Notes: generated from the letters alone by a model not told the origin. Positions 1-64,000 are shown, numbered from the stretch's first letter. The stretch is 64,000 nucleotides of DNA from SAR202 cluster bacterium bin22 (GCA_002238505.1 MPMM01000005.1:62001-126000), one strand, 5' to 3'. Made by a program: numbers and translations.

Positions 1-193
1 GCAGGGCTCAACATGGCAAGGATTATCCTTATCTGGATACTGTAAAGACTTACCGAAGAGTCCTATTCAATTTCGGTAGCTCGCCATGCTGACCTTGCCC
101 AAATTCCGTTAAATCTGTTACCGGGGTTCCCCATTCCAGGCGCGGTGCGTTACAGATACCTTACTAGCCGAGGCTTGCTGGCTGCTTTTGCGG

Positions 194-199
194 TATAAT
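194..199 (+). promoter_or_regulatory. Promoter -10 candidate for the penicillin acylase gene
   Basis: A perfect TATAAT hexamer lies about 50 bases before the ATG at 248. No good -35 stands at the usual distance; TTGCTG at 175-180 is too close (13-base spacer). If real, transcription starts near 206, which rules out the upstream in-frame TTG at 188 as start codon. Confidence 0.35.
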
Positions 200-247
200 T
201 TGCCGAGCGCGCTGCCTGGCACGCAATACCGTACTGTGAGGTACAGT

Positions 248-2650
248 ATGCTTACCCAAACCGGCCTCACCTCCCATCTTCCCCGCACTACCGGCAAGGT
301 TTCCCTGCAGGGGCTGTCTGCTCCGGCGGAGGTTTACCGCGACCACTGGGGCATTCCCCACGCCCGGGCGGCCAACGAGACAGACGCCTTCTTCGTCCAG
401 GGGTTTGTAACCGCGCAGGACCGCCTGTGGCAGATGGAATACGACCGCCGCAGGGGCAGCGGCCGCTGGTCGGAAGCCGTGGGCGCGCTGGCGCTGAACC
501 AGGATATTATGATGCGTCGGTTCCGCCTAGTGGACAGCGCCCGGGGCGACTACGGCGCCGTTTCCGACCACACCCGCAAGCTGATGGACGCCTACGCCGC
601 CGGCGTCAACGCATGGATTGCCACGGCAGCCGCCGAGGGTACCCTTCCCGTGGAGTACGAAATTACCGGACTGGACCCCGAACCCTGGCAGCCCTGGGAC
701 GGACTGGTGGCATTCAAGGTCCGCCATATCCAGATGGGCGTCTTCGAGTCAAAGGTCTGGCGCGCCCAGCTGGTTCGGGCTTTGGGGCCGGAAAAGGCCG
801 CCCTGCTTTGCCCGGGTTATCAGCCCGGACAGCTTCAGATCCTGCCCCCGGGGTCTCGGCACGAGGGAGAACTGGACGACTACCTTTCCGAGATGATGGC
901 CGGCGCAGAGGCCATCAACCGTCTTAACGAAACCGACAGCGGCAGCAACAGCTGGGCGCTCAGCGGGGACCGCACCGCCACCGGCAAACCCCTGTTGGCC
1001 GGCGACTCTCACCGCGCCCTGGATACACCCAACGTCTATTACCAGAGCCACATCGCATGCCCCGAGTGGGATGTCATTGGCCTGGCCCTCCCGGGAGTCC
1101 CAGGTTTTCCCCACTTCGGGCACAACGACAAGGTGGCCTGGTGCATCACCCATACCAGCGCCGACTACCAGGACCTGTACATCGAGCGGTTTGGAGGGCC
1201 CGGCGGCTCCTACCGCCTGCCCGACCCACCATCCGGGGGAATGGCGCGGTTCAACTCGAACACGGGCAGCCAGTGGCGCCGCGCGGACACCCGGGAAGAG
1301 ACTATCAAGGTCAGGGACGGAGAGGACCACCGGATAACCACCTGGGCCACCGAACACGGCCCCACCATTTCCGGCGGGCCGCCGGCCAGCTACGGAGTTG
1401 CCCTGAAGTACACCGCCACCGACGGCCCCAAACCCTGGCCCGACGTGATACCCACCATGCTGCGGGCGCGGGACGGCAATGAACTGGCCGACTCCATGCG
1501 GGGCTGGGTGGACCCGTGCAACAACTTCCTTTTTGCCGACGTGGATGGGAACTTTGGTTACCTTTGCCGGGGCGAAATTCCTATCCGTTCGCTGCGCAAT
1601 GCCCGCCTGCCGGTTCCGGCCTGGACGGGAGAGCACGAATGGCAGGGCAACATACCCTTTGAGGAGATGCCCCGCTCCGTCAACCCGCCCGAGGGCTACA
1701 TCGCCACCGCCAACAACAAGCCGGTGGATGACGATTACCCCTATTTCATATCTTCGGAATTCACGCCCGGCTTTCGGGTCGAAAGGGTTACCAAAGGGTT
1801 GCTGGCCCTGGAAAAACCCGCGGCGGCCGACATGGCCCAGGTCCACAGCGAGCGCATATCCATCCCCGCCCAGGCCTTCGTTGACTATCTGCGAACCAAT
1901 CGCGCCCAGATCAAGACTGAAGATGTCCATACCGTGCTGGCGCTGGAAAAGCTGCTGGCCTGGGACTGCAGCATGGACGCCGACCAGGTTGCGCCAACCA
2001 TCTACAGCGCCTTCCGCGACGCCCTGCTCCGCCGCATTTACCTGCATAACCTGGGCAAGGATTTGACGGACGAGGGCTGGCATCCCGCCAACCGCGGCAC
2101 GGGGGCGTTTATGGCCCGCCTGAGCACCCAGCTAATCTACATGTTCCCCGAGGACGACCGCAGACTGCTGCCCTCGGGAGACTCCTGGCCTTCGGTGATG
2201 TCCGCCGCGCTGGCCGACGGCGTGACCGCCCTGCGGACCATGCTGGGGGACGGTCCTGACCAGTGGCGCTGGGAGCGGGTACACCAGGCCCGGCCGGCGC
2301 ACACCCTGTCCGCCGCCTTCCCTGACCTGGCGGACCAGTTGAACCCACCGCCCATACCCATGAGCGGCGACGGCGACACGCCCCTGGCCGGCGCGTATTC
2401 CCCGGCTAATCTGGCGACCGTGGGAGGCCTTTCGGTGGCCCGCTACGTGTACGACCTGGCGGACTGGGAAAACTCCATGTGGGCCATCCCTCTGGGCGCT
2501 TCGGGACACCCGGGCAGCCCCCACTTCCACGACCAGTCGGAAGTATGGCGGCAGGTACAGATGATCCCCATGAAGTATGGCTGGAGCGGCATCGCGGCGG
2601 AAAGCAGGGCCCATCAGACCCTGGAACCGGGGCAGGGACAGCAGGCATGA
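248..2650 (+). CDS. Penicillin acylase family Ntn hydrolase
   Basis: This is a penicillin/cephalosporin/acyl-homoserine-lactone acylase family protein of 800 residues, which would hydrolyse an amide bond to release a carboxylic acid. In this family the precursor cuts itself to free an N-terminal Ser of the beta chain. The expected site is here: Ser233 (from the ATG at 248) in the string SGSNSWALSG, followed by GDSHRALDTP. The N-terminal stretch RDHWGIPHARA and FVQGFVTAQDRLWQME are typical of the alpha chain. I chose ATG 248 because GAGG lies a few bases upstream and a -10 hexamer lies between it and the in-frame TTG at 188. No signal peptide is visible, unlike periplasmic penicillin G acylases, so a cytoplasmic location is likely. 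The stop overlaps the next start (ATGA). The substrate cannot be told from sequence. Confidence 0.9.
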   Translation: MLTQTGLTSHLPRTTGKVSLQGLSAPAEVYRDHWGIPHARAANETDAFFVQGFVTAQDRLWQMEYDRRRGSGRWSEAVGALALNQDIMMRRFRLVDSARGDYGAVSDHTRKLMDAYAAGVNAWIATAAAEGTLPVEYEITGLDPEPWQPWDGLVAFKVRHIQMGVFESKVWRAQLVRALGPEKAALLCPGYQPGQLQILPPGSRHEGELDDYLSEMMAGAEAINRLNETDSGSNSWALSGDRTATGKPLLAGDSHRALDTPNVYYQSHIACPEWDVIGLALPGVPGFPHFGHNDKVAWCITHTSADYQDLYIERFGGPGGSYRLPDPPSGGMARFNSNTGSQWRRADTREETIKVRDGEDHRITTWATEHGPTISGGPPASYGVALKYTATDGPKPWPDVIPTMLRARDGNELADSMRGWVDPCNNFLFADVDGNFGYLCRGEIPIRSLRNARLPVPAWTGEHEWQGNIPFEEMPRSVNPPEGYIATANNKPVDDDYPYFISSEFTPGFRVERVTKGLLALEKPAAADMAQVHSERISIPAQAFVDYLRTNRAQIKTEDVHTVLALEKLLAWDCSMDADQVAPTIYSAFRDALLRRIYLHNLGKDLTDEGWHPANRGTGAFMARLSTQLIYMFPEDDRRLLPSGDSWPSVMSAALADGVTALRTMLGDGPDQWRWERVHQARPAHTLSAAFPDLADQLNPPPIPMSGDGDTPLAGAYSPANLATVGGLSVARYVYDLADWENSMWAIPLGASGHPGSPHFHDQSEVWRQVQMIPMKYGWSGIAAESRAHQTLEPGQGQQA

Positions 2651-2913
2651 GTATGTTTGACTGGTACCAGAGGGCCCGGGCGCGCGCCGAACAGTTCCTG
2701 TCCGAACTGGATCCTGAGCTGGAAGTCGATGTGGACGACGATGCAATAACCCCGTACGACGGCGGGGAGATGTACGAGACCTTCGTCCTGGTGTTTTCCC
2801 ACCCCACCAACTCGAAGCTGAACTGGACAATGGAGGTCAAGCCCGAAGAGGACTTCATCGACCACGAACTGGAGCAAGTGGTCAAACGCATCTACTTTGA
2901 GCGGGTGGAATAG
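2647..2913 (+). CDS. Small acidic hypothetical protein
   Basis: An 88-residue protein that I do not recognise. Its ATG overlaps the stop of the penicillin acylase gene (ATGA at 2647-2650), so the two are very probably co-transcribed and translationally coupled. The protein is acidic, with a DVDDDA run near residue 30, no membrane segment and no cysteine cluster. The alternation of charged and aromatic residues (ETFVLVFSHP, LNWTMEVKP) suggests a small alpha/beta fold. It may be an accessory to the acylase, but only the overlap supports that. Confidence 0.65.
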   Translation: MSMFDWYQRARARAEQFLSELDPELEVDVDDDAITPYDGGEMYETFVLVFSHPTNSKLNWTMEVKPEEDFIDHELEQVVKRIYFERVE

Positions 2914-2924
2914 CGTAAACTGGT

Positions 2925-3456
2925 AGGCCAACGGGTTTGAAATGATGACTGCTGAATCGGTATCGTCATTGCGGCCTTGAGCCGGAAGCCGGGCAGGTTG
3001 CGAAGGGTCAATTGTATGGTACAAGAGGGGCACTGGATTCCGGCTTTCGCCGGAAAGACAGTTAACCCCCAGCCCAGCATTACGGTGCAGTTGAAGTACC
3101 GGGGGCCAACGGGTTTGAAGTGGTGACGGCTGAATCGGTATCGTCATTGCGGCCTTGAGCCGGAAGCCAGCAGGTTGCGAAGGGTCAATTGCGTGGTAAG
3201 AGAGGGTCCCAGGATTCCGGCTTTCGCCGGAAAGACGGTTAAACCCCAGACCAGCATTACGATGGTGTTGAAGTACCGGGGGCCAACTGGTTTGAAGTGA
3301 TGATTGCTGAATCGGTATCGTCATTCCGGCCTTGGGCCGGAAGCCAGGCAGGTTGCGAAAGGTCAATTGCATGGTACATGAGGGGCTCTGGATTCCGGCT
3401 TTCGCCGGAAAGACGGTTAAACCCCAGCCCATTATTACGGTGCAGTTGAGCTACCA
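2925..3456. repeat. Three tandem copies of a ~178-bp unit
   Basis: Three imperfect copies follow each other. The anchor CCAACGGGTTTGA starts at 2928, 3106 and (with one change) 3283, giving periods of 178 and 177. Each copy holds a ~98-bp segment bounded by imperfect palindromes: GCGGCCTTGAGCCGG at one side and ATTCCGGCTTTCGCCGG at the other. The same bounded segment recurs in opposite orientation at 33730-33824, 37050-37147 and 37166-37262. I see no gene in 2914-3580. The spacing and low copy number do not fit a CRISPR array. Confidence 0.9.
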
Positions 3457-3580
3457 GCCATCAATACAAAGATGCAAGACCGCTAGCTACAGGATAACTT
3501 CCGACGCCAGGGCCTGACCTTGTCACTGCCCAGGTGAGCATCCGGAACTTCGGAGAACTAACTAAAGGAACGGTACAACC

Positions 3581-4354
3581 ATGACAACCCAGTCAGACGG
3601 CGCGAACGGCAAAGTAGCTATCGTTACCGGAGCAGGCACAGGGATTGGCCGAAGCGCATCCCTGGCTTTGGCTGCCGAGGGATACTCCGTTGCCCTGGCT
3701 GGCCGCCGCGCCCAACTGCTGGAAGAGACCATAACCCTGGCTGGCGATGACGCGGGCCGCATGCTGGCCGTTCCCAGCGACCTGGGAAAGCCCGAGGGGG
3801 TTGCGGCTCTGTTTTCTGCGACAAAAGAGCGGTTCGGACGCCTGGATGTGCTTTTCAACAACGCCGGCATCAGCGCGCCGCCTATTCCTCTTGAGGACCT
3901 GACCTACGAGCAGTGGCAGAACGTGGTGGACGTTAACATTACCGGCGCCTTCCTGTGTACCCAGGAAGCATTCCGCATGATGAAGGAGCAGGACCCCATG
4001 GGCGGCCGCATCATAAACAACGGTTCCATTTCCGCCTACGTGCCCAGGCCCAACTCGGCTCCCTACACCGCCACCAAGCACGCCATGACAGGCCTGACCC
4101 GTTCCACTTCGCTGGACGGCCGCAAGTACGACATCGCCTGCGGCCAGATTGACATCGGCAACGCCGACACGGACATGGCCGCCATTTTCAAGACCGGAGT
4201 TCCCCAGCCCTACGGAGAGATTGCCACGGAACCGACCATGGCGGTGGAGAACGTGGCCCGGGCAGTGGTTTACATGGCCAGCCTGCCCCTGGACGCCAAC
4301 GTTCAGTTCATGACGGTAATGGCAACAAAGATGCCCTTTATCGGACGAGGCTAG
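3581..4354 (+). CDS. SDR family oxidoreductase
   Basis: A classical short-chain dehydrogenase/reductase of 257 residues, an NAD(P)-dependent alcohol/ketone oxidoreductase. The cofactor motif TGAGTGIG is at residues 16-23, NNAG at 93-96, and the catalytic set is Ser near 149-151, Tyr162 and Lys166 (YTATK). GRR at 41-43, just after the second beta strand, is typical of enzymes that prefer NADP, so NADPH is the likelier cofactor. The start is ATG with AAAGGA upstream. The gene stands alone between a repeat block and a strong terminator. The substrate is unknown. Confidence 0.9.
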
Positions 4355-4391
4355 AGGGGACGGGGTTCGAACTACAAGTGTGCTGACTACA

Positions 4392-4421
4392 AGAGGGGCA
4401 GACGTCAGAATCTGCCCCTCT
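4392..4421 (+). terminator. Hairpin terminator after the SDR gene
   Basis: An 11-bp perfect stem, AGAGGGGCAGA with TCTGCCCCTCT, and an 8-base loop, followed by the T-rich CTTATTG. It lies 37 bases after the SDR stop. It also reads as a terminator for the minus-strand gene ending at 4446, since the stem is symmetric. Confidence 0.75.
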
Positions 4422-4445
4422 CTTATTGCTCGTGGTCGTTTGCCC

Positions 4446-4769
4446 TTAAGTCATCAATCTAATGGCGGTAAACAAAATGGCTGAAATTGACCCGATAATC
4501 AGGGTGGCTCCGGCAAAGGCAGTGGCAATAATCCACCGGACTATTCGCAATTCCACGGACTTGACCTCGGCTCGCATCTCATTGCGGAGTCCTTCGATCA
4601 GCGCTCGCGTCTCAGCCCTGTGGCCATCCAATCCAGCTCGCAGCTCAGCTCTGTGGCCATCCAATCCGGCCCGCAACTCATCCCTGGTGACCATGTTGGC
4701 AACCATTACCGAGATGGCTTCAAAGGCGCCTTCCAGCCGGCTGATTCGTTCGTCCTGGGTCATGGTCAT
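4446..4769 (-). CDS. Small coiled-coil protein with C-terminal membrane anchor
   Basis: About 107 residues if read from the ATG at 4769; an in-frame GTG at 4790 would add 7. The N-terminal part is a predicted coiled coil rich in Glu and Arg. It contains a short internal duplication (AGLDGHRAELR followed by the same again with a variant ending), visible in DNA as two ~33-bp direct repeats near 4613-4680. One hydrophobic segment near the C-terminus (IIATAFAGATLIIGSISAIL) would anchor it. Proteins of this layout (coiled coil plus one terminal helix) are common and mostly uncharacterised. No function can be given. Confidence 0.65.
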   Translation of the reverse strand: MTMTQDERISRLEGAFEAISVMVANMVTRDELRAGLDGHRAELRAGLDGHRAETRALIEGLRNEMRAEVKSVELRIVRWIIATAFAGATLIIGSISAILFTAIRLMT

Positions 4770-4972
4770 TAAGGGGTGTCCTGCGCTCACTTAAGGTGTT
4801 GGACAATTCTAACAAGACGATTTCAGGCTTGTCATTACCTAGCTCCCAGAGGTAGTCGGAAGCAGAGGCGTTCTTACGGTCAACATTCCTGCCTTTACAT
4901 TGAAGCAATCACAACTCGCCACTATAATCACCCCCGCATCTTCCCAGTATCTTTACGAATCAAGGTGACAAA

Positions 4973-5974
4973 ATGCAATTTGGCGTATCCCTGTCCGGAA
5001 TGGGGCAGCAGCCCATGGAAGCAGACATGCGGCAGAGCTTCCAAGAAATCGTGGAATACATCCGTACCGCCCGCGAAATGGGTTTCGACTTTCTGTACCA
5101 GGGGCAGCATTACCTGACATCGCCCTACCAGCAGTTGCAGACCGTGCCTCTGCTGGCCCGCCTGGCCGCCGAGGCCGAAGGCATGGGCATGGTGGCTACC
5201 CTGCTGGTGCCCCTGCACCATCCAGTGGACCTGGCCGAGCGGGTGACCACCATGGACATCATCACCAACGGACACTTCCACCTCAGCGCTGCCCTGGGCT
5301 ACCGGGACGAGGAGTACGACGCCTTTGGAGTGCCCCGAAACCGACGAGTATCCCGCTACCTGGAATGCATCGATGTAATGCGGAAGCTCTGGACCCAGGA
5401 TGAAGTCACCTTTCATGGCGAGCATTTCCACCTGGAAGGCGCCCAGATGACCATCCGTCCCATTCAGCAGCCCCACCCGCCCATCTGGGTAGCAGCCAAC
5501 GGAGACGCCGCCATCAAGCGGGCAGCCCGCCGCGGGCTGCCCTGGTACGTGAACCCGCACGCCACCTACACCAATATCAAGCAGCAGATTGAGCTGTACC
5601 ACGAGACAGCGGAGGCCGCCGGTTCCGGCGCGCCCGAGGAACTGCCCATAGCCCGGGAACTGTACGTTGGCGAGACGCGGGAGCAGGCATGGCGGGATGC
5701 CGCTCCCTTCCTGGGCGGCAAGTACGCCGCCTACGCCCAGTGGGGCCAGGACAAGGCCATGGACGAGGAGTTCAGCTCAGCCTTCGAGGAACTGGCCCGG
5801 GACCGCTTCATCATCGGCGACCCGGAAGACTGCATCGGAGAGATAGAAAAGCTGCGGGAACTGGGCATGTCCCACGGCAGCTTCCGCATGATGTGGCCCG
5901 GAATGGACCTGCGCCGGGGCCTCCGCAACCTTGAGCTGTTCGCGGATCGGGTGATTCCGCATTTCAGGGGGTAG
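4973..5974 (+). CDS. LLM class flavin-dependent oxidoreductase
   Basis: A 333-residue luciferase-like monooxygenase of the bacterial luciferase/F420-FMN superfamily, a TIM barrel that uses reduced flavin and oxygen to oxidise organic substrates. Typical stretches are the N-terminal FGVSLSG, the GHFHLSAALGYRDEEYDAFG segment, and the PHPPIWVAAN strand in the second half. The start ATG has AAGGTG five bases upstream. It is a single-gene unit. A second, longer member of the superfamily lies at 39028-40182. FMN rather than F420 is the likely cofactor, but sequence alone does not decide that. Confidence 0.9.
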   Translation: MQFGVSLSGMGQQPMEADMRQSFQEIVEYIRTAREMGFDFLYQGQHYLTSPYQQLQTVPLLARLAAEAEGMGMVATLLVPLHHPVDLAERVTTMDIITNGHFHLSAALGYRDEEYDAFGVPRNRRVSRYLECIDVMRKLWTQDEVTFHGEHFHLEGAQMTIRPIQQPHPPIWVAANGDAAIKRAARRGLPWYVNPHATYTNIKQQIELYHETAEAAGSGAPEELPIARELYVGETREQAWRDAAPFLGGKYAAYAQWGQDKAMDEEFSSAFEELARDRFIIGDPEDCIGEIEKLRELGMSHGSFRMMWPGMDLRRGLRNLELFADRVIPHFRG

Positions 5975-6099
5975 GGGGCAACGGCGAGGGCCCCGGCTGA
6001 AAAGGCCTGGAGGCTACCAGGCGCGCAACCGGGGGTCTGGCCGTAGCCAAAAGCGCGAGAGAGCCGGAAGCGCGGTCGCAAGCATGGGCAGGCCCGAAC

Positions 6100-6474
6100 C
6101 TACCCGCCCCCGACTATCTGTCCCAAGGTCGAACTGAACCGGCCCTTGTTCAGGGTTTGCTGGGCGCCCAGCTGGGCCGCCCGCTCCATGGAGGCGGTGT
6201 CTTCGTGGGGGCCGAAGGCGACTATGCGGGGGCCAGCGCCGGAGGCGGAGGTGACTCGCTCTCCCAGCGCCGCCAGAACGCTATTCCAGGTATCCGCGTC
6301 GCCTTCCAGGTCCACCAGCACCAGTTCCGTTTCGCCGTCAACGTACGTTCCCCAGAAATCGGCCTCGGTGTGGGCCTGGCGTACCGAGAAGCCCAAGGGT
6401 TCGGCCACTGTTTCAATCCTGGCCTGGAAGAAGAGGTTCTGTCCCAGCAGTATTATTCGGCTTGCGTTGGCCAT
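6100..6474 (-). CDS. Receiver-like protein, degenerate
   Basis: A 124-residue protein whose ATG (6474) comes one base after the stop of the CinA-type gene, so the pair is coupled. The pattern of hydrophobic strands (RIILLGQN, LVLVDLEGD, RIVAFGPHED) and a late conserved Lys (TLNKGRF) resembles a CheY-type receiver domain. Asp55 sits where the phospho-acceptor would be, but the acidic pair normally found at the end of the first strand is missing (LLGQN). It is therefore probably a pseudo-receiver or related Rossmann-like domain. No output domain is present. Link to CinA is by position only. Confidence 0.7.
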   Translation of the reverse strand: MANASRIILLGQNLFFQARIETVAEPLGFSVRQAHTEADFWGTYVDGETELVLVDLEGDADTWNSVLAALGERVTSASGAGPRIVAFGPHEDTASMERAAQLGAQQTLNKGRFSSTLGQIVGGG

Positions 6475-6475
6475 C

Positions 6476-6958
6476 CTAACTGCCCTGCGACTGCTGCAGC
6501 CGCTCGCCGAGCAGGTCGAGAGCAGCCTGGGCGGCGGCCCGCTTGTTGCCGTCGCGGTCGCTGTCGAACTGGCGGTGGATTGCCACGTCGTTGCCGCTGG
6601 CGTCGGCCAGCCCGATGTAGAAGGTGCCAATGGGGAAGGACGAACGTCCCTGGCCCGGGCCGGTTACGCCGGTAGTGGAGACGGCATAGTCGGTGCCAGT
6701 CAACTCCAGCACGCCCCGCGCCATGGCAATGGCCATTTCCTCGCAGACGCTGCCCTTGGTGTCATAGAGTTCGTCGGAGACTCCGAGGATGCTCTGCTTC
6801 AGTCCGCCGGTGTAGGCAATTACTCCGCCCGGAAAGAACTGGGAACTGCCGGGGATGGTGCCCAGCAGATAGCCGATAAGGCCTGCCGTATCCGCCTCAG
6901 CTACCGAGACCCGCTTGTCCTGGGCCATCAACATTTCCGCTACTTCGCTGACATCCAT
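6476..6958 (-). CDS. CinA family, PncC-type nicotinamide-nucleotide amidohydrolase domain
   Basis: A 160-residue stand-alone CinA C-terminal domain. PncC enzymes convert nicotinamide mononucleotide to nicotinate mononucleotide in pyridine nucleotide salvage. Family features include LLGTIPGSSQFFPGGVIAY, Tyr49, Lys54 and TGVTGPG. AGGAGG stands about six bases before the ATG. Oddly, the usual Glu-Ser-Cys-Thr-Gly-Gly motif reads Glu21-Ala-Asp-Thr-Ala-Gly here, so the Ser proposed as catalytic is Ala22. The protein may be inactive or have a changed mechanism. It is followed at once by the receiver-like gene. Confidence 0.85.
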   Translation of the reverse strand: MDVSEVAEMLMAQDKRVSVAEADTAGLIGYLLGTIPGSSQFFPGGVIAYTGGLKQSILGVSDELYDTKGSVCEEMAIAMARGVLELTGTDYAVSTTGVTGPGQGRSSFPIGTFYIGLADASGNDVAIHRQFDSDRDGNKRAAAQAALDLLGERLQQSQGS

Positions 6959-7082
6959 GGATTTCCTCCTGAAGATATGATTGCTGTTCGCCGCCCAACA
7001 TTTCCTTCCCCCGCCACCGCCCGTATCTTACCACTGTTCCGGGCCACGTATGGAATAACGGAGATTCGGCTCAGGGTCTTTC

Positions 7083-7208
7083 GATTGTCGGTGGCAACTC
7101 CGCCAGTCCGTTCGTGGTGAGCTTGGAGAACCATTCAGGGCGGCCCTTCGACAGGCTCAGGGCGAACGGTGGAAGAGACTCTACCACAATAATCGAAATA
7201 CCCTGGAC
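7083..7208 (+). repeat. Direct repeat, left copy flanking the enolase-type gene
   Basis: A ~125-bp segment starting GATTGTCGGTGGCAACTC and containing CCCTTCGACAGGCTCAGGG and GAACGGTGGAAGAGACTC. A near-identical copy in the same orientation lies at 8610-8736. The CTTCGACAGGCTCAGGGCG core belongs to a dispersed repeat family; a related string is at 28343-28372. Confidence 0.85.
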
Positions 7209-7246
7209 TCGGCTGGACGGGATTGCGCCAGGCAACTGGAAGCAGA

Positions 7247-8329
7247 CTAACGGCCGGACAGGGTTCGCAGGGCTTCCTCGTCCAGTTCTATGCCCAGGCC
7301 GGGGCCGGTGGGCACGTCCAGGAAACCATCCCTGACTTCCAGGGGTTCTTTCAGGACCGGAATCTCGTCGCGAATGGTAACCGGTTCTATGTTGTATTCC
7401 TGGGCGTAGGGCACGATGGGATAGGCGGCGCAGAAGTGCAGGTGCGCGACCGTGCTGATGGTGGGCTGGGTGTTGTGGACCGTTATGGGCTTGCCGAAAG
7501 CCTCGCACAGGGCCGCAATTTTCTGGAACTCGGTGAAGCCCGGCGCCTTCACGATGTCCGGCTGGATAATATCCACCCTTCCCTTGAGAATGAGGTCGCG
7601 GTACTCGTAACGGGTGTAGATCATCTCCCCGGAGGCTATGGGAATATCCAGGGCGTCTGCTACGGCCGCCAGGCCTTCCAGATCATAGTGCGGCCGGGGT
7701 TCCTCAAAGTGGAACACGCCCAGGGACTGCAGGGCCTTGCCCACTTCAATGCCCCGGTGCACCGAATAGGCGCCGTTAACGTCAACCAGGATGTCTATGT
7801 TATCCCCCACCGCCCTTCGTACTTCGGCTACGGTGGCGATGGTATGGTCGGCGGTGTCGTCCATGGCGCCCGGAACCGCGCTGTGCAGCTTGTAGGCAGT
7901 GTAGCCCTCTTCGGCGAAGGATGCGGCGCGGCGGGCCTCTTCCAGCGGTGTCATGTCCCGCCGCATGGAACTGGCGTACATACGAATTTTGTCCCGCGAT
8001 GCGCCTCCCAGGAGCCTGGAAATGGGTTCCCCCACGGCCTTGCCCTTAATGTCCCAAAGCGCAATGTCTATCCCCGCGATGGCGCACCAGATGGCGCCGC
8101 CCATTTCCAGGCCATTGGCAGCCCGCTGCATATCATTGAAACGCAGGGTTGTATCGACCGGGTCCTTGCCCACCAGGGCCGGCTTCAGGAGTTCATCAAT
8201 AAGGGTTTTGACGATGCCGGGCTGCCGCCGGAAGCACTCGCCGATGCCGACGATGCCCTCGTCGGTAAAGACGCGCACGAAGGGGAAACTCCGGTCCAGG
8301 ATAAGGCATTCGACGTCCGTAATTTTCAT
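7247..8329 (-). CDS. Mandelate racemase/muconate lactonizing-type enolase superfamily enzyme
   Basis: A 360-residue enolase-superfamily protein of the mandelate racemase subgroup, which abstracts the proton alpha to a carboxylate in racemisation, dehydration or cycloisomerisation. Metal ligands fit at Asp183 (DVNG), Glu209 (HFEEP) and Glu235 (ASGE), spaced 26 apart as in mandelate racemase. Asp258 and His285 match the family Asp-His dyad. The second-strand base motif is Lys147-x-His149 rather than Lys-x-Lys, so the reaction may differ from mandelate racemase. I chose ATG 8329 (MKITDVEC) over an upstream TTG. The gene is bracketed by direct repeats. The likely role is catabolism of an acid sugar or other hydroxy acid. 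Confidence 0.88.
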   Translation of the reverse strand: MKITDVECLILDRSFPFVRVFTDEGIVGIGECFRRQPGIVKTLIDELLKPALVGKDPVDTTLRFNDMQRAANGLEMGGAIWCAIAGIDIALWDIKGKAVGEPISRLLGGASRDKIRMYASSMRRDMTPLEEARRAASFAEEGYTAYKLHSAVPGAMDDTADHTIATVAEVRRAVGDNIDILVDVNGAYSVHRGIEVGKALQSLGVFHFEEPRPHYDLEGLAAVADALDIPIASGEMIYTRYEYRDLILKGRVDIIQPDIVKAPGFTEFQKIAALCEAFGKPITVHNTQPTISTVAHLHFCAAYPIVPYAQEYNIEPVTIRDEIPVLKEPLEVRDGFLDVPTGPGLGIELDEEALRTLSGR

Positions 8330-8473
8330 GGCAGGCGCTCCCGGGGCTTTCAGGTTGAGGTAATTACACAAAGGGTTGTCGTCAAATTAGCCATTACTGC
8401 CGGTTGGTGATCGGATGCAAATACGCTGCAATACAAAGCCTTGTTACATCGCGGAGGCTATCACCCACAATTT

Positions 8474-8534
8474 AGACGTTTCTGGATTCCGGCTTTCGCC
8501 AGAATGACGGGAATCGACTTTTCACGACACTCCC
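8474..8534 (+). repeat. ~60-bp dispersed repeat, inverted copy at 62027-62088
   Basis: The stretch starting GACGTTTCTGGATTCCGGC and ending CGACACTCCC matches the reverse complement of 62027-62088 almost base for base. It contains an imperfect palindrome, ATTCCGGCTTTCGCCAGAAT. The two copies are 53 kb apart. Confidence 0.8.
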
Positions 8535-8609
8535 TAAGAGCATCAATTGGCCGAGCGCGTGAGTTCCGGCGACTGGCTGTGTGGAAGGCGCAAGCTCCCG
8601 AGGTCTTAA

Positions 8610-8736
8610 GATTGTCGGTGGCAACTCCTCGAGTCCGTTCGTGGTGAGCCTGGAGAACCATTCCGGGCGGCCCTTCGACGGGCTCAAGGCGAACGGTGGA
8701 AGAGACTCTACCACAATCACCGAAAGACCCTGCGCA
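8610..8736 (+). repeat. Direct repeat, right copy flanking the enolase-type gene
   Basis: Same orientation and nearly the same sequence as 7083-7208, from GATTGTCGGTGGCAACTC through GAAGAGACTCTACCACAAT. It lies between the enolase-type gene and the rhomboid gene. I see no coding sequence in 8330-8779; this repeat and the one at 8474 account for about half of it. Confidence 0.85.
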
Positions 8737-8779
8737 GGCTCCAGGGTCTCTTGAGGGTCTCTTTCTGAGCGACAGGAAT

Positions 8780-9379
8780 TCAGGCGGCCTGGCCCGTACG
8801 TGGCCGGCGCATCCGGTTTCGCGTCAGGCGGGCGATGAGCACCCCGGCCACCAGCCCGCACAGGTGTCCTTCCCAGGAAATGAAGGGGGCAGTTGGCAGC
8901 AGACCCAGGAAAATACCGGAACCGAACACCAGCGCCACCACCACCGCCACCAGGATGGCAATAAAACTGCGCTCGTACCAGCTCCGCGACACCAGGTAAC
9001 CAAAGTAACCAAACACCAGGCCGCTGGCCCCAACGTGAATCAGGTTCTGGTCGTCCCAGGGCCAGGGGCGGCCAACCGCCCACAGGGCCAGTCCTCCCGC
9101 GAAGACTATAAACAGGGTGACTCCCACGAAGTTGGCCTGGCCCCGGGCCGCCACCAGTCCTCCGAGGATCAGGAGCGGAAAGGTGTTGGACAGCAGATGG
9201 CCGAAGCCCCCATGCAGGAAGGGACTGAGGGGGATGCCTCTTAATCCCTCTATCGTGCGGGGAACCAGGCCGTACACGTTCAACTGATGGCCCAGGAAGA
9301 GGTTTACGACTTCCACCACCCACAGTATGGACACAAAGGCGATGAGGAGGGAAAAGCCGCCCAGTCGGTCCCAGAACAT
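8780..9379 (-). CDS. Rhomboid family intramembrane serine protease
   Basis: A 199-residue polytopic membrane protein of the rhomboid family, which cleaves substrate helices within the membrane. The catalytic Ser119 lies in GASG and the catalytic His172 in WEGHLCG. His56, His61 and Asn65 in the HGGFGHLLSN motif match the conserved second-helix residues that stabilise the oxyanion. About six membrane segments are visible. The gene sits just after tlyA on the same strand with a 2-base gap, so they probably share a transcript. Substrate unknown. Confidence 0.93.
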   Translation of the reverse strand: MFWDRLGGFSLLIAFVSILWVVEVVNLFLGHQLNVYGLVPRTIEGLRGIPLSPFLHGGFGHLLSNTFPLLILGGLVAARGQANFVGVTLFIVFAGGLALWAVGRPWPWDDQNLIHVGASGLVFGYFGYLVSRSWYERSFIAILVAVVVALVFGSGIFLGLLPTAPFISWEGHLCGLVAGVLIARLTRNRMRRPRTGQAA

Positions 9380-9381
9380 GC

Positions 9382-10146
9382 CTACACCCGGCTTCCTTGC
9401 GATACCTGGACCGGCTTCTGCAGCAGGAGGAAAAATTCACGGTTGCCCTTGTCTCCCAGGATGGGGGAAGGACACAGACCCCGGATCCGCAATCGCTGTT
9501 CGGTGGCCCAGATTACCATCTTGCCAAGGGTGGAGGCATGGACCCTGGGGTCCTTAACGATGCCGCCACGACCTACTTCGCCCCGGGACGCCTCGAACTG
9601 GGGCTTGACCAGGGCAACTATGTGCCCGCCCTCTTTCAAGTGGGTTATAGCGGGGGGCAAGACCAGGGCCAGCGATATGAAAGACACGTCCACCACTACC
9701 AGGTCCACCGGCCGGGGAAGGTCGTAAGGATGGCGCGCGTTGACCTTCTCCATCACCGTTACCCGCGCGTCCTGGCGCAGGCGGAGATGCAGTTGTCCGT
9801 GCCCTACATCCACGGCAAAAACGTGGGTCGCGCCCCGCTGCAACAGGCAGTCGGTGAATCCGCCGGTGGAAGCGCCCACGTCGAGGCCGGTCATTCCCTC
9901 AACAGCCAGCGAGAATTCGTCCAGCGCCCCGGCCAGCTTCAGGCCGCCGCGACTGACGTAGGGCAGGCGTCCCCGTACCTCCAGTGAGGTGTCCTCTGGC
10001 AGTGAGGAACTGGCTTTAAGCACCCGTCCTGAGGGAGCAAAGACCAGGCCTTCCATAATCATGACCTGGGCCTGTTCCCGGCTTTCCACCAGTCCCTTCT
10101 CGGCCAGCAGGACATCAGCCCGTTTTTTTCGAACCCTGGTAGTCAT
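9382..10146 (-). CDS. tlyA: TlyA family rRNA methyltransferase
   Basis: A 254-residue protein with an N-terminal S4 RNA-binding domain (residues 1-60) and an FtsJ-type SAM-dependent methyltransferase domain. The SAM motif GLDVGASTGGF is at 87-97. Lys70 (RGGLK), the Asp of VVVDVSFISL and the Lys of VKPQFE fit the catalytic tetrad of 2'-O-ribose methyltransferases. TlyA proteins methylate 16S and in some species 23S rRNA and were once named haemolysins. It precedes the rhomboid gene with almost no gap. Confidence 0.93.
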   Translation of the reverse strand: MTTRVRKKRADVLLAEKGLVESREQAQVMIMEGLVFAPSGRVLKASSSLPEDTSLEVRGRLPYVSRGGLKLAGALDEFSLAVEGMTGLDVGASTGGFTDCLLQRGATHVFAVDVGHGQLHLRLRQDARVTVMEKVNARHPYDLPRPVDLVVVDVSFISLALVLPPAITHLKEGGHIVALVKPQFEASRGEVGRGGIVKDPRVHASTLGKMVIWATEQRLRIRGLCPSPILGDKGNREFFLLLQKPVQVSQGSRV

Positions 10147-10287
10147 TATCTTCTGTCAGTCAGCGGGTGGGCAGGCTTATGCAGCAACAATTTCTCGTTC
10201 CGAGGGATAGACCGCGTGGTATGGAGCCAGAAATCCGACACGGTCGGCGCCCGTCTATTCCTGAACGCAGCCTGCTCTCCGATCAAC

Positions 10288-11088
10288 CTACTCTCCGGTA
10301 AAGTTGGGCGCCCGCTTTTCCAGGAAAGCGCGGTAACCCTCCTGGTAGTCCCTGGTGTCGAACTGGGCCAGGGGAATACCGGCCTCTTCCGGTGTCAGGT
10401 TTTCCAGGGACGGCTTGGCCTGTACCTGGTTCAAAGTTCGCTTGTTGGCGGCGTGGGAAAGGGGCGCCAGGGCGGCAATATCGCGTGCCAGCTGGTAAGT
10501 CACCTCTTCCAGATTTTCAAGGCTGGTTACCTGGTTGACCAGGCCCATGCGCAGGGCTTCCTCGGCGTCCACCAGCCGGCCGGACATCAGGATGTACAGC
10601 GCATTGCCCTTGCCCACCAGGCTGACCAGTCCCCGCATTTCCCGGTGACCGATGCTGATGCCCAGCCGGGCGGCAGGAATGCCCAGCCGGCTGCCCTCGG
10701 CCGCAATGCGCAGGTCTGTGGCCACCGCCAGCTCGCAGCCGCCGCCGGCAGCAAAGCCCCGTATCATGGAAATGGTGGGAGTGACCAGGTTGGCCAGCGT
10801 ATCCAGCAGGCCGTCCACAGCCGCGTTGTAAATCTTGCCCCTGGCCGAATCGGCGCGATATTCGTCGAAATCGGCGATATCCGCGCCGGCCGAAAAGGCC
10901 ACGTCGCCGGCTCCGGTAATCACCACCACACGAACATCCCGGTCCCGATCCAGTTCCTGTAACCTGTCGGCCAGTTCACCCCACATATGGTAGTTAATGG
11001 CATTGCGCTGCCTGGGCCGGTTGATGGTGATGGTGGCTATGGGTGGCTGCCGGTCCAGCAGGATGTAATCCAGGGCAGTGGTGGACAT
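10288..11088 (-). CDS. Enoyl-CoA hydratase/isomerase family protein
   Basis: A 266-residue crotonase-fold protein. The family uses a backbone oxyanion hole to stabilise CoA-thioester enolates. The two oxyanion segments are visible as FSAGADIADF (about residues 65-74) and RGFAAGGGCELA (about 110-121). The Glu of GHREMRGL may be one of the catalytic acids; the second is not clear, so the reaction (hydration, isomerisation, hydrolysis) is open. GGAGGAG sits just before the ATG. It is a single gene, with a promoter candidate about 100 bases upstream. Confidence 0.9.
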   Translation of the reverse strand: MSTTALDYILLDRQPPIATITINRPRQRNAINYHMWGELADRLQELDRDRDVRVVVITGAGDVAFSAGADIADFDEYRADSARGKIYNAAVDGLLDTLANLVTPTISMIRGFAAGGGCELAVATDLRIAAEGSRLGIPAARLGISIGHREMRGLVSLVGKGNALYILMSGRLVDAEEALRMGLVNQVTSLENLEEVTYQLARDIAALAPLSHAANKRTLNQVQAKPSLENLTPEEAGIPLAQFDTRDYQEGYRAFLEKRAPNFTGE

Positions 11089-11192
11089 GAACTCCTCCGG
11101 TGGAAAAGGGTCGTTTTGCGGGGCGATTCAAGGGTAGCCTACAGGCAAGTCGGAAAGAGTGTCAACCGGAAAAAATCCAAAATATTGCGAAT

Positions 11193-11218
11193 TATAATCA
11201 CCATTTTTTCGAGTCAAA
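11193..11218 (-). promoter_or_regulatory. Promoter candidate for the enoyl-CoA hydratase gene
   Basis: On the minus strand TTGACT is followed after 15 bases by TATAAT, within a stretch that is distinctly AT-rich for this window (11160-11310). Start of transcription would be near 11186, about 100 bases before the ATG at 11088. The spacer is two bases shorter than optimal. The rest of 11089-11463 shows no gene. Confidence 0.4.
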
Positions 11219-11463
11219 ATTAGCATTGGGACTACTTGAAAGCATAATCAGCGAACTAATTACGAAATCATCACACAATCTTCATATGCTATAACTTGTA
11301 TCAATGATTTTGGCTTGCCTTGTGCCGGGGGAAGCCTATAAGATAGTGGGCATCCCGAGATACCTCGCAAAAAGCCCCATCGTGTTCAGTCGGGCCCGTC
11401 GGATTGCCGATGGGCCTGTTCCCGGAATCTCGCGGAGCATCTACTACCCTGGAGCGTTGCAGC

Positions 11464-12435
11464 ATGAGAGCAGCCCGAATAGTAGCTCCCAAGCAGTTTG
11501 ACTTTGTGGACCTGGATATGCCCCAAGCCGGCGACGGCCAGTGCCTGATAAAACTGGAACGGGTTTCCGTGTGCGGCAGCGACATTCGTCACGGTTACGG
11601 CCCCGTTGAGCCGGAAGAGAACTATCCCATGCCGGCGGGGCGCCCCTGCCACGAACTGGCCGGCGTCATCGTGGAAAGCCGTACCGACGAGTACCACGAG
11701 GGCCAGCGGGTCATAGTCATTCCTGAGCGCGGCACCGGCGGCCTGATGGAATACATGGTCTCGCGCCCGGGCCGCATGATTCTGCTTCCGGACGAGGGGC
11801 CGCTGGACGGGTGGGTAATGTGCCAGCCACCCGGCACCGTCCTTTATTCCTGCAAGCGGATGGACACCCTTCTCCAGAAGAACGTCCTGATTCTGGGCCA
11901 GGGCAGCATCGGGCTCAGCTTCACCATGCTGACTTCCCGCATGGGCGCCCGCAACGTAATGACGGTGGACCCCCTTGACTACCGGCTGGAAAAGTCGGCC
12001 CAGATGGGCGCCTCCCATACCATCAACCCGGACAGGGACAACCTGACCGAGGCCGTTATGGAAATTACCCGCGGCCAGGGCCCCGACATTGTGGTTGAGG
12101 CCGCCGGCTACCCGGATACCTTCAACGAGGCCTTCCGGCAGGTGCGCCAGTTCGGGACCGTCATCCTCTTCGGCATTCAGAGCGACGACTTTGTGCCCCT
12201 CGAGCACAACCTGCTGATGGAGAAGCAGCCTACCATCTTCCCCACCACCGGCGCGCGCAGCGCTGATCCCATCAGCCAGATTCAGGACCTGGTCAGCCTG
12301 CGTGAGCGCGGCTGGTGTGAACCTGCCGACCTGATAACCCACCGCCTTCCCTTCTCTGACGTCCAAAAGGCCTACGACATGTACGAGCAGCGCCAGGACA
12401 ACATCATCAAGGTGGTAATGGACATCAATCAATAG
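11464..12435 (+). CDS. Zinc-binding alcohol dehydrogenase family protein
   Basis: A 323-residue medium-chain dehydrogenase/reductase. Catalytic-zinc ligands are visible as Cys37 (VCGSD) and His63-Glu64 (CHELAG). The Rossmann motif GQGSIG is at 145-150 and an acidic residue follows the second strand (VDPLDY), which favours NAD. The four-cysteine lobe that holds a structural zinc in many relatives is absent. The start is ATG 11464 (MRAARIV), with TGGAG upstream; the open frame extends a further 20 codons without typical family sequence. Likely acts on a sugar alcohol or similar polyol, but the substrate is inferred from family only. Confidence 0.88.
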   Translation: MRAARIVAPKQFDFVDLDMPQAGDGQCLIKLERVSVCGSDIRHGYGPVEPEENYPMPAGRPCHELAGVIVESRTDEYHEGQRVIVIPERGTGGLMEYMVSRPGRMILLPDEGPLDGWVMCQPPGTVLYSCKRMDTLLQKNVLILGQGSIGLSFTMLTSRMGARNVMTVDPLDYRLEKSAQMGASHTINPDRDNLTEAVMEITRGQGPDIVVEAAGYPDTFNEAFRQVRQFGTVILFGIQSDDFVPLEHNLLMEKQPTIFPTTGARSADPISQIQDLVSLRERGWCEPADLITHRLPFSDVQKAYDMYEQRQDNIIKVVMDINQ

Positions 12436-12550
12436 CAACGAACCGCATTTGGATTTCCGCATATGGATTTCCCCCGGTCAGCAATATCGGGAAAAATCTG
12501 TTTTGGAGAGCGGTTCCGTTTGGGCCTGCCACGATTGAGGAGGTGAAGTA

Positions 12551-13462
12551 GTGGGGCCAGCAGCGATTAACATTCAAATGGTTCGGGAAAACCTGGCGCT
12601 ATCCATAGCCTTTTGGGCCGCGGCCCAAAGGGGCGTTATCACCGCCAACAGCGTACCGGCAAAAGCCGCATTCAAGTCCATAGGCAACGAATTCCTGGAG
12701 GTAGATACTCCCCTGGAACTGGCAGACAACCGGGAACTGGTAAGGTGCGTCAGCAACCAGATTCGCAGCGCGTTCGCCTTTTCCGCCATCCAGACCTACC
12801 GTTCCCTGGAAACAACCTACCGTGGCTCTCCTTTGCAGGAGATGGACAACGACTTGCGGGGCGCCCGTTGCAGCTTCTTCGTCCTCAACAAGACAGTAGC
12901 CCAGAACCTTCTCTCTCCCATCTGGGTCTGTCCTCCTGAATTTCGCACCCGGTTTGAGGTCCGAGACGTTCCCTTTTCCCTGGATACTTCCGCCCTGGAC
13001 GGCAAGGAAGTGTTCTGGGACCACTTTGGCGGGCTGCAGAGTTACCTGGGGTTGCTGGAGTACTGTTGCCTGCGGGTTGCCGAGGACACTTCCGACGTCC
13101 CCAGGGAGGACAGGATTGTCGAGGCTGAGCCCTCCACCAGGCCGTCCCTGACGGGTAATGGCAAGATTTCCACCACCGACGACGTGGTGACCTATATCGG
13201 GGAACGCTGCGATATTGGAGACACCGAGAAAGTCATTGCCAAAGGTCTGTACCTGGACTATACGGAGTGGTGCTACCAGCGCGGCGAGGAACCCCTGGCT
13301 CAGCGCAGCTTCGGCATGCAGTTGACTGCCCGTGGGTTTCACCGGCAACGGCGCGGCAAGGGACGTCACTGGTGGATGGGACTGGGACTTCGTACTCCCT
13401 TCGTTCCATATTCCGCCAATGGGCACCCTTCGGTGACAGAATCTCGGCAGCCGATAGTGTAG
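12551..13462 (+). CDS. Unknown protein with primase-C-terminal-like winged helix
   Basis: A 303-residue protein with a GTG start and a strong GAGGAGGTG upstream. The last third (about residues 225-280: YTEWCYQRGEEPLAQRSFG, then TARGFHRQRRGKGRHWWMG) closely resembles the winged-helix DNA-binding domain at the C-terminus of phage P4/D5-type primase-helicases. The helicase and primase domains themselves are absent. The N-terminal 200 residues are mostly helical and I do not recognise them. It stands alone, so it may be a DNA-binding regulator or the remnant of a mobile-element function that was co-opted. The sequence is intact and its composition is like its neighbours. Confidence 0.75.
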   Translation: MGPAAINIQMVRENLALSIAFWAAAQRGVITANSVPAKAAFKSIGNEFLEVDTPLELADNRELVRCVSNQIRSAFAFSAIQTYRSLETTYRGSPLQEMDNDLRGARCSFFVLNKTVAQNLLSPIWVCPPEFRTRFEVRDVPFSLDTSALDGKEVFWDHFGGLQSYLGLLEYCCLRVAEDTSDVPREDRIVEAEPSTRPSLTGNGKISTTDDVVTYIGERCDIGDTEKVIAKGLYLDYTEWCYQRGEEPLAQRSFGMQLTARGFHRQRRGKGRHWWMGLGLRTPFVPYSANGHPSVTESRQPIV

Positions 13463-13752
13463 CGCCGGACCTTCCCTAAACCGGGCACAACTTCCGCTAC
13501 ACAGTTGCCAACCCGGAACGCGACCAGTCCCTGGCCTCCTTTTATCATCTCTTCCCTAAAGCCAGGTCCTCCCCCTGATCAACGCATCTGCGCACTGCGC
13601 GCCGGCATGTGCGCTGGTCCGGCATACGCTGGGCACAGGGCAGGATTGTCCGGGTGAATTGCGGGGGGCCGGCTCGTGGAGACTCTCCCGGCTGCCGGAG
13701 AGGGTGGCCAGAGCAGGGTTGTCGAGAAATGGGGCGCCAGGTCGGCGAGGTT

Positions 13753-14505
13753 CTACTGCGCCGTCCAGCCACCATCGATAACAAGCTCGTTGCCCGTCAT
13801 GAAGGATGACTCATCGGAAGCCAGGAATAGAACGCCGAAGGCTACGTCGTTGGGCTGACCGTACCGGCCCAGGGGTATGCGGGAAACGGTGGTGTTGAAG
13901 CGGTCGGGGTTGGAGCGTCCGCCTTCGGTCATGGGCGTGGCGATGGGGCCCGGGTGGACGGAGTTGGCCCGGATGCCGTCGCCGGCGTACTGAATCGCGG
14001 TGGCCTTGGTGAAGATGCGCACCGCGCCCTTGGAAGCCTGGTACTGGGAACTGCTGTTGTCCACTCCCACCAGCCCCAGCTGGGATGAGATGTTGACGAT
14101 GGAGCCGCCGCCATTCCGGCGCATTACCGGCAACACAGCCCGGGTACCCAGGAAAGTCCCCTTGGCATTGATATCCATCACCCGGTCCCACTCTGCTTCG
14201 GACACATCCTCCAACAGGCCGGCGCCGCTAACCCCGGCGTTGTTGACCAGTATGTCCAGCTTGCCGAATCGCGATACGGCAGCGTCTATGGCGGCCTGCC
14301 ACTGGGCCGCGCTGGTAACGTCCAGGGGCAGAAACATGGCCTGACCGCCCTCCCGGGCAATGTCGGCCTCCAGGGCCTTCCCATCCTCCTCAAGCACGTC
14401 ACCAAAGGCGACGCTGGCCCCCTCGGAGATGAAGAGGCGGACCTCCGCGGCGCCCATACCCCGGGCCCCGCCGCTGATAAAGGCAACCTTGCCGGCCAAT
14501 CGCAT
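13753..14505 (-). CDS. SDR family oxidoreductase
   Basis: A classical SDR of 250 residues. SGGARGMG at 11-18 binds cofactor, NNAG is at 88-91, and the catalytic residues are Ser140, Tyr155 and Lys159 (YQASK). Asp36 after the second beta strand indicates NAD rather than NADP. The string is close to the 3-alpha/20-beta-hydroxysteroid dehydrogenase and cyclopentanol dehydrogenase groups, but the substrate cannot be fixed. I chose ATG 14505 (MRLAGK) because AAGGTG lies six bases upstream; an earlier ATG would add 21 atypical residues. Confidence 0.9.
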   Translation of the reverse strand: MRLAGKVAFISGGARGMGAAEVRLFISEGASVAFGDVLEEDGKALEADIAREGGQAMFLPLDVTSAAQWQAAIDAAVSRFGKLDILVNNAGVSGAGLLEDVSEAEWDRVMDINAKGTFLGTRAVLPVMRRNGGGSIVNISSQLGLVGVDNSSSQYQASKGAVRIFTKATAIQYAGDGIRANSVHPGPIATPMTEGGRSNPDRFNTTVSRIPLGRYGQPNDVAFGVLFLASDESSFMTGNELVIDGGWTAQ

Positions 14506-14608
14506 TTTTGCACCTTCAGGTAAGGAGGTAGCCGTTCCGGACACATCCCGAAAAACTGCGAACCCCATAATAACACCTGGGGGGAGACAGCAGGAGGCGG
14601 AGAAAGGG

Positions 14609-15457
14609 TTATTCTTCGGATTTGACGGGGAAGGCCCGCTTGTGGAGGGTGGCTACGCCGAAGATTGCAGACGCCACCAGGGCCATGGCCGGGCCAGAGG
14701 GCCAGTTGGCGTAGTAGGACAGGTACAGGCCGACGACCGCCGAGAGTACCCCGATGGCTGCGCCAATCAGGATTACCCCGGTGAACCTTCTTGCCAGCAG
14801 GTAGGCGGCTGCCGATGGAATTACGAGCATGGCCATTACCAGGACTATTCCAGCCGCCGACAGGCCAATGACGATAACCAAAGCCAGCAGAGCCAGCAGG
14901 ACATACTCGACCACCGTGGTTTTGATACCGACAACCCGGGCGCCCACGGGGTCAAAGGTGGTGAAGACCAGGTGCCGGTGGAACAGGAAAATCCCGGCGG
15001 CCACGGCCACGGTCAGGACCAGGGACACCAGGACGTCGGTGCGCGTCACGCCCAGGACCTGGCCCAGCAGCAGGTCTTCGATGTTGATGGCGCGTCCGGG
15101 ATTCACGTCCACGCTGATGGACAGAATAATCAGCCCGATGGCGAACATTCCGGCAAAGACTACGCCGATGGAGGTATCGTCACTGATGCCCGTGTGGCGG
15201 CTGAGGTACCCCATAAGCAGGGCAATGGCGATGCCCCCGGGGACGGCGGTGACGTAAGAGGTAAAACCCAAAAGAGAGGCCACGGCAACGGGGACAACTA
15301 TAGAGTGGGCCAGGGCATCGCTCATGAAAGCGCGGCCCCGGGTGATGATGTAGGCCCCTACTATGGGAAGCAGAAACCCCACCAGCGCCGAAACTATCAG
15401 AGCCCGCTGCATGAAAGAGTACTGGAAGGGCCCGGCAACGAAATCAATCATTATCAA
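14609..15457 (-). CDS. Metal ABC transporter permease (ZnuB/MntB type)
   Basis: A 282-residue ABC-3 family permease with about eight membrane segments, the membrane part of importers for zinc, manganese or iron. Family stretches include RGRAFMSDALAHSI and, near the end, GLYLSYYANWPSGPAMALVA. Its ATG overlaps the stop of the ATPase gene (ATGA at 15454-15457). No substrate-binding protein is adjacent, so the metal is not determined and the binding protein must be encoded elsewhere. A decayed C-terminal piece of a second permease of this family lies at 60499-60652. Confidence 0.92.
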   Translation of the reverse strand: MIMIDFVAGPFQYSFMQRALIVSALVGFLLPIVGAYIITRGRAFMSDALAHSIVVPVAVASLLGFTSYVTAVPGGIAIALLMGYLSRHTGISDDTSIGVVFAGMFAIGLIILSISVDVNPGRAINIEDLLLGQVLGVTRTDVLVSLVLTVAVAAGIFLFHRHLVFTTFDPVGARVVGIKTTVVEYVLLALLALVIVIGLSAAGIVLVMAMLVIPSAAAYLLARRFTGVILIGAAIGVLSAVVGLYLSYYANWPSGPAMALVASAIFGVATLHKRAFPVKSEE

Positions 15458-16230
15458 TCATTGTTCATGTGGGTCTCGATGTGAGTTTCACCGCCCATAT
15501 GGCTGTGGGCCAGAACCATGCCGTGGGAGCCGTAGAGTTCCTCCAGAACCTCGGGGTTGAATGCCTCTGCGGGCGGCCCATAGGCGCAGATGTGGCGGTT
15601 GATACAGATGATCTGGTCGAAGCGTTCGGCCAGGTTGGTCAGGTCATGGGTTGCCAGCAGCACCACTCTTCCTTCGTCCCGGAGGGACTGGAGGACTTCA
15701 ATAATGCCCTCCTGGGCTCCCACATCCACCCCGCTGAAGGCTTCGTCCAGCAGAATGATGCTGGCATCCTGGGCCAGGGCCCGGGCTATGAACACCCGTT
15801 GCCGCTGTCCCCCGGAGTTTTCTTCGATGAGGGCATCGCGCCTTTCCCACAGACCGACCCGTTCCAGGCACGTCCTTACAATTTCGCGGTCCTTGCGGCC
15901 AAAATGGCGGAACAACCCCAGGTGGCAGTACCGTCCCATCATCACCACGTCGTGAACGGTGGCAGGGAACCGCAGATTGATGCTGTCCCGCTGGGGAACG
16001 TAGGCCAGGGCACCGGAGCGACCCTTGGCGCCGTGCAGTTCCACCGTTCCCCTGGTAATGGGCAGCACTCCGGCGATGGCGCCGAAAAGAGTGCTCTTAC
16101 CGGCCCCGTTCGGACCCAGCACACCGACCAGGTTGCCGGGGCCAATATGAAAATTGACGTTGACCAGGGCGCGAAATCCGTCTCGGTCCACTGTCAGATC
16201 GGTAACTGTAATTCCCGGCTGGTTATTCAT
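15454..16230 (-). CDS. Metal ABC transporter ATP-binding protein (ZnuC/MntA type)
   Basis: A 258-residue ABC ATPase. Walker A GPNGAGKST is at 39-47, the signature SGGQRQRV and Walker B IILLDEAFSG are present, and the H-loop is in LLATHDL. It ends in a His-rich tail (HSHMGGETHIETHMNND), common in metal-handling proteins. The start ATG at 16230 has GAGG upstream; the frame is open for 39 more codons to 16347, which would give a non-typical N-terminus. It is translationally coupled to the permease. A promoter candidate lies at 16377-16405. Confidence 0.92.
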   Translation of the reverse strand: MNNQPGITVTDLTVDRDGFRALVNVNFHIGPGNLVGVLGPNGAGKSTLFGAIAGVLPITRGTVELHGAKGRSGALAYVPQRDSINLRFPATVHDVVMMGRYCHLGLFRHFGRKDREIVRTCLERVGLWERRDALIEENSGGQRQRVFIARALAQDASIILLDEAFSGVDVGAQEGIIEVLQSLRDEGRVVLLATHDLTNLAERFDQIICINRHICAYGPPAEAFNPEVLEELYGSHGMVLAHSHMGGETHIETHMNND

Positions 16231-16376
16231 TGGTGGCCCTCGGTGTCCTGGCTGTCCCCACCATGCTTCTGTTGGCACTAAGTGAGGGGAGAAACGCAAG
16301 GGAGCAACGGCGCGCATAAAGCGGGGCTCGTTGATATTTGCAATCATCCGTTGTTTCTAAACAGGAACTGCCATCG

Positions 16377-16405
16377 ATTGTATAACAGGTGAAAGAAGGT
16401 ATCAA
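16377..16405 (-). promoter_or_regulatory. Promoter candidate for the metal ABC transporter operon
   Basis: On the minus strand TTGATA, a 17-base spacer, then TACAAT. Transcription would start near 16370, giving a ~140-base leader before ATG 16230. No recognisable Zur, MntR or Fur box is visible nearby. The remainder of 16231-16924 holds no gene that I can support; it contains a 19-base string, GGGCGAAGGCC-x-TCGCAT, twice (near 16419 and 16588). Confidence 0.4.
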
Positions 16406-16924
16406 ATACTTCAGGGTATTGGGCGAAGGCCATCGCATGAGCGCCAAATTGGCCAAACTTCTGGAGAACGGTCAACAGGATATTGTGGGGAACAAACGAT
16501 GGGGGGCGGGATACCCGCCTGCGCGGGAAAGACGGCAGGAGGGGTGATGGGACCGAGTCTGAATTCATCCGATAGCCCTGGCCCCCTGGGCGAAGGCCGT
16601 CGCATTTCTTGAGGTGCAATGAGGGTCAATTGCCAAGGGCACGGGGGCTTTCCCACTCTCTCTGGAGAGACATGAGGCGTTCCAGCTTACCTGTATGCGC
16701 TCAATCTGGCCCGCTCTGTTTTCGAGGCGGGGAGTTCTTGAAGAAGGCCAAGGTGACGTGACGCTGTTCTGGCAGGATCCGGCAAGCGGATCCCGGGGGA
16801 TTATCGGGAGACGAAGCGGGACCGCGCCAATGTGGAAGGGCGGGCAACAAACCCGCCACCGCAGAGGGGCAAACCGTATGGCAACCCATTCCAGGGGCCC
16901 TTGAGGAGGGGGTTGATTAGCCTG

Positions 16925-17506
16925 CTACCGGCTGTCCTCCACCTGGCTGAAGGGTTGCCGGGCGAAGATGCGATGTACCATCGGTTCAAAGAATTCCAGC
17001 GGAAGGGACTCGTAAGCGGGGTCGAAGGAAGACTGGTCCCATTTGTGGCAGAAGTCAACGGTGTCCTGGTACCACGGGTGGTCGCGGTAGGCGTCCCGGG
17101 CGTTGCGGTCGCCGCCCGAATGGTGGGCGTAATAGTAGCTCTGGAACAGGCCGTGGTGCCTGACTATCCAGTAAGTGCGCTCGGAAACGTAGGGACGCAG
17201 CACCGCCGCCGCCAGTTCGCTGTGATTGAAGGGTGACAACAGGTCGCCGATGTCGTGGAGCAAGGCCGCCACCACTGTTTCCTCGTCGGCCCCGTCGCGA
17301 TGGGCGCGGGTGGCGGACTGCAGGGAGTGCTCCAGCCGGTCAATCTTGTAGCCGGACAGCGACCCCGACAGGTTCCGGAGCATGTCCAGCACCCGGTCCG
17401 CCGTACCCTGGGCGAATTCTTCCTCCAGTCGATCCAGGAGTGCGTAGTCCTCGCGGGTGCCTTCCGCCATTCTGGTGAAGGCTACCGTCTCGTTGATATC
17501 GGGCAT
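16925..17506 (-). CDS. HD-domain protein, MIOX/PhnZ-like oxygenase candidate
   Basis: A 193-residue HD-fold protein. Potential metal ligands are His60, His84-Asp85 (LLHDIGD), His95, His117 or His118 (VRHHG) and Asp157 (KWDQ). This H-HD-H-H-D set is that of the mixed-valent di-iron oxygenase branch of HD proteins, which includes the phosphonate oxygenase PhnZ and myo-inositol oxygenase, and the protein reads like the group often annotated as phosphonate-degradation HD-domain oxygenase. No phosphonate genes are nearby, so the substrate is open. A plain phosphohydrolase is the alternative. Confidence 0.75.
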   Translation of the reverse strand: MPDINETVAFTRMAEGTREDYALLDRLEEEFAQGTADRVLDMLRNLSGSLSGYKIDRLEHSLQSATRAHRDGADEETVVAALLHDIGDLLSPFNHSELAAAVLRPYVSERTYWIVRHHGLFQSYYYAHHSGGDRNARDAYRDHPWYQDTVDFCHKWDQSSFDPAYESLPLEFFEPMVHRIFARQPFSQVEDSR

Positions 17507-17642
17507 GGGTTCGCTCCTTTAACCTGTTGGTTGTGCCGGTTCAATGTTGTCGGGACCGGGCTGGTGTTGATTCTTGCTGCCAGCGTGAATGCACCTGGTG
17601 TCGCGCGGGACACGGGCAGACACACGGGCCTTCGCCGGACAC

Positions 17643-17665
17643 GGGCAGACACACAGGTCTGCCCC
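17643..17665 (-). terminator. Hairpin after the BtpA-like gene
   Basis: Stem GGGCAGAC with GTCTGCCC and a 7-base loop, 12 bases past the stop of the gene ending at 17677. The flanking GTAGGGGC sequence marks it as one of the dispersed palindromes found at gene ends in this window. A related half-site, GGGCAGACACAC, is repeated near 17611 and 17643. Confidence 0.5.
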
Positions 17666-17676
17666 TACCGAATTGC

Positions 17677-18474
17677 TCACCCTGCGGAGCGGAAGGCTGC
17701 TGCCGTGGCCTTCACCCGTTCCAGGTCTATAGGGTTTGTGATTATTCCGTCCTTCTTCAGGCTGGTGCCCACTATGGCGCCGTCAGCATGGGCGAGAAAC
17801 CGGTCTGCGTTGGCGGCGTCCACGCCGCTGCCCACCAGCAGGGGGCGGTCGGGTACGGCGCGGCGCACCGTGGCCACCTCGTCAGCGACGGCAGGTTGAC
17901 CCGTGACAGGTCCGGTGACAATCAATGCGTCGGCCAGGCCCCGGTAGGCTGTTTCCCGGGCTATCAGGCCCAGGTCCAGATCGCCCAGGGGCACGGCGTG
18001 TTTCACCATCACGTCGGCAACTATGGCGATGTGGTCCGCATCCAGCAACCGGCGGCGGCGCAGGGTCTCAAATGCCTCGCCCGTTACCAGCCCCTCGTCG
18101 GCAGCCATGGTGCCATAGTGGATGTTGACGCGAATGAACTGGGCCCCTCCGGCCACAGCCACCGCCAGGGCGGAAAGGGCGTCGCTGCGCAGCATGTTGA
18201 CCCCCACCGGCAAGGGAGTGGAGCGGCAGACCAGGTCCACGGCGCGGGTCATTCCAGCCACCGTTTCCGGTTCCACCCGCCCGATGCGGAAGGGGGCGTC
18301 GCCAAAGTTCTCGACAATAATGCCGCTGGCTCCGCCTTCGGACAGCGTCGCAGCTTCCCGCTCCGCCTGATCCAGCACGGAAGACAGGTCGCCGCCCCAA
18401 CGGGGTGAGCCAGGCAGGGGAGGCAGGTGAATTACGCCGATAAAGGCTTTGCTTTCGCCGAAGTGGAAGGGCAT
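17677..18474 (-). CDS. BtpA/SgcQ family protein
   Basis: About 265 residues from ATG 18474; an in-frame TTG at 18495 would add 7. It reads as a TIM-barrel protein of the BtpA family (GVIHLPPLPGSPR at the start, then IIVENFGDAPF, VGVNMLRSDALSAL and GAIVGTSLKKDG). BtpA is needed for photosystem I in cyanobacteria, but most bacterial members, including SgcQ, have unknown roles, possibly nucleoside or sugar metabolism. Photosystem function is not expected here. It follows the patatin gene with a short gap and is probably in one operon with it. Confidence 0.88.
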   Translation of the reverse strand: MPFHFGESKAFIGVIHLPPLPGSPRWGGDLSSVLDQAEREAATLSEGGASGIIVENFGDAPFRIGRVEPETVAGMTRAVDLVCRSTPLPVGVNMLRSDALSALAVAVAGGAQFIRVNIHYGTMAADEGLVTGEAFETLRRRRLLDADHIAIVADVMVKHAVPLGDLDLGLIARETAYRGLADALIVTGPVTGQPAVADEVATVRRAVPDRPLLVGSGVDAANADRFLAHADGAIVGTSLKKDGIITNPIDLERVKATAAAFRSAG

Positions 18475-18507
18475 GTTGGTGTTTTGATTCCGCAAAGGCC
18501 AGGGGCA

Positions 18508-19689
18508 TCAGCCCGATGCCGGACGTCCCCTGGTCTTGAGTTTTCGATGGTCCCGGTTTCGTCCCGACTTTCGTTTCCTTTCCGGCTCGCGGTCAAAGCC
18601 GTAGTCCGGAAAGGGCAATTCCGACGGATGGGGTACGTTGTTCAGGCCGGCGGCCCCGACGGCCAGGTCGCACTGGATGTAGCCCCAGTTGACCAGCCGC
18701 ATCTTTTCTTCGTCGGTAAACGCGGCCATGCGGGTCCGCATTGAACGGATATAAGAAGTCCAGCCCGGCCTTACCGGAAAGGACAGCAGCTCGCGGTCGT
18801 CCCGGGGGTCGTTCCTCAATGCCCAGACAACTCCCGACTTCTCGCCCCTTTCAATGTCCGCCGTAAGCTGTTCCATCCTGAGGTTACGATTTTGCTCCAG
18901 GGCCGTATGCATGGGGTTGGTGATACGGGAGGTCCAGACTTCCCAGGGAGGTATGTCCGACCTTCGAAAAGACTTGGTGCCGTCGGACACCAGCAGGTGT
19001 TTCATGTGGCGGATGGCGTGGAGACCCAGGCTGTCGCAGAGGCCGGCATCCGCCAGGGTGGCCGTTCCCGGGACGGGTTTTAGTACGCTGCCGGGCCGCT
19101 CTTCGCCGGTTGCATCGAATCCCGGCAAGGGCAACCGCACCGGCGGCAACGCGGGCGGCAGGGCCGAAGAGGCGGCCAGCACTTTGGCCAGGGGGATGTC
19201 GGTTTGCTCTACCCGGCCAAACTCTCCGGTATCCACGCCCTCCCGTGAGAAGGTCCAGTTGCTCTCCGTTTCCAGGTGGCAGGCGTTGAAAATGAAGCGC
19301 GGGTGACTGGGTAGTTGTTGCAGGGTGTGCTTGCCAACCAGCAGGTCTTCGTAGCGCTTTTCCAGTGCAGTAGGACCGGCGAAGAAATCGGCGAAGAGAC
19401 CCGCAAAGGAACTGGCCACGTCAATGTTGCGGCTGCAGAGCTGGAAAACGGGTTCGGCTACTTCATCCCTGAAGTTGTCAGCCTGGCAATTGTTGAACCG
19501 CAGCCGTTCCCAGCGGGTTCCAAGGACCCCGGCCACCAGGGCGCCGCCGGATACGCCGGAGATGGCGTCGATCTCTACCAGCTTGCCGATTTCATTCAGC
19601 CGCCACAGACCGCCCAAATGAAAGAGGCTGGCGCGGAAGCCTCCACCGGAAAGAGCCAGGCCGATCTGTTCCTCGCTTGCAGCCGTCAT
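18508..19689 (-). CDS. Patatin-like phospholipase family protein
   Basis: A 393-residue patatin-fold serine hydrolase. The oxyanion glycine motif GGGFR is at 15-19, the nucleophile Ser47 lies in GVSGG, and the catalytic Asp214 lies in DAG (a variant of the usual DGG). These Ser-Asp dyad enzymes hydrolyse acyl esters of lipids. There is no signal peptide or membrane segment, so the protein is cytoplasmic or peripheral. It is longer than the minimal domain, with a basic C-terminal tail (REPERKRKSGRNRD). It is upstream of the BtpA-like gene on the same strand. Confidence 0.9.
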   Translation of the reverse strand: MTAASEEQIGLALSGGGFRASLFHLGGLWRLNEIGKLVEIDAISGVSGGALVAGVLGTRWERLRFNNCQADNFRDEVAEPVFQLCSRNIDVASSFAGLFADFFAGPTALEKRYEDLLVGKHTLQQLPSHPRFIFNACHLETESNWTFSREGVDTGEFGRVEQTDIPLAKVLAASSALPPALPPVRLPLPGFDATGEERPGSVLKPVPGTATLADAGLCDSLGLHAIRHMKHLLVSDGTKSFRRSDIPPWEVWTSRITNPMHTALEQNRNLRMEQLTADIERGEKSGVVWALRNDPRDDRELLSFPVRPGWTSYIRSMRTRMAAFTDEEKMRLVNWGYIQCDLAVGAAGLNNVPHPSELPFPDYGFDREPERKRKSGRNRDHRKLKTRGRPASG

Positions 19690-19748
19690 AGGATGCCGGA
19701 CCTCAACGGACCAGGGCTCCGTGCTTCGGGCTACCCCGGAATAACCTT

Positions 19749-20696
19749 TTACCTGGAAGGAAACCTTTTCGCCAGTATATCAATAATCAGGGCCGCGCCC
19801 AACTGACTGGTCAACTCCGATGAGTCGTAGGGCGGGGCCACCTCCACCAGGTCGAAAGCAACCAGGTTGTGACCGGACACCAGTGCAGCCAGGCAGTCAC
19901 GCATCTCGTGATAGAAGAGGCCGCCAATTTCGGGAGTGCCGGTGCCGGGGGCCTGGCTGGGGTCTATCACATCGATGTCCAGGGTGATGTACAGGTTCTC
20001 GCCCCGGGGTATCTGCGCCGCTATGGCATCGGGGCCCTGGGAACGAAACTGGCTGGTGGTGATGATGAGACTGCCGTCCCGCTGCGATTCCTCATAGGGC
20101 TGGCGTCGGGCGGTACGAATACCCACCGAGGTTATGTGGCTGACGAAGTCCAACTCCCGGCAGCGGCGGATGGGGCTGCCGTGGGTGAAGAGTTCGCCCT
20201 GATAGTCGTGGCTGTAGTCCAGGTGAGCGTCGAAGTGGACGATGTTCAGCGGCTCGAATCGGCTCAGGCCCCGCACCACCGGATAGGTAATGGCGTGGTC
20301 GCCGCCAACCACCACGGGGAAGGAACCCCGGGCAACCACCTTTTCCACCGCCTCGGTCAGCTTGTCGAAGTTGCGATGCACGTTGGAGGGGATGGTGGTG
20401 ATGTTGCCGCAGTCGGCCATGGTGACTCCCCGCAGCAATTCATCCCCGGCCTCGATGTTGTAAAAGCCCTCGGCTTCCTGTTGGCGGCCGAAGGGGTCGG
20501 TATAGGAATAGGCCCGGGGGGCGTCGCGGACGGCATCGGGACCGTAGCGGGCGCCTGGCCTCCCCAGGGTGCCCTGGTCGAAGGGCATACCAATAAAGGC
20601 AATGTCGGCATCCAGTTCATCCAGGTTGGTGCACAGGGGGGCCTTGAAGAAGGTGCGGGGCTGGGCCCGAAGAATGGGCCATTCCTGTTCCGTCAT
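19749..20696 (-). CDS. Agmatinase/arginase family ureohydrolase
   Basis: A 315-residue ureohydrolase. The binuclear manganese site is complete in outline: GGDHA at 131-135, DAHLD at 156-160, HGS near 172-174, and DIDVIDPSQAPGTGTPE further on. The family hydrolyses guanidino compounds, releasing urea (agmatine, guanidinobutyrate, guanidinopropionate and others). The N-terminal GMPFDQGTLGRPGARYGP stretch is as in agmatinase-like proteins. GAGG is five bases before the ATG. The exact guanidino substrate is not determined. It stands alone. Confidence 0.92.
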   Translation of the reverse strand: MTEQEWPILRAQPRTFFKAPLCTNLDELDADIAFIGMPFDQGTLGRPGARYGPDAVRDAPRAYSYTDPFGRQQEAEGFYNIEAGDELLRGVTMADCGNITTIPSNVHRNFDKLTEAVEKVVARGSFPVVVGGDHAITYPVVRGLSRFEPLNIVHFDAHLDYSHDYQGELFTHGSPIRRCRELDFVSHITSVGIRTARRQPYEESQRDGSLIITTSQFRSQGPDAIAAQIPRGENLYITLDIDVIDPSQAPGTGTPEIGGLFYHEMRDCLAALVSGHNLVAFDLVEVAPPYDSSELTSQLGAALIIDILAKRFPSR

Positions 20697-20970
20697 TGGT
20701 TCCTCGAAGTAGAGTGTTTGTCGATTGCAATCAGGGCGTGCCTTGTACCCGCCCTGTCGAAGTTTACGAGTCGTGGCGCCAGCCTCGCCTTTGCGTCAGG
20801 CCAGGTTAGTTCTGAACAGCACATCTGGTACGCAATCCGAGGTTACTCCTCCAGGCAGTCAACCGTCGCGGCGGGGTGGCCGACCTCCGTACCCGGGGAC
20901 GCCACCCGGTGAAGTACTTCAATATCCCCGAAATTCTGCGTGCTGACAGGTTCAGGCAGAATGAGTCCTC

Positions 20971-21609
20971 ATGGAAGGCATTATAGCAAACGGGGTTCTG
21001 GGCAAACCGAAAACTGCCTTGAGAGCCGAGATTTTGGTTGGTCTGCTATCATTAAACGACGTCACTGGAGACCGCCGAGTTTTGACTACACCGCCAGCCA
21101 ATTCCGAATCTGAACAGCAGCGCCGCGAGAAATCGGACCGCTACTTCCGGCTGAGCCAGCGGCGGCTCAAACACGCCCAGGAACAACTGGACCTGGGAGA
21201 CACCGTGCAGGCCTCGGAAAAGGCCTATGGGGCCGTATCCCACGCCGTCAAGTCATACGCGGAGTTGCGAGGTTGGAACCACTACAACCACCGGGTGGAA
21301 CTGATACTCGACCAGTTGCGAGACGAATGGGATGACCCTCAACTGACTATCTTTCACACAGTGGTGAAAGAGCTGCACAACAATTTCTTCGAGTACGAAC
21401 TGGGCACTACCAGAGCCGGAGACTGTATTCAGACAGCCAGCTTGCTGCTGGATAAACTGGAAACAATCAGGAACGCTGCTCCCCGTCCTTTGCCTTCAAC
21501 AAACCTAAGCAGGGAACAGCGGCGGAGATTAAGCCAGCTATTGCAGCCTCCTGCCCAGGAACAGGTTCCCGCAGATAATCTGCCGCCCCTGGAAGACCTG
21601 CCGGAGTAA
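20971..21609 (+). CDS. PaREP1/HEPN-like protein
   Basis: A 212-residue, mainly helical protein. The core (about residues 58-168) resembles the PaREP1 group of the HEPN superfamily: EQLDLGDTVQASEKAYGAVSH, then an Arg100-x6-His107 pair (RGWNHYNH), then ELHNNFFEYEL. HEPN RNases carry R-x4-6-H, so an RNase is possible. The C-terminal 50 residues are proline-rich and low-complexity. The start is uncertain: the first 45 residues are not typical, and no clear ribosome site precedes ATG 20971. The Smr gene follows 11 bases later, so they are likely co-transcribed. A smaller relative is at 43555-43914. Confidence 0.75.
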   Translation: MEGIIANGVLGKPKTALRAEILVGLLSLNDVTGDRRVLTTPPANSESEQQRREKSDRYFRLSQRRLKHAQEQLDLGDTVQASEKAYGAVSHAVKSYAELRGWNHYNHRVELILDQLRDEWDDPQLTIFHTVVKELHNNFFEYELGTTRAGDCIQTASLLLDKLETIRNAAPRPLPSTNLSREQRRRLSQLLQPPAQEQVPADNLPPLEDLPE

Positions 21610-21620
21610 ACCAATATTCT

Positions 21621-22091
21621 ATGCCTTCTTCAAAGCTGGACCTGCACGGCAAGACCTGGTCTGAAGCTCTTACCGAGTTTCGAGACTTTTACAATGCCGC
21701 CGCCCGCAGCCATCCCGGGGGCGGGGTGCAACTGGAAGTGGTCCACGGTTATGGCTCATCAGGCCAGGGGGGAAGGCTGCTGACCAGCCTGCGCAATTAC
21801 CTGGAACGGCAAAGCAACTCCGGCCTGCTCTCGTTCCGCACCGGCGAGGCAGTGGACGGCAACCCGGGCCACACGCTGATTACAACCCTCAAACCCCTGC
21901 CTGCCGCCGGCGACGATCTGGCTGACAACATCTGGGAGTTTTGCGTCCGGCCCCAGACCCACAGCAAGGTGCTGAACCGCTTCCGGCGGCATGGCGACCC
22001 CCAGGTACAGCAGGCGTTGAAAACACTACAGGGACAGCGACGACTAAGGCCGGTTACCGTGGGTCGGGAAAGGGGTTATGAGGCGGTTTAA
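21621..22091 (+). CDS. Smr domain protein
   Basis: A 156-residue protein whose N-terminal half is an Smr domain: LDLHG at 6-10 and VHGYGSSGQGGRL from 41. Smr domains in MutS2 and related proteins bind or cut nucleic acids, and several act as RNases on collided ribosomes or mRNA. The C-terminal part (residues 90-156) is basic and not recognised. It follows the HEPN/PaREP1-like gene closely, which makes a two-gene nucleic-acid-acting unit plausible. Confidence 0.85.
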   Translation: MPSSKLDLHGKTWSEALTEFRDFYNAAARSHPGGGVQLEVVHGYGSSGQGGRLLTSLRNYLERQSNSGLLSFRTGEAVDGNPGHTLITTLKPLPAAGDDLADNIWEFCVRPQTHSKVLNRFRRHGDPQVQQALKTLQGQRRLRPVTVGRERGYEAV

Positions 22092-22163
22092 TCTGCTCCG
22101 GTGGTGGGGCGCCCTGCTCTGGCCCGCCAGAAGAGGCCCGGCAACATCGCATTACCGAGATCC

Positions 22164-22191
22164 GTAGGGGCGCACGGCCGTGCGCCCCTAC
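22164..22191. terminator. Perfect 28-bp palindrome between convergent genes
   Basis: GTAGGGGCGCACGG followed directly by its reverse complement. It lies between the convergent Smr gene (ends 22091) and cyclase gene (ends 22252), so it can stop transcription from both sides. No T-run follows. It belongs to the GTAGGGGC palindrome family of this window. Confidence 0.6.
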
Positions 22192-22251
22192 CTGACAGAC
22201 CCAATTTCTATCGCGTTTCTATCTCGGATGTGGTATGGCCGACTCGCTTCC

Positions 22252-23166
22252 CTAGAACAGGGCTATGGGGTTCACCGGAGAGCCGGTGCCGCCTACCACC
22301 CGCAGCGGATTGACTGTCAGCATGAACTCGTACCGCCCCTCTTCGGCGCAGGCATCAGCCAGGGGCTCTAGCAAGGCATTGTCCAGGAGACCAATGCCGT
22401 AGGCGAAGATTGCCCCGTGGACACTCCAGGGAATGTCGTAGCCGTTGGGCATGAAGTCCATCATGTCCCAAACCAGTAGGCAACAATCCGACTCCCGCAG
22501 GAACTTGAGGCAGGAGGCGTGGAGGCCGGGCCGGCCCGATGGGTCGCCGCCCCAGATGCCGTTGACCTCGCCCCACTTCTCGCGGCCGCCGTAAACAATC
22601 ACCGCGTCGCCCGGCTCCAGGGTAATACCCTCGGCCTTGGCGATGTCCTCCAGTTCCCATCCGTGGATGGGGTTGTCCATCGTAACGAAGGGCTTGCCCC
22701 GGTGCTTGGGAACGTCGAAAAGGATGCCACGGGTGATGATCCCCTCTTTCCAGTGCTCAACAGAACCCCAGGTGGCCCCGTCGTAGGTAATGACGTCCTC
22801 GGCGCGGCGACCGTTCCACATACCGTTCTCGTCCCAGACGTGGCACAGGGCGTCCAGATGGGTGTTGGCCTGCCCGTGATAGGAAACACCATAATAGTCG
22901 ACGGCAGAGCCCCCACCCGGGTCGCGGGGGTTTCGCTTCATGAAATGCTGGGCGGGATTAGGGTTGTTGGCCGCCGGGGTTTTGGGGTACACGCGGCTGA
23001 GGGAAACGGAGCGGCCCGAGCGGACCAGGCGAGCGGCGGCCACCCGCTTTTCCGGTGTGACCATGTTCATCGCACCCATCTGGTCGTCGTCGCCCCACCG
23101 ACCCCAGTTTCGGTCCTCTTTCAGATATGACAGAACCTCGTCCCTGCTGGGAATGTGGCGTTCCAT
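22252..23166 (-). CDS. Cyclase family protein (kynurenine formamidase-like fold)
   Basis: A 304-residue protein of the cyclase/kynurenine formamidase superfamily, zinc or manganese amidohydrolases and lactone-type hydrolases. The metal motif is seen as HGQANTHLDALCH (His97, His103, Asp105, His109). Other stretches are GDAVIVYGGREKWGE and WDMMDFMPNGYDIPWSVHGAIFAYG. Long members of about 300 residues like this one are frequent in environmental Chloroflexota and actinobacteria and mostly lack known substrates. I chose ATG 23166 because AGGAGAG lies just upstream. Confidence 0.9.
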   Translation of the reverse strand: MERHIPSRDEVLSYLKEDRNWGRWGDDDQMGAMNMVTPEKRVAAARLVRSGRSVSLSRVYPKTPAANNPNPAQHFMKRNPRDPGGGSAVDYYGVSYHGQANTHLDALCHVWDENGMWNGRRAEDVITYDGATWGSVEHWKEGIITRGILFDVPKHRGKPFVTMDNPIHGWELEDIAKAEGITLEPGDAVIVYGGREKWGEVNGIWGGDPSGRPGLHASCLKFLRESDCCLLVWDMMDFMPNGYDIPWSVHGAIFAYGIGLLDNALLEPLADACAEEGRYEFMLTVNPLRVVGGTGSPVNPIALF

Positions 23167-23383
23167 AAGCGCTCTCCTCTGAGATTCTTTCCTGGGCCCC
23201 ATTCTAGCACTGTTAAAAAGTCAACATTGCTGATTTCAGTAAATGGTAAAGGGGCTGCGAAGAATCAAACATAGACCAGCCTGGATGTTGGTGATACGAT
23301 TCCCCGGCAGATAGAGGATGTCAGCTTTAGACTGAACCCTGTGCATTTACCCTGCGACAACTCAAGAAAGGAGCGATCTAACC

Positions 23384-24295
23384 ATGAAACTGGTCCTGTA
23401 CAACGATTATCAACTGGGTGTAATTGAGAACGGAAACGTGGTGGATGCCATGGCCGCCGTGGAAGGCATGAGTTTCCGCCGTCCCCACGACCTGATCGAT
23501 GAAGTCATTACCAACTGGGACTCCGTGAAGCCCAGGATAGAATCGGCCATCGCCGGACAGAGCGGCGTGGCCCTGGATAGCGTGCGCCTGAGGGCCCCGG
23601 TTCCACGGCCCACCAAGCTTATCTGCGCCGCAGTCAATTACCTGGAGTACGGCCAGCGGCTGGCGGCCCGGCTGGACGCCTTCCTCAAGTCTCCCACCGC
23701 CATCATCGGCGATGGCGACACCTGCGTCCTGCCTCCCGCCCCCGCATCCATATTCCACCACGAACCGGAACTGGCCTTCGTAATTGGCAAGACGGCCACC
23801 AACGTCAGCCAGGAAGAGGCCCTGGACTACGTATTCGGATACACCAACTTCCTGGATATGTCGGCCCGAGGCATTCCGGGAGCGCTGGGCAACAGCTTCT
23901 TTCTGGGCAAGTGCTGGGACACCTTTGCGCCCATGGGTCCGGCCCTGGTTACCGCCGACGAGATCCCTGATCCCCAGAACCTACAGATCCGCCTGTGGAA
24001 CAATGACGAGGCTCGCCATAACTTCCCCACCAGCGATATGGCCCACCCCATCAGGGAGTTGATCTCGGAGTTCTCCAAGGTAACCACCCTGGAGCCGGGC
24101 GACGTCGTAGCCACCGGCGTCAACCACCAGGAGATCGGCCCGGTGCAGGACGGCGACACCATCCGCATGGAAATAGCGGAACTGGGACCCTCACTGGTAA
24201 TCCACATCAGCGATCCCGAGGGCAGGGAATGGCCCCGGGGAATAGACAAAGAGTTTGGGGCCATGGTCATCGCCGGCGCCCCGGCCAACCCCTAA
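23384..24295 (+). CDS. Fumarylacetoacetate hydrolase family protein
   Basis: A 303-residue FAH-fold enzyme. The metal site is visible as Glu127 and Glu129 (FHHEPELAF) and Asp158 (NFLDMS); GKCWDTFAPMGP and VATGVNHQEIGPVQDGD are family segments. FAH enzymes hydrolyse or decarboxylate diketo acids at the end of aromatic degradation; examples are fumarylpyruvate hydrolase and oxopent-4-enoate hydratase types. No other aromatic-degradation genes are adjacent, so the substrate is open. AGGAG precedes the ATG. A strong hairpin terminator follows. Confidence 0.9.
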   Translation: MKLVLYNDYQLGVIENGNVVDAMAAVEGMSFRRPHDLIDEVITNWDSVKPRIESAIAGQSGVALDSVRLRAPVPRPTKLICAAVNYLEYGQRLAARLDAFLKSPTAIIGDGDTCVLPPAPASIFHHEPELAFVIGKTATNVSQEEALDYVFGYTNFLDMSARGIPGALGNSFFLGKCWDTFAPMGPALVTADEIPDPQNLQIRLWNNDEARHNFPTSDMAHPIRELISEFSKVTTLEPGDVVATGVNHQEIGPVQDGDTIRMEIAELGPSLVIHISDPEGREWPRGIDKEFGAMVIAGAPANP

Positions 24296-24325
24296 ACACT
24301 GGTTCTCCCTCGCAAACCTATGGAT

Positions 24326-24378
24326 GGACAGGGCAGGCAGGACGGAGGAAAATGTCCTGCAAGCCCTGTCCATCTTCT
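24326..24378 (+). terminator. Hairpin terminator after the FAH-family gene
   Basis: Outer stem GGACAGGGC (24326-24334) with GCCCTGTCC (24363-24371), and an inner stem AGGAC with GTCCT, followed by ATCTTCTTTT. It ends just before the start of the MntA-like gene at 24391, so the toxin-antitoxin pair needs its own promoter or read-through. Confidence 0.7.
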
Positions 24379-24390
24379 TTTGGTGTAGAA

Positions 24391-24696
24391 ATGGCAAAGA
24401 CGGCATTGACCAGAGATGAGGTTCTCAGCCAGCTACGGAAACACAAGCCGGAGCTGGCGAAGCAGTTTGGACTGGCGACTTTGGCCCTTTTCGGTTCCAC
24501 GGCGCGGAATGAGGCAACAGTGGACAGTGACATAGACTTGATGGTCACTTTTGACCGGCCTGCTACATCAAAAATGTTCTTCGGCCTCCAGTTTTATGTT
24601 GAAGACCTGCTAGAACATCCCGTTGACCTGGTAACTGAAAAGGCGTTTCGAGGAGAAAGGCGCACCTACGCGGACGCTGAAGCCATTTATGTCTAG
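24391..24696 (+). CDS. mntA: MntA-like minimal nucleotidyltransferase antitoxin
   Basis: A 101-residue minimal nucleotidyltransferase of the DNA polymerase beta fold. The active site reads GSTAR (35-39) followed by Asp47 and Asp49 in SDIDLMV. In type VII toxin-antitoxin systems MntA adds AMP groups to a Tyr of the HEPN toxin HepT and so disables it. The gene overlaps hepT by 8 bases (24689-24696), as is usual for such pairs. Start ATG 24391 was chosen because the in-frame sequence upstream is the terminator hairpin. Confidence 0.9.
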   Translation: MAKTALTRDEVLSQLRKHKPELAKQFGLATLALFGSTARNEATVDSDIDLMVTFDRPATSKMFFGLQFYVEDLLEHPVDLVTEKAFRGERRTYADAEAIYV

Positions 24697-25051
24697 CGGC
24701 TATGAGCAACCGAGGTCATGGCTGGTTTACCTGGCGGAAATGGTCGAGTTTTGCGAAAAAGTCTTGCAGTACACAGAGGGACTGGGGCAGCAAGCGTTCT
24801 TCGATAATGCCCTGGTATATGACGCTACCATTCGCAACATAACCTTGATCGGTGAAGCGGCAGCCCAAGTACCAGGACCGGTTCGCGCAACCCAGGAAAA
24901 TGTACCCTGGCAAGCGATTGTGGCGACACGGAACCACATGATGCACAGGTATTATGCCATTGACGAAACCATCACCTGGAGCATCATCACAAGTGATATC
25001 CCGGAACTCCTGCCCTACTTGCGTAATATGCTGCGCTCCGTACGGGAATAG
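24689..25051 (+). CDS. hepT: HepT-like HEPN ribonuclease toxin
   Basis: A 120-residue DUF86/HEPN protein. The RNase motif R-x4-H is Arg81 to His86 (RNHMMH), followed by Tyr88, which gives the R-x4-H-x-Y pattern whose Tyr is the AMPylation target in characterised HepT. The expected action is RNA cleavage, held in check by the overlapping MntA-like gene. The pair may serve in stress response or phage defence. Both partners keep their key residues, so the system looks intact. Confidence 0.9.
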   Translation: MSSGYEQPRSWLVYLAEMVEFCEKVLQYTEGLGQQAFFDNALVYDATIRNITLIGEAAAQVPGPVRATQENVPWQAIVATRNHMMHRYYAIDETITWSIITSDIPELLPYLRNMLRSVRE

Positions 25052-25112
25052 TCTTTAAATAGGGCCGTCCCACGCCATACCCCCTCCCCCCAAATCCGCT
25101 ATACTGTCCCAT

Positions 25113-25307
25113 ATGTATGAGTCCCTGACCCACTTCCTGAAGACTTTCAGCGCCGAATCTCCCTTCCTCTGGGCCCTGCTGGTGATGGCGGTAATTGCCA
25201 TGACCGGCCTGGTTCTGTACGGGTTCTGGGAGATAGTGCTGCGGGGAGTGGGGCTGGCCCTGGGCGGCGGTGACCGGGGCAACGGATCCGGACCCGGAGG
25301 CCACTAG
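25113..25307 (+). CDS. Small single-span membrane protein
   Basis: A 64-residue protein with one hydrophobic segment (about residues 18-45: FLWALLVMAVIAMTGLVLYG and beyond) and a glycine-rich tail. It ends 6 bases before the TauE-type transporter gene and is likely in one operon with it. I do not recognise it. The close spacing suggests an accessory role to the transporter, but nothing else supports that. A second in-frame-independent ATG overlaps at 25117. Confidence 0.6.
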   Translation: MYESLTHFLKTFSAESPFLWALLVMAVIAMTGLVLYGFWEIVLRGVGLALGGGDRGNGSGPGGH

Positions 25308-25313
25308 GCGCCC

Positions 25314-26381
25314 ATGCTGTTTCCCAACGCGGACGTGGTGGTCAATCCGGTACTCCTGGTCCTTCTGGGTGTGATAGTGGGCACCCTGGGCGGGTTCTTT
25401 GGCGTTGGCGGCGGATTCCTGATTACCGGCGGCCTGCTCGTGTTCGGCGTCCCCGAAATCTATGCCATCGGCACCGGCCTGACCCTCATAATGGGTTCCT
25501 CCATCATCAACATGCTCAAGCACAGGGGCCTGGGCAACGTGGACTTCAAGCTGGGCATTCCCATGGTGGTCGGGGCCATGCCCGCCGTCTTCCTGGCCGA
25601 ATCCCTCAACAGCGCGCTGGAGTCCGCGGGACAGGTGGGGAACGTAATTCCCTACGTTTACGTTGTCGTGCTTCTGCTCTTGGGAAGCTTCCTGGTTTAC
25701 GACTACATCAAAACCCGCAGGAGCCCGGCCCCCGAAGCTGGCCAGGGAGAAACGGTCTCCACGGCGGGTCTTACCCAGCGGGTGCAGTCGCTGCGAATTC
25801 CACCCCATTCCATCAGGTTGCCCGGGTTGCCTGCCTATTCCACCTACTTGTCCCTCAAGGTTTCCGGTATCGAGAGCATATCCGTCTTCGTGCCAATCCT
25901 GGTGGGCTTTGGCATCGGTTTTTTTGCCGGTCTGCTGGGCGCGGGCGGCGGTTTCATCCTGATGCCGGTGCTGGTGTTCGTAGTTGGCATACCAACCACC
26001 GTGGCCATCGGCACTGATCTGTTCCAGGTTATCATCACTGGTTCCTGGGGCACCCTGCTGTACTCCCTCAGCAATAGCGTGGACCCGCTGATGGCTCTGA
26101 TAATTCTGGCCGCCGCCTCGGTAGGTTCACAAATTGGGACGACCGCTACCAGGTTCCTTGACTCCGGGCGGATCCGGATTCTTTACGGAATCACTGTGCT
26201 CAGCGGCGCCCTCGCCATTGGCATGGGCCAGTTGGGCAAGGCGGTGGATGGACTGGCGTTCCTGGGCAGGATAGACGACTGGGTGCTGTTGGGCGTTCCC
26301 GGCCTGATGTGCGTAATCATTACCGTCCTGATGGTGATGGAAGCAGTCCGGCGCCGGCAACCGGTGAGCGAGTCCCCATGA
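25314..26381 (+). CDS. TauE/SafE family sulfite exporter-type permease
   Basis: A 355-residue membrane protein with about eight to nine helices. The two family repeats are clear: GTLGGFFGVGGGFLITGGL near the start and GFFAGLLGAGGGFILMPVL in the second half. The family moves anions such as sulfite, sulfoacetate or sulfolactate across the membrane; the substrate here is unknown. A ~50-residue linker with charged residues separates the halves. Its stop overlaps the tgt start by 4 bases (ATGA at 26378-26381). Confidence 0.92.
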   Translation: MLFPNADVVVNPVLLVLLGVIVGTLGGFFGVGGGFLITGGLLVFGVPEIYAIGTGLTLIMGSSIINMLKHRGLGNVDFKLGIPMVVGAMPAVFLAESLNSALESAGQVGNVIPYVYVVVLLLLGSFLVYDYIKTRRSPAPEAGQGETVSTAGLTQRVQSLRIPPHSIRLPGLPAYSTYLSLKVSGIESISVFVPILVGFGIGFFAGLLGAGGGFILMPVLVFVVGIPTTVAIGTDLFQVIITGSWGTLLYSLSNSVDPLMALIILAAASVGSQIGTTATRFLDSGRIRILYGITVLSGALAIGMGQLGKAVDGLAFLGRIDDWVLLGVPGLMCVIITVLMVMEAVRRRQPVSESP

Positions 26382-27564
26382 ATTCCCCTTCCTTCAACTT
26401 TCAGCTTCACCACCGAGATGGCGGTGCCCGGGCCGGGCAGTTCACCACGTCCCACGGCGCCGTGACCACACCGATATTCATGCCGGTGGCCACCCAGGCT
26501 ACCATCAAGACCCTTACGCCCCACGAGGTTATGGACCTGGGGGCGCAGATTGTGCTGGGCAACGCCTACCACCTTTACCTGAGGCCGGGGGTTGATGCGG
26601 TGGCCAGGTTTGGCGGTCTGCATGAATTCATGCGATGGCCCCGGCCCATACTGACCGACAGCGGCGGCTTTCAGGCCTTCAGCATGGGGGCTTTCCGCAA
26701 GGTGGACGACGACCACATCCGCTTCAGGTCCCACATTGACGGCAGCGAGCATATATTCACTCCGGAACTGGCCATCGCCAACCAGCAGGGACTGGGCGCG
26801 GACATCATTATGTGCCTGGACCAGTGCATTGCCTTTGGCGCCAGCCGCTCGGAAGTGGAACAGGCCATGGACCGCACCCACCGCTGGGCCAGGCTGTGCT
26901 ACGACGCCCATTACCTCAGCCCCGCGCCAGCCTGGGCGGACACCGCGCGGCGGCAGGCGTTGTTCGGCATCGTGCAGGGGGGTGCCTTCGAGGACCTGCG
27001 GCAAAGATCCGCGGATTTTATCGCCTCCATACCCTTTCCGGGATACGCCATTGGAGGGCTGGCCGTGGGCGAGTCCAAGGCCATGATGTACGAAATTACC
27101 CAGCAGGTTACCGAGTTGCTGCCTTCGGACAAGCCCCGCTACCTGATGGGCGTCGGTTCCCCCGAGGACCTGGTGGAAGGGGTGTCCCAGGGGGTGGATA
27201 TGTTCGACTGCGTGCTGCCCACAACGGCGCCCTCTTCACCCGCACCGGCAGGGTAAACATTGCCAACCGCCGATTCGCCGAGCAGGACGCGCCCCTGGAA
27301 GAGGACTGCCAGTGCTATGCCTGCCAGAACTTCACCGCTGCCTATCTCTGGCACCTGTTCAAGGCCAGGGAGGTACTGGGCCTGCGCCTGGCCAGCGTAC
27401 ACAACCTGCACTTCATCCTGCGGCTGATGGAGAACATCCGCCAGGCGATCCTGGACAACCGGTTCGAGGCCTTCCGGCGGGAATTTCACGACACCTACCG
27501 GCCCACCGACGAGGCCACTCGTCAGCGGCAGAAGGAGCGGTGGCTGGCGGCCAGGGGCGCGTAG
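26378..27564 (+). pseudogene. tgt: tRNA-guanine transglycosylase, broken by a frameshifting deletion
   Basis: Tgt swaps guanine 34 for a queuine precursor in GUN tRNAs. The first frame (26378-27256) carries TDSGGFQ (93-99), IVQGG, RYLMGVG and the nucleophile segment FDCVLPT. The rest of the protein continues in another frame from about 27221 (NGALFT, then the zinc motif CQCYACQNF and YLWHL) to 27564. Family members read LPTRxxRNGALFT; here only two bases separate CCC from AAC GGC, so about 13 nt, covering the two conserved Arg residues, are missing. The first frame then runs into TAA at 27254. This is a real pseudogene or an assembly error. It overlaps the TauE-type gene. Confidence 0.88.
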
Positions 27565-27724
27565 CTTCCGGTCCATGAATTCACGGGTTTGCCACCGGAT
27601 ATGGGACGGCTTACGGCCCCAATTCTTGAATTCAAGCACAAGTGAAACATCAGACAACTTCCCTGCGCCAGAGACAATCATCAATGAACATTCGTATTCA
27701 TTTGTGGATAAACAGGAGACAGCA

Positions 27725-28264
27725 ATGATCCGCAGTTACCGTGGCATGACCCCCAGCATTCACCCCACCGCCTGGGTTAGCGAGGCCGCCTATGTGGTGG
27801 GCGACGTGGAAATCGGCGCCCACTCCAGCGTCTGGCCCGGCACCGTGATTCGGGCCGATACCATCAAGATTACGATTGGCGAACACGTGAATATCCAGGA
27901 CAACTGTGTCCTTCACGCCGACAGCGACGCCACTTACGAGGACTACGTTACCCTGGGCCACGGCGTCATCAGCCACGCCAAGCACATCAAGACGCACTGC
28001 CTCATTGGCAACGGGGCAACCCTGAACGATGGCGTAATCCTGGGGGAAAACTCGGTCATCGCCAGCGGTTCGGTGGTGCTGGAACGGCAGGAATTCGGCC
28101 CCAACTCCTTTGTCCTGGGAGTTCCGGCCTCGGCCCGGGAGGCTCCCACCAACGAACGTCACCACGCCATGATTCGCCGCACCGCGGAAAGCTACGCCCG
28201 CAAGGCCCAATTGTTCAAGGAAGAAGGCCTGGGCGGCACCGACATAGACGGCGAAGAGGCCTGA
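27725..28264 (+). CDS. Gamma carbonic anhydrase family protein
   Basis: A 179-residue left-handed beta-helix protein with hexapeptide repeats (for example VGDVEIGAHSSVWPG). Three His ligands fit the gamma-class metal site: His64 (VLHAD), His79 (LGHG) and His84 (SHA). The family catalyses reversible CO2 hydration, although many members lack shown activity. ATG 27725 has AGGAGA six bases upstream; the frame is open for 50 more codons of unrelated sequence. C-terminal residues 140-179 form the usual capping helix. The gene stands alone. Confidence 0.92.
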   Translation: MIRSYRGMTPSIHPTAWVSEAAYVVGDVEIGAHSSVWPGTVIRADTIKITIGEHVNIQDNCVLHADSDATYEDYVTLGHGVISHAKHIKTHCLIGNGATLNDGVILGENSVIASGSVVLERQEFGPNSFVLGVPASAREAPTNERHHAMIRRTAESYARKAQLFKEEGLGGTDIDGEEA

Positions 28265-28342
28265 CATTCGCCCTTTTCGGCCCGCGCATTGTTTCAGGGC
28301 CAGGAGTGGGCCTGTTACCGAGTACAGAACGGGCCCACCATA

Positions 28343-28372
28343 CGTTCGTCCTGAACCTGTCGAAGGACTCTC
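28343..28372 (-). repeat. Dispersed repeat of the CTTCGACAGG family
   Basis: ACGTTCGTCCTGAACCTGTCGAAGGACTC; its reverse complement has the same CCTTCGACAGGxTCAGG core as the direct repeats at 7083 and 8610. It lies in the 177-base gap before the nitronate monooxygenase gene. Confidence 0.6.
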
Positions 28373-28441
28373 GCATCCCCGGCGCCTGCTTTACACGGTT
28401 CCTGAACCACCAACCACCAATCATTCAACAGGTGATTTCCC

Positions 28442-29416
28442 ATGCCCAAAACCCGGTTTACCGACCTCCTGAACCTGGCATACCCCGTAATGTCCGCCCC
28501 CATGAGCAACCATAGCGGAGGCCAACTGGCCGCTGCCGTCTCGAAGGCTGGCGGCCTGGGCACCTTCGGCGGCACCAATGACTTGGGCGCTGCCTGGTTG
28601 CGGGAACAACTGGCATACATTCGGTCGGAAACTGACCGGCCCTTTGGCGTAGGCTTCATCACCCAGCTAATGGACCTAGACCCCACCAACTTTGAAATCG
28701 CCCTGGAGGAAGAAGTCCCGGTGATCATCTTCTCCTTCGCCGACCCGCAGCCCTGGCTGGGTCGGGCCAAATCCGCCGGGGCTGTTACCATCTGCCAAGT
28801 GCAGTCGCTGGAACTGGCAGAGATGGCAGTGGACGCCGGGGCAGATATGCTGCTGGCCCAGGGCAACGAAGCCGGCGGCCATACCGGCAGCATGAATCTG
28901 CTGCCCCTGCTGGTGGACCTGGTTGAACGCTATCCCGATGTTCCCGTACTGGCCGCCGGGGGCATAACTACCGGCCGGGCCCTGGCGGCGATACTGGCCG
29001 CCGGCGCCCAGGGCGCTTCCCTGGGTACGGCGCTGCTGCCTACCCCCGAAGCGGTGGAGGTACCAGACTCCTTCAAGCAACGGATTGTGTTGTCCGACGG
29101 GCAGGACACCACGTTTACCCGCCTTTACGACCTGCTGGGCACCCGCCCCTGGCCGGAAGGCATAGCCGGACGGGTTTACACCAACCGCCTGGTGAGGGAA
29201 TGGGACGGGAGAGACGCGGAGATCCTGGCCCAGCGGGAGGAGCTGGCCTCGGACGTAGCTGCCGGCCGCGCCCGTCAGGACCCGGAAGTGTCTTCAGTCT
29301 ATATGGGACAGGGAGCGGGACACATAAACGCCATCCGTCCGGCGGCGGAAGTGGTGCGGGAAATCTGCGAGGGGGCGGATGGGATTCTGCGATGGCTTGC
29401 GGCTGAAATTCAGTAG
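28442..29416 (+). CDS. Nitronate monooxygenase/2-nitropropane dioxygenase-like protein
   Basis: A 324-residue FMN-binding TIM barrel of the nitronate monooxygenase group. Characteristic segments are YPVMSAPMSNHSGGQLAAAV, QGNEAGGHTGS (with the catalytic-region His) and VPVLAAGGITTGRALAAIL followed by GAQGASLGTAL. The enzymes oxidise alkyl nitronates with FMN and oxygen; close homologues also include enoyl reductase-like proteins, so the reaction is not certain. AGGTGA is upstream of the ATG. The gene is monocistronic. Confidence 0.9.
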   Translation: MPKTRFTDLLNLAYPVMSAPMSNHSGGQLAAAVSKAGGLGTFGGTNDLGAAWLREQLAYIRSETDRPFGVGFITQLMDLDPTNFEIALEEEVPVIIFSFADPQPWLGRAKSAGAVTICQVQSLELAEMAVDAGADMLLAQGNEAGGHTGSMNLLPLLVDLVERYPDVPVLAAGGITTGRALAAILAAGAQGASLGTALLPTPEAVEVPDSFKQRIVLSDGQDTTFTRLYDLLGTRPWPEGIAGRVYTNRLVREWDGRDAEILAQREELASDVAAGRARQDPEVSSVYMGQGAGHINAIRPAAEVVREICEGADGILRWLAAEIQ

Positions 29417-29564
29417 CGCCGCCTGGCAACGATGGGTATGCCGGAAATGCCCTGGCGGTGGGCCTTTGGGCAGGCAGGGGAAGGACTGGCTAACCGCACT
29501 CCGATCCAAGGCAGCCGAGGTAGAGGCGGCGCCAGCTTCGGTACAGGAAAAGAACAGCTCTAAA

Positions 29565-29588
29565 TGCCGGCTTTCGCCGGTATGACGG
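29565..29588. repeat. Short dispersed palindrome
   Basis: GCCGGCTTTCGCCGGTATGACGG, a copy of the end of the ~98-bp repeat seen at 2964-3061 and elsewhere. It lies just after the monooxygenase gene and before the end of rel, and could fold in RNA from either strand. Confidence 0.6.
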
Positions 29589-29624
29589 AAAGGGCGCCCC
29601 GCAATCAGGCCGAAATGAGAGTTT

Positions 29625-31889
29625 CTAAACCTGCGCTGGCATTGCGCTGCCGGCCCGGGTAACAGAGGTTACGCTCTTTACCCCTTCCAGCTTGGCGAAC
29701 AGCTTGCCAAGCTGCTCCATTCCCGTGGTGTGGAGAGTCAACTCCATTATAACCGTGCCGTCCGAACGTTCCTGGGTAACCACCGAGGCGATGTTCACCC
29801 GTTCCTCCGACACCCGCACCGTAACATCCCGCAGCAGACCCACCCGGTCGTAAGCATCGATACAGACACGTACCGGGTACAGTTCCTTGGCCTCGCCCCA
29901 CGATACGGGGACGATGCGCTCGGGCTCGTCCTCGTTCAGCAGGCTCTTGCAGTCATACTTGTGCACCGTCACGCCCCGGGCGCGGGTTACAAAGCCGGAG
30001 ATTTCGTCGCCGGGGATGGGATTACAGCACTGAGCCATGCGGGTGAGCAGGTCGCCCACGCCCAGGACCGATATGCCGGAACTGGGGCTGGACAAGGGCA
30101 GGTTGGGCCGGGGCTGGGGAAACTCCGGTTCCGGACGTACTGCCTGCGACAGCCGGTGGGCCAGTTGACCATCGGTAAGGCCACCGGAACCCAGGTTCAG
30201 CAGAAGGTCGTCCATGGCTTCGAAACGGACCAGGCTGAGAATCTCGGCTTCGTCCAGGTTCAGGTTCAGGCGGCGCATCTCCTTGCGCAGCTTGTCCTTG
30301 CCGCGCTCGATGTTGCTTCCCCTGGCCTGGTGGTTAAACCACTGACGCACTTTCTGGCGGGCGCTGGCCGATTTTACGTACCCCAGGTTGGGGTTGAGCC
30401 AGTCGGGGCTGGGGCCACGGTTGGACTTGGTCGTCATGATTTCGACGGTGTCGCCGTTCTGCAGCGGGGTATCCAGGCCGACCAGCCGGCCGTTCACCTT
30501 GCCGCCCATGCAGTGGTGACCCAGCTCGGTGTGAATCTTGTAGGCAAAGTCCACCGGCGTAGAGCCCGCGCCCATCTCCACGATGTCGCCCTTGGGGGTG
30601 TAAACAAACACCTGGTCGCGGAAGATGTCCTGCTTCACCGACTCGATGAAGTCCTCGGTTTCCGCAGCTTCCCGTTGCCATTCCAGCAACTGGCGCATCC
30701 AGGTCATCTTTTCTTCGAACTTCAGGTCCCTGGCCCGCCCTTCCTTGTACCGCCAGTGGGCGGCCACGCCGTACTCGGCCACCTGGTGCATTTCCGTGGT
30801 CTTGATTTGAACTTCCAGGGGCTGCCCTCCCTGGCAGATAACGGTGGTGTGGAGGGCCTGGTACATGTTTTCCTTGGGAGTGGCCACGTAGTCATCGAAC
30901 TGCCCGGGAATGGGACTCCAGACCTGGTGGACCAGTCCCAGGGCCCGATAGCAGTCACTTTCCGATTCAACGACAATGCGGATGGCGTACAGGTCCAGGA
31001 TGTCGCGGAGTTCGTTGCCCTGGGCGGCATACTTCTGCATCTTGTTGTAAATGCTGTAGATGCCCTTGGGCCGGCCATATACGTCGGCTTCCAGGTCGGC
31101 GCCGTTCAGCACCTCTCGAAGGCGCTGGCAGACCTGCTCCACATACTCTTCCCGCTCGGCGCGGCGGACGGCCAGCATCTTTGAAATCTCCCGATACCGG
31201 TCCTCGTTCAGGTGGCGGAATGCCAGGTCGTCCAGTTGCCACTTAATTTCCCAGATGCCCAGGCGGTGGGCCAGCGGCGAGTAAATATCCAGCGTTTCCT
31301 GGGCAATGGCCTTGCGCTTGGCGGAAGGCAGAGCGTCCAGGGTTTTCATGTTGTGGAGGCGGTCGGCCAGCTTGATCAGCACCACGCGGATGTCTTCCGC
31401 CATGGCCACCAGCATCTTGCGCAGGCTTTCCGCGTATAGCCTGTCGGGGTCATCCGAGGACAGGAGGAGAGCGGTGTCCGACCCGGGCATGCGGTAATCC
31501 ATGCGGGTCAGCTTGGTAACCCCGTCCACCAGCTTGGCAACTTCAGGGTCGAAGGACTTGCTGATATCGTCGTAAGTAACCCCGCAGTCCTCCATGACGT
31601 CGTGTAGGAGGGCGGCACAGATGGTATCGCAGTCCAGGTTCAGGTCAGCAAGAAAGGAAGCAGCCTGCAGCGGGTGAATGATGTAGGGTTCACCGGACTT
31701 GCGCAGTTGCCCGTCGTGGCATTCCTCGGCATACAGGTAGGCGCGTTCTACCTCTTTTACCGCATCTTTAGGCAGATACCGGGAAACTTTGTCAAGGAGG
31801 ACGTTGGCCTCCTTTACCTCTACCCCATGTTCCATATCCCTGTTTATCACTTCCCTGGATGATAATACTTGCCGCAAGCCAAAGTCCAT
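29625..31889 (-). CDS. rel: Bifunctional (p)ppGpp synthetase/hydrolase
   Basis: A full-length RelA/SpoT homologue of 754 residues. Order of domains: HD hydrolase (His58, His72, His96-Asp97 in ALLHDVMED), synthetase (GRPKGIYSIYNKM, DILDLYAIRIVV, YQALHTTVI), TGS (VFVYTPKGDIVEMGAGSTPVDFAY), a helical and zinc-finger-type middle region with CCNPIPGD, and a C-terminal ACT domain (PVRVCIDAYDRVGLLRDVT). Both activities look intact. It makes and degrades the stringent alarmone during starvation. The start is uncertain: ATG 31889 lacks a clear ribosome site and ATG 31835 is an alternative. Confidence 0.96.
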   Translation of the reverse strand: MDFGLRQVLSSREVINRDMEHGVEVKEANVLLDKVSRYLPKDAVKEVERAYLYAEECHDGQLRKSGEPYIIHPLQAASFLADLNLDCDTICAALLHDVMEDCGVTYDDISKSFDPEVAKLVDGVTKLTRMDYRMPGSDTALLLSSDDPDRLYAESLRKMLVAMAEDIRVVLIKLADRLHNMKTLDALPSAKRKAIAQETLDIYSPLAHRLGIWEIKWQLDDLAFRHLNEDRYREISKMLAVRRAEREEYVEQVCQRLREVLNGADLEADVYGRPKGIYSIYNKMQKYAAQGNELRDILDLYAIRIVVESESDCYRALGLVHQVWSPIPGQFDDYVATPKENMYQALHTTVICQGGQPLEVQIKTTEMHQVAEYGVAAHWRYKEGRARDLKFEEKMTWMRQLLEWQREAAETEDFIESVKQDIFRDQVFVYTPKGDIVEMGAGSTPVDFAYKIHTELGHHCMGGKVNGRLVGLDTPLQNGDTVEIMTTKSNRGPSPDWLNPNLGYVKSASARQKVRQWFNHQARGSNIERGKDKLRKEMRRLNLNLDEAEILSLVRFEAMDDLLLNLGSGGLTDGQLAHRLSQAVRPEPEFPQPRPNLPLSSPSSGISVLGVGDLLTRMAQCCNPIPGDEISGFVTRARGVTVHKYDCKSLLNEDEPERIVPVSWGEAKELYPVRVCIDAYDRVGLLRDVTVRVSEERVNIASVVTQERSDGTVIMELTLHTTGMEQLGKLFAKLEGVKSVTSVTRAGSAMPAQV

Positions 31890-32065
31890 ACCATTTGCTG
31901 CGACACTTTGCCGGATTTTACCAATTGGTCAAATTTCGGGGCCCGCCATGGCCTTTCCCCCAGGTGGCGGTGGTGTTCGTGGTGGCGGTTCGCGAATCGC
32001 CTTTGTTCCGGGTCCCGTTTGCTGTCCCGCCATCAAAGCGCCTGAGTCGGAACGCTGACGGCCCG

Positions 32066-32515
32066 CTATCCGGTTGGCTGTCCGGCCTGACCAGGCTGGT
32101 CAAAGCCGGACCGAAAAGGCTTGATGTCCAGTACCGGTGAACCGTCCTGGGCGTCCAGGCCCGTGACGTTGATTACATTATCCTCCACCGATACTATTTC
32201 GGCCACCGTAGCTGCAATGGCGTTGGGCCGGTACTGGCTGCGGGTGGCAAACACGCCCCGGAGAGGATTAGCGGGGTTGTGGCCGGGGTGCAGCTGAAGC
32301 TCATATTCCGTGGCCCGATGCAGGTTGAACAGGACCAGGATGTAGGTTTCATTTTCCAGCCCCATCAATCCCGGGGCCATTTCGGGCCTCAAGACAATAC
32401 GCGAGGGCCGCTTCCGCATTTCATCGGAGGAAGCGTAGCCGTCAAACTCGCTCTCCACAACGCCAATGGGGGTGAATGTTACCGCTGTATCCTTTTCATT
32501 GTCGGTTCTCGCCAA
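32066..32515 (-). CDS. TrmO/TsaA-like tRNA methyltransferase domain protein
   Basis: A 149-residue protein of the UPF0066 (TsaA) family; its E. coli member TrmO methylates N6-threonylcarbamoyladenosine at tRNA position 37. Family features are FTPIGVVES near the start, the RGVFATRSQYRPNAIA motif and DGSPVLDIKPF. Many single-domain members from non-enterobacteria are uncharacterised, so the RNA substrate is inferred. The start appears to be TTG at 32515; the family-like sequence begins about 13 codons later. It is separated from neighbours and likely monocistronic. Confidence 0.82.
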   Translation of the reverse strand: MARTDNEKDTAVTFTPIGVVESEFDGYASSDEMRKRPSRIVLRPEMAPGLMGLENETYILVLFNLHRATEYELQLHPGHNPANPLRGVFATRSQYRPNAIAATVAEIVSVEDNVINVTGLDAQDGSPVLDIKPFRSGFDQPGQAGQPTG

Positions 32516-32602
32516 GTCAATTCACCAGCTAGCTGAGAATTTGGGAGCCGCAAATAGGGAACATTCGTGCTCACTCTGGGGCCAGAGGGTTGCCAGCCGC
32601 AC

Positions 32603-33472
32603 CTAAACCCCCGCCGACACCGGGACCAGCGATGCCAGCCAGTCCAGCACCGTGGCCGAGGCCTTATCCATGCTGTTAAGCAGGGAGTGGTTGCCGCCGG
32701 GGATGATTACGTACTCGGCCCGGGGGCTGTTTACCGCGGCCGTCACCATATCCTGGGGGCAGTCCCTCAGCCGCGTGTGGGTCTCCTGCTCGCCTCCCAT
32801 AACCAGCATGGGGACCGAAATCCTGGGAGACAGGGCAACCAGGTTGTACCGCTCGGCTGGGCCGTGCTTGTCCAGGTAGGAAGCGGCGCTGAACATCTGG
32901 GGGATGGGGAAGCGGAGTTCCATCAGTTCCAGGGCCCGGTCCTCCGCCTCCATTTGGTCGGCGCGTTCTATGATGCTCTGAAACTCCTCGGCGTTCTCCG
33001 ACTGCATATAGTAGGAATAAGAGAGGCGCACCGGCGATATGGGAATGACGGTAACAATCCGTTCGTCATCCTCGGTGGCGGCGTAGTATCCCACCTTCAC
33101 CGCTCCCATGCTGTGCCCCAGCAGCCCAATGCTGCGGTAGCCCTTTCCCCACAGGTAATCAACCCCGGCGACCAGGTCGTGACGGCTGTTGTCCAGTATT
33201 TCCAGGGCGTTGCCGTAGTACTCCCCCGAACCCTGGGGTGACCAAACCGTGTCGTGCCCCTTGGTATTGATGGCCAGGCACGCGTAACCCTGGTTGCGCA
33301 GATCTTCCGCCATGGCCTTCGTGGCCGTCCGGTAGAAATTGCCTCCAGAACCGTGAATCAGCAACATGGCGTCCACCGGACCCTTGGGTGTAACACCGGC
33401 GGCCGGTTCAAAAAAGGCGGCATCCAGGCTCATTCCGTCCCGGCTGTCAATGGTAATCAGGTCAACTATCAT
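32603..33472 (-). CDS. Alpha/beta hydrolase
   Basis: A 289-residue alpha/beta hydrolase of the serine aminopeptidase/dienelactone-hydrolase-like type. The oxyanion segment LLIHGSGGNF is at 38-47, the nucleophile Ser121 in LGHSMGA, and the catalytic His in IPGGNHSLL near the end. A late insertion with SYSYYMQSENAEEF is unrecognised. I chose ATG 33472 (MIVDLITID), which has AGGAGG upstream. No signal peptide. The substrate is unknown. Confidence 0.88.
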   Translation of the reverse strand: MIVDLITIDSRDGMSLDAAFFEPAAGVTPKGPVDAMLLIHGSGGNFYRTATKAMAEDLRNQGYACLAINTKGHDTVWSPQGSGEYYGNALEILDNSRHDLVAGVDYLWGKGYRSIGLLGHSMGAVKVGYYAATEDDERIVTVIPISPVRLSYSYYMQSENAEEFQSIIERADQMEAEDRALELMELRFPIPQMFSAASYLDKHGPAERYNLVALSPRISVPMLVMGGEQETHTRLRDCPQDMVTAAVNSPRAEYVIIPGGNHSLLNSMDKASATVLDWLASLVPVSAGV

Positions 33473-33523
33473 GGAGAGAGTCCTCCTAAACACTGTTGAG
33501 GGCGGGGTAGTGCGGATTACTAA

Positions 33524-33567
33524 CTGCCCTACAAAACCCCCAAGTCTTTGGGGTTATTGTAGGGCAG
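33524..33567. terminator. Strong inverted repeat
   Basis: Outer stem CTGCCCTACAA (33524-33534) with TTGTAGGGCAG (33557-33567) and an inner stem of four C:G pairs around AAGTCTTT. It lies upstream of the hydrolase gene and downstream of the minus-strand gene ending at 33865, and would terminate transcription from the purA side. Confidence 0.65.
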
Positions 33568-33729
33568 GGGTAGTTAAGAAGCAATGAAATTCGGGTACAG
33601 GCGGTCCCTGCAGGACTGTCTCAACCCGGGTACGAGTTGAGCAGAAAAGGCAGCATTGGGAAAGTGTGAAAGCGGAGAGGAGGGACTAGTGAAGCAACAG
33701 GTTTGAAATGATGGATTGGGGACTTACCG

Positions 33730-33824
33730 TCGTTCCGGCGCAGGCCGGAATCAAGGGCCTTTCCTGTACCTTGCGGTTAACCGGTAGCAACCTTTCTGGA
33801 TTCCGGCTCAGGGCCGGAATGACG
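33730..33824 (-). repeat. ~95-bp dispersed repeat bounded by imperfect palindromes
   Basis: Begins CGTTCCGGCGCAGGCCGGAATC and ends GGATTCCGGCTCAGGGCCGG then AATGACG. Same architecture as 37050-37147 and, reversed, as the copies within 2925-3456. Together with the hairpin at 33524 this is all I can see in 33473-33864. Confidence 0.7.
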
Positions 33825-33864
33825 TTACATCCTTGCCACTCGTCAATACAATGCGGTTGAACTA

Positions 33865-34083
33865 CTAGTCCAGCAGCGGCAGTCGTCCCCAGACTATGGA
33901 GTCGGGGTCGCTGGAGGCGCCCTGTTCGCGGGCCAGGTCTCGTACCTGGAGGAGGGTGGCGTTTACCTCATTGGTAAGCAAAACCCAGTCCGGCTCCTCC
34001 GGAAACCAGTAGGGGGAGTTAATGCGGACCACCTTGCCCTCGGCGGCATTCAGGTATATTCCGAACTTGGACAGGTGCTGCAT
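33865..34083 (-). CDS. Short hypothetical protein
   Basis: A 72-residue protein from ATG 34083; the frame continues open upstream to an ATG at 34140, giving 91. I do not recognise it. The sequence is ordered-looking, with alternating hydrophobic residues (KFGIYLNAAEGKVVRINSPYWFPEEPDWVLLTNEVNA split over two strands) and no membrane segment. It lies 31 to 89 bases after the stop of purA on the same strand, so it is probably in the purA transcript. No ribosome site is clear for either start. Confidence 0.55.
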   Translation of the reverse strand: MQHLSKFGIYLNAAEGKVVRINSPYWFPEEPDWVLLTNEVNATLLQVRDLAREQGASSDPDSIVWGRLPLLD

Positions 34084-34171
34084 GGTTATGATCTTGTCCT
34101 CTTCCCTGCCCTTGTGCCAAACCAGGGGAAGGCCTGGCATCCCTGCAGAGGTATGACGTCCCTTTGCCGGG

Positions 34172-35509
<1,338 letters not shown>

Positions 35510-35519
35510 GCCGCAGGGC

Positions 35520-35548
35520 AGTATATCAAAAAGGGGTGTTATTGGAAA
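35520..35548 (-). promoter_or_regulatory. Promoter candidate for purA
   Basis: On the minus strand TTTCCA, a 17-base spacer, then TATACT. Transcription would start near 35513, just before the leader stem-loop, leaving a ~55-base leader. The -35 is weak. Confidence 0.4.
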
Positions 35549-35650
35549 GAGCAACAATGGGGCGGGGCTAGTATTCCATATCATGAGGTAAGGGAACGGC
35601 CAGCCCCGGGGCAGGCCTGGGTGTCCGCCCCGGCCCCAACCGTGTTTCGT

Positions 35651-35656
35651 TATAAT
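35651..35656 (+). promoter_or_regulatory. Promoter -10 candidate for the acetamidase-type gene
   Basis: Perfect TATAAT with start of transcription expected near 35663, about 32 bases before the ATG at 35695. No recognisable -35 at the usual distance. Confidence 0.4.
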
Positions 35657-35694
35657 ACGGCCGTCCCCGAATTTTGCGATTCAGGAGGAGGGCC

Positions 35695-36801
35695 ATGAAG
35701 ACCATCGAACTGGACTACACCCGCCAGTGCGCCGACGAACCGGACAAAGGACATAACCGGTGGCACCCCGACATTCCCCCCGCCGTCGCCGCTGATCCCG
35801 GGGAGGAAGTGGTCATGCAGACCCGCAACGCCTTCGATATGCAGATTACTCCATCCACCCAGGCGCCCGACCTGCTGAATGCCGACCTCAACCTGGTCCA
35901 TCCCCTGACGGGACCGGTGTACGTTAACGGCGCGGAGCCTGGCGACCTGCTGCAGGTGAACATCCTGAACATTGAACCGGCAAGCTGGGGGTTCACCACC
36001 ATCCTGCCCGGCTTCGGTTTCCTGCGCGACGTGTACACCGAACCCTTCATCGTTCACTGGGAGATGCGGGACGGCTTCGCCCAGTCGGAGCAACTGCCCG
36101 GGGTTCGGATTCCCGAGGCCTCATTCATGGGCACCATCGGTGTCGCGCCCTCCAGGGCCCTGCGCCAGGAGATGCTGTTGCGGGAAGACGAGCTGCTCCG
36201 GCGCGGCGGAATGGTGGTGGGACCAACCCCGGCGGGGGCGGTCCCGGCCAATGAGCCCTTCGCCTCCGAGGGACTGCGGACCATCCCGCCCCGGGAGAAC
36301 GGCGGCAACGTGGACATCAAGCAGCTTACCGGCGGCACCCGCCTGTTCCTGCCCGTCTTCACCGAAGGTGCGCTCTTTTCCGCCGGTGACGCCCACTACG
36401 CCCAGGGCGACTCCGAGTGCTGCGGTACGGCTGTGGAGATGGACTGCACCCTGCACGTCAGCTTTGAGGTCCGAAAGGGCGAATCCGCCAGCCGGGGTAT
36501 TAACTTCCCCTACTTCGAGCGGGACGACTACTTCACCACGCCAGAAATGGCCGCGCCCCGCCGCTTCCTGGCCTCCACCGGAATGTGCATCGCCAACGGC
36601 TCCAACGAGTCCGAGCACGCAACCCTGGCCTCACGACAGGCCCTGCTGAACATGATCCACCTGCTGATGGAACGGGGCTGGTCCCGCGAGCAGGCCTACT
36701 GCATCTGCAGCGTGGCCGTGGACCTCAAGGTGAGCGAAGTGGTGGACGTGCCCAACTTTGTCGTGTCCGCCTTCCTGCCCCTGGACATCTTTGCGGACTG
36801 A
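35695..36801 (+). CDS. Acetamidase/formamidase family protein
   Basis: A 368-residue FmdA/AmdA family protein, which hydrolyses short amides to ammonia and carboxylic acid. Family stretches are GPVYVNGAEPGDLLQVNIL (about residues 75-93), EASFMGTIGVAPS, and FSAGDAHYAQGDSECCGTAVEM, which holds conserved acidic and His residues. The start ATG 35695 has AGGAGG six bases upstream. It is transcribed alone and could supply nitrogen from amides. The native amide is unknown. Confidence 0.92.
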   Translation: MKTIELDYTRQCADEPDKGHNRWHPDIPPAVAADPGEEVVMQTRNAFDMQITPSTQAPDLLNADLNLVHPLTGPVYVNGAEPGDLLQVNILNIEPASWGFTTILPGFGFLRDVYTEPFIVHWEMRDGFAQSEQLPGVRIPEASFMGTIGVAPSRALRQEMLLREDELLRRGGMVVGPTPAGAVPANEPFASEGLRTIPPRENGGNVDIKQLTGGTRLFLPVFTEGALFSAGDAHYAQGDSECCGTAVEMDCTLHVSFEVRKGESASRGINFPYFERDDYFTTPEMAAPRRFLASTGMCIANGSNESEHATLASRQALLNMIHLLMERGWSREQAYCICSVAVDLKVSEVVDVPNFVVSAFLPLDIFAD

Positions 36802-37049
36802 GGCGCAATTCCGGCCGGTTGGGTTTCCCCCTTCCGGCGCGTCAACCGTTGACTGAACATAGACACCTGATGGCAGGGGCAGGGCAATCGCGTTCTAACT
36901 TGTTCGCTAATTGCACAGGACCCTGTAGCAAGAATGAATGTCGCCCTGAGCCTGCCCAAGGGCCTGAAAACCTTCCTGACATTCGGTTGTGGGTTCGAAA
37001 GCTGGCTCTAGTACTGCAACAGCATTGCAATTAGGGGTTGGGGTTTAAC

Positions 37050-37262
37050 CGTCTTTCCGGCGAAAGCCGGAATCCGGAGCCCCCTCTTGTGTCATGCGGT
37101 TGACCTTTCACAACCTTCCTGGATTCCGGCTCAAGGCCGGAATGACGATGGGGATGGGGTTTAACCGTCTTTCCGGCGAAAGCCGGAATCCAGAGCCCCT
37201 CTTGTGTCATGCGGTTGACCTTTCGCAACCTGCCTGGATTCCGGCTCAAGGCCGGAACGACG
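37050..37262 (+). repeat. Two copies of the ~98-bp palindrome-bounded repeat
   Basis: Copies at 37050-37147 and 37166-37262 each start CGTCTTTCCGGCGAAAGCCGG and end with TTCCGGCTCAAGGCCGGAA. They are inverted relative to the three copies at 2925-3456. A further common string, TTAGATTCTTCGACTCCGC, is at about 37316. No gene is seen in 36802-37408. Confidence 0.85.
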
Positions 37263-37408
37263 ATACAGATTTAGCAGTCATCATCTCAAACCTGTTGGCC
37301 TGCCAGGGACGGAGTTTAGATTCTTCGACTCCGCTCAGAATGACAGTCCTGGTAGTCCAGGCTGACAATCCGTCTAAACTCGATGGCCCTGAGGGACCCT
37401 CTCCCGCG

Positions 37409-37438
37409 TTGACACCAATTTCCGGGCACAGCTATAGT
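37409..37438 (+). promoter_or_regulatory. Sigma70-type promoter for trxB
   Basis: A perfect TTGACA, an 18-base spacer and TATAGT. Transcription would start near 37445, 26 bases before the GTG start. This is the best promoter match I see in the window. Confidence 0.7.
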
Positions 37439-37470
37439 AGCCTGCACTCTTACCTACCGGAGGTACCTAC

Positions 37471-38394
37471 GTGGCCGGTACTGACACCTACGATCTCCTG
37501 ATAGTTGGCGGCGGTCTGGCCGGACTGACAGCGGGAATGTACGGCGCCCGCTACGGCCTGTCCACTGCCCTCATTGAACAGATGATGGGCGGCGCGCAGA
37601 TTATCAACGTCGAACGCATAGAGAACTTCCCCGGCTTCCCCGAAGGCGTTTCCGGCGCCGAACTGGGCCCCCTGCTGCAGGAGCAGGCCATGAACGCAGG
37701 AATGCAGTTCATCATGGACGAGGCTACCGAGGTTGCCCGGGACGGAGACTTCAAGCTGGTCAGCGGCTACAGCGGCAGCTATCGGGCCCGGGCCGTGATA
37801 GTCGCCACTGGCTCCAGCCTGCGGTCAGCGGGAATACCAGGCGAGGAGGAATACCGCGACCGCGGCGTTTCCCACTGCGCCACTTGCGACGGCCCCATGA
37901 GCATGGGCCAGACAGTGGGCGTGGTCGGGGGCGGCGATTCGGCCGCCGATGAGGCCCTGACCCTCACCGAGTACGCCGACAAGGTACTGCTCTTCCACCG
38001 ACGGGACCAACTTCGCGCCCAGCAGGTACTCCAGGAACGCCTCCAGGAAAACCCCAAGGTGGAAATCCACTGGAATACGACGGTCACGGAGGTGCTGGGT
38101 GACAGCATGGTCACCGGCGCCCGAATACTGAACGCGGCCACCGGCGAGGAGCGCCAGGTCGATCTGAGCAGCCTCTTCGTGTACGTGGGTCTGGAACCCA
38201 ACTCGGGACTGGTGCGCGGCCTGGTGGACACGGACAACGCGGGGCACATCCCGGTCAGCCTGTCCATGGAAACCGCCGAGCCGGGGCTATACGCCGTGGG
38301 CGACGTGCGCCAGCACTCAGTGGCCCAACTGGTGGCTGCAGCCGGGGATGGGGCCACCGCCGCCATTGCCGCCTTCAAGCGGCTGCGGAGCTGA
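37471..38394 (+). CDS. trxB: Thioredoxin-disulfide reductase family protein
   Basis: A 307-residue low-molecular-weight thioredoxin reductase. FAD-binding GGGLAG is at 13-18, the redox-active pair Cys136-x-x-Cys139 in CATCDG, and the NAD(P)-binding GGGDSA at 153-158; GLYAVGDVR near the end closes the FAD site. It passes electrons from NADPH to thioredoxin. HRRDQLRA after the second Rossmann strand holds basic residues expected for NADPH. The start is GTG with GGAGGT seven bases upstream. A membrane-protein gene follows 7 bases after the stop. Confidence 0.93.
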   Translation: MAGTDTYDLLIVGGGLAGLTAGMYGARYGLSTALIEQMMGGAQIINVERIENFPGFPEGVSGAELGPLLQEQAMNAGMQFIMDEATEVARDGDFKLVSGYSGSYRARAVIVATGSSLRSAGIPGEEEYRDRGVSHCATCDGPMSMGQTVGVVGGGDSAADEALTLTEYADKVLLFHRRDQLRAQQVLQERLQENPKVEIHWNTTVTEVLGDSMVTGARILNAATGEERQVDLSSLFVYVGLEPNSGLVRGLVDTDNAGHIPVSLSMETAEPGLYAVGDVRQHSVAQLVAAAGDGATAAIAAFKRLRS

Positions 38395-38401
38395 ACCGGG
38401 A

Positions 38402-38974
38402 ATGGAGGACCAGGAAAGACAGGAAGCGGACTCGGGCTCCACCGAAAGCGATCACGCTCTAAGGCCGGCTGCCAGCCCCAATCCGTGGCTGATCGGCACG
38501 GACCTGCGGCAGGCCCGCAAGCGGATTCACTGGGGATTTGGAGCTGGACTGGCGGCCGCCATCATCAACTTCATCGTAATAATGTCCACCTTTTTTGTGG
38601 GCGACACGGAAGTTGAAGGGGTAGTCCAGCCCAGCCGGGGGGAGTTCATCTTCGTCCTGGTGGAAGCGGGACTGGTTACAGTCCTGGCCGTGGGCGTTCT
38701 CAAGCGGAACCGGGCGATGGCTGCAGCCTTGCTGGGGTATCAGTTGATCAGCAAGTCGGTCCTGTTCGGACTGGCGCTAGCCGGGCTGGGGCCCGGCAAC
38801 CTGAATCCCGTGTCCCTGGTCCTGAACCTGGCATTTGCTTACCTTTTCTTCCAGGGCCTGCGGGGAACGCTGACCTGGCACTACCTGACCCACCCGGATT
38901 ACCCTGCTCGTGCCACGGAAAGTCAATTCCACGAAGAACACGAAGAGACACCAAGGGAGGATACGCATCCTTAG
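38402..38974 (+). CDS. Four-helix membrane protein, unknown
   Basis: A 190-residue integral membrane protein with about four helices (from residue 48 to 165) and charged cytosolic ends; the last 20 residues are Glu/His-rich (FHEEHEETPREDTHP). I do not recognise the family. It starts seven bases after trxB stops and is probably co-transcribed. The terminator hairpin is built partly from its last codons, so the odd C-terminal sequence reflects the terminator. Confidence 0.75.
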   Translation: MEDQERQEADSGSTESDHALRPAASPNPWLIGTDLRQARKRIHWGFGAGLAAAIINFIVIMSTFFVGDTEVEGVVQPSRGEFIFVLVEAGLVTVLAVGVLKRNRAMAAALLGYQLISKSVLFGLALAGLGPGNLNPVSLVLNLAFAYLFFQGLRGTLTWHYLTHPDYPARATESQFHEEHEETPREDTHP

Positions 38975-38989
38975 TGTCTCTTCGTGTTC
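38936..38989 (+). terminator. Terminator overlapping the end of the membrane-protein gene
   Basis: A 16-bp stem, GAACACGAAGAGACAC (38936-38951) with GTGTCTCTTCGTGTTC (38974-38989), plus an inner GGAT/ATCC pair, followed by TTTGTGG. The left arm lies inside the coding sequence and the stop codon is in the loop side. Confidence 0.75.
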
Positions 38990-39027
38990 TTTGTGGATGA
39001 AATTGTTTCAGGGCAAAATTCTGCCAG

Positions 39028-40182
39028 TTACCGCCCCTGCATCAGGGGGAACACACCCTCAGCAAACTTGGTTAGCTGGTCCTTGAAAACCTCCTGGGGC
39101 ATGCCCATTACTGCGCCCAGGTTCACCCGCTCGACGCCCGGATACTTTTCCTCGACGCTCATCAGGTGTTCGGCAATCTGCTCCGCCGGGCCGCACAGCC
39201 AAACATTGTTCTCCACAGCCTCTTCCAGTGTCGGCAACTCAATGCCCTGGGGGCGGCCGGGGCGGGCGACCTCGTCAATCTGCTCCTGGCTCAGGCGCAT
39301 CAGGCCCAGGGGAGCGGCAAACTTGATCGCCTCCTCAAAGTAGGGGCGAGCCTCTTCAATGGCCTTCTCCCTGGTATCGCCGATAAAGAAGCGGTAGCCC
39401 AGGGCCACATCCTCGCCCAAGGCAATTTCCCGACCGTGGGAGGCGGCGCCCTGCTGGTACATTTCCAGGCGCTCGTGCAGCACCGGCTCGGGCGTGTTGG
39501 CGATCAGGGCCTTGATACCCATCTTGCCCATGAAGTCAACGCCCTTGGGGTTGCCGCTGACCAGGGGCTGCCAGATTTCTACCGGCTGGCTTATGGGCCG
39601 GGGCACCAGGCTTATTTTCTCCAGTTGATAGCCACGATAGGGCACGTCGGCGGGGAACTTGTAGTGCTTGCCCTGGTGGGAGAAGGTTTCCTGGGTAAAT
39701 GCCTTTACCAGTACCTCGATCTGCTCCTCGAACAGTTCCCGGTTGGCGTCTCCGTCCAGCATGGGGGCGGCAAAAGTCTCCACCTCGCGGGTGTGGTAAC
39801 CACGGCCCACGCCGAAAATCACCCGACCCTTTGTCAGGATGTCGGCCATGGCAAAGTCCTCGGCCAGACGCAGGGGATGCCACATGGGGGTGATGTTGAA
39901 CCCACAGCCGTACTTGAGCCGTTCGGTGTTGGAGGCAAGGTAGAGGCTCAGCATCAGCAGGTTGGGGATGCACTCGTACCCTTCGGGCTGGAAATGGTGT
40001 TCCGCCATCCAGAACTCGTCATAGCCCAGGCTTTCCAGGTGACGGGAGAAGTCGAGGGCCCAGTCAAAGACGGCGGCCAGCTTCTCGTTGGAATAGTTGC
40101 GGTCGTTGGCGGGGGTGCCCTCAAAGCCCAGGTTGTCGTCCACCACGTGCCCGGCATAGGAAGCGCTAAAACTGCGAAACAT
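39028..40182 (-). CDS. LLM class flavin-dependent oxidoreductase
   Basis: A 384-residue luciferase-like monooxygenase of the longer type. Features are SLGYDEFWMAEHHF (about residues 50-63), the RVIFGVGRGYHTREVE stretch, and a SQPVEIWQPLVSGNPKG strand. These enzymes use reduced flavin and oxygen on substrates such as aldehydes, sulfonates or aromatics. The start is ATG 40182 with AGAGGA seven bases upstream; the frame is open 22 codons further. It lies directly downstream of the low-GC DUF262 fusion gene and is composed like the rest of the chromosome. Confidence 0.9.
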   Translation of the reverse strand: MFRSFSASYAGHVVDDNLGFEGTPANDRNYSNEKLAAVFDWALDFSRHLESLGYDEFWMAEHHFQPEGYECIPNLLMLSLYLASNTERLKYGCGFNITPMWHPLRLAEDFAMADILTKGRVIFGVGRGYHTREVETFAAPMLDGDANRELFEEQIEVLVKAFTQETFSHQGKHYKFPADVPYRGYQLEKISLVPRPISQPVEIWQPLVSGNPKGVDFMGKMGIKALIANTPEPVLHERLEMYQQGAASHGREIALGEDVALGYRFFIGDTREKAIEEARPYFEEAIKFAAPLGLMRLSQEQIDEVARPGRPQGIELPTLEEAVENNVWLCGPAEQIAEHLMSVEEKYPGVERVNLGAVMGMPQEVFKDQLTKFAEGVFPLMQGR

Positions 40183-40271
40183 TTGCTTTTCCTCTAAGTA
40201 ATGTAACTTTGGATTTCGACTTAGCCTGATTAAGTGATTGTCAGTCAACGCAAATCTTACAAGCTCCTGAC

Positions 40272-42524
40272 TTAATTGAACCTCTGCTTGTTATAAGCCT
40301 GAACCTCACTTACGGTCAATTCCCGGGTAGCGGGACCAATGCGGATGAAGAATGACTCATCGCTTCCATCTCTGAGGTAAACAGGGGTCGAAGAACGTTG
40401 GCAATCCAAGACCATAACGCGGGAGTCTTCGTAGTCGTCGAAATGGGCATGTACTGAAGTCATGGCCTGAAACCCTAATCTTGAGATTCCGATATTTGTC
40501 AGATGCAGACTCATTTGGTCTTCGCTTTGGAAATTATCCGTTTCTGTACCTACCGGAGTCCCGTCGTCAGATACACCAATAATCAGTTTTCCACCATTTG
40601 TGTTCAAGAACCCTGCAAGAGTTTTCAATGCCGAATGTTCAATTCGAGGGTCCGACTTACCTGTATGCAAGTTCCTGCGTAATGTTGACTTAAACTCCAC
40701 GGAATCCGATTCTCCACTGGCGATCAATTCCGAAACATCCAACTCTTCAAGAATTGGTTCGGCATTTGCGGTGCCACAAAGCTTTTCATAACCTTCCCTA
40801 GCAATTTGTGCCATCAATTCCTGACGACGTTCCAGGAAAGCCCGGTAATCCATTTGTTCCCAGCTTTGCGGCAGGGCGTGAAAATGGTGCATAGCGCTCC
40901 AATCCTGCTGCGTGAATCGTTCTCTTAGAGGTGGCAAATAATCGGATGGAGACTGGTCTGAAATGCGAACATTGTCGCCCCACTCAACGTAGGCATAGTT
41001 GGCAATTTGGTTGGTGTCTCGTGTTTCTCCAATGCCCGACTTAGACAAATACCCTCTCGGGAACAGGTGGTGTCGTTCAATAGCTGATTTGTTTGATTGC
41101 AGAGTGGGGTCAAGCAGGTCGCTAATTTTGGTGTTGGAGAAGAGTCCGGGAGCTTCTAATACTACCTGAGCTGCTTCGTAAGCATACCGGGAAGGACTAC
41201 TAGCAGCGGAAGTAGCCAAGTTGTTCGGTAAGGTGATCTCCCAGAAATCATTCGTCAACTCTCTGTTGCAAACGTTCCGAAGTCTGCCAACGAATTGACT
41301 CGCATCGGATGCACCTCTTATTAACGCTAGGTCCGATTCCAGGGTTGACTCGGGTGAGCTTGTATATCTGCCAGTCATTGCAGACATAAAGAACCACTGG
41401 GAAATGGTCTTACGCAGTTCAAACTCATTGACCTTAAATTCCGTGCGACCAATCAAGTAGAAGATATATGAAAACAAGAGACCGTTACTCGACGTAATCA
41501 TGTCCTTGCTTCGGAATCCCGCCTGATGAATACATCGCATAAAGTCATGCCAGTACTGAATATTAAGCACTCGCTCCTGCGCCTGTCTTAATACTTCAAA
41601 CTGTGCTTCCCGGCGCTCTGAACTGAATTGCTGAGTTTCAAGATCCTTACCCCTCAGAATAGAATAGATGTACTCCAATCGAGCCCGCTTGAAAGCAAGA
41701 CCTACGCAAACGCGCAACAATTGGTCCGGGTCCGGTTCAATAAAGTGATTGAAAGGTGAAGGACTAGATTCGGAAGGAGTCCGAGATTGACGACAAAACT
41801 CTTCCAACTGCGTTCGCCCCTCGTCCCAGAAAACCGACATCAGGGTTAAAATAAAGTTAGCTTGGTTAAGAGGCACTCCCAAGCTGTTCACACGGACAAA
41901 AACATCGGCAACGTCTTCCTCCGAAATGTTGGCTGCGAGTTGTAGCGCGGTAAAGGGATAGCTCGATAACCCACGTAGTGACTCAATTGAGTTCTGGATC
42001 TTCTCCTCCTCTTCATCCGAAACCTCTCGGTCTGCCTTTAATTTTTCGATGTAGTCTTTAGCCAGACGGATGATTCCTGTTTGAGGGTGCCAGAAGATCG
42101 AAATGTCAGGTATGTACGATTTATCTCGCTGAATAGCAGCATCGGTTACGGCGAACTCTTCGGTCAATGGGTTAAAAGCTATGCGTATATTCTCGGTGGA
42201 GTAATTGGCCCGAATCACCGGCTTGCCTTTAACGATCGCATACAGCGAGGTCAACCGCTGCTGCCCATCAACTATCAGGAGGTCAGGCGGGACTTGTTTG
42301 GAGTCGGTACCGATGTTGCGAGAACCCTCAGTCGCGCCGTTTTCCCACAGTAGTAGGTACCCAACCGGATAGCCCTTATACATTGAGTCAAAAAGATCTC
42401 GGACCTTGGGATTTTTCCAAATAAAAGGACGTTGTATATCAGGCAGGCCAATTCGACCAAGGTCGATATCGTTTATCAAACCAGCCAATTCGTAATCGAC
42501 CTTCTTAAAGATTGTGGTAGTCAT
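40272..42524 (-). CDS. DUF262-HNH-AlbA_2 fusion, candidate defence protein
   Basis: A 750-residue three-part protein. Residues 1-230 are DUF262, the ParB/Srx-like NTPase of the GmrSD and related restriction systems: QRPFIW at 31-36, DGQQRLTSL at 86-94. Residues about 480-530 resemble the DUF1524 HNH nuclease: ERHHLFPR at 483-490, then Asn505 and NYAYVEWGDNVRI. Residues 600-745 are an AlbA_2/Schlafen-like ATP-binding domain: VEFKSTLRRNL at 609-619, LNTNGGKLIIGVSDDG at 640-655, and FFIRIGPATRELT near the end. Sampled 60-base lines give 40-48% G+C against 62% in the gene downstream, which indicates transfer. It stands alone, inserted between ordinary metabolic genes. Type IV restriction or other anti-phage action is inferred. 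Confidence 0.85.
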   Translation of the reverse strand: MTTTIFKKVDYELAGLINDIDLGRIGLPDIQRPFIWKNPKVRDLFDSMYKGYPVGYLLLWENGATEGSRNIGTDSKQVPPDLLIVDGQQRLTSLYAIVKGKPVIRANYSTENIRIAFNPLTEEFAVTDAAIQRDKSYIPDISIFWHPQTGIIRLAKDYIEKLKADREVSDEEEEKIQNSIESLRGLSSYPFTALQLAANISEEDVADVFVRVNSLGVPLNQANFILTLMSVFWDEGRTQLEEFCRQSRTPSESSPSPFNHFIEPDPDQLLRVCVGLAFKRARLEYIYSILRGKDLETQQFSSERREAQFEVLRQAQERVLNIQYWHDFMRCIHQAGFRSKDMITSSNGLLFSYIFYLIGRTEFKVNEFELRKTISQWFFMSAMTGRYTSSPESTLESDLALIRGASDASQFVGRLRNVCNRELTNDFWEITLPNNLATSAASSPSRYAYEAAQVVLEAPGLFSNTKISDLLDPTLQSNKSAIERHHLFPRGYLSKSGIGETRDTNQIANYAYVEWGDNVRISDQSPSDYLPPLRERFTQQDWSAMHHFHALPQSWEQMDYRAFLERRQELMAQIAREGYEKLCGTANAEPILEELDVSELIASGESDSVEFKSTLRRNLHTGKSDPRIEHSALKTLAGFLNTNGGKLIIGVSDDGTPVGTETDNFQSEDQMSLHLTNIGISRLGFQAMTSVHAHFDDYEDSRVMVLDCQRSSTPVYLRDGSDESFFIRIGPATRELTVSEVQAYNKQRFN

Positions 42525-42590
42525 GCGGGGCAGCCTCGGCCATTCAAGTGATTAATCAGCTCTGTTCCGTCAGAAAGCCAGACTCCCCCC

Positions 42591-43511
42591 CTAAACCGAA
42601 GGCGGCGGCGCGGGGGCCGGGTTGTGCAGTTCCACGCCCAGGGTGGCGGGGAAGACGCGGATGATTTCCTCGATCGTCCAGCGGCCGTCTTTGTGCATGG
42701 TCCGGACCGGTTCCGGCTCGTTGAGCATGCTTACCAGACCCTCGGTGACGTAGAAGACGTGCCCGTTGACGTGGGCCGCTTCATCGGAAGCCAGCCACGT
42801 CACGAAGGGGGCCACATCCTCGGGCTCGCCCCGCAGGCCGCCCACGTTGCCCCCGCTCATGCCCCGGGAGGCCCTCAGGTCGCGCGCCTCGTCGGGTACG
42901 CTGCCGATCATGCGGGTCTGGGCGCTGGGCGCGATGGAATTGGCGGTGACGCCGTAGCGGCCCATGTCGCGGGCAACCACCCGGGTGAAACCGGCAATGC
43001 CGTCCTTGGCCGCCCCGTAGTTGGCCTGGCCGGAATTGCCGTACAGGCCGGAGGTCGAGCTAAAGGTGATGACCCGGCCCGACCGCTGCTGTCGGAACAG
43101 GATGCAGGCGTGCTTGATGACGGTAAAGGTGCCCTTGAGGTGAACCTCAATGACGTCGTCCCACTCCTGCTCACTCATGTTGAATATCATTCGATCGCGC
43201 AGGATTCCATGGCAGGTGACGACGGCGTCCAACTTGCCGTAGGCGTCAATGGCGGTCTGGACGATAGTCTCGCCGCCCTCCATGGTGGCCACCGACTCCT
43301 GGCAGGCCACAGCCTCGCCGCCGGACTCGCGAATCTCGGCCGCCACCTGCTCGGCGATGGACTGGTCGGCTCCGCTACCGTCCAGGTTTACCCCGGGGTC
43401 CACGACGACCACCCTGGCACCCTCGGCGGCCATCTGCTGGGCCACGCCCTTGCCGACACCACGGCCAGAGCCGGTTACGATTGCAACTTTGTTCTCAAGA
43501 AGGTTGGGCAT
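42591..43511 (-). CDS. SDR, multifunctional-enzyme-2 type 3-hydroxyacyl-CoA dehydrogenase candidate
   Basis: A 306-residue SDR with TGSGRGVG at 13-20 and catalytic Ser152, Tyr165 and Lys169 (YGAAK). After the fourth strand it reads TCHGILRDRMIF, in which ILRDR is the signature of the dehydrogenase part of peroxisomal multifunctional enzyme 2; the usual NNAG is replaced by TCHG. A long insert with VDPGVNLDGSGADQS and a proline-rich C-terminal extension are also shared with the paralogue at 43942-44859. With the MaoC-type genes nearby it would oxidise 3-hydroxyacyl-CoA. GGAG precedes the ATG. Confidence 0.88.
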   Translation of the reverse strand: MPNLLENKVAIVTGSGRGVGKGVAQQMAAEGARVVVVDPGVNLDGSGADQSIAEQVAAEIRESGGEAVACQESVATMEGGETIVQTAIDAYGKLDAVVTCHGILRDRMIFNMSEQEWDDVIEVHLKGTFTVIKHACILFRQQRSGRVITFSSTSGLYGNSGQANYGAAKDGIAGFTRVVARDMGRYGVTANSIAPSAQTRMIGSVPDEARDLRASRGMSGGNVGGLRGEPEDVAPFVTWLASDEAAHVNGHVFYVTEGLVSMLNEPEPVRTMHKDGRWTIEEIIRVFPATLGVELHNPAPAPPPSV

Positions 43512-43554
43512 TTATGCGCTCCAGTAATGCGTATTCGGGAAATTTGGTTCGCGG

Positions 43555-43914
43555 TCATTCTCGCCCGAGGTAGTCCAATAGCTTGTGCACAAACTCATGG
43601 ACAATCGGGCGGTCATCACTTATTTGGAAGTCTTCAAGAAAGCCATGGTAGTAATTGGCGTGAAATTTTTCGGCGGCTCCGAATCCTTCGCGAAAAATGG
43701 CCTCCCCGGTTTCTTCAGTCAGTTGCCTTGCAGCAACCTTAAGGTTCCGGTGATTCCCATAGGGACATTCACGCTGCTGGCAAACGGCCATCACGGCATG
43801 GGATGCGGCGCCCCATAGCTTTTCACACGCCTGCATCGTGTCCCCTGCAGCGAACTCCGTGTCGGAGACCATCAGAAAGTCCAGGGCCGTTTGCCTGTGT
43901 TCTTGAATCATCAT
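43555..43914 (-). CDS. PaREP1/HEPN-like protein
   Basis: A 119-residue helical protein related to the core of the protein at 20971-21609: FAAGDTMQACEKLWGAASHAV, then Arg48-x6-His55 (RECPYGNH), then HANYYHGFL. PaREP1-type proteins belong to the HEPN superfamily, many of which are RNases or RNA binders. It sits between two paralogous SDR genes on the same strand, with short gaps (27 and 43 bases), so it is probably carried in the same transcript. A nucleotidyltransferase partner is not present. Its role there is unclear. Confidence 0.75.
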   Translation of the reverse strand: MMIQEHRQTALDFLMVSDTEFAAGDTMQACEKLWGAASHAVMAVCQQRECPYGNHRNLKVAARQLTEETGEAIFREGFGAAEKFHANYYHGFLEDFQISDDRPIVHEFVHKLLDYLGRE

Positions 43915-43941
43915 GGCTTTTTGTCGCCCCCCGGATACACC

Positions 43942-44859
43942 CTAAGCCCTCGGCGGAGCCGGGTTGTATACGCCCCGGGTAAGTTGGTTCCTGGCCTGGG
44001 GGGCAATGTCCTCCATTGTCCAGTGGCCGTCGTTGTAGATGGACCGTTCCGGCCTGGGCTGGGACATCAGCGATATTTCGCTGGCATAGACAAGGAAGGT
44101 CTGGCCGTTGATGTTGACCGCATAGTCGCTGGCCAGGTAGCAGACGAAGGGGGCGATGTCGTCGGGATCCATGGTCTCAGGTTCATTGCCCTGGTCCAGT
44201 GTCTGTACGCCGCCCCGGGCGCGGATTTCCGCCGCACTGTCGGGTATTGCCCCGATCATGCGTGTGGTGGCCCTGGGGGCGATGGAGTTGGCAGTGACGC
44301 CGTAGCGGCCCATATCCCGCGCCACCACCTTGGTGAAGCCGGCTATGCCCGACTTGGCCGCGCCGTAGTTGGCCTGGCCCGAGTTGCCCTGCAGGCCCGA
44401 CTGGGAACTGAAGGTAATAATTCGGCCGGAACGCTGCTGCCGGAAAAGAATGCAGGCGCTCTTCACCACGCTGAAGGTACCCTTCAGGTGCACCGCAATG
44501 ACGTCGTCCCACTCCTGCTCGGTCATGTTGAAGATCATCCGGTCGCGGAGGATGCCAGCGCAGGTAACGACAATGTCCAGCTTGCCAAAATTGTCAATGG
44601 CGGTCTGGACTATCTTCTCGCCGCCGTCCATGGTGGCCACCGACTCCAGGCAGGCGACGGCGGTCCCGCCTTCCTGCCGGATTTCCGACACGACCTGCTC
44701 GGCGATGGACTGGTCGGAGCCGGAACCGTCCACGTTGACGCCCGGGTCCACAACTACCACCTGGGCGCCCTCCTGGGCCATGAGCTTGGCAACGCCCCGG
44801 CCAACGCCCCGGCCGGAGCCGGTAACGATGGCTACCTTGTCTCTAAGTATGTCTGCCAT
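43942..44859 (-). CDS. SDR, multifunctional-enzyme-2 type, paralogue
   Basis: A 305-residue SDR closely similar to the product of 42591-43511: TGSGRGVGRG near the start, VVVDPGVNVDGSGSDQS, TCAGILRDRMIF and the catalytic Ser plus YGAAK. The two probably arose by duplication, with the HEPN-like gene now between them. It would act as an NAD-dependent 3-hydroxyacyl-CoA dehydrogenase on an unusual acyl chain or a steroid side chain, by analogy with the multifunctional enzyme 2 family. The MaoC gene lies upstream on the same strand. Confidence 0.88.
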   Translation of the reverse strand: MADILRDKVAIVTGSGRGVGRGVAKLMAQEGAQVVVVDPGVNVDGSGSDQSIAEQVVSEIRQEGGTAVACLESVATMDGGEKIVQTAIDNFGKLDIVVTCAGILRDRMIFNMTEQEWDDVIAVHLKGTFSVVKSACILFRQQRSGRIITFSSQSGLQGNSGQANYGAAKSGIAGFTKVVARDMGRYGVTANSIAPRATTRMIGAIPDSAAEIRARGGVQTLDQGNEPETMDPDDIAPFVCYLASDYAVNINGQTFLVYASEISLMSQPRPERSIYNDGHWTMEDIAPQARNQLTRGVYNPAPPRA

Positions 44860-45011
44860 AAATGTTCTTAACCTCGGTTTTGTTTGTTGACTGAGAAAGC
44901 GCTTAACGGAAAGCTATTTCTGTCTGGCCTCACCGGTGAAACCGGCAAATCCTCGATCCGGAGTCTGCTCACCTGGCTCGGACAGGGGCAGGGTGGAATA
45001 AGCCATATCTG

Positions 45012-45446
45012 CTATCCGGTCCGGCTCGGCAGAATCACCGTGGCATTGCCGGGGGTAGTGTTCTGCCCCTCGGCATTTTCCAGGCGGATTTCGCAGTCCA
45101 CCAGGCACAGTCCGTCTTCCTCATACTTGCGGGTGACGGTGCCCCTGGCGGTAATGACGTTGCCCGGGGCGTCCATGCCCCGGTACTGGCACTGGAGACG
45201 CTTCAGCGTGCCCAGCGGGCCAATCCAGTCGGTTACCAGTTGCCCAAGGAATGCGCTCTTCAGGGCGCCGTGCAGTATCGGGCCATCCAGCTGATTGCCG
45301 ACGGCGAAGTCCTTGTCGTAATGGATCTCGTAGAAATCACCGGAGGCGCCGGCGTACTGCACCAGCTGGCGGGTGGTGGGTTCCTTGACTATCGAGGGCA
45401 GTTCCATGCCCTCCGTTACGTCTTCCCAGTAAACCTGGTCTGCCAT
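45012..45446 (-). CDS. MaoC family hydratase
   Basis: A 144-residue hot-dog fold protein. The hydratase motif is visible in the segment ASGDFYEIHYDKDFA, with the catalytic Asp and His, followed by GPILHGALKSAFLGQL. These enzymes hydrate enoyl-CoA to 3-hydroxyacyl-CoA of R configuration, the substrate form used by multifunctional-enzyme-2 type dehydrogenases. The start ATG 45446 (MADQVYWEDV) was chosen because upstream in-frame sequence is not family-like. It is the partner of the following half-hydratase gene. Confidence 0.9.
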   Translation of the reverse strand: MADQVYWEDVTEGMELPSIVKEPTTRQLVQYAGASGDFYEIHYDKDFAVGNQLDGPILHGALKSAFLGQLVTDWIGPLGTLKRLQCQYRGMDAPGNVITARGTVTRKYEEDGLCLVDCEIRLENAEGQNTTPGNATVILPSRTG

Positions 45447-45531
45447 TGCGAACCTCTGCGTATCTGGCGCCCTTTGCGCCTCGGAGGTGAAGCGACTTCC
45501 ACCGGGGAAACGCACAGGAACGCCGGGCTGA

Positions 45532-45990
45532 CTAATATGCTATCAGTGTGTTGGTCTGGGTGGCTACCACTTCTTCAAACTGGTTGGAGTAAGTGGTAAT
45601 GGTCGTCATGAAGACCATCGTACCCAGGCGACCGGAACGTTCGGTCATTTCGGCCACGCGGGCCACTGCGGTGATGCGGTCCCCGGGGCGCACCGGCTGG
45701 AAGTATTCCCAGTCGCTGCCGCCGTCCAGCCTCCGGCTGAAGGACAGTTCGAAGGGCAGTTCCAGGTTGACGCCGCGCACGGAACGCAGGAAAGTCGGCG
45801 GCGCCACCAGGCCACCGTTCGCGCCCTTGCGGGCTTCGGCCTCGTCGGTGTACTGGGGGTTGGGGTCGCCGATAGCTTCGGCAAAACGAAGGATATGCCC
45901 CTTCTCCACCACGAAAGTTACCGGCGGACTCTCCACGCCAATAGCCTGCTGGCGCATCTCTTCGGTAAGGAAACTGGCAGGGGTGGACAA
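45532..45990 (-). CDS. MaoC-like N-terminal dehydratase domain protein
   Basis: A 152-residue hot-dog protein of the FAS1-type dehydratase N-terminal group: GVESPPVTFVVEKGHILRF, then AIGDPNPQYTDEAEA and LVAPPTFLRSV. The hydratase His of classical MaoC is not in place, as in other N-terminal-type subunits that pair with an active partner. Such heterodimers act in steroid and fatty-acid side-chain degradation. It uses a TTG start with GGGAGG seven bases upstream. It leads the 45990-42591 gene series, all on one strand. Confidence 0.88.
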   Translation of the reverse strand: MSTPASFLTEEMRQQAIGVESPPVTFVVEKGHILRFAEAIGDPNPQYTDEAEARKGANGGLVAPPTFLRSVRGVNLELPFELSFSRRLDGGSDWEYFQPVRPGDRITAVARVAEMTERSGRLGTMVFMTTITTYSNQFEEVVATQTNTLIAY

Positions 45991-46592
45991 GGCAAAACCT
46001 CCCTTTGACTATCGGCCAAAAGGATACAACCGGCACTGGGGAGTGTCAAGGAAGTTGTATTTGGCGCAGGGCCTTTCGATTATCGGTGGCAGCCATCGGC
46101 GGCGGCCCCTCGGGTCTCTTCAGGCGAGCCCGTGGGCAGGCACGGGACAAGCTTGTCGAGCCCCTGCGGACGGCACTTCAACAATCTCAGGGCCAACGTC
46201 AAAGGGGCGCACAGCAGATATTCCAATTACCCCCTCTTTGGCGTTGCGGCTGTCGCCGTTTAACGTGGTCGTAAACCGCACAAAGTCTCGCATTAATAAG
46301 AAAGGTCACCGCGACCGCAGCAGAATGGCTGAAGTCCTCGCTGGAGGTTGCTGCGTGGGAACCGAAACGGGGCCTTCAGACCGGAGTTGCGCTGCTGCGG
46401 TTCCGCTCGGCATGACATCTATTTGTTATGCCGTAGCCTTGCCCTTCTGTTTTTTATGCTCTTCACCCTCCCTCCGTCCGGCCGCCCCCTATTATGGTAC
46501 GATTCCACCTGCGCAGCCCCTCGGTACATTCTGGCTCGCTGCTCCGGTGCAACAACCCTCCCAGCCCGGCAAATGCCTGGCGGAGATGGCGT

Positions 46593-47708
46593 ATGAACAT
46601 TGAAACAATTGCCGCCCAGGCCGCCCACAAGATTGATTCCGCCACCGGAGCGGTGGCTCCTCCCATCTACCTGTCCTCCACCTTCGAGCGGGATGCGGAC
46701 GGACAGTACGGTCGCGGTTTCGTCTATTCCCGCTCCAACAACCCCAACCGGCAGGCCCTGGAGGAGTGCATGGCGCTGCTGGAGGGCGGAACCTCCGCGG
46801 CAGCCTTCTCTTCGGGCATGGCGGCCATATCCTCCGTGTTCCAGGCCCTGTCCCCGGGCGACCATATAGTCCTGCCCGGCGACTGCTACCACGGCACCTC
46901 CCAGGTTGTCCAGGAGATCTTTTCCCAATGGGGACTGGAAGCCACGACGGTGGACCTGACCGACCCCAGCCGGGTAAGAGGCGCCCTGAGACCCAATACC
47001 CGCCTCGTCTGGATCGAAACACCATCCAATCCCGTCCTCAAGATTACCGACCTGGCCGCAATTGCAGCCATCGCCCACGATGCCGGGGCCCTGTGCGTCA
47101 GCGACAACACCTGGGCCAGCCCCATACTGCAGCAACCCCTGGCCCTGGGCGTGGACCTAGTGGTCCACTCCACCACCAAGTACCTGGGCGGGCACGAGGA
47201 TGTCCTCGGCGGCGTTGTCGTCAGCCGCGAGGATTCAGACTTCTTCCGGAGAATCCGGTCAATCCAGAGCCGGTACGGGGCGGTGCCCTCGCCCTTTGAC
47301 TGCTGGTTGGTAATGCGGGGAATCCGGACTCTGGCCCTGCGCATGCCCGCCCACAGTGAACGCGCGCTCAAGATTGCGCGGTTCCTGCAGGAACAATCGC
47401 AGGTTGAGGCAGTCCACTACCCCGGCCTGCCCGACCACCCCGGCCACGCGACCGCCAGCGCCCAGATGTCAGGCTATGGCGGCATGCTGTCTTTCCAGGT
47501 CAGAGGCGGCATAGAGGCAGCCTTCGGGGTTGCGGCCGGAGTCAAGGTCTTCGTCCGCGCCACCAGCCTGGGCGGCACCCAGAGCCTCATCGAACACCGG
47601 GCTTCCATCGAGGGCCCGGCCAGTACAACGCCGGACAACCTGCTGCGGGTGTCCGTGGGCCTGGAAAACGTCGACGACCTCATTGCAGACCTGGCCCAGG
47701 CCCTCTAA
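46593..47708 (+). CDS. Trans-sulfuration family PLP-dependent enzyme
   Basis: A 371-residue Cys/Met metabolism PLP enzyme (cystathionine gamma-synthase/lyase and methionine gamma-lyase group). The PLP lysine is Lys196 in HSTTKYLGGH; YSRSNNPNR at 45-53 and the DNTWASP stretch are conserved family elements. It makes or breaks the C-gamma to sulfur bond of cystathionine, homocysteine or methionine derivatives; which of these cannot be told. ATG 46593 has GGAG upstream; in-frame codons before it are not family-like. No riboswitch-like structure is evident in 45991-46592, where I see only a partial copy of the 7083 repeat near 46071. Confidence 0.93.
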   Translation: MNIETIAAQAAHKIDSATGAVAPPIYLSSTFERDADGQYGRGFVYSRSNNPNRQALEECMALLEGGTSAAAFSSGMAAISSVFQALSPGDHIVLPGDCYHGTSQVVQEIFSQWGLEATTVDLTDPSRVRGALRPNTRLVWIETPSNPVLKITDLAAIAAIAHDAGALCVSDNTWASPILQQPLALGVDLVVHSTTKYLGGHEDVLGGVVVSREDSDFFRRIRSIQSRYGAVPSPFDCWLVMRGIRTLALRMPAHSERALKIARFLQEQSQVEAVHYPGLPDHPGHATASAQMSGYGGMLSFQVRGGIEAAFGVAAGVKVFVRATSLGGTQSLIEHRASIEGPASTTPDNLLRVSVGLENVDDLIADLAQAL

Positions 47709-47798
47709 CCCTGTCTCATACCTTCATATAAAGGTAGCGGCACATTTAAGGTAGAGGCTTCGCGGCGAATCGAACATCAGAATGCGGGAGACGGACAC

Positions 47799-49589
47799 AT
47801 GAGCCAACACGCGGGTGGGGACGCCATTGCCTGGCGGCCGTGGGACGAATCGGCCTTTGCGGCGGCCAGGGCCGAGGGCAAGCCGGTGCTGCTGACCCTG
47901 GGCGCAACCTGGTGCCACTGGTGCCACGTCATGGACGACACGGCCTACTCCGACCAGCGGGTAATTTCGCTGGTCAACTCCCGATTCATTCCCGTGCGCG
48001 TGGACGTGGACCAGCGTCCCGACATCTCCCTCCGTTACAACCAGGGCGGGTTTCCCTCGGTGGCTTTCCTGACCGGCGATGGCCGGTTCCTGGCCGGCCG
48101 TCCCTATACGCCCTCCGACGAAATGGTCGCTCTCCTGGAGCAGGTATCCAGCGGCGAAATCACCTCCGCGGAAACCCGCGCCGCCAACCCCGCCGGGTCC
48201 CACGGCCATTCCGAAGGCAGTTCCGGCAGCAGTTCCCCGACCAATACTGTGCTTGATAGCCTGACCGGACTCTATGACGAACAGTTCGGCGGCTTCGGGG
48301 TCGAGCCCAAACAGCCTCCGTGGGAAGCCCTGCGATTTCTGCTGGCCCGCTACTCCCTGTCCGGTGACCGGTTGACCCTCGCAATGGTGGAGCGCACCCT
48401 CCAGGGTATGTGGCACGGCATCTACGACCACAAGGACCAGGGTTTCTTCCGATACTCGGTCAGCCGCGACTGGAAGGTGCCCCACTACGAGAAGATGCTG
48501 GTCAGCAACGCCAGCCTGGCCGTCACCTGCCTTGAGGCATACCAGGTGACCCGCAAAAGCATCTACCGCGAGGCGGCTGAAGGTGTCCTCAATTACCTGA
48601 TGGCAACCCTCTACTGTCCCGACGAAGGCCTGTTCTTCGCCAGCCAGGACGCCGACGAGCCCTACTACCAGAAGTCGTGGAAGGACCGGGATGCGTCGCC
48701 CCCGCCGCCCATTGATCACACCTTCTACGCCGGATGGAACGCCCTGGCTGCCCACACCCTTATCTTTGCCGCCGGAGCGCTGGGCAGCAACCGGTACCAC
48801 CGATTGGGCCGCGCCGTCCTGCAAAAGCTGTGGCAAGAAAGCTGGACGCCTTCCGGTGGACTGTCGCGGGTTGCTGGTGAAACGGAGAATACCCTACCCG
48901 TGCTGGCAGACCAGGTCAGCTTACTGCGCGCCTGGCTGGCTCACTACCAGGCAACGGGCGATCCGCCAGGTCTGGCCCGGGCGGTGGAAGTCGCTGCGGT
49001 AACCCAGCGGCTGTTCGGCGCTCCCGAAGGCGGTTGCTACGACACGGTGGCGCCCCGCTCCTTTGAGGCCGCCTTCCTGCCCCGGGAGCAGCCCGTGCTG
49101 GACAACGGTCACTGGGCCGAGGCTTTGCAGACCCTCGAACTTCTCACCGGCGACAGCGAGTACGGCAAACAGGCCGGCGCAACCCTGGCAGCCTTCGATG
49201 CCGTCGTGCCGGGACGAAGCTACCTGGGCGGCCACGCCTCCCGGCGCATGGAGGAGGACGAGGAAGCCCTCTTCCTCCCCGCCGGTTCAGCGTGGGGCAG
49301 GGCAAAAGACATGCAGACCTGCGGTCCGGTGCGCCTGGTCCTGGTGGGCGATTCATCAACGGGCGAGTACCGCCGCCTGCTTCGCGCCGCCCTTCGGGTG
49401 TACGCTCCCCACCGGGTAATCCTGCCCCTTGACATCAGTCGAGATCCCGAAATGGTCCACGCCCTCGGCTTTCCGCCGCGAAGGGAAGCCGCCCTGTACG
49501 CCTGCATGGGCGACCGCTGCCTCGCTCCCATAACCGCTCCCCGCGAGGTACAAGCCATGGCCCGCTCGCGCCCCTGGGCCACGGTTTAG
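47799..49589 (+). CDS. DUF255 thioredoxin-domain protein
   Basis: A 596-residue protein of the YyaL/spermatogenesis-associated protein 20 family. It has an N-terminal thioredoxin-like domain with Cys39-His-Trp-Cys42 (GATWCHWCHVM) followed by an (alpha/alpha)6-type helical domain (for example KVPHYEKMLVSNASL). The function is not established; family members have been linked to cellulose-binding annotation and redox roles. This copy is a little shorter than most relatives in the region between domains, where a Ser/Gly-rich linker (GSHGHSEGSSGSSS) is present. A hairpin follows the stop. Confidence 0.92.
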   Translation: MSQHAGGDAIAWRPWDESAFAAARAEGKPVLLTLGATWCHWCHVMDDTAYSDQRVISLVNSRFIPVRVDVDQRPDISLRYNQGGFPSVAFLTGDGRFLAGRPYTPSDEMVALLEQVSSGEITSAETRAANPAGSHGHSEGSSGSSSPTNTVLDSLTGLYDEQFGGFGVEPKQPPWEALRFLLARYSLSGDRLTLAMVERTLQGMWHGIYDHKDQGFFRYSVSRDWKVPHYEKMLVSNASLAVTCLEAYQVTRKSIYREAAEGVLNYLMATLYCPDEGLFFASQDADEPYYQKSWKDRDASPPPPIDHTFYAGWNALAAHTLIFAAGALGSNRYHRLGRAVLQKLWQESWTPSGGLSRVAGETENTLPVLADQVSLLRAWLAHYQATGDPPGLARAVEVAAVTQRLFGAPEGGCYDTVAPRSFEAAFLPREQPVLDNGHWAEALQTLELLTGDSEYGKQAGATLAAFDAVVPGRSYLGGHASRRMEEDEEALFLPAGSAWGRAKDMQTCGPVRLVLVGDSSTGEYRRLLRAALRVYAPHRVILPLDISRDPEMVHALGFPPRREAALYACMGDRCLAPITAPREVQAMARSRPWATV

Positions 49590-49615
49590 CCCGGGTCCAC
49601 GCCAATCGACCTGTG

Positions 49616-49639
49616 GGGGCAGACCGGCGGGTCTGCCCC
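49616..49639 (+). terminator. Hairpin after the DUF255 gene
   Basis: Stem GGGGCAGACC with GGTCTGCCCC and a four-base loop, 27 bases after the stop. No T-run. Belongs to the GGGGCAGAC palindrome group of this window. Confidence 0.6.
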
Positions 49640-49704
49640 GTGCTGGTTCCGAAACTGCCTGGGTCGGAACCCCGCCATCCCTAGTACCCTTCCGAACACC
49701 CTTG

Positions 49705-49733
49705 TTGACCATCACCCGTTGCAGTGCTAACGT
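49705..49733 (+). promoter_or_regulatory. Promoter candidate for the amine oxidase gene
   Basis: TTGACC, a 17-base spacer, then TAACGT. Transcription would start near 49740, about 50 bases before the ATG at 49791. The -10 is a moderate match. Confidence 0.4.
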
Positions 49734-49790
49734 CCATAGCAGGTACATCGCAACACAATGCGCATTCAGCATCGCCAGGAGGAGGTCGTC

Positions 49791-51737
49791 ATGGCCATTC
49801 CCGTGGAGAAAACCAGCGTCTCAACCACGGATCAGCAGGCCAGCCATCCCCTTGACCCTCTTACATCCGGGGAAATCATCCGGGCCGCCAGCATCCTGAA
49901 GCAGGAACGGAGTCTTGGCCCCCGGGTACGCTTCGAGACCATCGTCCTTAACGAGCCCGACAAGGCCTGTGTCGCCGGATTCTCGGCGGGCGACCCCGTT
50001 CTCCGCGAGGCTTTCCTGGTCGTACTCGACAATGAGACCGAATCGACTTACGAGGCCACCGTTTCCCTCAATGAAGGAATGGTGACTTCCTGGAAGCACA
50101 TCCCCGGCGTGCAGCCCAGGATAATGTTCGACGAGTTTGCCGAGTGCGAGGCCACGGTCCAGGCAGATCCCCAGTTTCAGGCCGCGCTCAAGAAGCGGGG
50201 CATAACCGACCCTGACCTGGTAATGGTTGACCCCTGGTCTGCCGGATACTACGGATACGAGGATGAAGAGGGGCGCCGCCTGGCCCTGACCCGAAACTTC
50301 CTTCGCTCCGGACCCAACGACAATGGCTACGCCCGCCCCATCGAGGGCCTCAGCGCCCTGGTTGACCTCAACAAGATGGAAATCATGCGCATTGACGACT
50401 ACGGCGTCATCCCCCTGCCCCCCAACCCGGGCAACTACGCCGCCGAGTTCGTTGAGGAGTTCCGCCAGGACCTGAAGCCCCTGGAAATTACCCAGCCCGA
50501 GGGCCCCAGCTTTACCGTTGACGGCTACGGCGTAACCTGGCAGAAGTGGCATCTGCGCGTGGGATTCACCCCCAGGGAAGGCCTGGTCCTCCACCAGATT
50601 GGCTACGAAGACCAGGGCCGCATCCGTCCCGTCCTGCACCGCGCCGCCCTGTCCGACATGGTTGTCCCCTACGGCGACCCCAGCGCCGACCACTATCGCA
50701 AGAACGCCTTCGACGCCGGGGAGTACGGCATCGGTTCCCTGACCAACCCCCTCACCCTGGGCTGCGACTGCCTGGGAGAGATCTATTACTTTGACGCCCA
50801 CCTGAACACCGGCAGCGGCGAGGCCTTCACCATCCCCAACGCCGTCTGCATGCACGAGGAAGACTACGGCATCCTGTGGAAGCATACCGACTGGCGCACC
50901 GGCCACGTGGAGGTCCGCCGTTCCCGCCGGCTGGTCATTTCCAGCGTAGCCACGGTGGGCAACTACGAGTACGGCTTCTTCTGGTATCTCTACCAGGATG
51001 GCGGCATCCAGCTGGAAATAAAGCTGACCGGCATCATCAATACGGCGGGCATCGCGGAGGGCGAGGTTCCCGCCCACGGGACCCTGGTGGCGCCCCAGCT
51101 AAACGCCCACATCCACCAGCACTTCTTCAACTTCCGGCTGGACCTGGACGTGGACGGACCTTCTAACACCGTCCTCGAAGTCAACACGGTGGCCGAAGCT
51201 CCGGGCCCCGACAACCCCCACGCCAACGCCTTCCACGCCGAGGCAACACCGCTGAAATCGGAACTGGAGGCCCAGCGGGTTGTGGACCCCATGAGCGGCC
51301 GCTACTGGCTGGTGACCAACCCCGAGGTAAAGAACGCCCTGGGGCAGCCGGTAGGCTACAAGCTGATGCCGGGGGAGAACATTCTGCCCTTTGCCCACCC
51401 CAGCGCCAGCATAATGAAGCGGGCTGGATTCATGAGCAAGCACCTGTGGGTGACGCCCTATACTTCCGGCGAACTGTCGGCCACGGGTCCATACCCCAAC
51501 CAGCACCCCGGCGGGGCTGGCCTGCCCGAGTACACCAGGAATGACCGCAATGTGGAAAATACCGACGTGGTGCTGTGGTACACCCTGGGCTACCACCACG
51601 TGCCCCGGCCCGAGGACTGGCCCATCTCCCCGGTGGCCTACTGCGGATTCAGCCTGAAACCGGTGGGGTTCTTCGACACCAACCCGGTTCTGGACGTCCC
51701 GCCCAGCGCCCACCACAACGGCGCCTGCCACACCTGA
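49791..51737 (+). CDS. Copper-containing primary amine oxidase
   Basis: A 648-residue copper amine oxidase, which turns primary amines into aldehyde, ammonia and hydrogen peroxide. Tyr392 in VGNYEYGF (N-Y-E-Y) is the residue converted to topaquinone; Asp309 lies 83 residues earlier as the catalytic base; His442 and His444 in HIHQHF are copper ligands, with a third His in the YHHVPRPEDWP stretch near the end. No signal peptide, so the enzyme is cytoplasmic as in Arthrobacter. ATG 49791 has AGGAGG six bases upstream. It could yield nitrogen from amines such as tyramine or histamine; the substrate is not fixed. Confidence 0.95.
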   Translation: MAIPVEKTSVSTTDQQASHPLDPLTSGEIIRAASILKQERSLGPRVRFETIVLNEPDKACVAGFSAGDPVLREAFLVVLDNETESTYEATVSLNEGMVTSWKHIPGVQPRIMFDEFAECEATVQADPQFQAALKKRGITDPDLVMVDPWSAGYYGYEDEEGRRLALTRNFLRSGPNDNGYARPIEGLSALVDLNKMEIMRIDDYGVIPLPPNPGNYAAEFVEEFRQDLKPLEITQPEGPSFTVDGYGVTWQKWHLRVGFTPREGLVLHQIGYEDQGRIRPVLHRAALSDMVVPYGDPSADHYRKNAFDAGEYGIGSLTNPLTLGCDCLGEIYYFDAHLNTGSGEAFTIPNAVCMHEEDYGILWKHTDWRTGHVEVRRSRRLVISSVATVGNYEYGFFWYLYQDGGIQLEIKLTGIINTAGIAEGEVPAHGTLVAPQLNAHIHQHFFNFRLDLDVDGPSNTVLEVNTVAEAPGPDNPHANAFHAEATPLKSELEAQRVVDPMSGRYWLVTNPEVKNALGQPVGYKLMPGENILPFAHPSASIMKRAGFMSKHLWVTPYTSGELSATGPYPNQHPGGAGLPEYTRNDRNVENTDVVLWYTLGYHHVPRPEDWPISPVAYCGFSLKPVGFFDTNPVLDVPPSAHHNGACHT

Positions 51738-51766
51738 TTCGATATCAAAAGAACGCACCCCGCAAC

Positions 51767-51794
51767 GCAGGGGCGATTCGCGAATCGCCCCTGC
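51767..51794. terminator. Perfect 28-bp palindrome after the amine oxidase gene
   Basis: GCAGGGGCGATTCG followed directly by its reverse complement, 29 bases after the stop. No T-run. A second hairpin, GCCGACGG with CCGTCGGC, is at 52042-52062, on the side of the minus-strand PPC gene. Nothing else is seen in 51738-52193. Confidence 0.6.
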
Positions 51795-52193
51795 GCCTCA
51801 AAACGGCCACGCTTCTAGATGGCCGAGCTCCCGGCGCAATTCGCGTGAGCGCCCCCCATTATGCTGATCAAGATAGATGGTCCGCCCCGGTCATTAGCAG
51901 TCTTACGACCCCTTGGGTGGAACAGGGTTTAGCCGGAAGCTGCGTCTCCCCGGGATGAACCAATCGAGATTGGCTTTGACGGGCAGGCCTTTTGGAGTAG
52001 CTCCCGTCAGTCCCAAAACATCGCGGACTACAAGAAAAGACGCCGACGGTATTGCCGTCGGCGCCGGTAAAGCCCCTATGGTTGGAGGCGGGTTTATTCC
52101 CCGGCCATCCCGGACTGGGCAAGAATCTTTGCGCCCCGATAGCGGGAAGGGGTTTGACGGTGACTAATCTCCTGGATGTTCGGGCGTAAGGGT

Positions 52194-52589
52194 TTAGCTG
52201 TTGGTATCTTCAATGACCTGGAGATATACGAAGGCGCCGGTAAAGCAGGTAGCGTCTTCACAGTGGCCGCCGACGATTTCGCCTGATGGTTTTGCAGCGG
52301 CTACGTGTAGATGAACGTAGACTCCACCATCCTCCAAAGGCTGAATGTAACCGTCTGCGGTGACCAGTTCCATAATCTCGTCGATGGTTTCCCTTTCATG
52401 ATCCCTTTCGAGACTGCAGAGATTGCGGCGCTTGAGTTGGGTCAGGCTTCCGATGCAGGACATTACGGAGGCTTCGCGAATGCCTTCTGAATGAGCCAGG
52501 GATTCGATGCTTTTAATGAGGGAATCCCCCGCTTGCAGGCGGTGGTAAACGACACGGGATGCCTTGGTGTCCCAATTTTTTACGACCAT
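52194..52589 (-). CDS. PPC (DUF296) domain protein
   Basis: A 131-residue protein of the Plants and Prokaryotes Conserved domain family: YHRLQAGDSLIKSIESLAH near the start and the conserved VYVHLHVA with a downstream GGHCEDA, whose His residues form a metal site in known structures. Plant members carry an AT-hook and bind DNA; stand-alone bacterial ones have no settled function. GGGAGG lies five bases before the ATG. It is divergent from the DinB gene, sharing a 115-base intergenic region. Confidence 0.85.
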   Translation of the reverse strand: MVVKNWDTKASRVVYHRLQAGDSLIKSIESLAHSEGIREASVMSCIGSLTQLKRRNLCSLERDHERETIDEIMELVTADGYIQPLEDGGVYVHLHVAAAKPSGEIVGGHCEDATCFTGAFVYLQVIEDTNS

Positions 52590-52704
52590 TCGTCCTCCCG
52601 CTAATGTGTGATTCCGACATTATACACACTTGGAACTCTGGCGGTTTTGGGGCTGTTACAATTAGCGCCGCGACCCCAAGTTAACAAACTTATGGAGAGT
52701 AATC

Positions 52705-53232
52705 ATGGCTGTTTCCACCGGAATATCAAATGCGCTGGAACGCAACTGGGGCATGATCGACCGTGCCATAGACGGGCTGAGTGACGAAATCCTGGCACGC
52801 CGGGTGTCCGACAGCGACAATTCCATCGGCTGGCTTCTTTTTCACATGAGCCGGGTGGTGGACGTCTTCATGAACACCAGGTTCCAGGGCAAGCCCCAGA
52901 TATGGACAGAGGACGGCTGGTGCGAGAAATTCGGCCTGGGCGACGACCCGGAGACCACCGGCCAGGGCTGGGACGCGGAGCGCGTGGCCGCGTGGCCGGT
53001 TCCCTCAAAAGACCTCCTGGTAGGCTACTATGAGGCCATGAAGGCCTGCTGCCGGGAGTATATGTCCACGGTGACCGACGAGGAACTGAGCGTCACCATG
53101 AGCATGAGGCCCGGCATGGACCCCGAGCCGAAAGAGACCCTCATTGGTGTCCTGGTCTATGACAACATCGTCCACGGAGGCCAGATAGCCTTCCTGCGCG
53201 GCCACTGGGAAGGCATGGGCTGGTTCATCTAG
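52705..53232 (+). CDS. DinB family protein
   Basis: A 175-residue four-helix-bundle protein of the DinB/YfiT superfamily. Expected metal-binding histidines are His47 (LLFHMSR) and His157 (NIVHGGQIAFLRG). Superfamily members include bacillithiol and mycothiol S-transferases and many uncharacterised metal-binding enzymes. GGAGAG precedes the ATG. The gene is monocistronic and ends at a shared terminator. Confidence 0.85.
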   Translation: MAVSTGISNALERNWGMIDRAIDGLSDEILARRVSDSDNSIGWLLFHMSRVVDVFMNTRFQGKPQIWTEDGWCEKFGLGDDPETTGQGWDAERVAAWPVPSKDLLVGYYEAMKACCREYMSTVTDEELSVTMSMRPGMDPEPKETLIGVLVYDNIVHGGQIAFLRGHWEGMGWFI

Positions 53233-53288
53233 CCTGGCGGGGCAGGGCTGCCCCTTTCTTCAGGTTTGCCAATTTCTTCAGGATAAAC

Positions 53289-53320
53289 GAAGAGCACGGC
53301 TTGAGTTCGCCGTGCTCTTC
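53289..53320. terminator. Bidirectional terminator between dinB-like and peptidase genes
   Basis: A 12-bp perfect stem, GAAGAGCACGGC with GCCGTGCTCTTC, and an 8-base loop, placed between the ends of the convergent genes at 53232 and 53392. Confidence 0.75.
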
Positions 53321-53391
53321 CCTGAAATTCGTGCCCACGCAGAACGGGCAGGTTCAGGCTGTCCGAGCGCAGGGCAGGATGCGCCTGCCCG

Positions 53392-55212
53392 TCAGGGGGT
53401 CTGGCAAGCCTCCCGCAGCCACTCCCGGTCCTCGCCCTCCAGCATGGGGGCGATGGTGTCCCACACCTGCTGGTGGTATTCCTCCAGCCACTGGCGTTCC
53501 CCCTTGGAAAGCTGGTCCCAGTCGATGAGTTCCTTTTCGAAGGGAATCAGGGTCAACGCTTCCATCTGCAGCCACTTCCGGCCGTCGGGATGCCCGGGCA
53601 TCTCCTCGTCGGGGGCGACAACGTACAGGTTTTCCAGGCGCACGCCGCCCCATCCCGCCTCGTAGTAGCCCGGTTCGTTGGAGACAATCATCCCGACCTT
53701 GAACGGCTCGTCGGCCCCCCTGGGCGTGATCCGCTGAGGTCCTTCGTGGACGTTCAGAAAGGCGCCGACGCCGTGGCCTGTTCCGTGCCCGTAGTCGAGT
53801 CCCGCGTTCCACAGGAAGGTGCGCGCCAGGGCATCCAGGCCAATACCTCCCGTTCCTTCGGGGAATTTCTGCATCGCCAGGTTGATGTGGCCGCGCAGGA
53901 CCAGGGTGTAGATTTCCTTCTGGCGTTCCGACGGTTCGCCGACAATCACAGTGCGCGTATCGTCGGTAGTGCCGCCCTTCAACTGTACGCCGGAGTCAAC
54001 CAGGAACAGTTCACCGTCGCAGAGCGGAACATCGGGGCTGGCGTCGGCGTAGTGGACGATGGCCCCGTTGGCTCCCGCCGCGGCGATGGTGGTGAAGCTG
54101 AGGTCGTAGAAGCCTTCCTCGCTGGCGTACTCTTCATACAATATCTGGCTGTAACCCGCCTCGCTGACCGTCTCGCCCGCCTTGATCGAGTCCTGCAGCC
54201 GCTTGAAGCTGCGGATTTTGGCGGCGGCGGCGTGCCGGTGGGAGTTTCGGGCTGCTGCAATCTCCATTTCGTTCTTGATGGCTTTAAGCGCCACTGTCGG
54301 ATTGGGCTTCTCCAGCAGCTTCTGGTCTTCGTGAAGCATCAGCCTGGTGCCCATCGTGGTCCCGCTGGGATCCAACCAGACCAGGCCCGAGGCTTCCGCG
54401 CCGTAACGACTCATCGCACCGGCGTAGGCGCCGTAGGGTTCGAAGTCGATTAGCGAGGCCAGGGCATCCTTCACCTCCTGGGGAGGGGAAACTCGGGTGA
54501 AGCAGGTGGCGCGCTCCCGGTCAATGACCAGGTAGCCCTCGAAAACGGGATTGAAGGCAATATCCGTGCCCCGGAGATTCGTTACCCACGCAATCTCGTC
54601 CAGCTTGGTCAGCACGAGCAGTGTGGCTCCCGCATTTTCCGTCTCTTTGCGGATGTCTGACAGCTTCTCGGCGACGCCGCAACCGGTGAGGTCGTCGGGC
54701 AACTGGTAAATGGGATTTGCTGGCGCCGGCGGTTGCTCGTCCCACACGGCGTCCACCAGGTTGTCGTTGACCGGCACCAGGGCGGAATCCGGAGATTTCA
54801 AGGCAGCCTTGTAGGCAGAGTGGGCCTGCATCGAGACCACGAAGGGGTCGAATCCCACGCGTATGCTGCCCCGTTGCTCTTCCATCTCGGTCAACCACTG
54901 GCTGAGGAACTTCTCCCCGGCCAGCCCAAGCTTGTGGACGCGGAAATTGTCGTGGTCCACCTCGTCGTCCGCCTGAATGTGGTAACGGGAGTCCACAAAC
55001 AGGTGGCTCCCATCCGGACAGATCAGGGCGTCGCCGGCGGAGCCCCGGAACCCGGTGATGGCCGTCCGGCGGCGCGTATATTCGGGCACATACTCGTTCA
55101 GGTGGGCGTCGGAGGAAAGTACAAGGTAAGCGTCCACCTGGGCCTCTTCCATCCGCCGGTGTAGTCTGGTAAGCCGGTCTGAGAGCGTCTGCTTGTCATC
55201 TGTCATGGTCAT
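53392..55212 (-). CDS. Xaa-Pro aminopeptidase (M24 family)
   Basis: A 606-residue aminopeptidase P of the long, three-domain type found in eukaryotes and some bacteria. Two creatinase-like N-terminal domains precede the pita-bread catalytic domain. Metal ligands are in DSGVQLKGGTTDDTRT (two Asp), HGTGHGVG (His), and the two Glu in SNEPGYYEAGWGGVRLEN. It removes the N-terminal residue from peptides with proline in position 2. AGAGGAG is six bases before the ATG. The adjacent alpha/beta hydrolase is on the same strand 65 bases upstream. Confidence 0.95.
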   Translation of the reverse strand: MTMTDDKQTLSDRLTRLHRRMEEAQVDAYLVLSSDAHLNEYVPEYTRRRTAITGFRGSAGDALICPDGSHLFVDSRYHIQADDEVDHDNFRVHKLGLAGEKFLSQWLTEMEEQRGSIRVGFDPFVVSMQAHSAYKAALKSPDSALVPVNDNLVDAVWDEQPPAPANPIYQLPDDLTGCGVAEKLSDIRKETENAGATLLVLTKLDEIAWVTNLRGTDIAFNPVFEGYLVIDRERATCFTRVSPPQEVKDALASLIDFEPYGAYAGAMSRYGAEASGLVWLDPSGTTMGTRLMLHEDQKLLEKPNPTVALKAIKNEMEIAAARNSHRHAAAAKIRSFKRLQDSIKAGETVSEAGYSQILYEEYASEEGFYDLSFTTIAAAGANGAIVHYADASPDVPLCDGELFLVDSGVQLKGGTTDDTRTVIVGEPSERQKEIYTLVLRGHINLAMQKFPEGTGGIGLDALARTFLWNAGLDYGHGTGHGVGAFLNVHEGPQRITPRGADEPFKVGMIVSNEPGYYEAGWGGVRLENLYVVAPDEEMPGHPDGRKWLQMEALTLIPFEKELIDWDQLSKGERQWLEEYHQQVWDTIAPMLEGEDREWLREACQTP

Positions 55213-55277
55213 CGATACTCCTCTGGGACGAATCTGGCCCCCGGCTCCTGCCGGGGAGGGTTGAGCGGGATCCTTAA

Positions 55278-56198
55278 CTATGCTGTCGATCGGTAAATGC
55301 CCGACAGAAAGTCGTCCATAACCCGGGCCAATTCTTCGGGCTTATGGTAGCCAATGTCGTGAACTGTCTCCGGTATCCAGCGCACCCGGCATCCCGGGAT
55401 GGCCTCTTCGGCGGCGGCGACACCGGCCTCTTTCCGCCTGGCCCGCTCGCTGTCCGCGCGATCAGGGGTCGGACCCGCCGGGATGATAACCGTCGGGCAG
55501 GTAATCCTGGAATAGGACACCGACGCCGGCTCCTCCCACATCGCGTGCATTACCTGCAAGTGATTTTCGGGACGCAGGATGTCCTGAATCTGGCCTTCCT
55601 GGTCCTCATACACCATGGTCTGGACGATGCGTTCGATCTCGTCGTTCCAGCAAAGAGAAAGCTGGAAGCGCAGGCGGTCCAGAAATTGCTGCCTGGTTCC
55701 CGACACGTCCCTGGGCCGGGCCTGGGCCTTGACGACCTCCCACGGTTCCCGGGGACCGACTCGCCGGCCCACGCCGCCGTCGATCAGGCCCAGGGCGGTT
55801 ACGCGGTCCGGGAAACGGGCGGCCACGTTGAGGGCTGCGGTCGCGCCCCAGGAGTGTCCGAACACGGCAGCGCGCGACACGCCGAGATGATCCATGAGTC
55901 CCACGCCGTCGGCCGCCAGGGTCTGCCAGTCATACCCGCCTGGGGCCTGGGTGGTCTGGCCATGGCCCCTGGCATCGGCGGCGAAAAGCCGGTATTTGTG
56001 GCGCAAGTGGCTGGCGACCAGTTCATACCAGTGGGCGGAGGACGCCAGTCCGTGCATGAGCATGACCGGTTCGCCGTCGCCGCCCCAGTCCAGGTACCGG
56101 ACCCGTAGTTCGCCGATGGTGGCCCAGTGTTCCGTGGGGCGCTGGCGGTCAGTGGAATTTCGCAACGCCAACTTCTGCTCCCTGCATTGTATTGTCAC
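55278..56198 (-). CDS. Alpha/beta hydrolase
   Basis: A 306-residue alpha/beta hydrolase. MLMHGLASSAHWYE holds the oxyanion segment, Ser116 is the nucleophile in FGHSWGA, and the His near the end (VHDIGYHKPEEL) completes the triad. It resembles the epoxide hydrolase/haloperoxidase/esterase mixture of the superfamily; substrate unknown. The start reads GTG at 56198, but a TTG ten codons on has a better GGGAG spacing, so the exact N-terminus is open. Confidence 0.88.
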   Translation of the reverse strand: MTIQCREQKLALRNSTDRQRPTEHWATIGELRVRYLDWGGDGEPVMLMHGLASSAHWYELVASHLRHKYRLFAADARGHGQTTQAPGGYDWQTLAADGVGLMDHLGVSRAAVFGHSWGATAALNVAARFPDRVTALGLIDGGVGRRVGPREPWEVVKAQARPRDVSGTRQQFLDRLRFQLSLCWNDEIERIVQTMVYEDQEGQIQDILRPENHLQVMHAMWEEPASVSYSRITCPTVIIPAGPTPDRADSERARRKEAGVAAAEEAIPGCRVRWIPETVHDIGYHKPEELARVMDDFLSGIYRSTA

Positions 56199-56318
56199 CT
56201 TCGATTAACCTATATCCTATTCACTGAAGCAGGATCGGGCAACCCCGGAGGCCCGGCGCTTTCAGCGTGGCGCTGCTGCCTGGACAGGCCTGCTCTCAGG
56301 AAGTCTCGTCCTTTTCAG

Positions 56319-57224
56319 TCAGCCGCCGGGCGGGCCGGTCCGAGGATCCAGCAGGTCTCTCAGTCCATCACCGAGCAGATTGAATCCGAGCACCGCCAGG
56401 AAAATCGCCGCTCCGGGTATCATCAACAGGCGGGGCGAGGTTTGCAGGTGTGGGCGGGCATCATTGAGCATAGCTCCCCATTCAGGAGTGGGCGGTTGCG
56501 CGCCCAGTCCCAGGAAGTTAAGGCCGGCGATGCCCAGGATTATCCATCCCACGTCCAGGGACGCGATTACTACGATCGGGCCGAGGATGTTGGGCGCAAT
56601 ATGGCGGAGGATGATGCGCAGGTGTCCGGCGCCGACAGCCCTGGCCGCCGTCACGTACTCCGTCTGTCGCGCGCCCAGGGTCACCCCGCGAATGATGCGG
56701 GCATGGCCCACCCACCAGACAGCTCCGGCTGCCAGCAGCACGTTGAACAGGCCGGGCCCCAGCGCCCCCGCCACGGCCAGAGCCAGGATCAGCGAAGGAA
56801 AAGCCAGCAGCAGGTCCACCACGGCCATCAACGCCGTGTCCAGCCAGCCACCGTAGTATCCGGACAGGATTCCCACGGCCAACGCGATGGTCATACTGAG
56901 CGCCAGGGTCGCCGCCGCCGCGAGCAGGGTCATGCGCGCTCCGTGGGCAACCCGGCTTAAGGTGTCCCGGCCCAGGTGGTCGGTCCCCAGCAGATGCCCC
57001 GGCGAGGGTGGAAGAAGACGTTCGGACAAGTTGATTTTGGTGGGATCATCCAGGGGGAGCCAGGGGGACAGCAAACCCATCAGCAGCAACGACACCACCA
57101 GGAACAACCCCAGCGCGGTTCCCGGCTCCAGCAACCGCGCTGCCCAGCGCCGTCGTCCATGCGCGCCGGAGGCCACTGCCTCCAGGGGACTGTGCTCCTC
57201 ACGTCGTTTGGTAACAACCGCCAT
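56319..57224 (-). CDS. Peptide-type ABC transporter permease (DppC class)
   Basis: A 301-residue permease with six membrane segments and the binding-protein-dependent transport motif in the segment EYVTAARAVGAGHLRIILRHIAPN. DppC-class permeases carry an extra N-terminal soluble stretch, seen here as residues 1-40. It works with the DppB-class protein encoded six bases upstream to import oligopeptides, nickel or similar ligands. No ATPase gene accompanies it, so an ATPase pair elsewhere must power the system. Confidence 0.92.
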   Translation of the reverse strand: MAVVTKRREEHSPLEAVASGAHGRRRWAARLLEPGTALGLFLVVSLLLMGLLSPWLPLDDPTKINLSERLLPPSPGHLLGTDHLGRDTLSRVAHGARMTLLAAAATLALSMTIALAVGILSGYYGGWLDTALMAVVDLLLAFPSLILALAVAGALGPGLFNVLLAAGAVWWVGHARIIRGVTLGARQTEYVTAARAVGAGHLRIILRHIAPNILGPIVVIASLDVGWIILGIAGLNFLGLGAQPPTPEWGAMLNDARPHLQTSPRLLMIPGAAIFLAVLGFNLLGDGLRDLLDPRTGPPGG

Positions 57225-57230
57225 CGACAG

Positions 57231-58178
57231 CTACACCTCGACCCGTCCGAAGCGCAGGCGCGGGTCGGCGACGCGCAGGGCAACATCGGCAGCCAGGTTG
57301 ACCAGCAGGACCACCACGGCGATGTAGGTTACGAACCCCTGCACCACAGGGTAATCCCGGGACAACACCGCTCCGACCATCAACTGACCCAAACCGGGCC
57401 AGGTGAAAATAGTCTCCACTATGACTGAGCCGCTTAGCAGGTAACCCAGATTTACTCCCGTAGCCCCGATGGCCGGCAGCAGTGCGTTGCGGAGAGTGTG
57501 CCTGATAGCAACGGTTTGCTCCGACAGACCCTTGGCCCGCGCTGTCCGGACGTAGTCCTCTCCCAGGGTTTCCAGCATACTCGCGCGTATAAGCCGCATC
57601 AGTTGGGCCATGGGAGCCAGGGAGAGCGCAATGGCCGGAAGCACTATCTGGGCGGGAGAACCGTAGCCCAGGGCGGGCAGCCACGACAGTTTCACCGCGA
57701 ACAGTATGATCAGCCCGTAGGCCAGGGCATAGGATGGAGCCGCCGCTCCTACCAGGGCGACCAGGCGCGCAGCGGTATCCTCCGGACTACCCCGCCGCCG
57801 GGCGGACAGTATGCCCACCGGCACAGCGACCAGCAGCGCAAGGGCGAGGGCCGATCCCGTGAGCACCGCCGTGGGGACGGTCCGGCGGACCAACTGGGCG
57901 GCCACCGATTGTTCGGTGACGTATGACCGGCCCAGATCGCCTGATATAGCCTGTGACACCCAGCGGGCATATTGCGCCGGCAACGATGAATCCAGGCCAA
58001 GCTCCGTCCGCATTGCGGCCACAGCGGCCGGGCCGGGCGCCTGCCCCGGGTTGCGCTGGCGCAGCACGATTTCGGCTGGGTCTCCCGGCGCCAGGTTCAA
58101 GAGGATGAAACTGACGCCCGAGATTCCCAGAAGAAGCAGTGGCAACGTGACCAGCCGCCGTGCCAGGTAGGCTCCCAT
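57231..58178 (-). CDS. Peptide-type ABC transporter permease (DppB class)
   Basis: A 315-residue permease with six membrane segments. The N-terminal GAYLARRLVTLPLLLLGISGV and LNLAPGDPAEI are typical of DppB/NikB proteins, and DYVRTARAKGLSEQTVAIRH is the loop that meets the ATPase. It lies between the binding protein gene (40-base gap) and the DppC-class gene, all one operon. Substrate is undetermined. Confidence 0.93.
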   Translation of the reverse strand: MGAYLARRLVTLPLLLLGISGVSFILLNLAPGDPAEIVLRQRNPGQAPGPAAVAAMRTELGLDSSLPAQYARWVSQAISGDLGRSYVTEQSVAAQLVRRTVPTAVLTGSALALALLVAVPVGILSARRRGSPEDTAARLVALVGAAAPSYALAYGLIILFAVKLSWLPALGYGSPAQIVLPAIALSLAPMAQLMRLIRASMLETLGEDYVRTARAKGLSEQTVAIRHTLRNALLPAIGATGVNLGYLLSGSVIVETIFTWPGLGQLMVGAVLSRDYPVVQGFVTYIAVVVLLVNLAADVALRVADPRLRFGRVEV

Positions 58179-58218
58179 ACCGGTTACCGGTTAACCCCGT
58201 ATCGAAGATCGGCGAGGT

Positions 58219-60033
58219 TCACTCGCTCAGTCCGATGCGGTTGTCGAACATATAGAGCCGGTGGGGGTGCGGATCGAACCCTGTAACCTGCTCATTGGCG
58301 CCATAAACCATATATGCGTGCGCCACCGGCAGGAGCGCGATTTCGGCGGCAACCACGGCCTGTGCCTCGCACGCTATTTCCTGCCGCTGCTGAATGTCAG
58401 CGACGTCCCCAGCCTGCTCAATGATGGCCACCAGCTCCGGATTCGAGTATTGCCCATAGTTGTTGGCGCCGCTGTTGCTGCCGTCGGTGTGCAGTCCAAC
58501 AAACTTGCTTACATTCAAAACCGGGTCTCCGGCGTCAACCACGTTGTTGTACCATCCGAAAAGGTCCCATGTGGGTTCCTTGACCACCGACCACTCTGTG
58601 ATTTGCACCTGGGCACGGATTCCCGCTTCCGCCAGCATGGCCTGGGCGGCCTCGGCCATTATTGGCAGCTGGAACCGTTGCGGGTATCCGCCGATCACTA
58701 TCTCCAGAGCCTGCCCGTCCTTGTCCACGTAGCCGTCGCCGTCGGAGTCAACGTAGCCGGCCTCGGCCAGCAAATCAGCGGCGCGCTGCGGATCGTAAGC
58801 CGGACCAGCCACTCCGGGGCAGGACGCCATCACTTCCGGCAGCAAGAGGTCGGCAAACGAACCTGTGCCCGCAGGCGCCACCAGCCCGGCGATGCTTTCC
58901 CGGTCAATGGCGTGGCTCACGGCCTGGCGAACCAGCGGATCGGAAAGGGTGCCCCGCTCGAAATTGACCCACCACATCACCACCGAAGTTCCCGCGCCAG
59001 CCGTCCGGCTGTGCAGGCCGGGGTCGTCATTGAAACGTTCCACCGCTTCCGGAGAGATGTTCATAGCAAAATCAACGTCGCCGGCCTGCAGGGCCAGTTC
59101 CCGGCTGTTGGTATCCGGAATGGCGACGTGCTCGATGCCGGCCAGCGGGGGAGCCCCGCCCCAGTAGTCGTCGTTGGCCACGCTTACCAGGCGTTCCTTG
59201 AGGACGTATTCAGTAGGGATGTATGGGCCGGTCATCGCTCCCGCAGTCAGGAAATTGCCCTCGCCAGCGGCGTCAACCGCGGCGGCGTCAACTATGGCCG
59301 CCTGGGAAATTGTCAACAGGCCTGGCAGCGTGGGACGCGGCTCCATCGTATTCACGACAATCGTATGGGCGTCTTTGACTTCCACACTTTCGATTGCCAG
59401 CCTTTCCCCGGTACCGGGCGACAACAGGATTGTCCTTTCCAGTGACGCCTTGACTGCGTCAGCGTCCATAACCGCGCCGTTGTGAAATCTGACGTCAGCA
59501 CGCAGCCCAATCTGCCACGTCATCGGGTCTATCTGCTCGGCGCCTGTCGCAAGCCATGGCTCGGGACCGAGGTTGGCAGCCGACACACGGAACAGGTTCT
59601 CCGCCATGCCCGATTGACTGGCAGCCCAGGCGCCCTCTACCGGATCCAGCGGGCTGTCCAGCCAGATAACACCGGCCTTAAGGATGGGACGTTCCGCTCC
59701 GTCTACAACAATTGGTGAAGGTTGCGCAACCACGGCCGTCGGCGCCACCGGCTGCTCCGACGCTGCAATCGCCTGGGCGGGTTGCTGCGGAGCATTAGTT
59801 GGAGCAGGCAATGCCTGGGTTTGGGTGTCGGCGGGAGCCACTTCTATTGCCGTGGGCGCCGGCGCCGGTGCATTTACCGCAGGAGCGGGAACTGGGTCGT
59901 TTGCCGCAGGGGCAGAAGGCGGGTCGCTTATCGCAGGGGCGCTTGCCGACCCGCAGGCCACTGACAGAGCCATCAATATGGCCAGTATCCCTGGAACAAT
60001 CAAATAAATACGTTGTATCACTATTGGTCGCAA
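58219..60033 (-). CDS. Peptide-type ABC transporter substrate-binding lipoprotein
   Basis: A 604-residue family 5 extracellular solute-binding protein. A lipoprotein signal sequence ends at Cys27 (LSVAC), followed by a ~75-residue Pro/Ala-rich low-complexity linker (repeats of APAPNDP type) and then the binding fold (AENLFRVSAANLGPEP, FHNGAVMDADAVKASLE). Ligand could be peptides, nickel chelates or sugars. The start is TTG at 60033, with GGAGGA five bases upstream. It heads the three-gene importer operon. A short DNA palindrome, GGCGAAGTCGCC, is in its upstream region near 60103. Confidence 0.93.
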   Translation of the reverse strand: MRPIVIQRIYLIVPGILAILMALSVACGSASAPAISDPPSAPAANDPVPAPAVNAPAPAPTAIEVAPADTQTQALPAPTNAPQQPAQAIAASEQPVAPTAVVAQPSPIVVDGAERPILKAGVIWLDSPLDPVEGAWAASQSGMAENLFRVSAANLGPEPWLATGAEQIDPMTWQIGLRADVRFHNGAVMDADAVKASLERTILLSPGTGERLAIESVEVKDAHTIVVNTMEPRPTLPGLLTISQAAIVDAAAVDAAGEGNFLTAGAMTGPYIPTEYVLKERLVSVANDDYWGGAPPLAGIEHVAIPDTNSRELALQAGDVDFAMNISPEAVERFNDDPGLHSRTAGAGTSVVMWWVNFERGTLSDPLVRQAVSHAIDRESIAGLVAPAGTGSFADLLLPEVMASCPGVAGPAYDPQRAADLLAEAGYVDSDGDGYVDKDGQALEIVIGGYPQRFQLPIMAEAAQAMLAEAGIRAQVQITEWSVVKEPTWDLFGWYNNVVDAGDPVLNVSKFVGLHTDGSNSGANNYGQYSNPELVAIIEQAGDVADIQQRQEIACEAQAVVAAEIALLPVAHAYMVYGANEQVTGFDPHPHRLYMFDNRIGLSE

Positions 60034-60498
60034 AATAATCCTCCGTCTTGGTTTGGAAAAGCTGATCCTGATCTTGCTCTACTGACGCTGGCCATTCCTG
60101 GAGGGCGAAGTCGCCTGACTGGCCCAGGCCTGTCACTGCCAGCGGGAAATACCCTACAGATACGCCCGGGCAGTATGCCAGCCTTGCCGGAAGAGCCCGC
60201 GGCCTGCAGCAGCCTGGAGGGGCTGACACCCCCGTCCAGGTACTCACACTACTGGTTAGTATTGATAGTTAATGTCAATAGCGGTGGATTATACTCCTCA
60301 CCTTTAACTCGGTCAACCGGGGCCTGCCCGTCTGGCAGCGTTCCCTTGCAGGTGCGCGTGTTAACCGCAGGAGCACTTGGCAACCATCCCGACCGCTGGC
60401 CTGACTGCTTGCCCACAACCAAACTGCCGAAGCAGGAAAGCCGCCATCCAGTCAGGAAAGGGGCGGACAGATGGCCCCTTCGGCAGAAACCCGTTACC

Positions 60499-60652
60499 TC
60501 AACTGAACACCTTCCGCAGGAAGGCAGCCACCAGCAGGAACACACCGATAGCCACCAGGGTCATGGCCGGACCGGCGGGCAGGTTGAAGTGGAATGTTGT
60601 TGCCCGGGATAAATATGGATGACAATCCAGCACGGAAATTCCCAAAAGACGT
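60499..60652 (-). pseudogene. Relic of a metal ABC permease (ZnuB type), C-terminal part
   Basis: Read on the minus strand from about 60652, one frame is open for 50 codons to a TGA at 60499-60501. It gives GISVLDCHPYLSR, then FNLPAGPAMTLVAIGVF, then a Leu/Ala-rich helix and a basic end (LRKVFS). This aligns with the end of the intact permease of 14609-15457 (GVLSAVVGLYLSYY, WPSGPAMALVASAIF). The frame is closed upstream by a stop (TAA) and has no start codon, so the rest of the gene is lost. The remainder of 60034-60711 shows no gene. Confidence 0.8.
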
Positions 60653-60654
60653 TA

Positions 60655-60660
60655 TATAAT
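60655..60660 (+). promoter_or_regulatory. Promoter -10 candidate for the histidine kinase gene
   Basis: TATAAT within GTTATATAAT, with transcription expected near 60667, 45 bases before the ATG. No clear -35. It overlaps the upstream end of the permease relic. Confidence 0.35.
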
Positions 60661-60711
60661 TCCAGCCACAGACACCGACCAAGAAAGTCCCCTAACTGGG
60701 GAGGTGCAACA

Positions 60712-61989
60712 ATGGAAGCAATCGGCCCCCAGGGGCAACCCCAGGCAGACCAGAAAGAGCCCAACACAATTTCCAAGTTCAGCCTGCGCCGCTACTCAAT
60801 CCAGCATTTTCTGCTGATGTTCCTGGTCCTCATCCTCCTGGTAACAATCAATGCCTACGCCGCATTCACTGGTAGCGGGACCCTGATAGCCCTGGCCGGC
60901 CTGACACTAACGCTGTACCTCATAAAGACCTGCATCGTGCTCTACGCCAGCTTCAGGACCATCGGCGTGGAAATCTGGATCCGCCGCATGGGCATGGGAG
61001 ACCTGGAATACCGCATCGAACCGCGGGGCCGGGACGAAATATCCCTGGCCTGCGAGGCTCTCGAAACCCTTCGCCAAAGCTCCATAAGGGCCATGGAACT
61101 GGACCTGGTCAAAGAGCTCTCCGGTCAGCTGCAGGAGCGCAACGAAGAACTTGAGCAGGCCTTGGCGGACCTGCAGACGGCCCAGGACCGGATCATCAGC
61201 CAGAAGAAGCTGGCCGAGTTGGGTGAACTGACCGCCGGCGTAGCCCACGAGATCCTCAACCCGCTGCAATTCATCGAGAACTTCGCAAGGGTCGCCATCA
61301 CGGTCTACGAAGACCTCTCCCAGGAGCACGACCCAAAGGAAGCCAGCGACCTGGCCCAGGAGTTGAAGGATAACCTCCAGCGAATCGTCAGCAACGCCGA
61401 GAGAGTCAACCGCGTAGTCCAGGACATGACGGCAACAGCCCGCTCCGGCGCCGGTGAATTTCGACCAATGAAGGTCAACACCCTTCTACAGAGCCACGCC
61501 AACCTGGCCTATCAGAGCGCCTGCGCTCGCGAACCGGGTTTCAGCGCCGACCTCCAGTGGAGCCTGGACCCCGGGCTGGATACCGACCAGGGACAAATAA
61601 CGGCGGTCCCGGAAGATATAGCTCGGGTAGTATCCAGCGTGGTCAGTAACGCTTGCCACGCCCTCATCGACCGTCAACAACAGCAGGACGGCGACCCTTA
61701 CTATCCCTGGCTCCGCCTGTCCACAAGCCTGCAGGAGACCAATGTCCGAATAACCGTGGCCGACAATGGCGTAGGAATGACTCCTGAGGTGCTGGAGAAG
61801 ATCTTCAACCCCTTCTTTACCACCTGGCAAGCCAACCAGGGCACCGGCCTCGGGTTGAGCGTCAGCCACGATATGGTCCGAGAGCACGGGGGCACAATAG
61901 AGGTCGAATCCCGGCCCGGCGAGGGAACCGAGGTTACAATCACCCTCCCCAAAGGGGATCTACGTTCACAAGATTCCGAAGTAAACTGA
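60712..61989 (+). CDS. Orphan sensor histidine kinase
   Basis: A 425-residue membrane histidine kinase. Two transmembrane helices (about residues 32-52 and 57-80) are followed by a HAMP-like segment (MGMGDLEYRIEPRGRDEI), a coiled coil (130-168), and the phospho-acceptor His179 in ELTAGVAHEILNPLQF. The ATPase part has SSVVSNACHALID (N box), DNGVGM, FNPFFTTW and GTGLGLSVSHDMV. The helix around His179 and the four-residue loop between the membrane helices suggest sensing within or near the membrane. GGAGGTG precedes the ATG. No response regulator gene is nearby. Confidence 0.93.
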   Translation: MEAIGPQGQPQADQKEPNTISKFSLRRYSIQHFLLMFLVLILLVTINAYAAFTGSGTLIALAGLTLTLYLIKTCIVLYASFRTIGVEIWIRRMGMGDLEYRIEPRGRDEISLACEALETLRQSSIRAMELDLVKELSGQLQERNEELEQALADLQTAQDRIISQKKLAELGELTAGVAHEILNPLQFIENFARVAITVYEDLSQEHDPKEASDLAQELKDNLQRIVSNAERVNRVVQDMTATARSGAGEFRPMKVNTLLQSHANLAYQSACAREPGFSADLQWSLDPGLDTDQGQITAVPEDIARVVSSVVSNACHALIDRQQQQDGDPYYPWLRLSTSLQETNVRITVADNGVGMTPEVLEKIFNPFFTTWQANQGTGLGLSVSHDMVREHGGTIEVESRPGEGTEVTITLPKGDLRSQDSEVN

Positions 61990-62026
61990 GCATCCCCAAG
62001 AGCCGGAATTCAACCTTCCCATCTAG

Positions 62027-62088
62027 GAAGTGTCGTCAAGAGTCGATTCTCGTCATTCTGGCGAAAGCCGGAATCCAGAAACGTCCCA
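62027..62088 (-). repeat. ~60-bp dispersed repeat, inverted copy of 8474-8534
   Basis: Reads GAAGTGTCGTCAAGAGTCG through TCCAGAAACGTCCC; its reverse complement matches 8474-8534 with only a few changes. It lies just past the histidine kinase gene. No gene is visible in 61990-62329. Confidence 0.8.
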
Positions 62089-62329
62089 CTACACTACCTG
62101 CCCCTGTTGGAACAGAAGCCAGCGGCCCTGGACCAGTCGGCGCCCCTGCAGGGCTGGGAGTAACGCAGGATTCGCTGCTTGCTGGAGGCCCGCATGGGAC
62201 CGAGGGGCAAGCTGGTTTGGTCAGTCCCAAATTAAACAGTTCGACCATAAACTGGGGCCGCTAGGCTCACACCGCAACCACGATCAGGTGTTATCCATCG
62301 ATTCCCGGCTTTCCCGAATGCCTGAAGGC

Positions 62330-63373
62330 CTACAGGGGCTTGCGGGCCAGGAAACAGTATAAGGGCGTGAAGACCCCGGTCCTGCCGCCGGCGACGTAAG
62401 CCTCGGCGGTGTTATCCATCAACCTGGCAATGTCGCCGGACCCCTTCGGTAACACCCCCAGGGCCGCGGCCAGCCGGAATACCCCAACGAACGCCTTCCG
62501 GCCCAGTGGGAACCTGATCAGGGACCGGTCAAGGATTTCGGTGCGGGCCTCCATGGGCCGGTACCACGGGATGACGGCGCCGTTCTCGGAGTCGGCCCGG
62601 TCCACTCCCTCTATGACCTGGAACCCCGCCGCTTCCAGCGCCCGATCCACCTCGCCCGTGGTGGCGATATCCTTGAGCGCAATGCCGTGCTCCAGGTCTT
62701 TCTTGATGGTCAGGTGGCGGTTGTCGGCAGGGTCAAACCGGTCCGTCATGCACATCTCCTGGCCCCAGAAGAGGGCCCCGGGTTTCAGCACGCGGTAGAT
62801 CTCGGCGAAGGCGGCGGCCTTGTCTGGGGCATGGCATGTCGATTCGATTGCGTAGCCCCGGTCGAAGTCGCCGTCCGGGATGGAGTCCATGTCCATGAAG
62901 CTGCACGCGAGGAAGTCGGTCATGCTGGCGAGCCCCGCCTCAGCGTTCAAGACCCTGGCCCGTTCCAACTGAATTTCATTGTTGTTGACACCGAGGACTC
63001 TGACGCCGGCCTCCCGGACGACGCGGCGCATAGGGCCGCCGATCCCGCAACCGACGTCTATCACCTTCATGCCTTGTTGCAACTGCAGCTTGTCAATCAT
63101 GAGCCGCTGGTGCCGTACCTGGGAGTCCTCCAGGTTCTCATTGGGCGACAGGGGAGCGAAGTGGAGGGACTCGCCCCAGCCGAACACCATGAGATCGCCG
63201 CAAAGGTCGTAATATTCCCGCACGGTTTCCGCATGGTCGTAGTCCGTCAGTCCGCTACCAGCGCCCTCTGAGGAAGCCCTTTCGATCCATCCGTCGAATC
63301 TCCTCACGCGCGCGGGGACGTCCGAACCGCGAAGAGCCGCCTTCATCTTGCCGGGTAGTTCACGGAGTTGCAT
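62330..63373 (-). CDS. Sterol C-24 methyltransferase-like SAM methyltransferase
   Basis: A 347-residue SAM-dependent methyltransferase that reads like Erg6/SMT1. Landmarks: YYDLCGDLMVFGWGESLHF (54-72), DVGCGIGGPMRRVVRE (106-121), NNNEIQLERA (130-139), YAIESTCHAPDKAAAF (174-189), EIYRVLKPGALFWGQEMCMT, and a C-terminal region with VIPWYRP typical of the Sterol_MT_C part. Erg6 adds a methyl group at C-24 of the sterol side chain. Bacterial relatives exist; whether this one acts on sterols, hopanoids, carotenoids or tocopherol-like lipids is open. It is monocistronic. No sterol synthesis gene is in the window. The 63374-64000 stretch after it holds no gene I can support. Confidence 0.85.
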   Translation of the reverse strand: MQLRELPGKMKAALRGSDVPARVRRFDGWIERASSEGAGSGLTDYDHAETVREYYDLCGDLMVFGWGESLHFAPLSPNENLEDSQVRHQRLMIDKLQLQQGMKVIDVGCGIGGPMRRVVREAGVRVLGVNNNEIQLERARVLNAEAGLASMTDFLACSFMDMDSIPDGDFDRGYAIESTCHAPDKAAAFAEIYRVLKPGALFWGQEMCMTDRFDPADNRHLTIKKDLEHGIALKDIATTGEVDRALEAAGFQVIEGVDRADSENGAVIPWYRPMEARTEILDRSLIRFPLGRKAFVGVFRLAAALGVLPKGSGDIARLMDNTAEAYVAGGRTGVFTPLYCFLARKPL

Positions 63374-64000
63374 GAGCCTTCATTCCCAGGTCAAGCTCTG
63401 TGTTCTGCTGCGGTGTATGTCCTGTATCGCCCGGTTGAACCGCCCGGGGTTCTCCGGCGCGTCAATACGGAACCTCTGATCGGTGGGGTGAGTAGCCGAG
63501 GGTTCCCGGTCGACCGGGAGGTCAGAGTGTTCATGCGCTTCACTTGATTGTGCGCTGCGATCCGCCTCGAGGACACTCCAACTACTTTAGCATACTGAAA
63601 TGGGGAGACCTGTAATGTGGCTATACAGTTCAACGTAGTAGTCCGGCGGCAGGTCTCGACAGAGCCTGCCCCGTACTTGATACGGGGGCGCCCCGCGCGC
63701 AGGTTCTAAAACCTTACGTAAAGGAACAATTTGACGGTTCCCTTTAATTTACCCGCCGCTCCTACAGAATCCCGGAAGCAAACACAACCTTCGACCCGAC
63801 CTGCAAAGAGTAGGGTCAACTTTCAGAGTTCGAGTACACCACGGTGGTCCATATCTTCATAGTTCCTTGACAGCAGATCCGTACCATGCGCACATTCCGG
63901 AGTCCTTTGTAACGCCGTCCGGGAAAGAGCGAAATGAAACGTATTGGATCTAACTGTAGACCGCGGATGCCCTGGGGTTTGTTGTCCGTTACTCGTCGTC

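Follow-up and report, generated by a model that had tools for sequence, protein, structure and literature searches.

A single gene in the window (the whole 64,000-nucleotide stretch analysed, from SAR202 cluster bacterium bin22, GCA_002238505.1, MPMM01000005.1:62001-126000) encodes a protein in which a predicted GmrSD/BrxU-type core is followed by a Schlafen/SAMD9-type tail. Our preferred reading, to which we assign a probability of about one half, is that the protein works alone as an NTP-driven restriction enzyme of the GmrSD/BrxU/SspE kind and that its two effector modules couple DNA restriction with RNA restriction. A sequence-only reading of the same DNA had proposed a compact defence-type fusion on a low-GC insert, in which the AlbA_2 part could sense or hydrolyse nucleotides. 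The fusion, probably a horizontal acquisition, is retained here, and the nucleotide role of AlbA_2 is given up.

Gene and core architecture

The gene occupies positions 40272-42524 on the minus strand as one uninterrupted reading frame for an intact protein of 750 amino acids, in the order DUF262, helical linker, HNH and SLFN_AlbA_2, which full-length homologues share. The source genome carries one copy of the full-length fusion. The sequence-only reading had these coordinates right and gave no strand; its three-module fusion of DUF262, HNH and AlbA_2 agrees with Pfam, fold matches and motifs, and its observation of a base composition lower than that of the neighbours also holds, with a GC content of 47.3% versus about 61% in the surroundings. 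GC3 is 50% in the fusion gene versus 78-85% in the metabolic neighbour genes.

In the profile search that had been proposed, DUF262 and AlbA_2 scored far above the Pfam curated cut-offs, and the HNH segment of the fusion protein had no Pfam match. The DUF262 (GmrSD_N) module, a ParB-like NTPase spanning residues 14-225 (41850..42485, minus strand; PF03235, E 1.5e-28), also matches BrxU. Its DGQQR motif (residues 86-90; 42255..42269, minus strand), the motif of NTP hydrolysis in BrxU (PMC8565348), is kept in 46 of 46 homologues, and RDLFDS at residues 42-47 is the counterpart of RLFDS in BrxU. A linker that is alpha-helical in the predicted structure (residues 240-430; 41235..41807, minus strand) leads to the HNH (DUF1524-like) nuclease module (residues 431-585; 40770..41234, minus strand), which was assigned by fold matches to BrxU, SspE and DndI and by profile alignment to BrxU residues 480-577. 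Within it, the HNH motif ERHHLFP (residues 483-489; 41058..41078, minus strand) aligns as a motif with DHIYP of BrxU (D474-H475). When a profile of 47 homologues was used, the DUF1524 part of BrxU was matched by residues ~484-576 in a second stretch of alignment, a weak one. GmrSD_C reached 25.9 bits in the homologue L035 (cut-off 23) and stayed just below the cut-off in others. The ERHHLFP motif is conserved in the family; N505 is kept in 47 of the 47 homologues and H486 in 43 (alignment A2).

Structure prediction, likewise proposed earlier, gave an AlphaFold2 model (mean pLDDT 85.8) that aligns to BrxU and SspE. Model residues 6-585 match BrxU residues 1-582 with a Z of 16.7 over 580 residues but at just 14% identity. 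Further alignments were obtained between residues 1-586 and SspE (Z 12.2), between residues 219-586 and the SspE C-terminal domain (7dri; Z 11.4) and with DndI (Z 11.0). Two features that define the GmrSD type are present, namely DUF262 with DGQQR and a C-terminal HNH with a DHIYP-like motif, the latter by fold and profile in a query that has no Pfam match there. On sequence and model, the core is a predicted GmrSD/BrxU-type (type IV-like) restriction enzyme.

A Schlafen-type tail with three acids

The tail (residues 595-750; 40275..40742, minus strand) belongs to PF04326 and has SLFN and SAMD9 matches. The sequence-only reading had made itself depend on a significant AlbA_2 match in this part of the protein, and Pfam SLFN_AlbA_2 is indeed found at residues 605-736 with an E of 5.3e-15. 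When the tail profile was searched against the PDB by sequence alone, SLFN14 (1.7e-10), SLFN11 (1.3e-9) and SLFN12 (3.5e-8) ranked above bacterial AlbA_2 structures. Modelled on its own (pLDDT 96.4), the tail aligned to the bacterial AlbA_2 protein 3lmm (Z 14.3), to the DNA-bound and tRNase structures of SAMD9 (Z 13.0 and 12.5, respectively) and to SLFN14, 11, 5, 12 and 13 (Z 8.8-9.9). Human SLFNs have a two-lobed core made of an N-lobe and a C-lobe, and the tRNase SAMD9 has just one AlbA_2 domain. The two-lobed Schlafen core was not found in the fusion protein, which has a single AlbA_2 copy directly after the HNH module.

Three acidic residues of the tail occupy predicted catalytic positions. 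E605 and E610 (motif E-S-D-S-V-E-F-K; 40695..40712, minus strand) align to E206 and E211 of SLFN14 and D653 (GVSDDG; 40566..40568, minus strand) to D249, and all three are invariant in 24 of 24 members, as are K612 and R728. In SAMD9L, antiviral action and the shut-off of translation both depend on the equivalent acids, and SAMD9 cuts tRNA-Phe (PMC11221667). The E/E/D acids are, however, also kept across the AlbA_2 superfamily, including non-defence proteins. Because general AlbA_2 proteins keep them, the three acids permit nuclease activity and do not prove it, and we did not accept the triad as proof. Loss of the catalytic Asp in non-restriction tails (the ACT protein L134 and the sigma-like L145) was considered as a control and dropped, since an Asp is present one residue away. 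Sequence and model thus identify the tail as a Schlafen/SAMD9-type domain with three putative catalytic acids rather than an ATP-binding sensor, and we infer that it would act as an RNase.

Spread of the fusion and variation of the C-terminal slot

A survey of homologues, also suggested by the sequence-only reading, showed that the fusion recurs. We collected 35 full-length AlbA_2-bearing homologues from a dozen or so phyla, with the fusion present in Acidobacteriota, Planctomycetota, Myxococcota, Pseudomonadota, Bacteroidota, Lentisphaerota, Rhodothermota, Actinomycetota and others. Named isolates with the fusion include Streptomyces antibioticus, Anaeromyxobacter terrae, Psychroserpens burtonensis and Rhizobium sp. 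BK313, and distant full-length forms are carried by haloarchaeal and rhizobial plasmids. Closer to the source, 49 other genomes of the family include two with a full-length copy, 71% and 62% identical and located at the chromosomal position seen in the window, and 400 sampled genomes of the phylum include five (55-62% identity).

The classified proteins comprise 35 AlbA_2-bearing, 45 tail-less and 16 otherwise-tailed members, and the C-terminal slot of the core can be vacant or filled by AlbA_2, RAMA or HEPN. RAMA, by annotation a reader of modified DNA, occupies the slot in 14 actinobacterial relatives as judged by tail similarity, with Pfam confirmation in L005, L081 and L083. In L035 (991-3087) AlbA_2 is replaced by a tail with a sub-threshold match to Swt1-like HEPN, a member of an RNase superfamily, and an R-N-x3-H motif. 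A DUF262-HNH protein from the source family (L010:1102-3162) has a tail of about 130 aa that carries no assigned domain. When mapped onto a DUF262-HNH core tree, the states of the tail (AlbA_2, RAMA, HEPN, unassigned and none) are clustered, yet not each of single origin; the AlbA_2 label requires six changes, at least three of them forced by well-supported branches.

H486, the HNH histidine, is missing from 5 of the 35 AlbA_2-bearing proteins, whereas all 16 proteins with RAMA, HEPN or other tails and all 44 complete tail-less proteins retain it. The losses correspond to two events, one in a chloroflexotal homologue (L019) and one in a Streptomyces/Verrucosispora clade (L058, L070, L072 from S. 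antibioticus and L087), of which another Streptomyces protein (L247) is a fifth HNH-dead member. The clade also lacks N518 and P489, and its ruined HNH sites read DRDNLFH, PRDRLFN and similar. In these HNH-less proteins DGQQR is intact, as is the EFK motif in the tail, and a dN/dS of 0.06-0.29 in each of the four modules indicates purifying selection in the clade. Since HNH decay is confined to tailed proteins and occurs under purifying selection, the tail is suggested as a second effector. Most simply, the protein stays useful without a working HNH and the tail acts as its effector. The data are suggestive of this, not conclusive; two independent events are a small number, which weighs against the preferred reading.

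The same tail on other restriction enzymes

When 400 Chloroflexota genomes were searched, the tail profile gave 24 matches at 91-235 bits, after which scores fell to 58 bits or less. The majority of the 24 lie on DUF262-type proteins. The remainder terminate an HsdR protein (HSDR_N, SWI2_SNF2; L140:860-5485), a type III Res protein (ResIII, RE_endonuc; L142:1327-3852), a type IIG enzyme (Eco57I/MmeI; L143:800-4723), YprA/MrfA-type helicase proteins (L144:1004-6682 and L146:2471-3835) and two further hosts, L134 and L145. The same tail also ends a TaqI_C protein from Armatimonadota (L115:8-1483). In the phylum to which Rhizobium sp. BK313 belongs, 398 genomes yielded nine tails, of which at least five follow the DUF262 core and one follows an HsdS-like protein (L242:307-1965) whose Methylase_S match falls just below the cut-off.

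An ACT-domain protein with no obvious restriction link (L134:997-2001) carries the same tail subfamily, and in L145 the tail sits on a protein with a weak sigma-4 match. With such hosts counted as well as restriction enzymes, the tail is mainly, not only, a restriction module. A scan of viral contigs returned just three tail loci (L243, L244 and L245). Because a copy from Pararhizobium is almost the same as L245, these contigs of the viral collection may include host flanks or mobile elements.

The tree of tails, in which many forks are weak and the label of the DUF262 group changes seven times (at least three of the changes being forced), is too short for the frequency of moves between restriction types to be read from it. 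Tentatively, and somewhat short of even odds, we read this dedicated Schlafen subfamily as an effector that prokaryotic restriction enzymes in general can carry at the C-terminus (GmrSD-like type IV, type I HsdR/HsdS, type III Res, type IIG and YprA-family helicases). It would join DNA recognition to RNA (tRNA) cleavage within a single protein, and may have fully replaced the DNA nuclease in some lineages, here the HNH-dead Streptomyces members.

Proposed mechanism

In BrxU both NTP hydrolysis by DUF262 and DNA cutting by the HNH are established (PMC8565348). In the fusion protein, DUF262 would bind and hydrolyse NTP on meeting foreign, probably modified, DNA, and NTP hydrolysis would license the HNH to cut this DNA, as in BrxU. 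The same switch, or failed restriction, might then release the C-terminal Schlafen-type domain, which would cut host and/or phage RNA, most likely tRNA, and halt translation. Prokaryotic Schlafen systems can act in phage defence according to work on BREX (PMC12839542). We infer phage defence as the role of the fusion protein, as we do the DNA target, the RNase activity with its substrate and the order of events.

The main rival, which we consider rather unlikely, makes the AlbA_2 tail a reader that binds nucleic acid and directs or gates the HNH, while itself lacking nuclease activity. The occurrence of RAMA, a DNA reader, in the same slot of the 14 actinobacterial relatives would fit such a binding role. 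SLFN5 binds tRNA without cleavage and the AlbA_2 domain of SAMD9 has been crystallised with DNA (PMC11221667), while in Argonaute proteins AlbA_2 is treated as a DNA-binding domain (PMC6299218). However, HsdS- and TaqI_C-type hosts already possess a specificity domain, the invariance of all three catalytic acids is not needed for mere binding, and the decay of the HNH in tailed proteins only would leave a pure reader without an effector.

A small defence hotspot

The fusion gene fills a variable cargo slot (40186..42590) between genes for an SDR (42591-43511, minus strand) and an LLM-type oxidoreductase (39028-40185, minus strand), the metabolic flanks that the sequence-only reading had described. 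In the empty relative G003 the gap measures just 66 bp and the LLM protein is 98% identical. The gap of G001 holds a 382-aa, NucS_C/SduA-like protein matching the PADLOC candidate PDC-S11 (7.1e-88), and G000, G004 and G021 carry divergent Schlafen-tailed alleles; the loci considered for the hotspot were window positions 40186-42590, L196 and L197:4647-5795. Compared with the window, G004 has flanks at a dS of 0.38-0.46, with SDR and LLM proteins 97-98% identical, and a fusion that is 62% identical with saturated synonymous sites (pS 0.90). G021 is farther in its flanks (87%) but closer in its fusion (71%). Host-discordant alleles, an empty site and other cargo therefore point to horizontal allele exchange at a small defence hotspot. 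No mobility genes were visible at the SDR-LLM hotspot. The low-GC insert of the sequence-only reading stands as far as composition is concerned. A recent, unique insertion was rejected, since the same site holds divergent alleles, is empty in G003 or carries PDC-S11 in G001.

Two genes from the fusion, positions 43555-43914 (minus strand) encode a 119-aa PaREP1/HEPN-like protein, with similar proteins found again close to the counterpart genes of related genomes. On the other side, an ORF of repeated peptides of the RLSGESRNPE/IPAQGRNDD kind at 37094-37501 of the window probably represents a dispersed intergenic repeat and not a gene.

Some homologues adjoin defence genes. Fused members neighbour BrxL and PglZ (L043), lie within an HsdM-HsdS/HsdR operon (L047) or stand beside a DrmD-like helicase and methylase (L095), a type I REase (L065) or a C5 methylase with Vsr (L100); a distant homologue (L152) adjoins HmaB. 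Several others, the window gene included, are found among ordinary genes and not in large defence islands. The metabolic genes on both sides in the window and in several relatives would suit a gene for housekeeping or regulation, or one directed at plasmids or chromosomal conflicts, and the Pseudomonas DUF262-DUF1524 protein PFLU4242 caused a plasmid fitness cost (PMC8544851). We nevertheless regard a function outside phage defence as improbable. The presence of the gene is patchy, with a full-length copy in only those 2 of 49 other family genomes, its alleles are discordant with their hosts and the site can be empty or hold the different defence candidate PDC-S11, and in other phyla the neighbours are of BREX, type I, DISARM-like or Hma kind.

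The nucleotide-sensing role first proposed, in which the AlbA_2 of a defence protein binds or hydrolyses nucleotides to sense infection, is very improbable. The old Pfam name (divergent AAA_4) hinted at ATP binding, and some AlbA_2 proteins have a separate HATPase_c_4 domain (L077). Against this, the tail contains no P-loop or ATPase motif, its fold is that of the Schlafen/SAMD9 nuclease domain with the catalytic acids kept, and NTP binding is assigned in the fusion protein to DUF262 with its DGQQR (PMC8565348). Misassembly of adjacent genes, which the sequence-only reading had itself raised, or a frameshift or lost stop codon, is a merely general possibility in a metagenome-like assembly and has a negligible chance of being correct, given 35 loci with intact fusions that have no stop, named isolates among them, and low dN combined with saturated synonymous change across the fusion junction.

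Relation to known systems

The core is known already, from GmrSD/BrxU and as HEC-05 in PADLOC. GmrSD-type enzymes carry out NTP-dependent cutting of modified DNA, for example DNA with glucosylated hmC. GmrSD and BrxU, like the fusion, combine in one chain a DUF262 with DGQQR and (R)LFDS, a helical linker and an HNH with (H/D)H(L/I)(F/Y)P, but the Schlafen tail of about 155 residues is absent from BrxU. SspE and DndI are phosphorothioate-sensing DUF262 proteins with the same fold over DUF262 and the C-terminal nuclease region (Z 11-12). They lack the Schlafen tail and work with Ssp/Dnd modification genes, none of which is among the genes adjoining the fusion gene. The best PADLOC match of the fusion protein is HEC-05 (Hma-embedded candidate; 5.5e-33, over four short stretches of PDLC04151), whose models of 566-621 aa correspond to the core without the tail; the HmaB-adjoining homologue L152 was noted above.

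The tail shares the AlbA_2 fold and the E/E/D acids with the animal antiviral tRNases Schlafen and SAMD9/SAMD9L. It differs from them as a single AlbA_2 copy that ends a DNA restriction enzyme, with no Schlafen N-lobe or helicase, and as a putative RNase. In PrrC-EcoprrI an anticodon nuclease is coupled to a type I restriction enzyme as separate proteins (PMC2610378); the idea of DNA restriction with an RNA-cutting fallback is common to both, but the PrrC nuclease is not a Schlafen domain. In coupled systems of that kind the RNase stays silent as long as restriction is not inhibited. Here the RNase-type domain is covalently linked to the DNA restriction enzyme, and it is found also on type I, IIG and III enzymes. 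The protein VNG7073, a DUF262-HNH-HEPN form noted by Anantharaman et al. 2013 (PMC3710099), has the same core and a C-terminal RNase-superfamily domain, but HEPN where the fusion has Schlafen. The extra domains that Machnicka 2015 gives for GmrSD proteins are DUF4268, DUF4357 and DNA_binding_1 only (PMC4619093). In keeping with the sequence-only reading, no description of a Schlafen-tailed DUF262-HNH form was found in the open literature library, where the one paper that names both Schlafen and GmrSD presents the two as distinct effectors close to BREX.

Naturally HNH-dead homologues offer a clean test of whether the Schlafen part alone defends. The preferred reading, if true, would represent a covalent form of the coupling between DNA and tRNA that is known from the separate proteins of PrrC-EcoprrI. 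If the tail is an RNase, such a restriction enzyme would be a DNA cutter and an abortive-infection device at once, and nearly every restriction type would have repeatedly gained a fallback weapon of the animal antiviral type represented by Schlafen and SAMD9.
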